Assembly: GCF_030704535.1 (NCBI RefSeq) | Contig: NC_081821.1 | Location: 1,317,001 to 1,381,000 of the forward strand | DNA length: 64,000 nt | Source: Vitis vinifera | Taxonomy: Eukaryota; Streptophyta; Magnoliopsida; Vitales; Vitaceae | Direction: 5' to 3' | In this document: positions 1-64,000 of the stretch, in pieces | Numbering within the stretch: position 1 is the stretch's first letter | How the letters are laid out: every line of letters starts with the position of its first letter | The notes under the pieces: generated by a model | Seen by the model: only the letters and a program-made list of their open reading frames with translations | Database searches by the model: none | Told to the model about the DNA's origin: nothing | Program-made: the position numbers and the translations under genes

Positions 1-87
1 CCTCTAGGATGTTGCTGGGGGGATTATTGGTAGATTGGAGGGTTGGTCGCGTCCATCAACTTCCTTGTGTTCACCGTGGGCGCTTAA
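1..87 (+). other. possible 3' end of a truncated gene
   Basis: The first 90 bases are more GC-rich than the AT-rich DNA that follows. In frame 1, after an AG at 32-33, codons 34-84 read IGGLVASINFLVFTVGA and stop at 85-87. This looks like the hydrophobic C-terminus of a membrane protein. Frame 2 reads a plausible DVAGGIIGRLEG just upstream, so a splice or a frameshift might join them. Too little is inside the window to name it. It could equally be chance. Confidence 0.15.
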
Positions 88-606
88 AAAGCAAGCCTGA
101 GTTTACCAACTATGAATATGAACAAAATTGTCAACTAAATAAAGTACCTTAACAATAGTCATTATTTTATTTAATTCAAAAGGTTTAAACAAAATTAAAG
201 TAATGAATGGTTTATAATTAAGTAGTGTTTGTTTTTTTACTTAGTTCTAAATAAAACTTTAATATTTAATAATATTAAATATTAGGTTGTTTATTTTTTT
301 AATAATTTATTTATATTAAACATTAAAAGGTAAAAAAAAATCAATATTTATTTTTTCCATTTAAAAAAAGTTAAATATTTTGATTTTTTTTTATTTAACA
401 AAAAAATTATAGTAAGTTATGAAAAAATGGAAAAATAAATTACTTAAAGTCTAAAAACAAATTATTTTCAATAAAAAGTTAAAAAAACAAATACCACCGT
501 CTAAATCCATGTGGCTGAATACGAAAACTTTTGTCCCCAATAACCTTTCTTGGCAGCCAAACAAAATTAGAAGGGAATTTGAATTTTTCATTATTGGGTC
601 AAAGGG

Positions 607-766
607 TGTGAGCTATGATCTGAGATTTGTAAAGAATAGACTAATGGGCCATGCATACCACATGGGAATGCATTCAAGAATACATGTGTGAGCTATGATG
701 TGGGATTGTAAAGAATAGACTAATGGATCAAGCATACCTCATGGGAATGCATTAAAGAATAGAGAT
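607..766. repeat. 80-bp tandem duplication (two units)
   Basis: Unit 1 starts at 607 and unit 2 at 687, giving an exact 80-base period. Both begin TGTGAGCTATGAT, share TAAAGAATAGACTAATGG, and end near CATGGGAATGCATT. A handful of substitutions separate them. No coding sense. Confidence 0.75.
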
Positions 767-1173
767 GTAGATAATTTATAATAATAAAAGTCTTATTATA
801 AAGGAATCACTTTAGAAATAATTTAATAAACCATCAATTTAAAATGAATTAGGGTTTATTAAAATTATATTTGGAATACAATATTTGAAATATTTTTAAA
901 AAAAATTGGTCAATTTTTTATTTTTATTTTTAGTTCTTTTCTTTAACGGATTCCATGGAAACATTATGAGTAAAGCATGATGCTCATAGCTGGACTTATG
1001 GATTCATTGCTTCAATAAGGAGAAATGTTTAAATTCTTTTTTTTTTTTTAATATAAAGTTTGATTAAAAAAAATTTTAATTTAAACAAGGTAATAGCTTG
1101 TACATATTCTGTTGTAATTTGAGTTAATAATATGTAATTTCATAAAAATGATTTATTTATTTTAAATATAATT

Positions 1174-1907
1174 TTGGGAAAGTTGTGCTTTGGATCTAAT
1201 TGGGCAAAAAAATTGGCCTTAAGTCCATAAAACTTGTCTGTTTAGCAGAAGTATAAAAATTGAGAAGAATGATATAAAACTTTAATATTTTCTGAAATGT
1301 CCTTAATAATTGTGAAAAAATAACAAAAAAATCCAACCTAAAAATCATATTAAAAACTTAAAAATAATAATAATAAAATAAAAATAAAACTCTTCAAAAT
1401 AAAAATTGAAAATCTATTTTTTTAATAAAAGTAGAAAAAAAATTAGAATAAAGTTGAAAAGCAAAAAACATATTTTCTTTAATAAAATCCAATTTCCCTT
1501 TTTAATAAATTGAGTTTTTTCTTTTAATAAATTATTTTTTGTAAAATAAATATTTTTTTTTTAGAATTTGAAATCACATTTTTTTAAAAATTTTGAACTG
1601 TTTTTTTCTCTTATTTTTTATAATTAATTTAAAATATTTTTTTTAGGATAAACGGGGATAACTTTATAAAAATAAATAAATTGTAATGTTTTTCTAAATA
1701 AATTTGAGAGTTTTTTTTTAAACATAAATTATTATTATTATTTTATAAATATTTTTAAATTTAAATAGAAATTAGATTTTGTCAACAAAAAAAGATTGAA
1801 AGATATTTTTATCTCTTATAATTTCATATCCTTCGCGCCAATTATGCTACTTACATGTACTGAAGGTCAATTTCAAGGCCCAACCGGTCAAAGCACATTC
1901 TCCCAAT
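1174..1907. mobile_element. TIR element, family shared with 58190-58810
   Basis: The left end (GGGAAAGTTGTGCTTTGGAT) and the reverse complement of the right end (GGGAGAATGTGCTTTGACCG) form an imperfect inverted repeat of about 35 bases. Nine-base flanks TATAATTTT and AATAATTTT may be a target duplication, but they are low-complexity. The subterminal string AAAATTGAGAAGAATGATAT recurs in the copy near 58.7 kb. No transposase is visible, so it is non-autonomous. Nine-base duplications would suggest a Mutator-like origin (inference). Confidence 0.5.
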
Positions 1908-2075
1908 AATTTTTATTTTTTATATTTTGTCATATTTTTTGTCCATTAAGATAAAAAGTGTGACAGAAATTATGGAATGTATAGCATTACTCTCAAATCT
2001 TATACACTAAGGAGAATATAGAATTGTTCAAATCAAGAAAGATAAAAAAAAATTACAAGAATAAATAAACTATAA

Positions 2076-2640
2076 GAGCTCATTTGATAGTGATTTTATA
2101 AAACTTTTTTAGTTTAAAAAAATGTTTTTGAAAAAATTAGGTGTTTAACAAATTTTGGAAAACACTTTTAAAATTTTGAAAAATCATCAGTGTGTTGACA
2201 GTGATTTTAGAAAGTATTTCTATCATTTTTAATAATTGAAAGATAAAAATTTTCAAATGTTAGAAATATTATAAACACTTCATAAAATCACCGTCAAACG
2301 CACTCTTAACGTTAAAAACTCACTTGTAGTATTTTATGAAAAAACACTTGATTAGTAATTATTTTACAAATATTTTGAGAAAAAACAATTTCATTAAAAA
2401 CACTTTAAATAAAAATATTGTCAAACGCACTCTAAGAGTATGTTTGACAGTGATTCTAGGATGTGTTTCTAACATCTTTAATATTTTAAAAGATAAAAAT
2501 TTTCAAGTATTAGAAATACTATAAACACTTCCTAAAATCACTGTTAAACACATTTCGTTTGACAGTGATTATAAGAAACACTTCTAATATTTTTAATACT
2601 TAAAAAATTTTATCATTCAAATGTTAAAACCGTTAAAAAC
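2076..2640. mobile_element. cluster of short foldback MITEs
   Basis: The arm motif TTTGACAGTGATTNTAGRA-GTGTTT and its reverse complement AAACACTTCNTAAAATCACNGTCAAAC occur repeatedly. One unit spans 2076-2305 with a nested unit at about 2191-2303. A second spans 2441-2550, and a left arm restarts at 2558. Each complete unit folds on itself and encloses an AT-rich core with AGATAAAAATTTTCAA. More copies lie at 11.7-12.7, 23.7 and 48.5 kb. Confidence 0.7.
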
Positions 2641-3159
2641 ATTTTTTTTTTTTAAAAATGAAGTATTTGACAAAATTTAAAAAATATTTTTAAAAATATG
2701 AAAAATCACTTATGATATTGAAAAATAATTTATAGTAACGTAAAATCACTTATAACATTTTTTCGAGAAGTACTAAGTGAGACTTTGTTTCGAGGTCTAT
2801 AAAAAACCTAATTGTCATTAGGGTTTATCCCAAGTGACAAATTATTAAGTGATTTTTACAATTTACCTTTTTCCTTTTTCTTTTTATAAATGGATTCATT
2901 TCTTGATATAGACGGAACACAGGCCTTTGAGGACTGGATAGTGATAGATGAATTCTAAAGTAGCAGATGCTCTCACCCAAGTTGAAAGGCTTTTAGAGTA
3001 TTATTATACTATGATCCATTTCTTGAGCCAAAAGAATAGTCTCCCAAAGTGATAGTACTCGGAAGAATGCAACCATTCTTATACTCGGACTGCCTTCTAT
3101 TAACTTCAAGACTCATTAGCTTCTCCCTCGGCAAACTCTCCGAGAATTAGATTGAGGAA

Positions 3160-3369
3160 ATGGCGGATTGGGCACCCATTTTGATAGGCCTCCTCCTGTT
3201 TATTCTGCTTTCTCCGGGGCTGATTTTCCAGCTGCCAGGCAGCGTCCGCCACATCGAATTCGGAAGCTTCGGTACAAATGGGAAGGCCATGCTTATACAC
3301 ACCATCTTGTTCTTTGGCATCTTTACCATTCTCATCATGGCTCTCAACATTCATATCTATCTTGGTTGA
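3160..3369 (+). CDS. DUF3339 family small membrane protein (copy 1)
   Basis: Encodes 69 residues in one exon. It starts MADWAPILIGLLLFILLSPG and keeps the family features: the MADW start, an SPGLIFQLPG turn, a GSFGTNGKAMLIHT middle, and a second hydrophobic stretch ending IHIYLG. Two membrane helices are visible, at about residues 4-24 and 45-66, with a short polar loop between. Sixty-nine residues is the usual family length, and the start matches the second copy at 7067. The biochemical function of DUF3339 proteins is unknown. Arabidopsis has relatives next to gamma-CAL genes (At5g63500, At3g48660, from memory), which fits the neighbourhood here. Confidence 0.9.
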   Translation: MADWAPILIGLLLFILLSPGLIFQLPGSVRHIEFGSFGTNGKAMLIHTILFFGIFTILIMALNIHIYLG

Positions 3370-6300
3370 TTCCATGAAGATCTTGGAGATTGTGGTGTAC
3401 GTTATGGTCCAATCTAAAAACCTTAAATCCTACCCGCTAATGTTCTTGATCAAGTGATTTAGATGTTTTTTTAGGTCTGATTTTACGTGGGAGGGAAAGT
3501 GATTGATTGATGTTCCTTAGTTTTTTCTTCTTTTTTTTTTTTTGGGTGTTTTTGTTTTTTTTTCACATTTGTTGATTATTGATAGTGCATGTAGCAAATG
3601 GCTTTGCTTTTGTTTGTTTTTGTTTTCAATATTTCCTTTAGTAATTATTCAAGGAGCTTTCAAGGAAAAAAAATTTATATTTGTAATTTCATGTTGTGCA
3701 AGGGATATTAGGTTTTGTGTTTTTGGATTGGAAACATATTAATTCATTCGTATTTCAATTTTTAGAAAGTATTGTAAATATAATAACTGATAAGAAATCG
3801 AGTGAATTAGAATTTCCCATTTTCATTTCCTATTCTTTCTTACATATCAAACGATAAGGGTGTTCTGGTATACGTTGTGCGATAAAAAAATTAAAATGAT
3901 TATAAAAATAAATGAAAATTGAAATGAATTTTTCATTTTTATTTTCTATTCTAATATTCCAAATGCATCATACATGTAGGATATTTGGATTATTAAAAAA
4001 AGTAATAAGTCAAAGATCAAACTATGCTAGGTATATAATAATACAATGAAGAATATGAAACATCTAGTAAAATGAGAGCCTCGTGGTTTATGAAACCATA
4101 CTAAAATTTCAAATAATTGTATGAATTATCTTATTTTTGTGTTCTTAAACTAATGTTTGTAAAATATTTATATAATCACATAGATTAATCATACATGATT
4201 AAAAGATACTAACAATAGGAAATCACTATAAAGAACATACTCGTTTGAGTCATCATAAAAAACCGTGATTGATTGTTACAACCAAGTCTTCCTCTCTACA
4301 ATCTTGATAACAAATATGGTGATTTTATGGGAAAACAGAAAAACTCTTTTTATCTAGATTAGAGAGGGGACTTAGCATAACTCAAATTGGGTTCTCATTG
4401 GGCCCTCCCATAATGGGATTCAATGAGACCCATAGCCTACACTTGCCACTCAATTGAGCTTCTACTCAAAATATGCAAAACTCAATCCAAAATGTGATTA
4501 TTAGTTAATTGGGCTCATTATATATAATAGACTATCCATTAACCCGTTTTTGCAAATACAAATTATTCAATTAATGTTAGCCCATATAAAATTTTTTCCA
4601 ACAATGTTTTCTACATGAAAATTTAAATGGCCAAAACAATTGGATTTGTCCCACGAAGATGTTATTCCTCACTATGCTATGTGAAAAGGCCATGAAAGAA
4701 GCATACCTTTGTGTACATGGTGAATTAAAGGATAATATCAAAGAATATAGGCATAAAAAACAACCAAACAATGATTACAAAATTTTCAAATGTTCCACCA
4801 CGTTTTCCATGCATGTGACTCAAGATAACAACAAAAGGAGCGGCTCAAGACTTGTTTTAAAATTGTTATTGAAAATAATTTTTATTCTAAAAAACACAAA
4901 ATAGTTTTCACCTTGTACTTTTTTATTAAAAATAATTTTTTAAACTTCATTCTAAAAATATATGGAGAAATTTAAGCTGTTTTTAGATATGTTTTAGAAA
5001 TTTTTGTATCATCCACAAATACATGGTACCTTTTAAATAATTCACAAAAATTATATTTTATATTTAAGGGTTATTTGATTAAAAGGGTTTTTAAAAACCT
5101 AAAATTTGAAATTTAACCTTTTATTTTTTTATCTTATTTGGACAAAAATTTCCTTATTTTTTCTTATAAAAATAACTATTTATTTTAAAACTTACGTGTA
5201 AATATTTAAAATGACAAATGACATCTATGTCCAAAATGGGTTATTTTTTAAGAAAAAAGATAGGAATTGTTAAATTGACAAATTTAGGGGTTATTTCATC
5301 AAATTTTTAACCAATTAATTCTACATTTAATGAGAGCAATGCACCATTATAAACCATGAAAATTATTTTTTATAATTAAATTCTCAAATAAAATTATATT
5401 CCTAACAATATTTTCAAAAACTATTTTTACAACTATGCTAAAAAAATTGTGAAACTAATTAATAATTTTTAGTTGAACTTTATTCATGAAATAAATTTTT
5501 ATTTTTAGTCTTGATACAATGGAATTACCTAAAAAGTACACTATTTGAATAATCCTCTAATTAATATTATATTACTTATTTTTAGGTTTGTCCATTTATA
5601 TTAATTCTTTAAGGAGAGTACTCAAATTGAACATAAAAAGCATGGTTGGAAGTTAAATAGACTCAACCGAAAACCGCTCATAATCGAAGAGGACTCCACC
5701 CCATAAAGGTATGGCTTTGCAAAAATCTCATGTAAAAATAAATAAAATAAATAATTCAAATGAACATAAAAACCACATAAGAACCTACTAGGTATAAAAA
5801 ACCATGCATTACTAAATAATCCACTAAATATGAAAAAATGATACATAGTTTTACTTGAAATGCATTTACTTGTCAGAATCTTATACCATCAGTACTTATA
5901 CTCCTTTTCCATGTTCCTAATGCAAAAGTTATTCTAAAAAAAAAAAAATCCTGAAATTAAAAATATAATAGGAATTAAATTAGAAAATAGAAAGTATTCT
6001 CTACTTAATTTCTTATATTAACCTTTCTAAAAACTTTATCAACCATAAATACATAATTCCCTTAAATTTTACAACTCTAATTTAAATTTAATGAAGTTCA
6101 AAATTACCTTGAAATGAATAATATCCAAGACAGTAACTTGCATTCTATTACAAATAATAATAATAAAATTGCCAACTATATAAAATATTCTAACAATTCC
6201 TTTACCCCAAACTAATTTCTTTTCATTTTTAAATAAAAAAAACATACCCTCACTCAAAAACTCTAACCCTAATCCTCATCTTTTTTCCCTTCTAACCCTA

Positions 6301-7066
6301 CCTTGGGTTCAATAGTAATCAGGGTTGAGGTCAAGGATCAAAAAATTTTAAAAACCTAGGGAAGGGGACATATTATTATTAATTTTTTAAAAATATTGCA
6401 GTATATATAATTTAATATTTTCAAATTTTAAAAATGTATATTTATATTAGATATACTATTTTTTTATATAATTTTAAATTTAAAAATTAAACAAATTAAA
6501 TATAAATTATGAAATTAAAAACAGGGGATTTTTCCATCGGGGATGGGGAAATACTGACGGGGATGTCAGATTTCTTGTTCCCATTCCGTCTAGTCTAAGA
6601 GAAGAGTGGCGCGGACAAGGGACTAATTTTACAAATGGGTACCGGGATGGGAACCTTCCCCGATCCCGCCTCGTTTACATTCCCAATCCTCACCTTAATG
6701 ATAGAACAGAATGCATAACGTTGAGCCCAGAGCCCTTGTCCTTGGCCCAAACTATCTCTGGGCCTGAGGAGGCCCATATTCTTGATACGACAATCTCCTC
6801 AATCCTCATCAATCGAGATAAAGTGATAAAGACTGGTGTCCATTCTTATTTTTTAATTTTTTTTTCAGGTTCCAAGAAGATCAGAGCCGTTGAAGTCAAA
6901 TCCCCAGAAGCCGACACGTTCTAATGCAGATCAACATCTGTCGAGAAGCCTCGATTCGCACCCCTTTCTCCATCTGGGTTATATTTAGGTTGCTTAAGCA
7001 TCTTCTCCACTCAAATCCCTCTTCTTTTTCAAAGCATAAAGCTTTTTTCTTGAAGCAGAGTCAGTA
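3370..7066. other. intergenic region between the two DUF3339 genes
   Basis: The 3' UTR of copy 1 probably lies in the T-rich stretch up to about 3750. A MITE occupies 5068-5316. Near 6525-6690 are GC-rich strings such as CGGGGATGGGGAAATACTG and CGGGATGGGAACCTTCCCCG, typical of a dispersed plant repeat. From 6720 to 6790 several TGGGCC/AGCCCA motifs sit upstream of copy 2. No other gene is supported. Confidence 0.6.
5068..5316. mobile_element. MITE, sister of 8731-8980
   Basis: About 249 bases. The left end reads GGGTTATTTGATTAAAAGG and the right end, reversed, reads TTGGTTAAAAATTTGATGAA. The internal sequence (AAATTTGAAATTTAACC; TTATTTGGACAAAAATTTCC; AAATGACAAATGACATC) aligns along its length with 8731-8980. 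No coding capacity. Confidence 0.65.
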
Positions 7067-7276
7067 ATGGCGGATTGGGGACCGGTGCTGATAGCGGTGG
7101 TGCTGTTCGTGCTGCTGACGCCAGGGCTGCTGTTTCAAGTTCCTGGAAAAAACAGGGTGGTGGAGTTCGGAAGCATGCATACAAGCGGGGCGTCTATTCT
7201 GGTCCATACCATCATCTACTTCGGCCTCATCACCATCTTTCTCATCGCCATTGGCGTCCATATTTACACTGGTTAG
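7067..7276 (+). CDS. DUF3339 family small membrane protein (copy 2)
   Basis: Encodes 69 residues in one exon, starting MADWGPVLIAVVLFVLLTPG and ending IGVHIYTG. The layout is the same as copy 1: helix at about 4-24, a TPGLLFQVPGKNRVVEFGS loop, and helix at about 45-66. The two copies align without gaps, so they are a local duplication about 3.9 kb apart on the same strand. Codon use is clearly more GC-rich than the flanks. Upstream, 6720-6790 has several TGGGCC/AGCCCA motifs and TATATTTA occurs near 6980; these may form the promoter. Function unknown. Confidence 0.92.
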   Translation: MADWGPVLIAVVLFVLLTPGLLFQVPGKNRVVEFGSMHTSGASILVHTIIYFGLITIFLIAIGVHIYTG

Positions 7277-7502
7277 ATGGTGATGACTATGATAATCAAA
7301 TCTTCTTGTTTTTGTTTGTTGATTACTGGTTTGTAATTTGAACGCTTTCTTAATTGAAAAGTTTGAAGTTTGATGTTGCCATATAATGAAATCCCCTCTC
7401 TGATTCAGACTTGCAAACCCTAGCAAGCATTTGTTTCAAGAACAGGGGAAACTGTATGATCAGGAAGCCTGTCCCTCACGCTTTGAAAAACAGGGGCCTG
7501 GA

Positions 7503-7545
7503 TGACGTCAACCTTTGGAGAAGTACACCTCAGCTTCCCACGTGG
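7503..7545. promoter_or_regulatory. TGACGTCA palindrome plus CCACGTGG G-box
   Basis: TGACGTCA lies at 7503-7510 and CCACGTGG at 7538-7545, both perfect palindromes of the kind bound by plant bZIP/bHLH factors. They are 230-270 bases downstream of the second DUF3339 gene and far from the next start codon on either side, so the target, if any, is unclear. Confidence 0.3.
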
Positions 7546-8730
7546 CATTACCCTTGAGGTTGAGGTCTTTTTTTATTTATATTTTTTCTCTTCTTTCGGC
7601 AAAACGAAATACCTTAGGCGTGAGCAACGGTTGGTAAGGCCGTGCAAATTGCTCTTTGCCACGTACTTTATTTTTCTAATTTTTTGTTTAAAAATTTTTT
7701 ATGTCAAATAATTTGTGTGTTAAAAGCGTGTTTATAAAGTAAAGTCATTTAGACACGTAAAGGATGATTATAAAACACATTGTCATTTGGACTTAATTAT
7801 GATTATCTAAATGAGTTAGATTATGTTTGACGATACGAGGGTTGACATGATTACAAGGGAGATTATAATGGCGAATGTCATTACGTGCCATCCAAATTCA
7901 TTACAATATGTGGTGTTGTTTTTAAGTCATACTAAAATTCTTAACCTTATATTATGATTTTTGTACAAATTTTAAAATTGCATTTTCACACTTGGTTTTT
8001 AATATTAAAAACTATATTTTAAAATTATACTTTCTAGTTTTTATAGAATTCACATATTTAAAATGTGGCTTTGAACCATTTTAAAAAAAAATTATTTTCA
8101 TTCGATAATTTTTAACAGATCTATTAGGTTACAATTTGGATGAATTTTAACTCAAATCTTATTTTTCTCAATTTGGGTTAGGTTCAAATTGTTTAGATTA
8201 GACTCAAGCTAGCTGGATCAAACTCTAGATTAAATTTGAATTAGTGGAGTTGATTGTGTATAATTTAAAATTTATTTATAATATTTTTTTAATAAACTTT
8301 TTTTTTAATGTATTTATAAGAAAATTTAAATGGTAAATATAACAAAAATTTTAAGATAGTTTTTGAGAACAAAATTCAAATTGGTAGTTTTCTAAAATAA
8401 TTTTTGATCTTTTGTCTACATAAGTCTATTTAAAAAATTTAAGATGTTTTTAATATTTTTAAATATATATATTTTTAAAAAAATTATATTTGGTGTTTTA
8501 TTTATATTTATTTTATATAATTATATAATTAATTTTTTAAACAATCCTTAAAAAATAAGTAAAATACAACATTAAAAGATATTTCTAAAAGCATTTTATT
8601 TTTTATTTTTAAGAATAAAAAATAAAAAATAGTTTTTAATTGCAAAACATATTTTGAATAAAAACTGTTCCAAAAAACAATCCCACACTTAAAGATTCAA
8701 TCTCTCAACAAGAAACGATAATAAGATTTA

Positions 8731-8980
8731 GGGTTATTTGATTAAAAGGATCTCTTAAAAGTTAAAACCCAATTTTTGAAATTTAACCTCTCACCATTTT
8801 TTGACATCATTTGGACGAAAATATCATCATTATTTTAAAATAACCCTTTCTTTTAAAACCTACATGTAAATACTTGAAATAGAAAATGACATTGATGTCA
8901 AAAATGGATTGTTTTTTCAGAAAAAACATGGGAAGGATTAGATTTCCGATTTTGGGTCATCCCTTTTAACCAAATATTTC
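8731..8980. mobile_element. MITE, sister of 5068-5316
   Basis: About 250 bases. The left end reads GGGTTATTTGATTAAAAGGA and the right end, reversed, reads GAAATATTTGGTTAAAAGGG: a clear terminal inverted repeat. The interior matches 5068-5316 with scattered substitutions. Confidence 0.7.
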
Positions 8981-9439
8981 TAAAATTTATTTTAGGAAGG
9001 CCTTGAAACTGGACTTGGCCCAAGCCCAGCACCCTGGTTAGACTATTCAGGAATCAGGCCGAGCCAGCCTCAATTTCCACCTTGTTGAAGCCCAACCCAT
9101 GCCACTCAATAACATATAATTCTTCCCATCCTAATCTTTTTATTTAATCTATTAATTTTTTTTTTTTTGTCCATGCCTTGTTGTTTTAGGTTACATTTGA
9201 TTCTCATAAAATATTAAGGAGAAAAAATACAAGAAAAATAATTTTCTATGTCTGGTTTACCGTATATAAAAAAATACATAATTAAAATAATTTAACATGA
9301 TCCATTTTCAAATTATTTAATTTTTAAGAAAAATAATCAAAATGAGTTTGAATGATTATATCAAAATAATCTATTAATTTTAAATCCATTTTTTTTCTTT
9401 CATTCTATTTTTTTCTTTTTATTTTCTTTGTCCAATATT

Positions 9440-9660
9440 TTTCTTCAAATTTTTGGAAAACATTGTTGGAAAGAGTTTCAAATTTCATATTCTATATCAC
9501 GAGAGAAAAATGTTGTAAGATGGAGATGGTCTTATAAAGATCATACGAGGTGGGACACACCGGTGGAGCGAAGGGAGCTACATGAGATTTTTCGGAGTCC
9601 AATGGTTATATGATATTTTTATGGTGTAGTAGAATAATTTTCTTTCATCCATATATTAGA
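9440..9660. mobile_element. possible LTR fragment
   Basis: Contains TTGTAAGATGGAGATGG, CACCGGTGGAG and TTTCTTTCATCCATATATTAG. The order matches the sequence at 35330-35470 (ATGAGATGGAGAT, CCGGTGGAAAAGG, CTCTCATCCATGAATGTAG), a pattern I associate with copia-type LTRs in woody plants. No target duplication or internal domain is seen. Confidence 0.35.
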
Positions 9661-10548
9661 TATAATAATGGGAATAAAATGTTTTTACATCTTCACTTAT
9701 TTTTTTAGTAAAGAAAAATTTTGGAAAGAGTTTAAATTCTTTTATTTAATTTATAATGGAGTGAAAAATATTTAAAAATTTATAACTTTACATTTTTTTT
9801 CATTTAAAAAAAAAAAAAAGAGATTGACAAAAAAAATTATATTATTTTTTTAAAAAAAAATTATATTATTTTTTTTTTAAAAAATCCAAGTATATTTGTT
9901 GAATGAGATTCATTTCCCTGATATAATGAATTGCCTGGGTGGAAAGCAATCCAATTGGAGCAATATTGGAATGTCTTCTAACAAATAATGCTCCAATACA
10001 TATCACTTGATCTTCATCTATGTTAGTGGGTCAACTTTCCTACATTATCTTATTATAATTAGATGGGGCAAATTTGAGATTTATATAAATTTTAATTTAC
10101 TTTATGTATTTCATTTTTTTTTGAATAAATATAAAATAAAATTGGAAATTAATTTCTCTAAAACATAAAATATAAGCATAGGTAAAAATTTAATTTACAA
10201 ATTATATTAAAATTTTCAACATAGGACAAATGAGGATTAATTTTGTCCCAACTAAAGTCAGACTTGAAATAATGGTAGAAATATATTTAAATAATAAGGA
10301 TATGATCAAAGTGAAGATGACACATCTCATCAATCTTGCTTGGTTGATGTCACTCATTAGAGTTCATCACTAATAGCTACCTTAGGGGATAAGAAAGTAG
10401 AGTCTGTTTGGGTATTTCTAAAAATAAGTTTTTATTTTTTAATTATTTTTATTTTTATTTTTAATTTCTTTTATACAATAAGTTGAAGATATGTGAATAT
10501 TTTTTGTAAATTATTTGAAAATATAGAAAATACTTTGAATTTTTTTTA

Positions 10549-11082
10549 TACATAAATGAACAATATCCTAACAAAGCAAAAAAAAAAAAAGAATTGCTTT
10601 CCTTATAATTCATCGGTCATGATTTCCTCTCAGTTATCACGACAAATTATTCTTTGTTTGCAAAAAAGGATTTTTACAAAAGAGAACATATCAAGAAAAC
10701 TCTATATCATATTTAGATGTCTAAATAAAATTTTGTTCCTAAAAACAACTAACATTTATCATCTAAAAAATGTTCTTGAATGAAAAATACATTTAATAAT
10801 TAAAAGTATTTTTTAAGAATTTGTTCTAAAATTGAGTTTTTGTTTTTGTTTTTTGAAAATACGTATGCTTATTATACAGTATTTCAAAAACATTTTTTAT
10901 ATATATAAGTCAACAATATTATAACAAGTACAGGTGATTCATCAGTCGCAATTCTCTTACTAGTTATCATAAAGAATTATTCACAATTTTGAGAAAGAAT
11001 TTTTACAAATATAATGAATCGAGGAAATCATGTATCATATAATTTTGATTTTTAAATAAAATTTTGTTCCTGAAAACAACTA
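10549..11082. repeat. direct duplication, two copies about 350 bp apart
   Basis: Copies at 10549-10750 and 10899-11082 share ATTCATC-GTC, TAGTTATCA/CAGTTATCA, AAGGATTTTTACAAA/AAGAATTTTTACAAA, and AAATAAAATTTTGTTCCT followed by AAAACAACTA. They are in the same orientation, with intervening T-rich DNA. They could be the remains of one element with an internal repeat. Confidence 0.5.
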
Positions 11083-11734
11083 AAACCGGTTTTTAATGAC
11101 AATTATGGAAACCTATTGTTTTCGCCTAATAAATAAACCCTAATTGACCCGAGGTTAAAGTTAGTGAAAATTTCCACCACAAAATGATTTCATATAAATA
11201 TATAGTCAGCCATTGGTGTCATTACACATGCAAGTGGCACGTAACTTTTTTAACTAGGTGAAGTGCATGAGAAAAAGCAAGTTTGAAAAAGATCATGACA
11301 GAAGTTGATCCAAATCATTATGCCCCCATGACATTATTCCATGGTAGCTTCACATTATAATGTTTCCTCACAATCTCAACATTGACCAAAATACAATTGT
11401 TTAATTTCCCTTCAAATAAGCTTTAGTTTTTGGTCTGCCTACACATCTTAGCCACATACAATGTTCCTCGAAAAAGGGCCAAAAAGAAAAAAGGATACTT
11501 TAGCTTGGGGGGCATGCCATGCCTGAATATACATGTTCAAGAACATCATAGAAAAGTTGAATTCTAAAAACCTTTAATGAGAAAATAAAATTATAAAGTA
11601 CTTTTAGAAACCATTGAAAACATAGATATTTATGTAAGTTCACAAAAAAATAAAAAATTAGTTTTTATATTTGAGTTTTAAAAATAAAATTTGGATCCTA
11701 AAAATAAATGTTTTTTAAAACTTCTTAAAATTTT

Positions 11735-12660
11735 GATTGAGTTTATTTGACAGTGATTTTATGAAGCAATTTTTATCTTAAAAAGTGTTTTTTTTTATTT
11801 TAAATTTGGTGTTTGGAAAATTTTATGAAGTACTTTTAAAAATCTGAAAAATTATTTATAGTGTTGTAAGATCACTTATTTTTAAAAACACTTTTAGAAA
11901 AAACATTTTCATTAAAAACGTTTCAAGTAAAAATATTATTAAACACTCTTATCAACTTCTAATCTAAAAAGTGTTTTTTTTAAAAGAAAAAGTTATGCAT
12001 TTAAAATGCGTTTGGGAGTGATTCTAAAAAGTGTTTTTAATATTTGATGATAAAAATTTTTAAGTATTAAAAATATTAAAAGCGCTTTCTAGAATCATTA
12101 TTAAATAGGCTTTTAGAAAATTTATAAAACACTTTAAAAAAAAAAATCCTTATAGTGTTTTTTGAAAAACACTTGATAAATAATTCTTCTAAAATCACTT
12201 TCATTAAAATCATTTTAAAGAAAATAACTTTAAAATACTTTCTCTTAAAGTGCTTCTTTATAAAATATTATAAGTAATTTTTAAATTTTTTTAAAAGCAT
12301 TTGTTTTTGGATTTTGTCAAATGTTAGATTTTTCTTCAAAACCGATTTTTGTATTAAAAATGTTTTTTAAAAGTACTATTGAACGGAATCTAATAATTTA
12401 AGTTATGAAAGAGAAATAAATGAAGCAGGAGACATAAACTATTAAAACAAATGATGTTCAAAATTTAGAAAAATGTGAAAAACGTTAATTAATTTAATTT
12501 ATTACTTTTAAGTTACTTTTTGCTTTATAAGCTTTAGAATGTGTTTGGAGATAATTCAAAAAAATATTTCTATCATTTTTAACACTTGAATAATAAATTT
12601 TTTAAATAATAAAAGTATTAAAAATGTTTCTTAAAATTATTATGAACTTTTAATATTGAA
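11735..12660. mobile_element. second cluster of foldback MITEs
   Basis: Same family as 2076-2640. Units start with TTTGACAGTGATTTTATGAAG (from about 11745), GCGTTTGGGAGTGATTCTAAAA (12007-12110, closed by TTTCTAGAATCATTATTAAAT) and ATGTGTTTGGAGATAATTC (from about 12540). Each has the TATTAAAAATATTAAAA-like core. They are more decayed than the 2.4 kb copy. Confidence 0.55.
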
Positions 12661-13171
12661 TTATTTCATCAAATATATATGTTAAAGTTATAAAATCACA
12701 AAATATGGGTGCTTTTGGAAGATGAACTTTAATGGTATTTAGTGAATAAAAGATTTAGATGGTTGGATATAAATGATAAGATTTGAAATTAAGATACGGG
12801 ATTAAACCGGAAACAATGAAACTGAAAAATGTATCGGTAGTAACTTTTGAACTTTTGAACGATCACGGAAAAAAATCACATGTGTGCATTGTAGGATGAA
12901 CTTAATGAAGTAGAAGTAGGGTTTCTATACTGAGTTAATCCACTCACTCCATGTATGGTGACAGCAGACTTTCATACAATGACCTCATACCTCAGACCTC
13001 AGACATAGCTTGGAGTGTCTCTCTCTCTCCCATCCCCTCAAACCTTAAAAATAGCAGAATCCAATGCATGAAAGTCAATAAATACCAGACAAGAGCCAGA
13101 CATGCTCTGACTTAGCCCACCATATAACACAATATATATGTTGTCAAAAATTCATGGTTTCTGTGCACCTG

Positions 13172-13173
<2 letters not shown>

Positions 13174-13218
<45 letters not shown>
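13174..13218. repeat. (GA)n microsatellite
   Basis: An uninterrupted GA run of about 22 units, length-variable by nature. No gene is close. Confidence 0.95.
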
Positions 13219-13221
<3 letters not shown>

Positions 13222-15067
13222 TGGGTCATTATCATATTTTTTTTCTTGATACAAAGATTAGGGCGAATCCCATTGAGATAATGTGGTTGAAGGTTGCTGG
13301 GTTTTGATTAACCCATCTCACCACTACAAGTTGCATGGATGTCTTCTTGTTTCCACCAAAGTCTTTTTTGGTTCAAAGTGGTGCAATTTGTGTCTAGACA
13401 ATGAAGTCATCTGGCCCCCATTTGGGGCTGTTTTGGTTCCAGAGAAAGTTGAGTTGCTTCCCCACCTTCCAAGATGAAAAATCTCCCTAAAGCAACTGGA
13501 CGTGTCGATATTCTATTGCGTTATTATTATGGCACCAAGGCAAAACCCAATAAGATTAAAGAAAAATGAAAAAAAGAGATTATGAATCTTACAATATTGT
13601 CCCCTGGAGATGTATTGAGATTTGACGTCAGTTGTAGTTGGACTTGAAATTTTGAAGTGTAGTGGGGATATTTCCATTACATTTTCACAATTATTTCATA
13701 TTTTGTCCCATAAAAGTTTTTTTTTTTTTTTAATACTATCAATTTGGCTTTAATTTTAAGAATTAACCAATTAAAAAGATGAAATAATTCTCAAATTTAT
13801 GAATCTAACATTTTCCATGTTTTTAAGCGAAAAATAATTCATTTTTTATATAAATATTTTATATCATTTTAAATATTTATTCGTGAGATTTGGAAGAAAT
13901 AATTATTTTTACAAGAAAATGGTGATTATATTTTTATCAAAATAAGACTAAAAAATGATGAATGATTAAATTTCTAAAATTAAATTTTCAATGATTTTTT
14001 AATCAAATAATCCTAATTACATATGTATTTAAATTTTTATAATTCTAAAATTCTCCTTTGAAGATCATACATTCCTTTGGAGCTCTGATGCCTAACTACA
14101 CTCATAAACAAAAAGTTTATTTTTCAAAATTAGATCAAAGCAAATCTGGTTCTAAAAATGGTGTTACACTTTTTAGAATAACTTAAAAATTAAATTCAAA
14201 AGTTTTTGAATTAAAAACAATTTTTTAAAGAATTTATTATGAAAATAAATTAATTTTTTAAATAATTTGAAACTATTTTAAGGTGTTTTTATATAATAAT
14301 ATGAGAAACAATTGAAACATGTTGAATGGATTGAAAACTTTAGTGTTTGAAATGGTTTTAACAAGAATAAATTATGAGAAATATTTTTTTATATTTGAAA
14401 TATCAAATAAAATTTCATTAAAAAAAGAGAGTTATTCTTGTTAACCAAATCACATACATACCAATAAAAAAAAGTAAAATAAGAGATTTTTAACATGGGA
14501 ACACGATTAATGTAATCCTTATATTTATATTTACAAAATGAATCAACATTTAAGAACCCATTAATTAAACGAAAGAAAAAGAAAAAAGGTATAATAATGA
14601 AACTTCCACTCTCTTCTCAATTTCAAAGAACTTTTCTAAAATAAAACCTTAAATTATAAGAGGAAATATATGATAAGAGCAAACTCGTCATTTATCAAAT
14701 AAAAAAATTTCAATAACCTCCACGAGCGTAATGAGAAGTTCGATCTCTAACATGCGAAATATAATAAAATTGATTCAGACTTCATAATTCAATAACTCTT
14801 AAATTAACATTTATTTCTAAGAGGTTATTTAATATTCCTAAGCCATTTCTCACATCAATGCCCCTAAACTATAAATAAATAGATACCTATATGAAAAACC
14901 ATTCACTTAAAGAGAAGAAAAGCAAGGAAGAGGGGGACATTAACAATAAACAAGAGAAGAGAAGAGAAGTGAGAAAAGAGGGAAGAAGTCAAGTCCTAGG
15001 ATTATTCCCATTATCACAAATGGAGGTGCACTAAGGGAACACAAAATGAATCCTAAGACTTATCTCC

Positions 15068-15101
15068 TCCACCCACACCCACACCCACACCCACACCCAC
15101 A
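15068..15101. repeat. (CCCACA)n short array
   Basis: Five to six units of CCCACA within a CT-rich stretch (15050-15370). The open frame across it would give repeated His-Pro and is not believed to be coding. Confidence 0.8.
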
Positions 15102-16245
15102 TGGGCCTCCCCCAAGTCAAGACTCAAAGATTGATTTTGACATGTGTCTCCCAACCTTCAAAAACGTCATCATCTCCTTCCACGACTCTTCCTTTCCTTC
15201 TTCTTTTGAAACCAACTCCGTCCAATCCACATCTCACCTCAATCATTCATTTTCTTAGACACGCGTCTCCCCTTCATTCATTCCCTTCTCTTTCCTACTC
15301 ACTCCCATCAACCTACGTGAGAGTGAGATCAATTTTTCCATCTATTTCTCTCTCTTTCCTCTATTTTCCCCACTTTAAATTTAATGAGTTAATTGATAAT
15401 GGTGATTGCACTATATACATTTTGTTAAATTGATGTTTAATTAAAAGGGATTATGCAAATTTAAATTTATTAGATAACAATAATGATATTTTTTAGTTTG
15501 AGGATGAGTTACTCAAATGATAATTCTTAGGACAGATTTATGTGGTGTATGTCGAATATTATAAAATATTTAATATATTTTTATTGAATATTAATTGATT
15601 TTCAGTTAAGATTGTCAAAATCTGATCCAACAAAACTTACTTTTCTATGTTGAAGAACGAGATTGTTCACAAATAAATTATAATATAATAAAAGATTTTA
15701 GTAGGATGGTATCTTAGTTTCATCCCTCATGGGTTAGATTTGGGAGAAGTCAAGCTTCATAATCATTTCTTTTTATTTATTTTTTCACTTTAAATTTAAT
15801 AAACTAATTAAGCAATTAATAATGATGCATGAAGTGTACAAAAGTAATGTTTAATTAAAAGGATATACCATAATTCTAAACATATTTTTTGAGTTGCTTA
15901 ACAAGATTACTCAAAAACATAATGACAAGAAGATTTTAGTAGGTGTGAATAGTCACCATAATGAGATTAGTTTTTTTTTTTCTTTTCTTTTAATACCCAA
16001 CTCACCCCTAATAGCATAGTTGAGTTATTGCTTTATTCCATCACTCTCTTGTCATCCTAGGTATACAAATAATGGATTTATAAACCATCTATATAAGTGA
16101 ACTTACTTTCACTTCTTCAATATTCCTTGATGTATAACGAATCTACTTAGAAAGGAAAATGACAATCACTTTTTGTTATATTTCATTATCATCCATTTTA
16201 TTAATTCATAAAAAAAAACTTAATATTAACTAATGATATCTTATA

Positions 16246-16278
<33 letters not shown>

Positions 16279-16975
16279 TCTGTTTGGTCATTCTTTTTTC
16301 TTTTTTTAAAAACAAGTTTTATATCTATATTTTCCTTTTATTTTTAAAAGTTAGTGAAAACATTTCTTACTTATGCTCTAAAAGTTATTTTCTATTTCAC
16401 TTTGTTTTTAAAAATTGTTTTTAGAAAACAATAATAAAATAATATTACAAATTTTTTTTAAATAGTTTTCTATTTTTAAAAACAAAAAATTATTTTTAAA
16501 TTAGAGGGAGAAACATACTCTTACTAACTAATAATTTTTTTTTTTATCATTTATATCATAAATAGATATTGTGAAGCATACAACATCATTCATGAAAGCA
16601 AGAAATAATGATATCAAATAGAAAGAAAGTATGTGACACACTGACATGAATAATAATAATAGATTAAGGGTATTTTTGTCTAAATAGGATGATTTTTACA
16701 AAATTATTTTTATGATTGAAAGATTATTTTATGCCCAACAAAATTCAAACTTCGTACACATTTTTTAATCCTGAATCTCACCTACTGCACCTTTAGAAAC
16801 CCTGATGGAGAGTACACCCCATTAGAAACTCAGCAATGGGATTTTGGTAATGATAATGAAAGATAAGGATGAGTTGGGAAGCAGAAGGTGGTAGTGGCGT
16901 CGTGTCACCGGAGTCATCTCCGCCAGACTGTAAACCAATTCCCCCACCTCCATTTCTACCCAAACACATAATAAC

Positions 16976-17008
<33 letters not shown>

Positions 17009-17013
17009 CCTTT

Positions 17014-17052
<39 letters not shown>
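16976..17052. repeat. (ATA)n and (TTTC)n microsatellites in the MADS promoter
   Basis: An AATAATAAT array (about 16976-17007) and a CTTT array of about 10 units (17012-17051) lie 65-145 bases upstream of the likely TATA box (17117) of the MADS-box gene. Confidence 0.9.
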
Positions 17053-17116
17053 ATGCATGGAAATGTATATTATGAGTTTTTCCTTTTTCTTTTCTTTCTT
17101 TCTATTTTGCGACTAC

Positions 17117-17124
17117 TATATAAG
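17117..17124 (+). promoter_or_regulatory. TATA box of the MADS-box gene
   Basis: TATATAAG lies 49 bases before the ATG at 17173, leaving a short leader of roughly 20 bases. The spacing fits, and the following sequence to the ATG has no upstream ATG. Confidence 0.5.
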
Positions 17125-17172
17125 TCGGTTTCAATTTTATTGTGTAGTTGAAGGAGAAGAGGGGGATAAGCA

Positions 17173-19806
17173 ATGGGGAGAGGGAAGGTGGAGCTGAAGA
17201 GAATAGAGAACTCCACAAGCAGGCAGGTGACATTCTCAAAGAGGAAGAACGGCCTTCTCAAGAAGGCCTTTGAGCTCTCCATCCTCTGCGATGCCGAAGT
17301 CGCCCTCCTCATCTTCTCCCCCTCCGGCAAGGCTTACCAGTTCGCCAGCCACGAGTCCGTTCTCCTTCATCTCCATTTTTTTCCTTTCCCAATTCACCTA
17401 ATTTCACTTCTCTGCAACAACAAAAAAAAAAAAAAAAAAAAAGCATGAAATTGATCATCAATTTCGTTTGATGGGTGCAGCATGGACAGGAGCATAGCCA
17501 GGTATAGGAATGAAGTTGGGTTGATGGAATTCAATAATTACCAACGCTCTAGAACAATTGAGGTATCAACTTTAATTTCTTCTCTCAAATTTTTATTTTA
17601 TTTTTTTATTTTTGTCATATAAATTATAATATGAAGTCTTTTTCCTTCTTCATCATACGGTCTTTTCTTGCTACAACATATGGGCCTAGCACCTGGATCT
17701 CCATGTCTGATCGAGATGTCGATTAATAAAGACAAAAGGGTTAGAGAGAGAATTTGGACAAAAGTTATTGGTGATATTCCATTAATTTAAAGAAAAAAAA
17801 TGGGAAAATGATGGTGGGGGATACAAAATCATCTCATCTAATCATGTTTACTCCTACTTTAAAATATTAATCTAATCTTGATAAGGAGGTACAGTTTCAA
17901 AGCTTCTGATAATATGAATATATTGCTTATGAAATTGCACCCACATGATCAAATCATGTGCACAATTTGATATCTCTAGGAGTTAATTAAGCAAATTTTA
18001 AAAGTTGTACACAATTAATCTCCTATTATGTATCAGAGGACTCATAATCACACCATTAATAGATGTGAAAATCAGCAAGATTTGTCACAACTTAATATGT
18101 ATGCAAGCGCCTTGATTAAGTTTTTCTAATGATGTATACCCCTTGTGCTATTAGGGTTTTTCGGTCTGGTAAAGTCGAACACTATGAACTCCACTGAATC
18201 TGTACTTGTTTTAAGTGTTTGTAGGAGTGGACTCACGATTTACATTTGATTTCTGATAGCAGTTTTGGATGTCTGAAATCGATAACTTGAGGAGAACAAT
18301 AGACACCTTGGAAGCAAAACATAAGTATGTAAATTAAATCAGCTGCTCACTATCTTCTTCTTGATCATCTTCATCTTCATCATAATAATCACTGCAGTTA
18401 TCATAATTGTCATGTGTTGCAGGCATTTGGCCGGAGAAGATTTGTCGACGCTGGGCATGAAAGAGCTAAAACAGCTGGAGAGGCAGCTGAAAAACGGGGT
18501 TGAACGAATTCGTGCTAAGAAGGTATAATTCATTCATATATATATATATATATATACAGAAGGCCGATATATAGAGTGATATGGAGATCATGTAAATAAT
18601 ATTTACGTAGTACTCATTCTGTTGGCATTCTTTTGAGGCTTAAACCATGGAAAACATCCTCACTTTCACTGATTTCTACTGAGATTCTTTTCGAAATTGA
18701 ATGATTAATTAATTGTTTGACAATTAGTTAATTTTTTGTTGGACAGAGGCGAATCATTTCGGAGCATATCAGCCTGCTTAAAAAACGTGTGAGATTCTAA
18801 CCTAATTAACCCAATCCCTTCATCAAATTAAGATCATGTGTTCAAATTGTTAGGATCATGGGAAGTTATGTCATTGAAAGACTGTAAATTCCATAAAAAA
18901 ATATGGTGGACTCATCATCAATACAATCTAAGTAGACTAGCTGAATGGTATGGAATTCACCAGAAGGTTGATGTGAGCAAGATGAAGCAAGAACTCACAT
19001 TAACCAGTAGAGGATTCCGATTCCAGAGAATTTGCCTGTATGTTAATGCCCTTACAGAGATTTACTAATTAATGTTTTCTAACTTTCTTTTTGGTCATCA
19101 CGATTGAGCCAAAAGTAATTCGAAGTTGAACGAAATTAAGTATATTTTGTTTTTTGAAAAACTTAATCAAATTCGAACTTGTTCATGAAAAATGCAGCAA
19201 AGGGCCCTGCAAGAGGACAACACCCGCCTCCAAAAGAAAGTGAGATGTTCAGAACTTCCATCTTATATATACATTTATATAAAGATCTATAGCTTGTTAA
19301 TTAATTCGATTTTGAAGTCTGCTTTCATTTGTACTATGAGGTTAAGCTGCACGAGGCCAACTTAAACACCAGAGCCTTTGGAGCAGAAGAATGTGATGCA
19401 TTTGGGAGGTAAGTACTGGTTATTCCAAGTTAATTTATAGAAGATCAATTCTTCTGAAGAACCTAATCTTATGATATCTCCATGGAATAATATGCCCACA
19501 ATTTGTAAACCTAAGTTGTTATATATTTTAACACCTTAATCTTTTGGGGGAAATTAAGAGCAGTGGCAGCAGTGGTTTTGGCGGTCCACATGACGGGGCC
19601 GGGATATGAGAAAGACGGGCAAATGGGCAGCAAGAGCCATCATCAGACTGCAAGAATGTAAGCTACATAATGAAAAAACTTAGGACAAATTTATCGAACA
19701 ATGGCTTGTTGTGGCTTGAGAACTATTCTTGTTCATGCATGTTCATGAGCTTAATGAATCTTTGCTTAACTGCAGGCTTGCTGATCAGGATGGAGGTGAC
19801 CCCTAA
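17173..19806 (+). CDS. MIKC-type MADS-box transcription factor, probably TM8-like
   Basis: Nine coding exons: 17173-17354, 17481-17562, 18263-18324, 18423-18522, 18747-18788, 19198-19239, 19341-19408, 19559-19657, 19776-19806, giving 235 residues. Exon sizes 182, 82, 62, 100, 42, 42 are the classic MIKC pattern. Residues 1-60 are a full MADS domain (starts [20 protein letters not shown]; has [20 protein letters not shown]). A short I region follows, then a K domain (about 88-170) with [29 protein letters not shown] after the MADS domain points to the TM8 group rather than SOC1, AGL6 or FUL, but this rests on memory. The last two exons are uncertain: using the AG at 19559-19560 as acceptor instead gives a short tail ending at the TGA in GGGATATGA (about 19606-19611). 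A nuclear DNA-binding protein acting as a dimer is expected from the family. Confidence 0.85.
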
Positions 19807-20404
19807 ACCGCAGGCTCCAAATGGCCACCAGTTGCTTGCAGTGTTTTGGATCGTATAGTAGTTGGTGTCAACAAGTTGCTGTCCATGGCTTTATGCCGTA
19901 TCTTAATCCGGGTGCTTCTGCTTTTTTACTTAGATATTTTGTGAATAACCGTCTTTGGATGTAGACTATTCATCTTCTGTGTTATCTGTACGCACATATA
20001 TATATATATATATACATACATGCGTCGAAATGGATTACTTATCCAAGAAATATTCCACCTAGAAGAAGAAACATTCTTCTCTGTCAGAATAATTTTAGCA
20101 TGAAGAAGGTCTAGTCAATTACATACAGAATATGCATGCCTTTGATCTATTTTGCTACATGGGACTAGGGTTTTTGTGTTTTCATAAACCCTATGAAACA
20201 AACCCCATTACTCCATAATTGCATTGGATCAGCTGCTTCCCCATTCTCCCACTGCCCATTTCCATATTATCAGAAAATATTAACGCTTAGATACTTTATT
20301 AAAGCTTGGCATAATAAAGATGGATACACAAACAAGTACATCACAAGTGATATTCTAATGGGGGAAGTGAACAATTGAGCTTGAAAAAACCTGCAGTGAT
20401 GGAA
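19807..20404. other. 3' UTR of the MADS gene and intergenic spacer
   Basis: Contains a TA microsatellite at about 19997-20014 and no further exon that I can support. The next gene converges from the other strand. Confidence 0.5.
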
Positions 20405-20671
20405 TTAGTCAAGCCTAAAACGAGCCTGAACAATTGAAATATAGCTTGTAGCTTTGGCATCTACACCTGCATCATCCTGGTATAGGTTGTCTGTGAAACA
20501 AAGTGCATCGGTATCGAAATTCGTCGAGAGCTGCTTCTTCTTGATCTGGAGATGATTTGCAGAGGGGTCCATGAGGAACATAGAAGCAGTAGAAGAAGGT
20601 GGGGTTGGCTTAACCTTGGATGTCATGACCAACTTTCTCCTGATGGCTCTGAGCTTCTGATGGGAATCCAT
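20405..20671 (-). CDS. small protein of unknown function, DUF761-like C-terminus
   Basis: Single exon, 88 residues, starting MDSHQKLRAIRRKLVMTSKV. The N-terminus is basic, the middle is rich in Pro/Ser, and the end reads DAGVDAKATSYISIVQARF followed by RLD. That last part resembles the short C-terminal motif of DUF761 / cotton-fibre-type proteins (a VDxKAxxYI...RFRL pattern), but this is tentative. A minus-strand TATA box (20744-20751) sits 73 bases before the ATG and base composition is higher in GC than the flanks; both argue that it is real. No signal peptide or membrane segment is visible. Function unknown. Confidence 0.65.
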   Translation of the reverse strand: MDSHQKLRAIRRKLVMTSKVKPTPPSSTASMFLMDPSANHLQIKKKQLSTNFDTDALCFTDNLYQDDAGVDAKATSYISIVQARFRLD

Positions 20672-20743
20672 TGTTTTTTTATGCTTCTGTTGCCTGTTGG
20701 TGGATATCTATGTGGTGAGTTCTTCACTGCAAAGGGAGGAGGG

Positions 20744-20751
20744 TTTATATA
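20744..20751 (-). promoter_or_regulatory. TATA box of the minus-strand small gene
   Basis: Reads TATATAAA on the minus strand, 73 bases upstream of the ATG at 20671, giving a leader of about 40 bases. Confidence 0.6.
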
Positions 20752-23696
20752 GGGTTTGTTTGGGAGTTGAGTTCATATGGGGAGGTGGGGAATGATATAT
20801 GTGATGAGAAAAAAAGGCAACATGACAGTACTGCTCATGATCATATCTTTTCTTCACTGTTTGAAAGTAATCATGGAGCTAGCTTTAGCTTGCATCCTGG
20901 ATATATTCCCATTTCTTGGAGATTTTTACAAGGATTTGAAAGATACCCTTCAAAGATGTGAACTTATCAAATTTTCTTACAAATAATTTGGGAATTAAGC
21001 AAACTCTTCTATTATTAAAAGAACCTCATATACATATAGTATGTTTTTGGAAATAAGGATCAGATGCTCTTGGAGAGAAAAGTTTCTAAGAAAGGCTTTG
21101 AAACCCTTTTTACAATTTTTTAAGGAAAGCTTTTTATTATTACTTAGATCTTGTTTGAAATATATATATATTTTAATCAAAAGCTTAAGATAAATCAATT
21201 CAAACTTTCAAAGAAACAATTAATCTTGACATATTGTACCAAACTTTATATTAAAATTCATGACTTTTAATAAAATTATTAAATTTAAAAAAGAGATTGT
21301 ATCGTCTCAGAAATCAATCTCAACAATGTCTTCATCGTTAAGTTAAGAGACTGAAATCCCTTATTAAATCAACTTATTATTATTTATATGATTATGTCAT
21401 ATGATTATGTCTTAGTTTAGCTAATGACCATAATGATTCTGTTGGTACCTGTACAGTAATTATTCCTTTAACCAAAATTGGTCATATGCTTCCTCACACA
21501 TTTGAATATTATTCCACCAAGTTGAAATTGATTAAGATTCAAGTTCATCCACCTCCCCCCCACCCCCCCGGAATAGAGATAGATATAGAAATAGTAGGTC
21601 AAAGATTTCATTTTAGCCTAATGATTAAGTACTGGATATTATTAAGTGCTGGTTAAGATAATCCCATGGTATAATCCTCCCCCGACCAAAAAAAAGGAAG
21701 AAAGAAGAAAATATCAAAGATCATGACATGACTCATTCAACCAGCCTGGCTCTGATATTTTTTTAGGGTAAATGGACTGAACAGTCTGATTTGCTTTCAC
21801 TTTATCTTCCAAAAGATGAAGAAGACACCCAAGTAGATAAAATGATGCTCCACTTTATCTTCTATTGAATTAAGCTACAGTGGTCACACATCCTTTTAGT
21901 GTTGCTTTACTCCAACATGTGGGAAACAAGTACCCATGTAGTCTTAAGAAGATTCCATCGGCTCTGCACTTGTATCTAATACTTGTGTATCACTCATGAT
22001 ATCATATATGTTGGAGATGCTTGTTAATCCTTGTGCGATAGACCACGCACCATGGGAGAAAAAAACTCTAATGTTCACTTTTTAATGCTCGCCTTTTGAT
22101 CATGTGGACGTATCATCGTGTTTTAAAGCTGGGTGGGCCTTGACTTAGAGCGATGCTCGTTACACTTTTGAGAATATCACTATTGTCAGGGGGTGAGACT
22201 GAGAGTAATAATTGAGGTGGATGTCGGAATGACAAAAATTTAATTTAAAACCCTAAATTGAAGACGAAGACCCCATTACCCACCCTCCTCACCTCAATTA
22301 TTATTATATGATTTTACTAAATATAAATTTTTTAAGAATAATAAATTATACATAATTTAATATTTTAAAAATAAAAAATTAATATGAGTATTAAATATAT
22401 TAGTTTATATATAATTTTACATTAAATTATATAAAATAGGAGGATGAGAGATTATTCTCGAACCTGTCATGTCTTATTTACATCTCTAATCTTATGATAT
22501 GTTTTTGTTTTCCCAAATTAAGTTAAAATTAGTCCTAACCTTTTAATTTTTGAGTTGATTTTTCTTTCTTTTTCAAAATGGTCTTTTAAGGAAGTTCTAT
22601 TAACAAGATTTGGATAAGATAAAAATAAAATAAAAAATCATATTATTAAAATTTGGGTTAGCCAAATCATATTAAGAGGGAAGGAGAAACTTTAAGTTTT
22701 CAATTTTAAAATACTTTCAAATAAAAAAAAATACAAAAAAAAAATTATACAATTTTTTCATTTTAAAGAAAAGCTCTATTTTATTGGATTGAATACAAGC
22801 TAATGGACTAAAGTAATGTGTAGTCCTCCAAAGAGAAGTAAGAAATTACAAAGGAAAGAAAATAAAGAAAAAAATTAAATTAATAAATTATTTTTATGTG
22901 ATATTTTAAATCCTTTTCATTTATTTTAACTCGGATTAAATATACTCTATTCCTTAAAATTTTGACATGTTTTTTATTATTCCCTCTCACTTTGACATTT
23001 TATCTCCTAAACTGTTTAAATATCACACTTATTTTTTTTCTTTTTTACTTAACAAACTATTTGTTGACTTTTTAATAAGTTTAGGGACCAATGTATTGCA
23101 TTTCAATAAATTTGAGAAGTAAGATGTTGAATTTGTAATGTAAGAGGATAAAATGTAAAACATGTTAAAAGTTGATGAGGTAAAATTTAAACTTTTTAAC
23201 TCTTATATATAAAGAGTAAATACTTTTAAATGTATAAATTTTTAAATAATTTTAATTATACTTGATTTTTTTTCTTAATAAAATCAAATATTAGATCTTT
23301 TCTTTCCTGAACATTTTCCTCGAGCCAAACATGACACGAAATTCTGCACAATCTTGTTTAAGTTTATCTTGGAAGAATGTAGAAGAAGATCATATAAATG
23401 CACTTCCTCCATTTTTCAAAATTAAGACCAAATTCATGACAATTTTGAATCGAGATAAATCTAGGAGATCAAAAAAGAGAATTATATAATTTATTTTTTT
23501 AGTTTTAAAAATATTATATAAGATTGTACTCACAACTTTATTAATATAAATTTGATTTAATCTATATTTTTTTGTTTTTTAATTTTACAAATATTTTTTT
23601 ATTTATATAAGATTTCAATAACAATTTTCATGTGGTTAAAAAACTCTTAGAAATCACTCCCTTTGTTTTTAAAATATTACATTGGGTTAGATTAGC

Positions 23697-23810
23697 CTGC
23701 TTAGATAGTGCTTTTAGAAAATATTTCTCATATTTGTAATACTTGAATGATAAAAATTTTTAAATGTTAAAAATATTGAAAATATTTCATAAAATTACTG
23801 ACAAACGGGC
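23697..23810. mobile_element. foldback MITE copy
   Basis: The left arm CTGCTTAGATAGTGCTTTTA and the right arm TTTCATAAAATTACTGACAA (reversed: TTGTCAGTAATTTTATGAAA) frame the same AT core (GATAAAAATTTTTAAATG) as the 2.4 kb family. Confidence 0.55.
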
Positions 23811-24001
23811 TTTTTCATACCCAAATCCATTTTCGACACACATAGCGCATGAACATATATCACATCAATGCTCATTGATTTCATACAGTAAAAAATTATG
23901 AAAATTTTGAAAGAAATTTATCAAGAATATTTTGTGAGTTTCGGGTTTTTAGAAAAAACAGAATATCATGTAAATATAATAATATAAACATTACACCATA
24001 T

Positions 24002-24203
24002 TGGGCTGGTTCGGGTTGTGAAAGGCTACGCCCAGTCCAACATTGGTTGGCGCTCGGGCCAGTCAAATGATATAAAGTTACTTCCATGACCCAAGTTGCC
24101 TCGTGCCATGGCTAGCCCAAGCCTGGACCCCATTTCCAAGCCCAACCTCGAAGAACTTTGGGCCCTAAGGATATCGGGCCCTACGAGCCCAATTAAGAGC
24201 CCA
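24002..24203. promoter_or_regulatory. cluster of site II (TGGGCY) elements upstream of gamma-CAL
   Basis: Six TGGGCC/T motifs on either strand start at 24002, 24114, 24139, 24159, 24186 and 24198, the nearest about 90 bases before the ATG at 24294. Such motifs (bound by TCP factors) are a known hallmark of plant nuclear genes for mitochondrial respiratory-chain proteins. That fits the gene downstream. Confidence 0.6.
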
Positions 24204-24293
24204 ACCCAAATGATATCATGTCTTAAGTCCAAATGAGACCAAGCCTAAGCAACAAAGCCAGTCGGCTGAGAGCCTGAGAGAGAGAGGAGAGAA

Positions 24294-27200
24294 ATGGCGA
24301 GTCTGCTTCGAGTTTGCAGAAAAGCCCTAACCTCCACGGCCACGGCTCAGCCGCTTCTCTGGAGGGGATACGCAGTCGAATCCGCGGCAGCGATACGAGA
24401 ATCTCCGGATCGAGTGAAATGGGACTACAGAGGACAGAGAAGGATAATTCCGCTGGGGCAGTGGCTCCCGAAGATCGCCGTCGACGCCTATGTGGCTCCC
24501 AACGTCGTTCTCGCCGGCCAGGTCACCGTAGGGGACGGATCGTCCGTTTGGAACGGCTCCGTTCTTCGCGGCGATCTCAACAAGATCACCATTGGGTTTT
24601 GCTGTAATATTCAGGAGAGGTGTGTTATCCACGCTGCTTGGAATTCTCCTACAGGTCAGGATTTTCTTATTGTTTGGATTTTTCTATTTCTGTTTGGTTG
24701 GTGAGAAAACTGAGATAAAAGAGATAAAAGATGTTGGGTTTTTGTTTTGTTTTGTGTTCAACTAATAAGCCAAATAGGCTGTCGTAGGGTTAGTTGAGAT
24801 CAGAAACTATGAATGTTTATAAAAGTTTAGAAGTTTAGTTGTCGTAGCCTACATTTGCGTCACAATTCACAACCAAACAGAGGATTGTGGAAATCGATAT
24901 TTCTAACGATTCCATTGGCGTTCTTTGGTAGCAAATAATGTTCGTCTAAGGAAAATTTGATTTTCCACATGGCTTATTTTAATGCTGTATTAATTGGAAG
25001 AGTGACTGTATATGGTTTTGGAATTGAATTTTTCTTGCCTGCATGAGGGTAAAGTTAGGGTTTAGTGTTAGCAGTTAGGTAGATTCAAAAGCCTGCAACA
25101 TGAATCAGTAGAGGCCAGAAGCTATGCAATCTGAAATATTGTTTAGTTTATTTCGAGCTCAAAAATGCAAAATCAATAATTATGGGGCAACTAAAAATTG
25201 TCTAACCTGTGAAATTTCTCAAATTTGTTCTAAGGAGGTCCAGCCCCGTATTGTTTACTCTGCCTTATAAGGAACTTTTTGTGTCCTAATTCGGCTGAAA
25301 ATTAGAAGGGTCTTGGTGAGGATGGCTTAGGGATATGTTATTGCTATATTGTGAGGTCTATAATTGATGTCTTTTTATGATATTTTTCTTCCTAACTAGT
25401 ACTACAAAACATCTGGGTTAACGATTATTTGAGCCTCATCGTTTCTTATTGGGGATTCTCTGAAGTCAGTGGTCCCTGAATAATGGTGGATGATTATTTA
25501 GAGGCCGGAATATTTGAAATCCCATGCCTGTGAGGTATGGACTATGAGTTTTGCAAAATTTTAAGATGCCACATCATACCTCCTTTATCACAATGGTTTT
25601 AGTAAAGTTATGAGACACCTTGATATAGGACAACCCTATGATGGTTGCCTTCAAATAGGTGGATTAGGGCTTTTATTTTTTTTATTTTTTATTTGGTTTA
25701 AGGAGAGGAACAAGGTATAAAGTTTATTATAGTAAAATAAAATAAAAATATACAGAGAACGAAAATAACAAGAAGAAGGGATGGAAACCTTAGAGTTGCA
25801 TTAAAGCTTTCTAAGAGTCTCACTTAGAAGAAAACCAATGGAGTCTTACCATTGAAAATTGCAAAGTATGCAAGAAAACATGATATTATTAATCATTAAT
25901 CCATTACTTTGGTTTACATCAATCTAATTCGAATTCTCCTTTGACTTAATTAGCTACGTATAATTTGACTCTAATAAATACTAATCTTAATTTGTATTGT
26001 TTTCGTTGCTTTTAGGCGTTTCTAGTGCAAGCCCTTTATTTACCTATAAAAAAAAATACTAATCTTAATTTAATTCCAACTAGTATTAATCTCAATTTAA
26101 TTCCAACTAATACTAATTTTCTTTCTTGATGTATATCTTGGAAATTCATCTTCATCAATTGCCCCAACTTGAAAAAAAAGTCAACCTCAAGTTTTAGTTA
26201 TTTTCCACGGCCAATTGAAATTTCGAGCAATGTCTTCCACCATTTCTTTCTTTTTCAACTCTTTACCATGATAAAATAGGATTTCAAGATCTCTTAAACT
26301 TGTTCAATTTCATGCAAGATAAGTACCAAACTTTGAAAGATTTTCCAATGTTGTGAAATAAGTTGATGGTTGTCGAAATAATTATGTATCATCAACAAGC
26401 TTGTGGCAAGTTGCTTTCCACACTCTTCTTGTAAATTGTCTTGTAGAAGAATCTAAGATTCTTGAATTCCCTATAATCAAAAAGAAATTTCAACAATTCT
26501 TATTATATGATCATAGGATTCTTCATGTTTGTCATGAATCATGATAATATTCTGCCTTGGAAAGTCAAGCATTGGTTCTTCTAAAGCTTTTGCAACTTCG
26601 TTAAGCTCTCTTATAGGTTGTTCTAGGATCAGTTCCATTACCTCTTACATTCTAGATTTATCATTGACAATTTCTTTCTCTTTACTTGCAACTTCAAATT
26701 ACCTCTTAATGGGAATATTTGATGGCTCTTCCGAGTTCAAGGATGTTAATTTTTCCTCTAATTGCTATGATGGAATTTCCTCTATTGGACAAAGGATCTT
26801 CTTATGCCCATTGCACATAAGTGTGTGACTGTTCTCATATCCATCATGTTGGACCCTTTCATAAAAAATTCATGGTTTTCCAAGCACAACATGAACAACT
26901 TTCATTCGCAAAACATCACACCATATTGATAACTCAAAATTGTTACTAAAATTAAATGTTACTAGACAATGAGAATTCACCAAAATAGATATGTTATCTA
27001 CCCATGCTATTTGATAGGGATTTGGATGCTCTCCCGTCTTTAGGTTAAGCTTCTCAACAAGTTCCTCTAAAGCTAAGTTGGAACTACTACCTCCATAAAA
27101 AATCATAATACATAGTCTCCTTTGGCAGGTAACACGAGTTTAGAAGATGCTAGTACATCGTCAATCCTTCTCATCATTTAGCCTTGGTATGTTCATTAAT

Positions 27201-30183
27201 AGTTGCATAAAAAAGTTGTAACCTTAAGTCACTCTTTTGGCGTGTCTATTTAATTTATCTTTCTCTTTATCTATAAAAAAATGTTGCTTTGCTCCTCAAT
27301 TGCATATGTCTTCAAGCCAAAAACTTTTGCTCTTATACCAAAATTGATGTAGAGCGACACTAGGATGGTTGCCTATAATTAAATAGGTGAATTAGGATTT
27401 TTATTTTTTTAGGGTTTAAGGAGAGGAATAAGGTATAAAGTTTATGGTAGCAAAATAAAATTAAAAAATATAGGGAAAAAAGATAGGGAGAATAAGGGAT
27501 AGGAACCTTGGAGTTGTACTAAGGCCTTTTAGGAGCTCACCTAGAAGAAAATCAGTGGAGTTTCACCATCGAACATGGTAAAGTATGCGATAAAACATGA
27601 TATTATTAATTTTCAATCCATTGCTTTGGTTTACATCAATTGGCTCTATTTATAGGCTTCTCTAAGAAATCCAAAGTCTACTAAGATTCTAATAACCTAT
27701 TATGACTCTAATTTTAATTCTCCTATAACGAAACTAGCTACTCATAATTTGACTCTAATAAATACTAATCTTAATTTAGTTCTAACTAGTACTAATCTCA
27801 ATTTAATTCCAACTGATATTAATTCTCTTTTTTGATGTATATCTTGGAGATTTATCATCATCACACCCCATCATCCTAGAATATATAGATGGATTTTAAA
27901 GTTTAGGAGCTTTGTTAGGGGGATTTGTGGCACTTGCATGTTCCAATGGCCCAAAAGCTATGGTCCATGATTTTAATGTTATTCCAGGTACCATTGTTTT
28001 CGTGGAGAAGATGCAAGAGGTCTTTGCTAGCTGCATGGAACATTGATCAAAAAAGGCAAAAGGAAGGTGTGGAAAGTGGTGTTTGTTTTTTGACTGAATA
28101 AAAAAGGTCAAAATATTTGGTTTTTTCTATTTAGCTAAAAGTAACCTGTTGATATCAATCAATATAACTAAACATAACAAGTTCACTTTAATTATGTTGG
28201 TTAATATCAATAGATTACTTTTAGTTGAAAATAAAAAAGTTAAATATTTTGGTTTTTTCTATTCAGCCAAAAAACAAACAGCACCGAAGTTAGCCTTTCT
28301 TTGTGTATCCTAGGGTATTTGGAAGGACCATAGTGAAAGATATTTTAAGGGACTGAAGTTACTGGAGTGGAAGCTGAAAGAAATAGTTTGATATCTTTCT
28401 TTTGTTGAACACTGGAGTGTAACTCATCTGGGAAAAGGTCTTTTTTTCAATAGAATTTATCAATGGTTTAGGCTGCCTTGACTGAGGCTCTAGCACTTCT
28501 CCTTTTTATCTTTGGTTGCTTGCGTGCCTGCATACCTTGGATGTACCTGGATTGTACACCTTTTTGGCATTTTTAAAAAATAGATATAAAGGTCTTGTTG
28601 TGAGGAAGGCAGGGGCTAAAAGCATTGCAATCACCATTCAGCCATTATTGCTGTGGTGCCTCAGGCTGGAAAGTGAGATGGTAATTGACCACATGGGCTC
28701 TGGGGCGAGCACACCAGGCTTAGAATAAGCTAATGTATGGCTTATTAAGGAGTTGATGCAAGCAAACTGCCATTAGGTTTCTTGGTGAATGGGTACGGAA
28801 ATTTACACTCTGATGTAAAACCTTTGTTGATTGCATTTTTTCATCTTGTACTGATCATTTTTCTGAATTTCATTTTTGTTTTGTTTTGCTTTTTTTTCCT
28901 TAAGAAACCAAGAGTTGACACGTATAATATAGCTAGCTTCCCAGTTTGGAGTTGGTTATGCCCATCACAGGCATAAACTCTCTGGTTTGTTTGGGGATCT
29001 CACTATTCTATCTTTCAGTTATTAGCTTCCTTCAAATTTCTATGTTATAGTAGGTTACCTAATCTAACCTGAGCAGGGTTTGGTGGGGAAGTCCAGTGAA
29101 ACTTGTGGCTTGCAACTTCTAAGAAGGCTTTGGCAAGATTCTTCTTTAGTAGGGTGTCTGGTGTTGCTCTTTTATACAACATTAGCACCTCCTGCTGCTT
29201 CTGCCATGATGATTTATATACTCACTTATGTTAGTAATGACAAAGGATTCTACTTTTGAGGATTGCTTTCCCTGATATCCTCCCAGTATTTTGTTATCTG
29301 GTAGTTTTTGAATCAGCTCTTCAGATGTTTGAAAATTAAGTGGGTTACCTTATATTAGTTTTGAAGTTTGCTTTCCTCTGCATCCTCCCAATATTTTGTT
29401 ATTTTGTGAGAGCTGGTAGTTTTTGAATCAGCTCTTTGTAAATTTGACAACAAAGTTGATTACCATACAACCTGATCTTTCCTAGATCTGCTATGGTACC
29501 ATATTTCTTCTTGCATTGTCATATGATGCTTGTCTTTGTTCTCTAGATGCACAGGTCCATACTTTGAATGTGAATTGTTATGTGATGTTGTTGGAGATAT
29601 TCATAAATCTCTTTCATGTGCAGATAATTGATGAGAATTATTGTGTCAAGCAAACTATAACTAAGATAGTAATACATATATCACAATTTTTTCATTTTGA
29701 ACATAAAAATAAATCATGAACAAACCCACAAGCAAATCCTGTATGATATTATCTGATCTTTACTGAGGACTTTTCAGTTGATACTCAATTTCTTTCCATA
29801 CATCAGGATTACCAGCACACACATTCATCGAGAGGTATGTGACAGTTGGTGCATCCAGTCTGTTGCGGTCTTGCACGATCGAACCTGAGTGCATTGTTGG
29901 GCAACACTCCATCCTTATGGAAGGTTCTTTGATGGAGACCCACTCTATCCTTGAAGCTGGATCTGTTCTTCCCCCAGGAAGAAGAATACCAACGGGTGAA
30001 CTATGGGCTGGGAACCCAGCAAGGTTTGTCCGAACTCTGACCCATGAAGAGACCCTAGAGATCCCTAAACTTGCTGTCGCTATCAATGACCTGAGCACAA
30101 GCCATTTCTCAGAGTTCCTCCCTTACTCAACAGCATACCTGGAGGTCGAGAAGCTGAAGAAGTCCTTTGGGATTTCAATTTGA
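24294..30183 (+). CDS. GAMMACAL: gamma-carbonic-anhydrase-like subunit of mitochondrial complex I
   Basis: Two coding exons, 24294-24654 and 29807-30183, joined in phase 1 to give 245 residues. The first ~25 residues (MASLLRVCRKALTSTATAQP...) are Arg/Ser/Ala-rich with no acidic residue: a mitochondrial presequence. From about residue 55 the sequence has hexapeptide repeats of a left-handed beta-helix (VAPNVVLAGQVTVGDGSSVW, NGSVLRGDLNKITIG). Of the zinc-ligand histidines of true gamma-carbonic anhydrases only the VIH one remains. The GHSAVLH-type segment reads GASSLLR, so catalysis is not expected. This is the mark of gamma-CAL1/2, which join gamma-CAs in the matrix-facing domain of plant complex I. 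The 5,152-base intron contains a gypsy remnant and a MITE. Confidence 0.93.
25621..26157 (-). repeat. LTR (3' LTR in element orientation)
   Basis: Aligns with 27345-27863 over most of its length, e.g. GAGAGGAACAAGGTATAAAG against GAGAGGAATAAGGTATAAAG. It lacks the ~75-base block with the TATA-like box and carries a different ~75-base insertion near 26000-26075. The divergence shows an old insertion. Confidence 0.75.
27345..27863 (-). repeat. LTR (5' LTR in element orientation)
   Basis: Ends in TG...CA on both strands. It contains GCCTATAAATAG on the minus strand at 27645-27656. The primer-binding site lies directly beyond its 27345 end. Confidence 0.75.
28079..28284. mobile_element. 206-bp MITE in the gamma-CAL intron
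   Basis: The left end GTGTTTGTTTTTTGACTGAA and the reversed right end GTGCTGTTTGTTTTTTGGCT pair over about 40 bases, continuing to CAAAATATTT in both arms. An inner inverted pair (TTAGCTAAAAGTAA / TTACTTTTAGTTGA) extends the fold. No coding capacity. A hAT-like origin is possible but no clear target duplication was found. Confidence 0.7.
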
Positions 30184-32499
30184 TGATCTTTGATACCATG
30201 CTCTGTATCTTTTAGTTTGTTTTTGTTCTCCTTAAAGGGAAATAATCAAAGTCTCCAAAGACTAGTAAAAAGCTTTGGTGGTCCTTGTCTTTTTATTTGA
30301 TTTTGAAGCCCAGCAGAAGAACTGGATTATACTGGTGTCTAGCGAGACTCAAGAAATTTGCAGAGTGATTTGTATTGAAGCTCTATTGAGGCTCTGAATG
30401 CTGATAATGTTAATTTTTTAAGTAACTTGAGTTACTAATTAGGCATGTAAATGGGCTAGGCCTGGACCCTTTTGGCTTGGGCTGACGATGCCCTTACCTT
30501 GGCCCAAAATTTTGGGATCAACCCATTCGGGCTGGCTTCGGGTCGGTGAACATCTTTAGAAAAATAAGCTCAAATAAAGTTGGATTTGATAATTTCAATA
30601 AACCATCATATTCAATTAGCTTTATCTTGGAGTTAAATTTGAATTGACCGGTAATCAAATAAAAAATAAATAAAAAAAGGTAATTCCATAACATAGTAGT
30701 AGTGAAACCTAGTGGACAAATGATCAAATTGTCTAGTCTCAAGCGGGTGTCAAATCTAATTCCATTTAGGGCTTTATATAAAACAAGCACTAGAGAACGG
30801 AGAAAATAAGACAAAAATATTAGGTATATGGTAGGCAAATAATACTGGCTAGCGAATCTATGGCTTCTTTGTGTCTTTAGTGGAGGAGAGATCCACCAAC
30901 CACTCATACGAAGCTTCCCCATCATTAACAATTCTAAACATCAATTATTCATTATTTCTCCTCGTAAATACTCCTTATTTTCTCTTCTCATTAGTCTTTC
31001 TACTTTCTAGACACCTTCCAAAAATTCGTCAAGAAAATGTTACACCCCCATGACACCCTCGTTAAAAAGCTTATATTATAACATAAAATATCACTTACTT
31101 TAATAAAAATGAAACTTCTAGAGTTATGAAATGTTACATTGGTAACTTGAATATCCTTTCCTTTTGGCCATAAATCCTATGAATCTTGCCTAAAATGATC
31201 CCATCCGCTAATTATTTGGCCCAAAAAGTGAAGGGTACTTAATGATTGGAATACCCAATTATTTTAATGAAGTGGGCAAGCCAAAACTTCCAACATTTTG
31301 ATAAATGATGACCTAAAACGAATCTTCTAGGGTGGTTTCAAGGGGTAAGTAGGGCCTATTAGGATATTACTGATGATACGTATAATTTTAATGGCACATA
31401 ATCCCACCAAGGTCAGACCAAATAAAAAAATATATATATCCAATTGGGCTGGCCACCATAACATTATGTGTTGTGGAGCATATCGTGTTCCACTTCATTG
31501 CAAATTTGCAAAGTTGGAACACCTAATTAAACTTGGACTCATCATAAATTGGAATATAAGTCCACTATGACATCAATATTTAAAGAAGGAAAAAGTACAT
31601 ACATAAACCTATTTATAATATTTTTTATTTATTTATTTTAATTTTAAGTTAAAGTCAAAATCATAATTTAAAAAAAATTATATTATACCCATAAATGTTT
31701 TATTACATATGAATCCATTTATTACGTAAATTAAAAAACGACTTTTATAAAACTCATTTTTTTTTCTGTCGTAATCCACCTAAAACTTTTTTTATGAAAG
31801 TTGCTTCAACAAATAGAAAAATGTTGCTACATTTTAAAATTTGATTTTATCTTCTATTTTTTAAAGTTTGAAAAGTTCTTATTACCTATTTATAAAAATA
31901 AAAAAAATCCAAACACTATTAAAAATTATGTTTTATCTTCTTATACCACTTTTTAACTTTCAACTCTCAAATTTATCTATTTGCCACCGGTTAACTATTA
32001 TTTTACCCATGAGGTTATAAGATAACAATGATGATGTTATTATAGTAGAACTGGTCTAATTAAACAAATGGGTTTACTATTAGAAGCACTAATTATTAAA
32101 AAATATAAAAAATAATTTTTTTTATTTTTTATTTTAAAAAGACTCTGATAAGAAAAGGTACCTCCTAGTAATTAAACAGGGTGCCAATGTCATCAACCAC
32201 TACAGCATGGGCTGTGTGGAAGACCTAATGGAAAATTATCTCTCTTCTAAATGAAACAAAGATTTGGACATCTCAACCATTCTTTTCTCTTGCTGATCTC
32301 CTCCATTTTTTTTCCAAAATCTTTCCTCTTATATACTCACCACCAATCTGGCAATATCCCACTACTCCCTAATATGATTTTCCTTCTCTTTCTCTCCTTC
32401 CAAACACTAGTCATTATCACCATCACATCTCTACAAGCTATGTGAAGATATGTATTGATATTGCTCTCTTTTTATCAGTACTCATGGTCAGGTTTGGTA
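30184..32499. other. gamma-CAL 3' UTR and intergenic region
   Basis: The 3' UTR probably reaches about 30400. GGGCY-rich DNA at 30445-30545 resembles the gamma-CAL promoter style but no gene starts there. The rest is AT-rich. TATATA at about 32333-32338 in a CT-rich stretch could belong to the MIR171 promoter. Confidence 0.45.
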
Positions 32500-32625
32500 G
32501 AAATGGTGAGTATGAAGAAGGTGGGGATGTTGGAATGGCTCAATCAAATCAAATCTCCCAAGGGTTTTGGGTCCTTTAATCTGATTGAGCCGTGCCAATA
32601 TCATCATGTTCACTTCTCCTACACA
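32500..32625 (+). ncRNA. MIR171: MIR171 precursor hairpin
   Basis: The 21 bases at 32582-32602 (TGATTGAGCCGTGCCAATAT plus C) are the mature miR171 of the c/d type known from grape and other plants. The opposite arm at 32526-32546 (GATGTTGGAATGGCTCAATC plus A) pairs with it along its whole length apart from G:U pairs and a two-base mismatch. The loop is about 35 bases (32547-32581), containing CTCCCAAGGGTTTTGGG, which adds to the stem. The star strand would be about 32528-32548. Conserved targets of this family are HAM/SCL6-type GRAS transcription factors. The open frames crossing the hairpin on both strands are fortuitous. Confidence 0.92.
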
Positions 32626-34106
32626 ATTGTCACACTTACAACACCCCTTTATTTTTTCTGCTACTGGGTTCATTTTCTTTCTTTGGAAAGGTAAAAGTAG
32701 AACTCCCACTTGAGTTTTTCATTCATTTTCTTTTGAAGAAGTGCTTGGAATGAAACTCTAGCCAGTGGTGCAATTCAGTTTTTTTGTTCTTTTCTATATA
32801 TTTGTTCAATTGGTATTTGTATGATTCATTGGGAGTGCAAGCACTGCCTGCAGATTTTCCATTTAAGAGGTCTCCTGGAATTTGTTTTCCCCAGAAAGTC
32901 ATTTTGATCTTTCTTGATTTTTTCTTGTAATGTATCACATCTGTTGTTGAGGGTTTGCAACAATGTGACTGCTTAAACCTGCCCTAAAATCAACTTTGAT
33001 GTAGACATAATAAAAGGTTTTTATTTCATTACACGATACCAATTGATATCCAGATAAGATAGTCAAAACCCGATTCAAGAAATGGCATCAAGGTGTTGCC
33101 AGAGGAGTTACTGGGCTAAATGATGATTGAAAATAGGTCAAAATGGGTGTGATATCGAAAGTCATAAAAGGTTCGATTTTTCTTATGTCTCTCCTATATC
33201 TTCAAATTATAGCAATTAAATACACTTTTGTACTTCACTAGAATGGTTAAAAATTCTCATATTAGCACACCCATGCTTTGGTTGCAGTTTCAATGTGGGA
33301 TATATATATATAGGTTTCTTTAAACTTGCCAAACAACTGTAGTTTAATTATCTTTGATGAATAGTTTTTGGTATCATCCAAGAAAGTTATACAGGTCTAA
33401 TTTGATTCTTTCCAATCAATCCTCAAGCTTTTCTAGTGTATTGGTTGAGCTTTGTGATATTTGGTCTTGAACAGGTTGTCTCTCAAAAGGGTTACCTTCC
33501 ATTAGAGTAAGAATCATCTCAAAAAGGGCTTACCAATGTGAGTTTTCGGAGTAATCTTCAAGGTTAGGGTTAGGATTTATAAACCATACCTGAGGGTCTC
33601 CTCAAGAGGATGTTCAAGCTGCCTCCCCCGCCTCTATGAACTTTATCGAGTACTTGCGAGTAACTAGAACATGGTGGTGGTGGTTGGTTGTTTCTTTTTG
33701 CATTTTAGATTTTTTTTTTTCTAAAAAAAAAAAAACGAGGACTAATTTGAACCTAAAGTCAATATCATGTTGGAGTAAAGGGCCAATTCAATCTAAAATT
33801 CTCCCAGGAAAAGGTTACCAAGTAGGAAGAATTCGGCACATTGATTTGAGGTTGGTAACACTAATTTTATACTGAGAAGAAAATGGACTCATACGTGTAA
33901 TATATTGGCATAATCACATAGCAAGGCATCCATCCAAGGGTAGCAAATCTTGAGTCATATGGCTCTATTCTATACCCTACAACACCTAAATATCAATAAG
34001 ATTAAAATTCAGGATATTCATTGCTAGAATTAAGTGACACGTAATTTCAACTCCATATCATGTTCCAGAAATGTTGAAGAAAAATGTATAGAGCAATGAG
34101 CAAAAT
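32626..34106. other. intergenic region, MIR171 to F-box/FIST gene
   Basis: The first part may be the rest of the primary MIR171 transcript. 33870-34106 probably includes the 3' UTR of the F-box gene (minus strand). No other gene supported. Confidence 0.45.
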
Positions 34107-37100
34107 CTAACTCTCCAGAGACGATGGAGTATGGGATATCACCAGGTAAACAGTGCTGTAATAGTGTAGATAGCTGCGGGGGGAGCTTTCTTCCTGACCA
34201 CCTTGATGATCTGCAGAGCTCAAATGGACACGCCCAATTTCCCCGCCGCACATTATCCCTGCTAAGGGAAACCCAGGAAAGTTCTCCAAGAAGGGGGAGC
34301 TATCAACATTTGCTTGTCCGAAGAATGAGTCACCGCGGCCATAGCAGGAGAAGATGATACCTCCACACACTTCTGTCTTGTCGCCACCATCAGCAACACC
34401 CCTAAAATGATAGCTGTTTTTGTGGGTCCAGGCTTGCTTTAGATTTCTGAACTCTTCAGAGACATGGCGACAAGAAGACAAAGCAGTATCAGAATCGGAA
34501 CGGTAGAAACGAAAGGGATCACCAGTTTTGATGCCAACGCCGTCAACAAAGAGGTACTCTTCATCTCCTCTATGCCACAAAGAAACAAAAATCATTTTCA
34601 GAGACATCATACCAAATGTTAAATCTATGATCATTCTTTCTATTAACCCTTTTTTGCCCTCAAATAAGGAATGGAATCCTTTAAGTTAAGACAGTGAATG
34701 TACACTTTACAAGGCATTAGAGGAAAACCATCTCTGGATGCTAATTTATAATATTAGGATAGGACGGGTTTTTATTTATAATTGTAGTGTTCTCCCATCA
34801 TCTTATCTATCATCATCCAGCAGAACTAACGCAATTGTTCTATGACGATTCAAGTATTATCTTTTAGCCTTTTAGGTGACATACCCAGTGGCCAAGGTTT
34901 GTAGGGGGTTAAAGCACAGCAACCAACAATAAGTCGTTCGCTTTCTACAGTAACCTACTTGGGTTTAGGAATTCAGCACCCCTATCAACACTAAATTTTT
35001 CAATACCTACTCAGGTTCAGGAATTCCATCCGCTATCCTCCCCAATTTTGTTGTCTCTGCACATGAAAACTAAGAATAACTACAGTAATAACAGCAACAA
35101 ACATATGTTGCCTTGAAATGTTCAAAAAAGGTGCACTCCTATGACATTGACAAATAAATCAAAACGTGCGTTTGAAAGTGTCACAAAGTCCTAGTTGATG
35201 TGTTTCTTTTTGTAAAGAATATTGTATATAATATTTGATATATTCAAATGTCATTGTAATATTAAATTTTTAAATTCCTTATAGAATAAGGAAAGTTCTT
35301 AGGAGTAATTCTATAACTATTCTAGGTCATAAGTGGAAAATATTATGAGATGGAGATACTATACATGGTGGATAGAGAAGTGAGAAAAAATGATAGCCGG
35401 TGGAAAAGGGAGGTATTCTCTACAGTATAATTGAATGGTCTCTCTCATCCATGAATGTAGGCATGGCTAGTCGAACCACATTAAAATCCTGTTTAACTTT
35501 GTAAGAAATCGTCCAGGTAGAAATGAAGTGATTACTCCCTACATTAAGATCGGTGCTTTGAGTTCAACAGATCTTTTCTCACTAGGGGGAAAAAAGAAGC
35601 AACCATAGGAGGGTGCAAGTCAGGGTGCAACCCAAGTACATGTCAAAGATACAGGAGATATTCAGAGAGAAAGGAAGAAAGACAATTCAACAGAGACTTA
35701 TTCCCATTCTATGTCAGGGTCTGCAAAAGCTTGAGTGATTAAAATTGTGAAGTTCCAGAGCAAGGGCCACACCTGTTTAAGCTGGGCGTACAGACACATG
35801 AACCTATTCATCTTTTACTGACAACCTTTCTATCCATCCTATCTAAACTACACAAGTTCCATGCACAGGTAACTGCCATAAATTGTGAATAACAAACCAT
35901 GCAGCAAAAAAATTTCCTACAATTTCATTATGTCTAAGCAGCAAAAATTCCCAAAATTCTCTCTCCATTTAATCCACAACCCAAGTAATGGTAAATATAA
36001 AACCAATTTGGCTGTCAAATTGATAATTTATACCTGTGATCCCATGTCTACCCTGGCTTAGTACAATTACACTCCTGTATCTTCTATCATCATTTACTTT
36101 TCAGTTCTATTATCCCCCTATTTTCTGTCATCATAAAAAGCCTTTTAATTCTAACAAATCTCTCCTAGATTTTAACTTTCTATTTACCTGTAATCTCATC
36201 AATAAAAAATTATAGCACCAACAAAGCAATGAGTTATGCTAATATTCATTGTTATAGTTCCTTTTCACTTTTTCAGTTCTTACATGTGTGTGTATTGATC
36301 AGATTATTGTTTTCTTCATTTATCGTCTATGCTATAATAGGATGCCTTTCTAGTTTTCACAGGTCAATGCAACAATGTGAGTGGAAAATAAAATAACCAA
36401 GACCAACAAAATATGACAAGGAATTTTCATAACTTACCCTAAAACGTCATGGAATTCCAAGGTTGTTACCCACCTCACCTTCTCAGACCCAATGGAACAC
36501 TTTCTTCTTTTCGTAACCCCAATGTACAAGTCATGAGAAGCATTCTCATTTTCCATCTGCCATATAATATCTTTTGCTTTAGGAAGAGAAAGAAATTTAG
36601 AAACTAAAAAACAATAAAAAATAAAATTCCACTAATATTAATAGAGGGTTTCACAGGTGTAGTATATGTCATCTTGTGAATAACAAAGACACTCTAGTTG
36701 CAGATATGCAAATAAAATAGTCCAAAAAAACTAATTACTGCATCTTTATTAAAAAACACAATTTTCAAGTTAGTTTCAGCTTCCTTTTGCAATTTTTTGT
36801 AATGATATACCACTATGATCATTTGTAAAAGGTTTGAGGTGAGCAAAAGCCTCAGCAGTAGTTGACCGCCTTTCCACATAACAGGAGGTGACTGCTGAAA
36901 GTTTTCAAGTTGAGATATTTCAACTTTCTTTTGCATTTCTTTCTTCTGTCATTATGATTATGATTATCGTTAACGAGTTTGAGAAAATCAAAAACTTGAA
37001 CAGTAGGTTGCTGCCTTCCCAAATAAATACTTCTGGAATAATCTATTTTGAAAGCACTGCCACATTAGAGAGTTTAAATAACGATACTGCCTAATTCTGA

Positions 37101-40100
37101 TATCTTAAAAATCACATATATGGTCATCAACTATGCACTATGGAATAAATCCTTTGTCATCATGACAGCCAAAATCTCATACAACCAAACAGAATCTATG
37201 ACAATCCAAGATACAATAAGCTCTCTCTTGCAAAGTTGTTCAAGGACAAGAATTCTGAAGCTAGTCACTTTCCTAATGGTCATGGCCCATTTGAAGTATC
37301 AACAAGCCATCAATTTAGCCCCAATTCAACCGCAAAAAGACAGCAGTTAAATTGGCGGAAACATATCAAATCAATAGCTTCATAGAAAAGAGCAAAGAAA
37401 TCTTTATTAACAAATCAAATGCATGTTCTGACACCCTCAAAGAATTTAAGAGTTACCTCATCATAAATATCATGTAGAAGTCTTTCACCATCAAGGGCCT
37501 CTTTGAGGCCTTCTTTTCTTGCAGTGAGCCATGTAGAACGCTCAGATCCATCGCCTTTCACTTTAACGGAAGCCGCCTTGTGTGTGGGACCAACAGGTAC
37601 TACACCAGTTGACAAAGCAACATGGAATTGAGTTTCACCTACACCTGCCCATTGGAACAAATGCAACTAAAGCAAGATTTTTGAAATACAGAAGAGTGAA
37701 TTGTGAAACATAACAAGAATTACACAATATGAAGAAAGAGGCCCATGAAGGTGGCAAGGAATTGGGATGGGAGCATGAACAGGTAGGTTCAATTCTATGT
37801 AACGAAAAAAAAGGAATGAAAAATTTAAAAAAAAAAAAAAAAGTGTAGAAAGAGTTTTTTAATTTCACACACCAATGATGGCAACAATGATGAGTGCATT
37901 TACTTTTCAAAATAGTTTTTTTTTTTTTTTTTTTTTTTTAGGGGGGTGGGGGGGAAGGTGGCATAAAGTTAATCGCAATTAATTATATTTTTGGATTCAT
38001 AAGAAAAACAAATGATACCTTGAGGCTTATCATTGTCCCTAGCAAATACAAGAGCAACACCATCACAAGAGTTTTTTAGACTCCCACTGATGTTTCTAGA
38101 ATCATCCCCACTTCTATACATAAAATGTCCACTCTCTTCACCCAAAATGACAGTTTCCATAGACATGGCATAATCTGCAACATCCAAGAGGTTATGCAAC
38201 AACTCATAAGAAGCAGTAAAAAAAACTGTGGTAATTGACTAGTGAATAGATTGTCAGCCACATGATTATTTAGGTTCACATATAGTTATTTATTTTTAAA
38301 ATAAATAAGCCATATTCAAGATTGAAATAGCCTTCATTCCTTATGTCAATTTAGATATCTTCCATACCACACTGGTATTAACACTGGAGTGTAGAACTGT
38401 TAAATGAATAAAGTCACTCAAAACAGCAAGGCCTCAGCTTGTTAAGAAGCTTAGACTCATGTACTAATCAAAAGAGCCAAGTTCAAGCTGCATCAAGCTT
38501 AAGTGCTTAAGCTAGTCACAACTCAGGAAGGCCATGCTCCACCTAATTAGGCTCAAGATAAGCAAGCATCATATTGTTGTAGTAACTCTAATCTCTTTAA
38601 GAAACTAATTCCAAGAAATCACCCATACTAAAAGTTGAAAAGTGGTACAAAGCTAATGAAGTGTGAAAATAGACTACCCATTAGTATTGGCAGCAGACTT
38701 TAATTTTGAAATAGATGAACCAGTGCTGAACCTGACTAAAGAAAGCTCACTTAGCAAATACCATATTTTCTTTCTTATTCATTCTAAACAAAGTTGAAAT
38801 GGATGAACAAAAAGGATAAGGGTTACTTTCACTCACCTCCCTAAAGGTTTGAACTAAATTAGTTTAAAATTTCGTCAAATACCTCCTTTATCCTTTTCAT
38901 TTGATAATTTCACTCACCTCTCCTTTAACTCAAAGTAAGGGAAGTGTTTGATGAAATTTAAAATTAATGGTGGCTAAATGTATTTAACTCAAACCTCAAG
39001 AGATGTGAGTGAAATTAACCTAAAGTATAATATTGAATAATACCCACCCATCTTCTCGAGAACGGGTTTCATGTCAGCGTGTTTATCCTAGAACATCACC
39101 GAATTCCAGTGTTAGAAATGCAAGGTATAATGAAAACCCATGTGTAAGAAACTAAGGAACAGACTTCCTTTCAAATGGAAACAACTAAAACCCCATGCGA
39201 CATAAACTTACCCCAAACATTACAATTCCAGTCGGAGAAGTGCAACCCGAAACAGCAGCAGAAAAATTCCTAATATCCATCACAAACTTGTCGATAAGGG
39301 AAATGCCAGGTTCCTGATGTTAGTCAAAAACCTTAAGTCAACTTTCCTTTTCACAGTGTATTGCCACCCAAATAAAACCTATATCAAACCATACAACTCG
39401 TGCATTTCGACCTTTCATATGAAAGCAAGATGATGACTTATCATCAATTAATTTCGAAGGTGTCCTTCAGCTAATTTGAATAGGTTCACAACATAGATCC
39501 TTTGATAATAACGCACTTTCCTTTTCAGAATTAGTACAAACTCTCTGAGTATTACACACAAACTGTCTAACATCTCCAAGAATTCCCTCTAAATCAATTT
39601 TTTAAGAAAGCACACAATTATATAAAGTCAGTGTAAAGGTTTAAACACAGCATCCATACCTCCAATTCTCGCAACAGAGGGATTGCATCAACTTTCAATC
39701 CCGGCATAAAACCAACAATCAAAACAATGCCTCGATCTTTATTTGCTGGTAAATTAAAATCTTCAACGTCAACTCCCCACTTCACCTAAAGAATTTCAAA
39801 TCAAGATAATCTCTCATTCCCATACTTCAAGTAGGAACTCCAACCAAACAAATAAATTCAGCATACAGAAGCTCACCTCCTTGAATTCCTCAGTAATCGC
39901 ATCACTACCAATGATTCCACGAGCAACAGAAGTAATCACCGGAGTAGCAGAGCCCAATTTCTTCGTAATCTGCATCCAAATTTCACTAAATTGAGTACAC
40001 GAATTTAAACAGATGCGTGTTTGTGCATATACACAGAGACTTCATACGAGTTTGTGAGTGCGTTCCAGGCTGAACTTGAGGCCAATGCAAGCAATAGCGA

Positions 40101-40476
40101 AATGAGGACGAATAGGCCTGGAAAGAACTGAATCCAGAACCTCCTTTACAGCATCCTAGATCATGAACCAAAAAAAAGGAAAAATCACAAATCCAAACAA
40201 ATTTTCTTTAGGTTTCCAGAGAAACAAACAACTGATGTGCTGTCCATTCAAAAAATGAACCATGCGCTTGTCTATAATCTACAATACCTGAAAAGAAGGA
40301 TTGAGAGAGATTGCAGAGGCGAGCTTAGGGCGAGAGAGAACGTCACCGGCGGCGCGGCGCCAGGAGCGGCTAACGCACCCCGCGTTTGCAAAGGATAAGG
40401 CTGGGAGTCTGGAGAGAATGTTCTGAAGAAGATCTTCACTGAGAAGAGCGACACCACCTCCTCTTCCTCTCTCCAT
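34107..40476 (-). CDS. F-box protein with FIST domains
   Basis: Ten coding exons, all in phase: 40476-40288, 40155-40048, 39969-39877, 39785-39660, 39313-39212, 39087-39048, 38174-38019, 37644-37457, 36556-36438, 34569-34107, giving 527 residues. Residues about 9-50 (LLSEDLLQNILSRLPALSFA...VSRSWRRAA) are an F-box, which would link to SKP1 in an SCF ubiquitin ligase. The rest matches the FIST_N and FIST_C sensory domain pair (RPHFAIACIGLKFSLERTHK; GIVLIVGFMPGLKV; CYGRGDSFFG; FPLAGIMCGGEIG). The order of domains corresponds to Arabidopsis At5g63520, beside gamma-CAL1 At5g63510, as here. The ligand of plant FIST domains is not known. The MERGRGGG start is chosen because the F-box follows at once; the longer frame from 40517 is in another phase. 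Intron 9 (36437-34570) holds an LTR-like fragment. Confidence 0.92.
35155..35560. mobile_element. possible solo copia-type LTR in intron 9 of the F-box gene
   Basis: The string GAGATGGAGAT...AGCCGGTGG...TCTCTCATCCATGAATGTAG followed by GGCATGGCTAGTCGAACCAC resembles the downstream part of copia LTRs in woody dicots. Ends are not defined and no internal domains are near, so a solo LTR or fragment is the best reading. Confidence 0.4.
37917..37939. repeat. poly-T run in intron 7 of the F-box gene
   Basis: About 23 T residues followed by a G-rich stretch (GGGGGGTGGGGGGG). It lies in the intron and does not touch splice sites. Confidence 0.9.
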
Positions 40477-40562
40477 TCTGAGGATTTTCCCGAATTCTGT
40501 GAAGCCCCCGTTTCCATTTTATAGGCAAATCAAATTAGCATGATCCACCCCTCCCCCTTTTT

Positions 40563-40572
40563 GCCACGTGGC
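40563..40572. promoter_or_regulatory. perfect G-box in the F-box/FIST gene promoter
   Basis: GCCACGTGGC, a 10-base palindrome 87 bases upstream of the ATG at 40476. This core is bound by bZIP (ABF/HY5/GBF) and bHLH (PIF) factors, so light or ABA control is possible (inference). Confidence 0.5.
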
Positions 40573-40741
40573 TATTTTTTTTTCTCCTCTTTTCTTTAAG
40601 TCCTTCAACAGCCATTTTGTCCATTTTCTGAAGTTCCTATCAATTACAGCCACATTGAAGTATACCACATCGAAAATGTCAAGAGAGCGTGTAGAAATAA
40701 AGTTGGAAGAATATATACGCGTAACGATTCTAAACCTTAAG

Positions 40742-41066
40742 GCTATGTTTGGTTCCCGGAAAATTTGAGGGAAAATGCGAAGGAAAGAAAATACAAAGGA
40801 AAAGTAGAAGGAAAGAAAAAGTAAAGAAAAATAAAAAAATAGATTAAAAGTTGATAAATTATTTTTTTTTGTTACTTCAAACTCATTTTATTTATTTTAA
40901 CTCATCAATATAAAGATTAAATAATTTAAAAATACATAAGTTTTTAATTAGTTTTAATCATATTTAATTTTCATTGATATTTTTCGTAGGACAACCAAAC
41001 ATGAAAAAATCATTTTCCTTATCATTCTTTTTCTTTCCTTTGTACTTTCCAGGAACCAAACATAGC
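40742..41066. mobile_element. 325-bp TIR MITE upstream of the F-box gene
   Basis: The left end GCTATGTTTGGTTCCCGGAA and the reversed right end GCTATGTTTGGTTCCTGGAA differ at one base in 20. Inside, both arms carry GGAAAG/CTTTCC strings. No ORF. A weaker copy seems to lie at 41930-42150 with the same core (TTTATTCACTTATTTTAA). Confidence 0.75.
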
Positions 41067-43826
41067 ATAAATGAAGGTACAAATAAATAGAATTATGGTA
41101 CTAATAATAAAATATAAAAATGCATGTGTCATTATCTTATTGATGGCGTATTCTTTATAAATACAAAAAAATATTTTTTTTCAATACCTAATATAAAGCT
41201 AAAAATATAAAAATAAAATATTAAAACGTTCTGGTAAAAAACATAGATATAGAGAAAGAGTTGAAAATACAATAAAAATAAATATTTAATTTTAAAATTT
41301 TTAAGTTTTTTGTTTTTAATTGTATTTAATTGTTATGTATTTTAGTTTTAATTTGTTAATTTTTTTTATTTTATTGTTGAGGTAAATTAACAAAATTTTT
41401 ATTAAATTTTATTAAAACAAAAATATGAGAAGACAAGAAGATCTATATAATACAAGATATAAAATCATTCTTAATTAAAAGATTTGAAAAAATTTATTTA
41501 TCACTTAAGATCTAGAGATTTTTTCACAATAATTTGTATCTTATATTATATAATAAAAAAATTATAATATATTTATTTGTAAAATAATTTTATTGATAAA
41601 TTAATTTTGGATAATTTTATTTAATGTTATAAAGTAAAATGATATTTAGAAAATAATTATTTGACTTATAGAAAGTTACATATATTTTTAAATAGATGAA
41701 AATAAAATTTATGTATAAAAGTTAATGTTATTTTTTTTATATCTTTTTAAATTAATGAGTCAAAACCTATATTTTTTAAAAATAAAAATAAAATTTCATA
41801 TATAGATAAATAGAGATGGGAAAAAAAAAAAAAGAATAAGGAAAAACCTTAATACTTTCAGGGCCTTGTTGGATATTACCTAGTGAAAGTCAAAAATTAT
41901 AATTAAGAGTCAATTATGCTAAAGTTTTGTTTGTTTCTCATAAAATTTTGAGATAAAATGTTAGGAAAATTTAATAAAGGAAAAAAAAAGACAAATTAAA
42001 AATATATTTAAAATCAATAAATTAATTCTATATATTATTTCAAATTTATTCACTTATTTTAATTTTTTAGTATAAAAATAAAATAATTTATAAATACATA
42101 AATCTTTAGTTAATTTTAATTATATTTATCGTTTATTCCTTTTTTTGTATTATTAAACTCAAATTATATATTAAAATCTAATAACTAATTATGAAACTTT
42201 AGTTTCACAATAAGATTACCTCATAAGAAAACCACAGTTGTATTTTTTTAGCATAATTTTTTAGACCTTGTAAGGGTTTTTTTTTATAAAAAAAAAAGTT
42301 AATTTTTTGTTTTGCAAAACAAAACAAGTTCTAGGTTGTTTTCTGTGTGATATTTCACATCGGGTAAAAAAGAAGGTTTTTGACACTATATAATTATAAG
42401 CTCCTCTTACCCTTTTAAACGTAATTTAAAGTCGTGAGAGCCCTTTAACTTTGGACGAATAATATCCACATAATTGAAAACAGATCCTTAATGTAACCCA
42501 ATATGAAGATTTATTTAGCCTTATGAAATTGTTTGGTCTCACAATCTCGTGGGACACAATAAAAACATTATATTTGCATGAGAGTGATTGTAATATCCGT
42601 CCTTAACCATATAGTGGAGTGTCTACCTGTTTATGATTTTCAAAAATGAAATTTTAAGAATTATTAAAATTTTCGCCAAACAAGCCCTTTAACTTTTCAA
42701 AGTTGGTGTCAAAGCCGCGTACAAAGGGTGGTCTTAACTTATTGGGAATGCAAACAAAAAAGACTGGTGGTCCAAGTCAAGCATGTCTCAAGTTGAATAA
42801 AAAGAAGAGACTAAGACCATGACTTACGAGCAACAAAGAGATCAAACACAAGAACATTGTGCAATTTAAATAATGACCCAATAATCCCCTTAAAATATAC
42901 ACAATCATAGTTCTAATGTCAAAACCCCATTCCCTACTTTCAAGCCTAATAATGGCTAAGAAATTCTAGAAAAAATAATATACCAAAAACTGAAAAGCAT
43001 GCGTTAGCTTGTATCCTTATAGCTCAACCTTTTAGGAAAATCGTTTGCTTTTAATATGGTATCTGAGCTATGGTTAGCTAGAGGTCTCAAATTCGAGTAG
43101 TATTACACACAAACAAAAGCACAGTGGAACATCACAATGCTTCTGTGTTCATGCTCATGGGATATGTTTGGTTCTTTGGAAAGTACCAAAGAAAGAAAAA
43201 GAAATACAAAGAAAAATGATTTTCTCATTTTTAGATACCATGGGAAAGGTGAGAAAAAAAGTATTAGAGAAAACGGAGGAAATATTCATCCTCATTTTTC
43301 CTCAAGGAAAGATGAGGATAGTTTGTGAAAAATGCTATTCCTCACTGTCTAAATCTTCTTTTCCTCAACTTTTCCATTGACAACCAACCAAGTTTCCTTT
43401 TCATTTCCTTCTATGTTCTTCTTTCTATCCTTCCGTAATAGCTAAGGATAACATGAAGCTGCTACAGCTTTCCAAACAATAATGTGATATATGTGTGTGC
43501 ATATCAGCTTCTTTTTACACTCCTACTCCCAATCTCATTGATCCATAACAGTCTTATGAGAGCTGCAAAATAAAAAATATTTCAAGTATAATCATGAGGG
43601 TTTAGCAAAATTCTAGCAGGAAGGAGTAAACATGGGACACCATAGTAAGAGGCCAGAAGGGTTACTTTTGAGAAACATGAGAGATTTTATAAACATGTTC
43701 ATCAAAGAGAGGAAACTTCACTAGACACCAACTGTTTGCTTGTAAAATGAAGTGTATTGTTATCGAGATCTTTCTGAGGAAAACCTGGAGACAATGTAGA
43801 CAAGGAGAAAACGGGGAGCAATCGTG

Positions 43827-46368
43827 CTAATCCCAGAAGAAGGGAAGCTTTTGAGGTGCCTCGTTCCCAGAGGATCCATCAGATCCAATGTGAAATATTC
43901 CTGGGCAATGGATATCAGTGACACCGGCATTGGAAACCAGAACAGAATCCACAGGCTGATTGTTGTAATGCAGGCTTGGGGCTGAGGGCTGTGCTAGGGA
44001 GACTGAGTTAGGCTGCACCATGTTGCTCAAACTAATACCTGATGACTGGGTCTGCGGTGATGACAGAAGAGAGAGAGCACAATCTGACTCGAGGACTTGG
44101 TTTGTTAGCCTATCATAGAACATTTTGCAGCCATGGCCGGCGAGTGGTTGGCAGACAGGAGCTTCAGAAGTTGTGTAGTTGCTCAGAGAGGGGTGGTCAG
44201 CTTGCAAGAAAGTCAGTTGCTTCCCTCCTTTGTAAAAGCTAGAGGAGGATCCAAGATGCAGATGTTGTTTTTCCAGCAAGGGTAACTGTTGGTGCTGGTT
44301 ATAAAGTATAGCACCTTCCTCGGTTTTGACAAGTCCAGCTCCCCAGTTGGGGCTCATCATAGCAGTAGTAGGATACAGATGGGGACTAGAGAATGGTAAC
44401 AATCCCGAGCCTGAAAACAGTAGAAAACATATTCATTCAAAGAATTAACTTCAATTCCACAAATGAAGCAGCAGACTATCTGTGTATCTAGTTTTAGTCT
44501 CGATTCATCTAAATATAAGAGCAATTACAACTCATTTGGAGGTTCAAAATTTGTCATAATCTGATACTCTCACAAATGATAAATCAGAATCAACTTGGGA
44601 TTTAGTCTAATTGGGCTCAGGAATGTGTTTGGTAGAAAATCAAAGAAGAACTTACTAACCCTTTTTGAGTCTCATGCCAAACCTTCATATAAGTTTCTAG
44701 ATCATGTTCAATTAAATTACTCCCAAAAGATTTGTTGCCCACAATGATAACTAGAAGTAAGCAACATTAACACTTAGAAGTTGAGAAGGGGAATCATAGA
44801 GTGAAACAAAAGCTTCACTCTTCATGATTTTCCATTGGAAAAAATACATGTGAAATGGACCACAAAAACCCATTTTAGGGACTCCTGAGCCTATAAATAA
44901 CTTCCAAAAAATAAAACTAAAAGGAAGAGAAGAAATGATGAAAACAATCCCTCAAATACCCCATCTTGTAAATGGGAATTCAAACCTTGGTAATTGGTTA
45001 AAAAGCTTCCAGGACGTGACAGGGGCTCCGGCTGAGGCTTTCTTCGCCGTCTATTGTGCCCATCAAGACGTTTCCTGCAGCTTCTCTTTCCCTCATCAAA
45101 TTCCTCAAGCGAATGAAACCTATACAAAAGGCAAAGAAACTATTGAGGCACTTTAGGCCTGTAAAAAGTCAAGCTACAAACAGACAAGGAGTGAATGCAG
45201 AGGAGGACAAGAAACTCATAATGCAAAGGCATCGATCAAAACATAGATAAGAACAAACATGATGTAAGGGAGTATTAATGCCTCAATGGGCATCAACATT
45301 AGGAGGAAAGTACATAATTATTCATAACGGAAGAAGAGGATTCATGCGTCCATCTGAAACAGCAAAAAGGCCAAAGATAAGGTCTAAACTTACAGCCTTG
45401 GCAACTAAAGCCCCAACAAACCAATCTTTCCATATCTTGCCTGCAAGCCTAAAACAAGGAAAAACCATGATGTGCTATCTATATGCAATAAGTATACATA
45501 AGTTCAACTTTTTCCCAATTCTTTTGGAGCAAACTGTCATTGTAACACTGTAACAATTAGCAGGAATGGAACAAAACTTCATTTTTAACTTTGTGCATGG
45601 CAAGTTGCTAGGCCATCAGGTAGAAATTACAAACAACTTCTATCAGAACCTTGTATCCAGACAATGTGCTCATTACCCATCATAATATATCGCCAAAACC
45701 TGGATGACAACAGACTGATAATCAGGTTGCAATAATATACACAAGGTGGCTAACAATGGCTCCAAACAATCAACAGAAAACACCCATGATAAATCCAACA
45801 AATAATTGAAGACAAAACAATAAAGGGTTGAAAGATATGTAAGAGAACAAATTACAGCAATAGAAACTGATGTAATGAGCAATTTTGTGACAAAAACTTA
45901 TAGAAAACCAAGTTCGTTAGCTCTTTAGAAGCACCACTACCATGATTCATACCTGCTGCACTGCTGGCAGAACCTCTGTGTGTGGCCACCAATTGTGACT
46001 TGGGCGGTCTTAGAATGGAGCTCACAGACCTTATGCCTCCTATGGTACTCTCTGCAATTACTAAGGTCTGAATTGCACCCATCAACAAGGCAAGAAACAG
46101 TCTGGCTTCCATTGTTAGTGGCTCTTGCCCTCTTTGATGATCCTGAAGGCAAGGGAGCGGCAATACTCGAAAATTTTTGCTCCTTCAACTTATCAGCAAA
46201 GTCACTGCTGGGATTACTGACTTGACCAAGCTTCAAATCAATGGAAAAATCCCCTCCAGTCTTATGTACTCCAGAGCTGCTTGTCCCACCAACCACATCT
46301 ATGTTGGGAATGGCTTCTGTCTCCAATTCAGTCAAATCCCAAGAAGGTGTCTTCAAGTTCCAGTCCAT
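43827..46368 (-). CDS. SPL13-like: SBP-box transcription factor, SPL13-like
   Basis: Three coding exons: 46368-45953, 45119-44986, 44410-43827, giving 377 residues. The start [16 protein letters not shown] is the typical SPL13 N-terminus. An in-frame ATG at 46422 exists, but TTATAG at about 46373 looks like the acceptor of a 5' UTR intron, so I use 46368. Residues about 93-167 are the SBP domain ([40 protein letters not shown]) with two zinc sites and the [13 protein letters not shown] nuclear signal. The domain is split between exons 1 and 2 at the usual Arg codon (SR|FHSLEEF). Exon 3 carries an intact miR156 target (44061-44080, residues about 294-300, ALSLLSS). The family binds GTAC cores and promotes the juvenile-to-adult transition; regulation by miR156 is expected. 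Its neighbour is SAE1, as in Arabidopsis. Confidence 0.93.
44061..44080 (-). promoter_or_regulatory. miR156/157 target site in the SPL mRNA
   Basis: The minus strand reads GTGCTCTCTCTCTTCTGTCA, the canonical SPL target of miR156. It lies inside exon 3 and encodes ALSLLS. Confidence 0.95.
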
Positions 46369-46882
46369 AAAACCTATAATCTCTTGTATACTTCTTCTAC
46401 TTCTCCAAGCCTTATCACCCACACTCAGTTAAGCGTCTCCCTTTCACTCTCTATGTGATCCCTTCCATGAGAAAATATTTCAAATTCCATCAGAACAAAC
46501 TAGAGTAAATCAGTCAAGAACACCAAGTTTGCAGAAATGGGACTCAAATAGAAACCCAAACAAACAACAACCCAACAATAATAACGAAAATGAAAACAAA
46601 AACCCAGTTCCTATCTTTCTTTCTTCTTTCCACTATCCAGTTCGCATGAAATAATCCGATTTCAAACAACCCAGAATATAAAAACACAAGTAAACACAGA
46701 AAAAAGTAGCAATGAGATAGATAAAACCCCAAGAATGGGAATCTTCAATAACACATTGCAATTTTCATTTTGGCAAAAGCAAGAACCCCAAATGTAAAAA
46801 AGGAAGAACATTTATTATCAACAGTGAAGGTTCAGGGTAACTGCAAGGAAATTGGAAGCAAAATAAATAAATGAATACAGGT

Positions 46883-46914
46883 GAGGGAGAGAGAGAGGGA
46901 GAGAGAGAGAGAGA
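46883..46914. repeat. (GA)n tract in the SPL 5' region
   Basis: An imperfect GAGAGA run, CT-rich on the transcribed strand of the SPL gene. Such tracts are common in leaders of plant regulatory genes. Confidence 0.85.
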
Positions 46915-48498
46915 GTCACAGACAAGTGCTTCAGAAGAAAACTGGTATGCCCTTTCCAGCCATTCATTCCCCTGACATGGATTCCATTAAAAACCAATAA
47001 AGAGGTGGTAGTCAAGGCGAAAAAAGAATAATAAAAAAGCTGGGGTTGTAAGTTAAGAGAGAATCACTCGCTGTCCCAGTTATCAGTATGCTACTGGGGG
47101 GCTTATGGGCTTATGTGGAGACACACATAGGGTGTGGATAATGTGTTGAAATGGAGATTTTTTAGTGATAGCAACTTGAGAACTCCAATCCACACCCATA
47201 TTGAAATTTGCTTGTTTTTTTAAGAAAATGTCTATTTTTCCTTTTCCTCTCTTTAGGGTTTCTTGAAATTTGTAGGGGTGGGAGGGAAAAGAGCATATAG
47301 GGACAGCCTGTTTGTTCCTTTCACCTTTATGAACCTAAAGATAAAAAAATAAAAATAAAAAGAAAAAAAAGAAAAGACAAGTACAAGATGGATGCTTAAG
47401 ACACAGCATGTGCCATTGTGTTTCATATTTCATAGCATGTTTTCTCTATGCCCTTCTTTCTTTCACTTGTGAAATCTCAACCCCCACTCTCCTCTCAAGG
47501 AGAGTGTCCTACAACACTTGCGTGAAGGCCGCGCTAGCAATGGAACCAAGGAAAGCTCGAGGAAAAGATCCATAGTTTTCTATTATATTATATTAGTTTG
47601 TGTTCTTGAGTCAAGCCAATAAATCTTTGTTTATAAAGTTGGTGCTAGCATCAAAACCAAGAAGAGATTGTTATTTTTCATCTACTCAATAGATCATTTT
47701 TTTTAAGTAATAAACCCTCCTCTAAATAAAAAAATAAAATAATTTCAATTCAATGTTAGAAAAGGTTTTTGATTTTTTGAAATAACATCTGTCTTTTAAG
47801 ACAAAATCAAAATTAGAAAAAATATATAAAAGAGTCTGTCATCTTCTTTTATGATATTAGTATTAATTAATCATCTTGACTTCATATGTCATTTTTCATA
47901 AAATGAGTTATCATCATGAGTATTTGAAAAGAGGTCGATTTCATTGGATCTCATAAATTTTGTCAAATGGATATTTTTTAATACAAAAAACAAGACAATA
48001 TGATCGTTATTCAAATCATTTTGTCCTCATTCTTCATAATGCTTTAGAAAATGGCGCTTATAGTGGTCCTTCAATCAAGGCTATATGCATGTGGTTTTTT
48101 TTCATTTGTGAGGCGTGCGAGTGGATATGAAGTCGTATTTTTTTCCAAATCATAAGGAGTAACTAATTGAATAATTATATGTAGAGAAAAGTAGATTTTA
48201 TAGTCTCAATGAAATGAATAATATGAATTGGTCAATCTTTTTAGGGAATAGAAAAAGGAAAAAAAAAAAAGAGAATGATTTTATGATTAGATACCACTTT
48301 TTCCATATGGTACAAAAAAATAATTGCTTAATCTAAGCATATATCCTAAATCATAAAGTTTTTAGAAAACTTTGATTTATTTGCTTTGTAACTTATTATA
48401 ATCATATGATTTGCCTTTTAAGTTTAATTTATTTACCTTGATCTCATTTTTTTATTTTAAAGTTTTATTTAATTTTTTTCTTTATCTTTAATGATTTA

Positions 48499-48615
48499 GG
48501 GTATGTTTAATAGAGATTTTGAAAAATATCTTTAATATTTCTAATAATTGAAAAATAAAAATTTTATACCGTTACAAATACCAAAAACACTTTTCAAAAT
48601 CACAGCCAAACCTAT
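48499..48615. mobile_element. foldback MITE copy
   Basis: The left arm GGGTATGTTTAATAGAGATT and the right arm ACACTTTTCAAAATCACAGC-CAAACC with core GAAAAATAAAAATTTTATA match the 2.4 kb family. Confidence 0.5.
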
Positions 48616-49283
48616 TCTTAGAATTTTAGGTTTGTAAGATATTTTTGTTGCACAAAGAATTCATCAACCAAAAACCCTAATTATAACATTGGTCAAACAC
48701 TTCTCAATCCACGTCATGAAACTAACATTTCTCAATCAACTAAAGCCACGTGTAAAAGTGTTTTAAACTTTTTTCCATTTAAAAAGCAAACCATTAAGAT
48801 TGATTTTTAAATACTTTATAAATAAAATTATTTTAAAATATGATAAAGAATGTACACATGACTCCTAATTAAAAAAATATATATATAGATCGAAACAAAG
48901 TTTATAAAATAATTTTTTATATTTTAAATTAATACCACAAGTTTATCACACGTGTATGAATTTTTAAATTTATTTTTTATTGCTAGTTGTTATTATTTTA
49001 TTTTACTTTTAATTTTTAAGATTAGTATTTTATTTTATTTATTGTGCTTTGAGTAGGCTAAACCCAAACCCTAGGTCGTGGGGTTAGTGGGAAATCAGAG
49101 CGCGTGGGCGGTGGCTTGTCGCATTCATTCTACGTGGAGACTAGAAAAGAATTTTGAATTTGGACAGGACGTGGTGAAGGGTATATCGGTCATAGAATAA
49201 TTTATAAGGGGTAAAATTGTCTAGTAATTTTAGAGAAGATAGGGACGGTGGCCTTTAAAATTTCTAACTACCAGAGCGCAGTG

Positions 49284-52200
49284 ATGGCAGCTGTAATTTG
49301 CCAGCAGTTCTGTCAGACCGTTCAGGTATTGCCACGTATCTAAGATTTTCATTTAATTTAATTTACATTATGTTCCGATTTAATGACGACAAGGAGATGG
49401 GTTTTGACACGTCATGATATCGCAATCCGTCTTATTTATTTACACTTAGGGGGTGTTTGGTACGTCGGAATAGGGAATGAAAATAATATTTTGTTTCATT
49501 TCCTATTTTTTAGTGGAATAAAATGAATTTGATGATTCCATTTCTAGCATTTGGATAAACTTAGGAATGCAAGATTGGAATGATTATTTGTTTCCATTCC
49601 AATGTTTGATAATAATAGGAATGGAAATGAAAAAGAAATAAATTTACAATAATATCCTTACATATAATTTAAAATATTTTTTTATTTTTACTTTAATTTT
49701 AAAAAAATAAAATTTGAGAGGTTTTTTGTTATTAAATAATAAGACTAAAAAATATATATATACTCAATAAATAAAAAATTAACCATAAAAAATCATATAA
49801 CCCTAATGTACAAATATTCAATTATTATTTTTATTAAAAATTTGAATAATTTGTCATGCTTAAGTAGTTATAAAATTATATTTTTCAAAAAAAATTATTT
49901 ATTATAATATTTAAATTCGGAAACGCAACAGATTTTCTGTGAGACTACAGAATCCATAGCTTTAACTAGGAAAGGAAGATGCCGATAATAATAAACAAAG
50001 GGGAAAAAAAACCAAAAGTTTTGTTTTTGTTTGTTTTTTTCTTTTTATTTTTTTTCTAACCATTAAAAATTTTCAATATTGTAAACACGTGAAATCGAAA
50101 AATCTTTTTTCAACCATTTCAATTTTTCTCTCCAGTTTCTATTAATACAAGATAAAGAAACATCAAAGATTCCAAACATAAATTAATAAAAATAAATTTA
50201 ATCGATTTACAGAGAAGAAGAAACACATATAAAGAAGTAGAAGAAGAAAGAGAAAATAAGGTAAACCTGATCGAAGATGTAAAAGGGAGTTTTTAGAACC
50301 TAGTTGTAACAAAACGAATCCCAGATCCAACAATCAAAATAAACATCCAAAACCCTATAAATTAGAAATTGATTTTTTTTTTTTAAATATCGTGGAAGGT
50401 TTAATTGATTCAATTTGGAAGAATCACTTATTGTAGAGAATTGGATGATGAGTGGGTCTCTAACTTTGCAAAGAAGATAAGAAGTGGATGATGAATAAAT
50501 CTCTACCTTTACAAAGAAGATAAACATCGGGTTTGAAGAATAAGATAAGAGGGTAAAATAGTAATTTAGGTTATTTTATTTTATCAAATAGGTTTAATGA
50601 ATAAGAATACCACCTACTTTTAATGAACGCAAATCCGACTCATAAGTTGGATTTGATTTCTGCCGGAATAATTTTTTATTTCATTTCCGTCTTCTTAACA
50701 TTTATTCAAACATAGGAATAAGGGAGAAAATGAATGAGATGTCTATTCTCACTCCCTATTCCCATGTACCAAACACCCCCTTAATGTTATCACCACACTG
50801 TTTATTTTTTATTTTTTTATAAATTAATAAATATTTTAATTTATTTTTATAAAAAATAATAATTATATATGTAAAAAAAATTAAAAAATGAAAAAAGATA
50901 ATTAAAATAATTAAAAACACTATTTTCATAATTGAATTTTTAAAATAATTTTATTTCTAAAAACAATTAAAATTATTTTTCTAAAACTATTTTTAAAAAC
51001 ATTTCCAACTCATGTAAGATGCTTAGTATTATCATATTTATTCATGTATGCAGAAATATAAATCCAATTGTACTTCATATATTTGTCACGCCATGAAACA
51101 TATGGAGGCATTTTCATGAAAATATATTTTGGATTATGTGTATAGATATAAGTGAACTATTTATGTCATAAATCTTATTTGTTAACCCAATATTGTGTAA
51201 GAAGAAAAATAACAATGGGTTAGAAATCATTATTTAAGAATTATATAAAGTATTAGAAATAAGCCTCTTTTGGTTGAAATGATAAATAACCCGTATTTAA
51301 TCTAAACAAATAAACAATTAACCCGATTTTAATTCAACTTGACCTCTAAATCGAGGTTTTCAACTCAAGTCCAACCAACCTTTTTTTTTATATATTCGAG
51401 TTAAGTTTATTATGATCCGATCATATAATTTAGAATGCATCTATAATTGAGTTTGGGTTAAAAAAAACATAACCGAATAAATTGCTCAAGTATGTTTAAA
51501 CGTTAAATTGGGTTTAGGTTGGCTTCAACCACCTTGCTTCAGTTGTATCCTATTTACATTAAAATAAAAAAAAATAAAAAATCATTTAATGATGATTTTA
51601 ATGAGCAATAATTTTAATTGTTAATTGATTGTACTTCAATTTTTTTTTTTGGTCCATTGCAGTTTCTCATTTCTTCATGACCCTTGGACTCTTGCATCAA
51701 TGGACTCTCCACATTTCCATTTTCATTTTTAGTACTTCTTCCTTACCGAAAACATTCCACTTATCACATGAATTGAGGTTGAAGAAGACCATGAGAAGGA
51801 GTCTCAAGGCATTCAATCATGAAAACCCAGGTCAGTTTTTAGGGATTATTGCCCTCATGGGTTTTTCTTTATTATTTTGTTAATTGCTTTTTTTTAAAAA
51901 AAAGAAAAAAAATTCAAACTCAATTTTACCATATTTTTTGGAAAAATTAAACCCTCAAATAATTTATTTTAGATAATAAAATACCAATTATATATATATA
52001 TATATATTTTAAAGAAAAATTTGACTTAAAAAAGGGGGTGTTTTCCTTCAAACCCAATTTTATAATATTCCTAAAAAATTTCGACCTTCAAATAAAATAT
52101 TTTGTCTTATAATTTCGTTTCTTAAAATTTAAATTTCAATAAGATAAGTTTATCCTTTTTATTTTGTATTTTTAAATATTTTATTTTATTTGTATGATTG

Positions 52201-52289
52201 ATTGTAGGACTAAAAGCCATTCTAGAAGAAGAAAAAAGGGCTCAACATTTCACTACTAGGGTTCAGGTTCTTGTTGCAATGTTTGGAAG
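49284..52289 (+). CDS. doubtful gene: possible organelle-targeted protein, incomplete
   Basis: An ATG at 49284 follows a GC-richer 200-base stretch with TTTATAAG near 49201. It opens MAAVICQQFCQTVQ. The best donor in phase (CAC|GT at 49335) joins 51663-51830, which joins in phase 1 to 52208-52289. The result runs ...HQWTLHISIFIFSTSSLPK... then KAFNHENPGLKAILEEEKRA and QHFTTRVQVLVAMFGR. The middle looks like a plastid or mitochondrial targeting region. The last donor is AAG|GCAAGT, the known GC-AG intron consensus, but no next exon is found before SAE1. The stronger donor CAG|GT at 49325 gives a stop, so exon 1 may be wrong. Translation could instead begin at the in-frame ATG in exon 2 (51680). 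It may be a real short gene or a decayed one. I do not recognise the family. Confidence 0.3.
49449..50780. mobile_element. PIF/Harbinger-like non-autonomous element, 1.33 kb
   Basis: The termini GGGGGTGTTTGGTAC and GTACCAAACACCCCC are perfect 15-base inverted repeats, extended by GGAATAGGGA in both arms (left 49467-49476). They are flanked by TTA on both sides (49446-49448 and 50781-50783), the target duplication of PIF/Harbinger elements. No transposase is visible. It lies inside the putative first intron of the doubtful gene. Confidence 0.85.
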
Positions 52290-53292
52290 GCAAGTTTTTA
52301 TTTATTTATTTATTTTAATATTTGACAAAATTTAAAAAGTGTTTTTAAAAAATTGAAAAATTAATTTATGATGCTTTTAAGACGGTAGGTGATTCTCTAA
52401 AAACAATTATAAAAAGCACTTTAATTAAAAGTATTTTAAATAATTCCACAAATAGCTTTTGTAAATTATTTATGAAAAATAATTTTTTGAAAATTTATTT
52501 TCAAAATAACATCATTGGTTATATTTTATTTATAAACAACAAAGTGTTTTTTTATCTCTCTTTTATTTTTTATTTTTAAAAACCTTATGATTTAAATTAA
52601 AACAAAAAAAAGGTTTTATATGTAATAAAAAATCTTTAATATTAATATCATATTTTAAAAATGATGACCCTCATTCAAAATTCCACTTCCATGCTATAAT
52701 TGATGATTTGAGGTAAATGTCTTATTATACTTAAGGTCTTTGATAATTATTTTTAAAAATAATTTTTAAATATAGTTTTTTATAATAGTTTTTAAAATAT
52801 GTTTTTTAAAACAAATATTTGTTTGAAATATGAATGTTTTAAATTTATTTTTAATATTTTTAAATATGTTTTAAAAATAAATTTTATATGTAATGTTTTA
52901 TTTTTAATAATTTTTTATATTAAAAAATAGTTTTTGAAAATTTTTTTAATAATAGAAAATTGTTTTATTTTTTTTAATTGTCAATCATATTTTTCATTTT
53001 TTAGAAAAAAATAAAAAAATTATTTTTAAAAGTAGTTGATAGATAGAGCCTTATATTTAATTTTAAGAAAGTATTAAGGAAAAGAAAAAAAATGATAAAA
53101 AATTTGAAAAAGGCTCATGTGGTACGGTGGAATACACAACACAGGATAATCCTCGCGAGCTCTTGTAGTCTCTCCCTTCTCGTTTTGAAACTGCAACAGA
53201 AAAGCGCTGCTTTCTAGGGTTTTGCGTCTCTCTCTCTCTTCCATCCGCAAGCTGTGTGCTTTGTGTGGGGTTTTCGCAGGTTGAAGTTGGGA

Positions 53293-54957
53293 ATGGACGG
53301 AGAGGAGTTGACGGAGCAAGAAACTGCGTTGTATGATCGCCAAATTAGGGTTTGGGGCGTCGATGCCCAACGCAGGTATGTTCTTTAATTCTTCCAAAAG
53401 AAAAGAAAAAAAAAAAACTTCTTCATTTTATGATTAATTTTGTTTGCTTGGTTTAGATTGAGCAAAGCCCATATCTTAGTCAGTGGAATGAAAGGCACTG
53501 TTGTTGAGGTAATTCGAAACTGAAGACCTTTATTTTTTGTTTTTATTTTTATTTTCAATTAAATTAGCAAGTTTTAATGTACTGGTGCATATTGTGTAAT
53601 TCAATTATGGCTCTTAATTTTTAAATTTTTCATGTTTCAAAGGGCTGTTTTTATTTATTTATTTATGCAATGGGGCACAGGGGGTTTTCGATTCTGAGCT
53701 TTTTTTTTTTTTAATTTAAACGTGAAACTGGGTTTGTTTGTAGTTTTGCAAGAACATTGTTCTAGCTGGAGTTGGGAGTTTGACATTGGTGGATTCCCGG
53801 GAAGTGACTGAAGAAGCACTTTCTGCAAATTTCTTAATTCCTCCTGATGAGAATGTGTATAGCGGGAAAACTCTTGCTGAGCTGTGTTGTGATTCTTTGA
53901 AAGATTTCAATCCAATGGTTCGGGTTTCAGTTGAAAAAGGTTTGCACTTTTTGTTGCTAATGGGCGGTTAAACATATTAATCTTAGTAACAGTTCTTTAT
54001 TAAAGTGATTACACTCATAAAATGAATTTTTTATCTGTCATATTTGATGGTAATAAAAATTTGATATAGGAAACATAGAAATAAAAGGAGAAAAAAAAAA
54101 GAACAAATTGGGTATGGTGTTCATTTTGCTTCTTATCAAACAAGAAATGAATACACCAGGAAATGCAGTAATTTAACTTTGATGCGCCAGATTTGATGCT
54201 ACATCTGCACCTGGTCCACTGTTAATACTAATCATATTCATTTAAATTTATGTGGAAAGCAGTTTGTGGTGTAATATTCCTTAGGCGATGTTACCAAGTG
54301 AGAGAGTTTTAATGTCTGTATTTTTCATTCTTACAGGTGATATATCAAGCTTTGGTGGAGATTTCTATGACAGATTTGATGTTGTAGTCATCAGTTCTTG
54401 CTCCTTTGCAACAAAAGTACAATAAAAACTCATCCTCTTTTACCAGTTGTAAATGATACCCATCTCAATAAGATAAAATACTTATGTTATTTTAATATTC
54501 AGTTCATATTTATATACTGGCCTTATTTATTGAGACATTTTTTTGTGTTGCTTTTGCGATCTTCTCCTTCTCCTTATACTTGTTTATTCATTTCTTTTGA
54601 CCATTCTTCTACCCCAGAAATTGATCAATGAAAAGTGCCGAAAGGTATCAAAGCGCATTGCATTTTATACAGTTGATTGCAGAGATTCCTGTGGTGAAAT
54701 ATATGTTGATTTGCAGAACTATACTTATTCAAAGGTGATCACCTTACTTATATAGTCCTACACAAATCTTTTTTATTTAATTTGTTTTGCTTGTTCTGTT
54801 TTGTTATTTTCTTGTATCACTTGTATAATACATACTGTTCCATTGCTAGCACTTGAGGCCTGGCTCAAGTGGTAAAGGGTTCGGGTGGGTTTATGGGAGG
54901 TTCCAGTTTCAAGTCCAATGGGAACAAAAAGGAAAAAAGAAAAAAAAAAATACCTAT

Positions 54958-54990
<33 letters not shown>

Positions 54991-57510
54991 ATTTTGTTCC
55001 ATTGCCGCATTGTTCAAATTGCTATGGGAAGTGGGAAAATATCATATCACAGAATCTTTTCATGGTGGGTAGTGGAAAGTAATATCTTCTATGTGTGGAA
55101 TATATTCAGGAAGTTTACCTACCTCTTAGAGCATTACTGTATTGGTGATGTTCTGAAAGGGTTACCTGGTAAGAGTTGGGGTTATGGCAAGGAGCTAGAT
55201 TTTCCAGTCTTAATGACTGGGGCTTCACCATGTTGCTGTCTGCCTTGGGCTTTACTGGGGCATTAGGTCATCTGATGGACTTTTTTTTTTTCTAAACTTA
55301 ATATTTTTGTTCAGAACTAGTATTTTGAAGGTGCTACCTTTTTAGACGATGAAAGGTTCTAGCTTACTGATGTTCTTATAGTAATGTGCAATAGGCATGG
55401 AAGCACTAATGCTGTTTCTCTCTGTTGGCAGAAAAAACTTGATGAGACTGATGAATGCCAGTTACAGTATCCAAGTTTTGAGGTATCACTTGGTTGATCA
55501 CATCTCATTCAAATGATGTATTGTTTCATTGTGCTTGTAATTATCTGACAATGCCATTCTCTTCCTCTGCCTCACAAGGTTCCTTCTCCCCACCTAAAAA
55601 GGAGGAATAAAAAACTAGAAATCATACCTCTTGAAGGTGGGAAATGATGCAGTCAACATGTTTCTTTCTAGGAGATTGTTTCTCACATCAATGTATATTT
55701 GGATGAGCTTTCCATGTATTTTATAGAAGAACCTTTTTTTTTCTTTTAAATCTTAAACATAAGAGTTGTTTTCTAATGGTTTGTAAGAAATTTTATGCCT
55801 ACTGATAAAGCAACCACCACACCAATTATTACCTGATTAAACACAAGCATGTGTGACTGTCTTATGAAATGGGCAGAAGAAGCACATGTTGGTGGTATAT
55901 TCATTGTGTGGTCTAATAACAAATCTACATTTTTTTTTTCTTTTTTAAATTTTTAAATTTTTTTATTGTTATTATTTTATAATTATGAGCTATTTGGCCT
56001 TGAGGACATATATTATATTTTTCATAGTTTATACTGTGGGATCCATTCTAACAGATGCTCTTGTTGTGATGGTAAAATTGGTGCAATCATAAAATAGGCT
56101 ATATTTGTTGTCACCTATATATATGAGCTCATGAATGGTATGCTCCAGCATGCACAGGAACAGCATCTATTATTACGTTCAAGCTCAAATCTAGCTTAAA
56201 TTGTTATTTTTTGATCTTTTAGACAATTGTTTGCCCACATATGAACCCATGAATGGTATGCTGTTGTCTGCACATGAATGCCTCTATTTTATTCAAAGAG
56301 CTTCAATGGTTCTGTTTTTAACTTTTAGGATTAATTTGAGTCTGTATTGCATGTCAATGATTTTGTTTGACTAATGAAGAGGTGGACTTGGAAGCCCAGT
56401 TTGTTGTTAATTTAACTGTTTATGTAATCCTTTCATGGCAGGAAGCAGTTACAATACCGTGGAGAGCACTTCCCAAAAAAGTCACAAAGCTATACTTAGC
56501 TATGAGAGGTGTGGGAAAATTACACAGATTTTTTTTTTCCTTTGAAAGGACGAAGAATAAAAAACATGGCGGTTAACAGGAAAATAGTTTACCTACTTTG
56601 GTTTTTCAACCAAACAAGTACTGCTATTCCTGGGTGGAGTGGTGTAAATTTCAAGGAATGTTCAGTTCATATTCACACATGGCTGAGTAATTTCCTAATT
56701 ACTGCCTGATAAACATGCAACCACTGTATTGCATGTCTTTGTTGTTTCCCTTCCTGTTAACATGGCTTGATTCCAAAATAGTATCTTGTTTGGTCCAGTG
56801 ATTTTTAGAAGCCATAAACACAGATGAGAGAAGTAAAAGTAGTTTTTGGATTCCCCACTTTGAAAATTTTGTTTTGTTTTCTTCCATTTTGCTACCTAAA
56901 TTAAAGTTGATGAGGTTAAGCTCTTGAGAAATTAGAAGTACGGTCACTAACTTTTCATCTTCATAGAAAGACTGAATTTTCATAGTACATGCTCATTATT
57001 TTTGCAGTAATTGAGAGGTTTGAAGAAGCTGAGGGTCGGAATCCAGGAGAAATTTCAATTGCAGACCTTCCTGGTGTTCTGAAGCTGAAGAAGGAACTTT
57101 GTGAGGCACAAGTATGCAATTTTGAACTTTATTGATCATATTGTGAATTATAATACCAAGCATCTTCTTACCAGTATTATCTTGTTCAATCGCAGTCATT
57201 CAACGAATCCCATGTTCCTGATGCTCTCCTAGAGAGATTAGTATCCGATACAAGTGAATTCCCTCCGGTTTGTGCCATCCTTGGAGGAATCCTAGGACAG
57301 GTGCCTGCTTTAAACCCGCTCCTCATGCAAACTCATTTCCATTTTTAAATGTCAATTGCTTTATTTGATGCAGTTCTTATTATGATTTCTTAGGAAGTTA
57401 TTAAGGCGATATCAGGCAAGGGTGATCCCTTGAAGAATTTCTTCTTTTTTGATGCCATTGATGGTAAAGGCATAATAGAAGACATATCAAACCCAAACCC
57501 TGGAAGCTGA
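53293..57510 (+). CDS. SAE1: SUMO-activating enzyme subunit 1 (SAE1/AOS1)
   Basis: Ten coding exons, all in phase: 53293-53375, 53457-53508, 53744-53939, 54337-54416, 54618-54734, 55432-55482, 56442-56508, 57008-57111, 57196-57300, 57394-57510, giving 323 residues, close to the ~320 of Arabidopsis SAE1. The start MDGEELTEQETALYDRQIRV has the Tyr-Asp-Arg-Gln-Ile-Arg-Val-Trp-Gly signature of E1-like ThiF proteins. FCKNIVLAGVGSLTLVDSRE is the nucleotide-binding fold (about 47-66). VCAILGGILGQEVIKAISGK near the C-terminus is the conserved helix of E1 adenylation domains. SAE1 has no catalytic cysteine of its own; it pairs with SAE2 to adenylate SUMO in the nucleus. It lies next to SPL13-like, as SAE1b does in Arabidopsis. 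Intron 5 contains a SINE-like insertion and a GA repeat. Confidence 0.96.
54850..54989 (+). mobile_element. tRNA-derived SINE-like insertion in SAE1 intron 5
   Basis: TGGCTCAAGTGG (54861-54872) resembles a pol III box A and GTTTCAAGTCC (54906-54916) a box B. They are followed by an A-rich stretch and a GA repeat (54961-54989). The body may extend to a poly-T at about 55281, where TGCCTTGGGCTTTACTGGGG resembles the end of Au-like SINEs. Boundaries and target duplication not established. Confidence 0.45.
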
Positions 57511-60461
57511 GCAGATTCTGGCTGGAAGGATTTGTAACTGCAAGATTTAAAACTTGAATCTAACTTATTATTGTCTAGGGCTTAGCTGTCGTTCCTGCAA
57601 GCTGAAGATCTTTGTGATCAATTTTTACGAGAGAAACTGAAGCTGGGTTGAAATCTCAATTACTTTCCCAGAAGATTCTGTTTAATTTATGACCCTTTTG
57701 ATGTAGAATGATCCATCATTAATGTAGCCATTTGATCTTTTGACTATAGACTGGTTTCAGCCTGTTAACAAATGGAAAATGAAACCATTTCATATTGTTT
57801 CCCAGGTTCGGAATGTTGTAAGGCTCAGAACCTTCAAAATCTTCATCCGTTTGATATTTAGGGTATGTTTGGTAGCGAGAAAATTAGCTTAAACGAGGAT
57901 AGAAAACAAGTGTGAATGTTTTGAATTCATTTCTGGAAAAGAGTTTCTTGATCAATTCATGGTAAAAGTTCTATGATACCAATGTTCATGGTCAAATTTT
58001 CAAATTTTTGGTTGCTTATATGTATATATATAAACAGTTGAAAATATTTTGTTTTGTTTTGTTTTTGTTTTTTTTTTTTCAAAATAAGCTCTCAAAAAAT
58101 TATTTTTAATTCAAAATTTATCAAATATGATTTTTAAGGGGCAAAGTGAGATTTGATTAACTGATATGAGAATATATGAAAAAAAATTTAAAATTTTAAA
58201 ATGGACAATTGTGTCTTGGACCCAATTGGGTCCAAAAATTAAGATTTGACATACAAAAATTGCATAATTAATAAGAAGGATATAAAATGTGAAGAGACTA
58301 ATATACCCTTTAAAACTATTTTGAGTATTTTCTACCACAATGTTTAATAAACTTTTTTATCTTAATTTTTTTTAATAATTATTTTGAAATTTTATTATTT
58401 TTAGAAAACTATTTTTTTAAATATATCATTTAAAAAAAATAATTTTAACATATTTTTAATTATTTTTTACATACATATATTTTAAAAATATATATTTTTC
58501 AAGATGTTTGATTTTTAAATAATAATTTATTTTTATTTTTTTTGGAAAATGGTGTATCTTTTTTTCCAAATTACTAAATTAAATTAAATTTTATTGAGGT
58601 TTACAAAAGGAATAAAATTTAAATGAATGTTTTTTTTTTTTTTTCATAGTCAATAAAGGTCATTTTTGTAAAGATAAAAAATTCATATCATTCTTCTCAA
58701 TTTTCACACTTTCTCTAGGTTTTGGACTTAAATAGTGAATTTATATGGATCAAAACTTAATTTTTGGGCCCAACTAGGTCCAAAACACAATTATCACATT
58801 TTAAAATTGGTATTATCTTCATCAAATTTAAAATACATGTATTTTTTAATAAGTTATCTAATTATTTTCAAAAATATTTTTTTATTTACTATATCATTCA
58901 AATTGATTGACAACTAGATTTTGATGTTTATCCATATTTCCTTCCTTTTAGATATTTTCCATTTAGATATTTTATTATTTTATTATTTTGGGCATTTTTT
59001 TCCTTTTAGATATTTTCCTTTTAAATATTTTTTAATTATTATTATATTTTATTATTTGTGGTTTTTTTTTTCCTCTAGAAACAAACAGATTCTTATTTTA
59101 ATCTCCTAAAATTTTATAAAATATTATGCAAAAAAAATCCTATTTAAATAGGATTAATATTTTTTTATTTCTTATAATTTTGAGAAGAAATATTGGCAAA
59201 CAAATCTTATTTAATCATAATTACCAATTCAAAAAGTGTAGTAAGATTGTTTATTAAATAATAAATAATAAATTTAATAATATATAATTATTTTAATTAT
59301 GATTAATTTATTTAATATAAATATTTATTTATTTTAATTTTTTATACTATATATCATAGTATAATCATATGTAAAACATTTTATATTTGAAAAACTCTTA
59401 CAATAAATTTTATTCTCTATTATATAAAACAATTATTAATATTATATAATAAATATAAATTTATTATTGATTTATTTATTATCAAAGATATGAATTTATT
59501 TTTAACTTATTACTATTAGAATAAACTATTTTTTTTTCAAATTCTTACTTTATAATATTTTTAGAGAATAAAAAAATCTTAAATAATAATAATAATAATA
59601 ATAAAATATCTAAAAGGAGGGGAAATATTTACGTAATGAGTTTAGTTGTTAATTAATTTGGATGATATAGGAAGTAAAAAAGCATTTTTGGGAATAATTG
59701 GATGACTTATTAAAAAGTACATATATTTCAAATTATTTTAAAATAAATGAATATAATACTAATTTAAAAATTTTGAAAATTTTTTTCTATATGTTTCATA
59801 TCAATGAATCAAATACCATTTTTCTCTTTTTTAAGCTTAATATTTTTAGGTTAAGACCTTGTTTTCTATTCTAAAAAAAATATTTTTTTAAAAATAATTG
59901 TGAAACAAACTTTTAATTTATAATATTATATCAAAGAAATATGTGAAGGTATTTTCACATTAGAATATAAAAAATTAATAATTTGAATTTTAAATTGGAA
60001 GGGGTCGTTGAATGCTAAAAGTAAAAGCAGTCGCTTGTTACTTCCAATGTTGAAGGAATTTAAAATACTATCCAAACAAGCCCCTTAGAAAAAATAATGA
60101 TAAATGTGTGGAAATTGGAAACAAGATAATCATTCACCATTAAAAAGGAATTAAAAGCAAATTAATGGTGACCCCAGTGCCCAATAAAGCCACATCATGT
60201 GGTCAAACACTAGTCAACAAGTCTACCAATCTAACGGTACTGATTAGATCACATCAGAATATGATCTTATAAAATCACTTTATGATGATCCCTTTATAAT
60301 CTCGAAGACTCCTAAATCAAAATTCAAAAAAAGTTGAAAATGTAACCCGAACGTGGGTGGTTTCTCTTCCGCTTTAATCTCATCCCGTACTTCACAATTC
60401 AAATCAAACCCCCACCACCCACGAGTCATCATAGAATGAGAAAAAAGCAAGGGACCCCACC
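57511..60461. other. AT-rich intergenic region with a TIR element
   Basis: The SAE1 3' UTR probably ends near 57850. A TIR element lies at 58190-58810. 58810-60000 is extremely AT-rich with T runs. 60340-60461 is the 5' leader of the next gene. No gene in between. Confidence 0.6.
58190..58810. mobile_element. TIR element, family shared with 1174-1907
   Basis: The left arm ACAATTGTGTCTTGGACCCA...TTGGGTCCAAAAATTAA and the reversed right arm ATAATTGTGTTTTGGACCTA...GTTGGGCCCAAAAATTAA form an inverted repeat of about 50 bases. The right subterminal AATTGAGAAGAATGATATGA matches the other copy. Non-autonomous. Confidence 0.65.
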
Positions 60462-61169
60462 ATGGAGGAAAGATCAGAAAGAGAAGAAAAAGATAGCGAA
60501 GAAGAAGATGATGATGATGATGAACTGGTGGTGCAGTTCAAGAATCTGCAACAGTATTGGGACTCATTACAATCAAACCCAGGAAGAATTCTACGTAGTT
60601 CATCTGATACGAAGTGCCCAGTTGGGAAATCTCTCTACCTGTTGAAAAACTCTCCCACAAATCTCATGTCTTCACTGCAGAGAAGAAGGGCATCATCTCC
60701 CTTGAGGGGAGTGTGGAAGGTGAGGACTAATGATTTGGCAGTGGAGGAGATTCTGAGAGAGAGGAGGGCAGCCATTGAGAGTGGTAAGGTGAAGGGGAGG
60801 AGGCTTTTCTGGGGAATGGAGGGTGCAACTGAGATGGATTTGGGGTACAGTGACTCGTCTGATTTGGTTCAAGATAGTGGGATAAGGTCTGTGTCTTCTG
60901 GGTCTTCCGGGTCTGCAGATGGTGATGAGAGTGATAATGGTGGAAGCAACTTCTGGGGTTGTTCTAGGTCCGGTGATGATATGGAGAGAAATAAAATAGT
61001 GAGGGTGGAGGCAAATATGGAAGAGAAGAGAGGTGATAATGGGAGAAGATGGAGGGTTTTCATGGGTTGGGTTTGTATTGCTTTGGTTTTATTTACACTT
61101 GGGTTTATCTTATTGAGGAGCTTTGAGGGAGATGGGGATGGAAATGAGGTTTTTCTAGTCCCAACATGA
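60462..61169 (+). CDS. uncharacterised acidic protein with C-terminal membrane anchor
   Basis: Single exon, 235 residues. Residues 2-21 are strongly acidic (MEERSEREEKDSEEEDDDDD). A Ser/Arg-rich middle contains SLQRRRASSPLRGVWKVRTN (71-90) and DLAVEEILRERRAAIESGKV, then a Ser/Gly/Asp-rich low-complexity part (130-162). One hydrophobic segment (about 199-218, VFMGWVCIALVLFTLGFILL) lies 17 residues from the end, so it is probably tail-anchored or single-pass with most of the protein in the cytosol. Codon use and GC are gene-like throughout. The start at 60462 is the first in frame; the ATG at 60436 is in another frame. I do not recognise a named family. Confidence 0.8.
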   Translation: MEERSEREEKDSEEEDDDDDELVVQFKNLQQYWDSLQSNPGRILRSSSDTKCPVGKSLYLLKNSPTNLMSSLQRRRASSPLRGVWKVRTNDLAVEEILRERRAAIESGKVKGRRLFWGMEGATEMDLGYSDSSDLVQDSGIRSVSSGSSGSADGDESDNGGSNFWGCSRSGDDMERNKIVRVEANMEEKRGDNGRRWRVFMGWVCIALVLFTLGFILLRSFEGDGDGNEVFLVPT

Positions 61170-61895
61170 GATCTCTCTCAGATATATGTGATTGGGTTCT
61201 ATGGAGGAGGTTGATGAATGATGAACTCCTTTGTTTATATTTCTTATCAGGTACTTTTCTGTTTATTAGATTTTCTTTTCTTGTTTCAGATTTATTCTAA
61301 TAGGAAAACAAAGAGACTTTGATCTATCTCATATATATAATAATTGGCTAAGAAGTGATAATTGGTGGCTGTTGTGCATGTGTTGGTGATGAGAGGATGA
61401 TGATGCTCAATCCTAGAGGAATTAAGAAAAGCAGTGAATCCAAGGCATTTTCCAAGAAAATTTCAAAATGTTCTTGGAATAGGAGAATCCATGTATAATT
61501 ACCCTATTTCCTCTAGTTTACATCTGCATTTTCTTCTGCAACTGCATTTGATAAAGCCAAAGAAGAGAAGCCTTGTAATCTGCAATATAGAACATTCATT
61601 CTCAGACACAATATTTTTATTTCTGCCCGAACCCTTGACTCAAATGCTTAAAAGAATTCATCCTTACACACCACAAAGAATGGTTTTCAATCCAAATACC
61701 AAAAACCTAAAATTGATTTTCAATCTTCATACAGTGATCATATCACAAGATCCTCCAAAATGAAGGACAGTACTGGTTTCAACTTTCTCCACAGGAAAAT
61801 CACTTTCCAAGAGATGATATGGGTGTCCACCACTCTTTCCATATCATTCTCATATTATTTATATACAAAAACACATTTTGGTGAAATGGAAATAC
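61170..61895. other. convergent 3' region
   Basis: Contains the 3' UTRs of the 60462 gene (plus strand) and of the WRKY gene (minus strand). The open frames at 61434-61996 have no coding character that I can support. Confidence 0.5.
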
Positions 61896-63995
61896 TCATG
61901 AGATGGGAAAATATGATTGCATCTGCCTCAAGATGTGTTCAAAGTTCTCGGTGGGCTTCTCCACAGGGTGTGTATGAATGCCTTCATAGGTTGTGACTAC
62001 AATCTCTTCATCTTTTGAGAGGCGTTGGACCTGCTTCTTCACATTGCAGTCTTTATACGTGCACCGGTAGTAGCTTCTACAAACAACAAAAATGAAAGAA
62101 ATAATCAATATATCATCTGTGAATATAAGATCATGTCTTTTTCCACTTCAATCCCAACACGAATGATAAAGTTAATAATTTGATTAATAAAGTTAGGTTA
62201 TGTCTTATATAAGTCTATATGATTAATATTTCAACTAAATTTATCAAATTATTTAATTAAAAATAAATTTAAAATGAGTTAAATAGTTTAATGTTATAAT
62301 TATATTAACTAACCGAATTATTAAATAAGTTAGCTCGAGTTGATAAAAAAACTATCTATTTACTGAATAGATGATACAAGTTCATACTAATTTAACCCAA
62401 ACTTAATTATATTTAACCTAAACATGTGAAAAACATATTGGATTTGAATTATATTAATGAATCATATCAAACTTGACCACATGCATAAAGAACTACATGG
62501 TAAAAAATTCTTAGACATGGAAACAAGTGAAGTTTGGGAAGGAAAGAGAAATTACTAAAGGGTATGAGAGCAATTTTAATGCTGTGGAAGGCTAAGCAGT
62601 GGGCGAGGAGATGTAGGAAGTGGGTAAGGAGCTAAGGTGACGATGCTGGCAATAATGGAGATGGTGGTGATTGTGTCCATTTCTAAGCTAATGCTTGTGG
62701 TGGCATTAGTGGTGTTGATGCATGGTGGTGACTTAGCTATATTGGCAATGCAGTGATCTGATGGCGATGGTGATGGTAGTGGCAAGAAAAAGAAGTGTAT
62801 TTCTTTTATGTTATCTAAATGGAGCTTACCTAAGATCTATAACACTGTTTTGAAGAAATTTTTAATGAAATCCTATAACATATGGTTTTTTTCCAAGTGG
62901 AAAGAGTCGCGTCCTAATATACTAATGGCAAAGTCTGTTTGATACCTAGGAATTGGAATGAGAATATGATGGAAAATAAATCAAAATTCTAATAAGAATG
63001 AGATTTGGTCTCATAATATATATATATAATTATAATTTTTTTTATTCTGAATCTTATTATAAAAACAATCCATACACATCAACAAATAAAAATGAGAATG
63101 GACTTGACTTTTGTTCTATTCCCATGCCCTATTCCAACATTCCAAACACGACAATAACCCGAGAAAGAGATGCTATGTGAAGAATACAAAGAATAATATG
63201 ATCTAAAATTTGATTAGAATCAAATCACCTACTTCAAAAAATGCAATGCAAAGACTTGTACTCAAGGCAAGTAATCAAGCTGCAGTTTGAGAGTATGTCA
63301 TATGAATACTAAACCACATATCATATAGGGCAAATCTGAATGGTCTCTTCCATATGCCTTGCAGTAAATTGCAAACATGATGGATCATGGACCGTACGTA
63401 TGGTCCTTTCCTGTATATACTAGTAGTATTCATGTGATAGAATCTGACTGCAGATCAGAACTCATCATACATGATGATGATCTCTCTGGGTCAATACATT
63501 CTTTGCATTTTCATGCAAAGATGCATGGTTGCAGGAGTATCATGCCAAACTGCAACTGGGATTTTGCTTTCTACTTGGTTATGCAGGCAGGCAGGCAATG
63601 GTACTACCAGGAATAATGGAGAAGACTGTTGAGATATTCTTGTATAAGAAATTTCCATGAAAACCCAAGATCAGAAAACCAAAAGAAATGACAAAATGAT
63701 GATGAGAGGTACTAACTGACCTGGGAAATTTGTTGTTCTTGACTGCTTTCTGCCCATATTTCCTCCATCGATACCCATCATCAAGGATATCAACATGGCT
63801 CCTCGTTTGAAACGCAAATCTGTGCTTTCTAATCTTCTTTTGACCTTCCTTTTTACCTGGTTTTTCCTTGGTCTCAGAGGCATCAAAACCAGCACTCTTA
63901 TAAATGTTCATAGCATGAAAATTTGCCATGTTTGGTGGAAAAGGATTTGCGGGTGATTTTGATGAACCGGGAAAAAGTATTTGGTGGCCTTCCAT
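61896..63995 (-). CDS. group IIc WRKY transcription factor, WRKY75/45-like
   Basis: Two coding exons, 63995-63721 and 62076-61896, giving 151 residues. The N-terminal 50 residues are variable, then a Lys/Arg-rich stretch ([18 protein letters not shown]). The WRKY domain begins [20 protein letters not shown], with WRKYGQK at 77-83. The zinc finger is C97-X4-C102-X23-H126-X-H128, the C2H2 type of group II. The intron splits the Arg codon of FPR|SYYRC, the conserved intron position of group IIc. The tail [15 protein letters not shown] is typical of the WRKY75/45 clade. It binds W-boxes (TTGAC). WRKY75 relatives act in phosphate starvation, senescence and defence; the role here is inferred. The start lies five bases from the window edge, so a longer N-terminus cannot be excluded, but the MEG start and length fit. 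Confidence 0.94.
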
Positions 63996-64000
63996 TAGAG

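Follow-up and report, generated by a model that had tools for sequence, protein, structure and literature searches.

The plus strand of the 64-kb window (the whole stretch of grapevine DNA that was analysed) carries at 32516-32614 a locus that is best explained as a conserved, ordinary plant MIR171 gene, with its own plus-strand transcript that would be diced to a product silencing GRAS transcription factors; we put the probability of this reading at about 0.96. It is based on the sequence, the predicted fold, family membership, the duplex geometry and the genomic setting, while transcription, dicing, loading and targets are presumed by analogy with the known MIR171 family. miR171 is a very old, well-studied small RNA that tunes meristem genes. 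The locus is an already known kind of gene, its place between two protein genes is expected and not surprising, and none of the features tested departs from the family. The parts of the hairpin are as follows.

32516..32614, plus strand: MIR171 precursor hairpin (Rfam RF00643 extent); cmscan 75.9 bits, MFE -44.3 kcal/mol
32517..32527, plus strand: lower stem, 5' side; 9 pairs with 32601-32611, mostly paired elsewhere in the 411-nt fold
32528..32548, plus strand: predicted miR171-5p (star arm); 2-nt 3' overhang register, 21/21 identical to rco-miR171e*
32549..32581, plus strand: upper stem and terminal loop, 33 nt, from the fold
32582..32602, plus strand: miR171-3p, predicted guide strand; 0 mismatches to miR171

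Family membership, fold and duplex geometry

A sequence match search of the 64-kb window located the mature miR171 sequence TGATTGAGCCGTGCCAATATC without mismatches at 32582-32602 on the plus strand, where a preliminary description of this DNA had placed it. The nearly complementary arm that it had proposed at 32526-32546 is the reverse complement of mature miR171 with 3 of 21 letters different, and the distance of about 35 bases between the arms proved to be 35 nt (32547-32581). These two arms are the only matches to miR171 with at most 3 mismatches on either strand of the window (mean 0.00 in 100 shuffles). Scanning the whole window on both strands with cmscan against Rfam release 15 yielded two matches at the gathering threshold, namely RF00643 (MIR171_1) on the plus strand at 32516-32614, covering model positions 1-101 of 101 with 75.9 bits (E 6.9e-13) vs a gathering score of 48 bits, and its mirror on the minus strand. 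With E up to 1, the region 30200-34100 gave beyond both MIR171 matches just mir-2063 (23.1 bits vs a cut-off of 100, E 0.55), which is taken as a chance match, and a tRNA search found none. Compared with the RF00643 consensus, the loop is two letters shorter here; otherwise no departure was seen. The motifs GAGCCG and CAATAT, named for the MIR171 mature sequence (PMC10340099), both lie in the perfectly matching 21-mer on the 3p arm, and the same 21 letters are given for vvi-miR171a/c/d/i (PMC2822795, Table 1) and printed for rco-miR171a-f of castor bean (PMC3722108).

It is the sequence identity to miR171 together with the covariance score that makes the case for MIR171; complementarity alone is insufficient. 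In a random control, 5 of 4000 21-mers from the window had an ungapped complement of at least 18/21 within 120 nt upstream, 18/21 being the value of the hairpin itself.

The 99-nt hairpin folds at -44.3 kcal/mol, compared to a shuffle mean of -23.8 (sd 2.95; z -6.95; 0/200 shuffles as good). The wider segment 32480-32640 (161 nt), which had been suggested for folding, reaches -53 kcal/mol (z -3.24, 0/200 as good), with a small, distinct 5' helix next to the miR171 stem. Since the minimum free energy fold joins 32582 to 32546 and 32600 to 32528, the strands 32528-32548 and 32582-32602 leave 2-nt 3' overhangs at both ends, with 18 of 19 duplex positions paired and A32534/G32594 as sole mismatch. 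These overhangs require exactly the star position that had been proposed, about 32528-32548. A plant microRNA gene is expected to have a single stem-loop of less than 300 nt, 2-nt 3' overhangs and no more than 5 duplex mismatches; the present hairpin has 99 nt, such overhangs and one A-G mismatch. The duplex pairs are unchanged across folds of 99, 161, 301 and 411 nt, and with 501 nt of context 20 of 21 mature positions have pair probabilities of 0.87-1.00, the remaining one being the mismatch.

The lower stem consists of 9 pairs and two single mismatches, out to 32517/32611, and 32517-32525 switch to 32392-32400 as their partner when 411 nt are folded. Base-to-loop dicing normally calls for a stretch of about 15 paired bases beneath the first cut, so the shortness of this lower stem is a minor reservation.

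The hairpin has the lowest energy of 5116 99-nt stretches, of which 5114 came from a 25-base grid on both strands and two were the Rfam spans at their exact positions, a sampling that favours exact placement; of the grid stretches that cover the hairpin, the best (-36.7 on plus and -36.3 on minus) rank 10th and 12th. Part of the folding energy stems from composition, since G+C is 43% in the hairpin vs 31% in the window, for which the 99-nt shuffles control. Chance origin was rejected on the miR171 match against shuffles, the fold geometry and the z of -6.95. Among 19 inverted-repeat pairs in 31000-34500 the top one is the hairpin (32517-32561 / 32567-32611, 73% complementary), and several of the others are A+T-rich. 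Altogether, the reading as a MIR171 precursor made in the preliminary description is supported by the RF00643 match, the exact mature sequence, the duplex geometry and the position.

Genomic setting, coding potential and strand

The window contains 126 stop-to-stop ORFs of at least 70 aa, and 26 chosen ORF queries, part of the window's ORFs with six taken from around the hairpin, were compared with Pfam. Upstream, 24270-24701 (plus) has a Hexapep match and corresponds by sequence to the solved mitochondrial gamma carbonic anhydrase-like 2 (7aqq chain x, E 4.4e-52), and ORF 29782-30180 (plus), with Hexapep below cut-off (20.8 vs 27 bits) and a TGA at 30181-30183, is read as the last gamma-CAL exon. 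Gamma carbonic anhydrase-like 2 is a subunit of plant complex I. Downstream lie FIST_C at 34110-34685 (minus) and an F-box at 40282-40518 (minus), whose order fits the earlier view that they form one gene. The neighbours proposed for the hairpin were thus recovered as matched exons on either side. They are convergent, and the matched exons end outside the hairpin, which lies in a gap of about 3.9 kb, 2.3 kb and 1.5 kb from their ends, so that it is probably an independent unit and not part of the neighbouring genes. The following features around it are compatible with a primary transcript, and their functions are putative.

32330..32335, plus strand: candidate TATA box (TATATA), the only TATA[A/T]A on plus in 32151-32520
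32374..32445, plus strand: first short ORF after the candidate TATA, 23 aa, in-frame part of a 64-aa ORF, possible miPEP
33009..33014, plus strand: candidate poly(A) signal (AATAAA), the only AATAAA on plus from 32602 to 34200

These motifs would suit a primary transcript close to 0.65 kb long. The 23-aa ORF as a whole was ruled out as vvi-miPEP171d1, which has 7 aa (PMC11055055).

Nine ATG ORFs of at least 20 aa lie in 32200-32900, and these overlap the hairpin:

32484-32579 and 32503-32694, plus strand: ORFs over the hairpin
32488-32673, minus strand: ORF over the hairpin
32606-32713, plus strand: ORF overlapping the hairpin's last 9 bases

That spurious ORFs cover the hairpin had been stated correctly, but their number, given as two, had to be revised: three, of 31, 61 and 63 aa, cover the hairpin largely or completely and a fourth touches its end. 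Such coverage would favour a protein-coding gene at this place, yet none of the six locus ORF queries reaches the Pfam cut-off (one match is listed, E 0.15, 12.4 vs 27 bits), and the miR171 match and the fold already account for the sequence. We rejected the coding reading on the Pfam result and regard its probability as negligible.

In favour of a minus-strand precursor, RF00643 also matches on minus at 32514-32612 (62.8 bits vs a cut-off of 48, E 1.2e-9), the 161-nt segment (32480-32640) deviates further from shuffles on minus than on plus (z -4.30, 0/200 shuffles, vs -3.24), and antisense miRNAs have been reported in grapevine for MIR172 (PMC4434875, PMC3479107). However, a hairpin's complement tends to be a hairpin too, the plus strand has the higher Rfam score (75.9 vs 62.8 bits) and the lower energy (-53 vs -49 kcal/mol), and positions 11, 13 and 18 of the minus-strand product deviate from miR171. 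Position 11 adjoins the slicing site, and a mismatch there is expected to make cleavage less efficient. The main text of PMC3479107 has 0 mentions of MIR171, its three '171' strings falling in the references. The minus strand as sole precursor was rejected on score, energy and product mismatches; a reverse-complementary MIR171 from this strand, alone or in addition, is improbable, and the additional form is compatible with a plus-strand MIR171 gene. The span 32514-32612 (minus) is noted as a candidate reverse-complementary miRNA.

Elsewhere in the window, a perfect miR156 target site (20/20; 0 in 100 shuffles with 2 mismatches allowed) was observed at 44061-44080 (minus), some 11.4 kb away from the MIR171 precursor, within ORF 43830-44432 (minus), for which Pfam gave no match. 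The site is on the same strand as an SBP domain at 45940-46428 (minus), about 1.9 kb downstream of the SBP exon, and both probably belong to one SPL gene. A WRKY domain is present in two parts, 61899-62147 (minus; profile positions 21-59) and 63582-63998 (minus; positions 1-22), which probably lie on separate exons. SBP and WRKY are characteristic of plants, and with gamma-CAL, MADS, SBP and WRKY the gene content of the window resembles that of a land-plant nuclear genome. Two DUF3339 small-protein ORFs, 3151-3366 (plus) and 7040-7273 (plus), lie about 3.9 kb apart and possibly represent a tandem duplication, and 17170-17445 (plus), with an SRF-TF match (E 1.1e-27), is a probable first exon of a MADS-box gene.

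The 5p arm and the place of the locus among MIR171 genes

The 5p arm at 32528-32548 is identical over 21/21 letters to rco-miR171e* (TGTTGGAATGGCTCAATCAAA), a sequenced small RNA of castor bean (PMC3722108), which supports the dicing register of the hairpin. Castor bean rco-MIR171e therefore shares both its 3p and its 5p 21-mer with the present locus, a likeness that concerns those two 21-mers. Tomato miR171i, a low-count row of 0.9 and 4.0 RPM (PMC4814767), is 1/21 letters off, as is tobacco nta-miR171*, in a register shifted by 3 (PMC3237444), and the 5p printed in the grapevine Vvi-miR171a row differs at 2/21 (PMC3937062). Four other MIR171 5p arms, a set leaving out the stars of rco-miR171h and i, showed 5, 6, 7 and 7 differences. 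In the main texts of the papers searched (supplements excluded), the core TTGGAATGGCTCAATC or longer forms of it occurred for castor bean, tobacco and tomato, and variant cores in the grapevine paper PMC3937062. The few 21-mers compared suggest a MIR171 subtype, common to distant eudicots, whose 5p arm is conserved and of which this hairpin would be a member.

In castor bean, rco-miR171e* was reported to be more abundant than its miR171 strand (PMC3722108), and the reads summed from the tables of that paper over five libraries amount to 7480 for 5p vs 3111 for 3p. The near-equal 3p counts of rco-miR171a-f suggest that 3p reads are shared among these loci. Because the 5p arm is the same as castor bean's, one letter off tomato's and outnumbers 3p in castor bean, it might be a regulatory small RNA itself, and the locus a miRNA gene with two products, of which the second would have its own, non-GRAS targets; we consider this conceivable but unlikely.

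The same conservation bears on whether the locus could be a decayed or silent copy, a homologous hairpin that lost transcription or dicing. The lower stem is short and can re-pair upstream, and with four or five grapevine loci having one mature sequence (PMC2822795, PMC6366190) the loss of one would be cheap. Against this, the mature strand is unchanged, the Rfam match spans the full model, and a 5p arm so close to those of castor bean and tomato argues for continued selection, which leaves a silent copy very improbable compared to a functional MIR171 gene.

Which grapevine MIR171 gene this is may be narrowed down tentatively. Besides MIR171A, C, D and I, 171j is also given with the mature sequence found here (PMC6366190). 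In published read counts, a and i form one pair and c and d (plus j) another (PMC4523783, PMC6366190), a pairing that is likely due to the shifted read TTGATTGAGCCGTGCCAATAT given for 171d (PMC3937062). The base directly before the mature strand is C here, which fits the subgroup to which this shifted read is not assigned, so the locus would fall with vvi-MIR171a/171i, which have the same 3p. If reads and names are right, it is not vvi-MIR171a, because of the two differences in the 5p printed for that gene. vvi-MIR171c/d also have the same 3p, with the 5p printed for Vvi-miR171c differing at 6/21 (PMC3937062). Given the Vitis host, our tentative guess, at slightly less than even odds, is vvi-MIR171i.

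Predicted function and significance

By analogy with the family, a plus-strand transcript of its own, between the two convergent protein genes, would fold into the 99-nt hairpin, from which DICER-LIKE 1 would excise the 32528-32548 / 32582-32602 duplex with its 2-nt 3' overhangs. The 3p strand would be loaded into ARGONAUTE1 and guide cleavage of HAM/SCL6-type GRAS transcription-factor mRNAs, with a presumed effect on meristem maintenance and phase change. Cleavage of such mRNAs by miR171, with roles in meristem upkeep and phase change, is documented (e.g. PMC8910752, PMC4449180), a GRAS factor is stated as miR171 target in Vitis and Prunus (PMC4434875), and treatment with vvi-miPEP171d1 was associated with lower VvSCL27 (PMC9953219). 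Judging from its family, the product of the present locus would likewise silence HAM/SCL6-type GRAS factors. Within the window, none of the 26 ORF queries matched a GRAS family in Pfam, and miR171 target-like sites (at most 3 mismatches, both strands of the window) were limited to the hairpin's own arms. The target list of miR171 may be wider than GRAS, since VvMYB154, a non-GRAS gene, has been reported as a target of vvi-miR171c, with transient overexpression resulting in lower resveratrol (PMC11548312).

With this locus, the annotation gains a non-coding gene that ORF-based annotation would miss. Moreover, as the 5p arm differs between paralogs while several of them have one 3p, 5p reads could tell which MIR171 locus is expressed.
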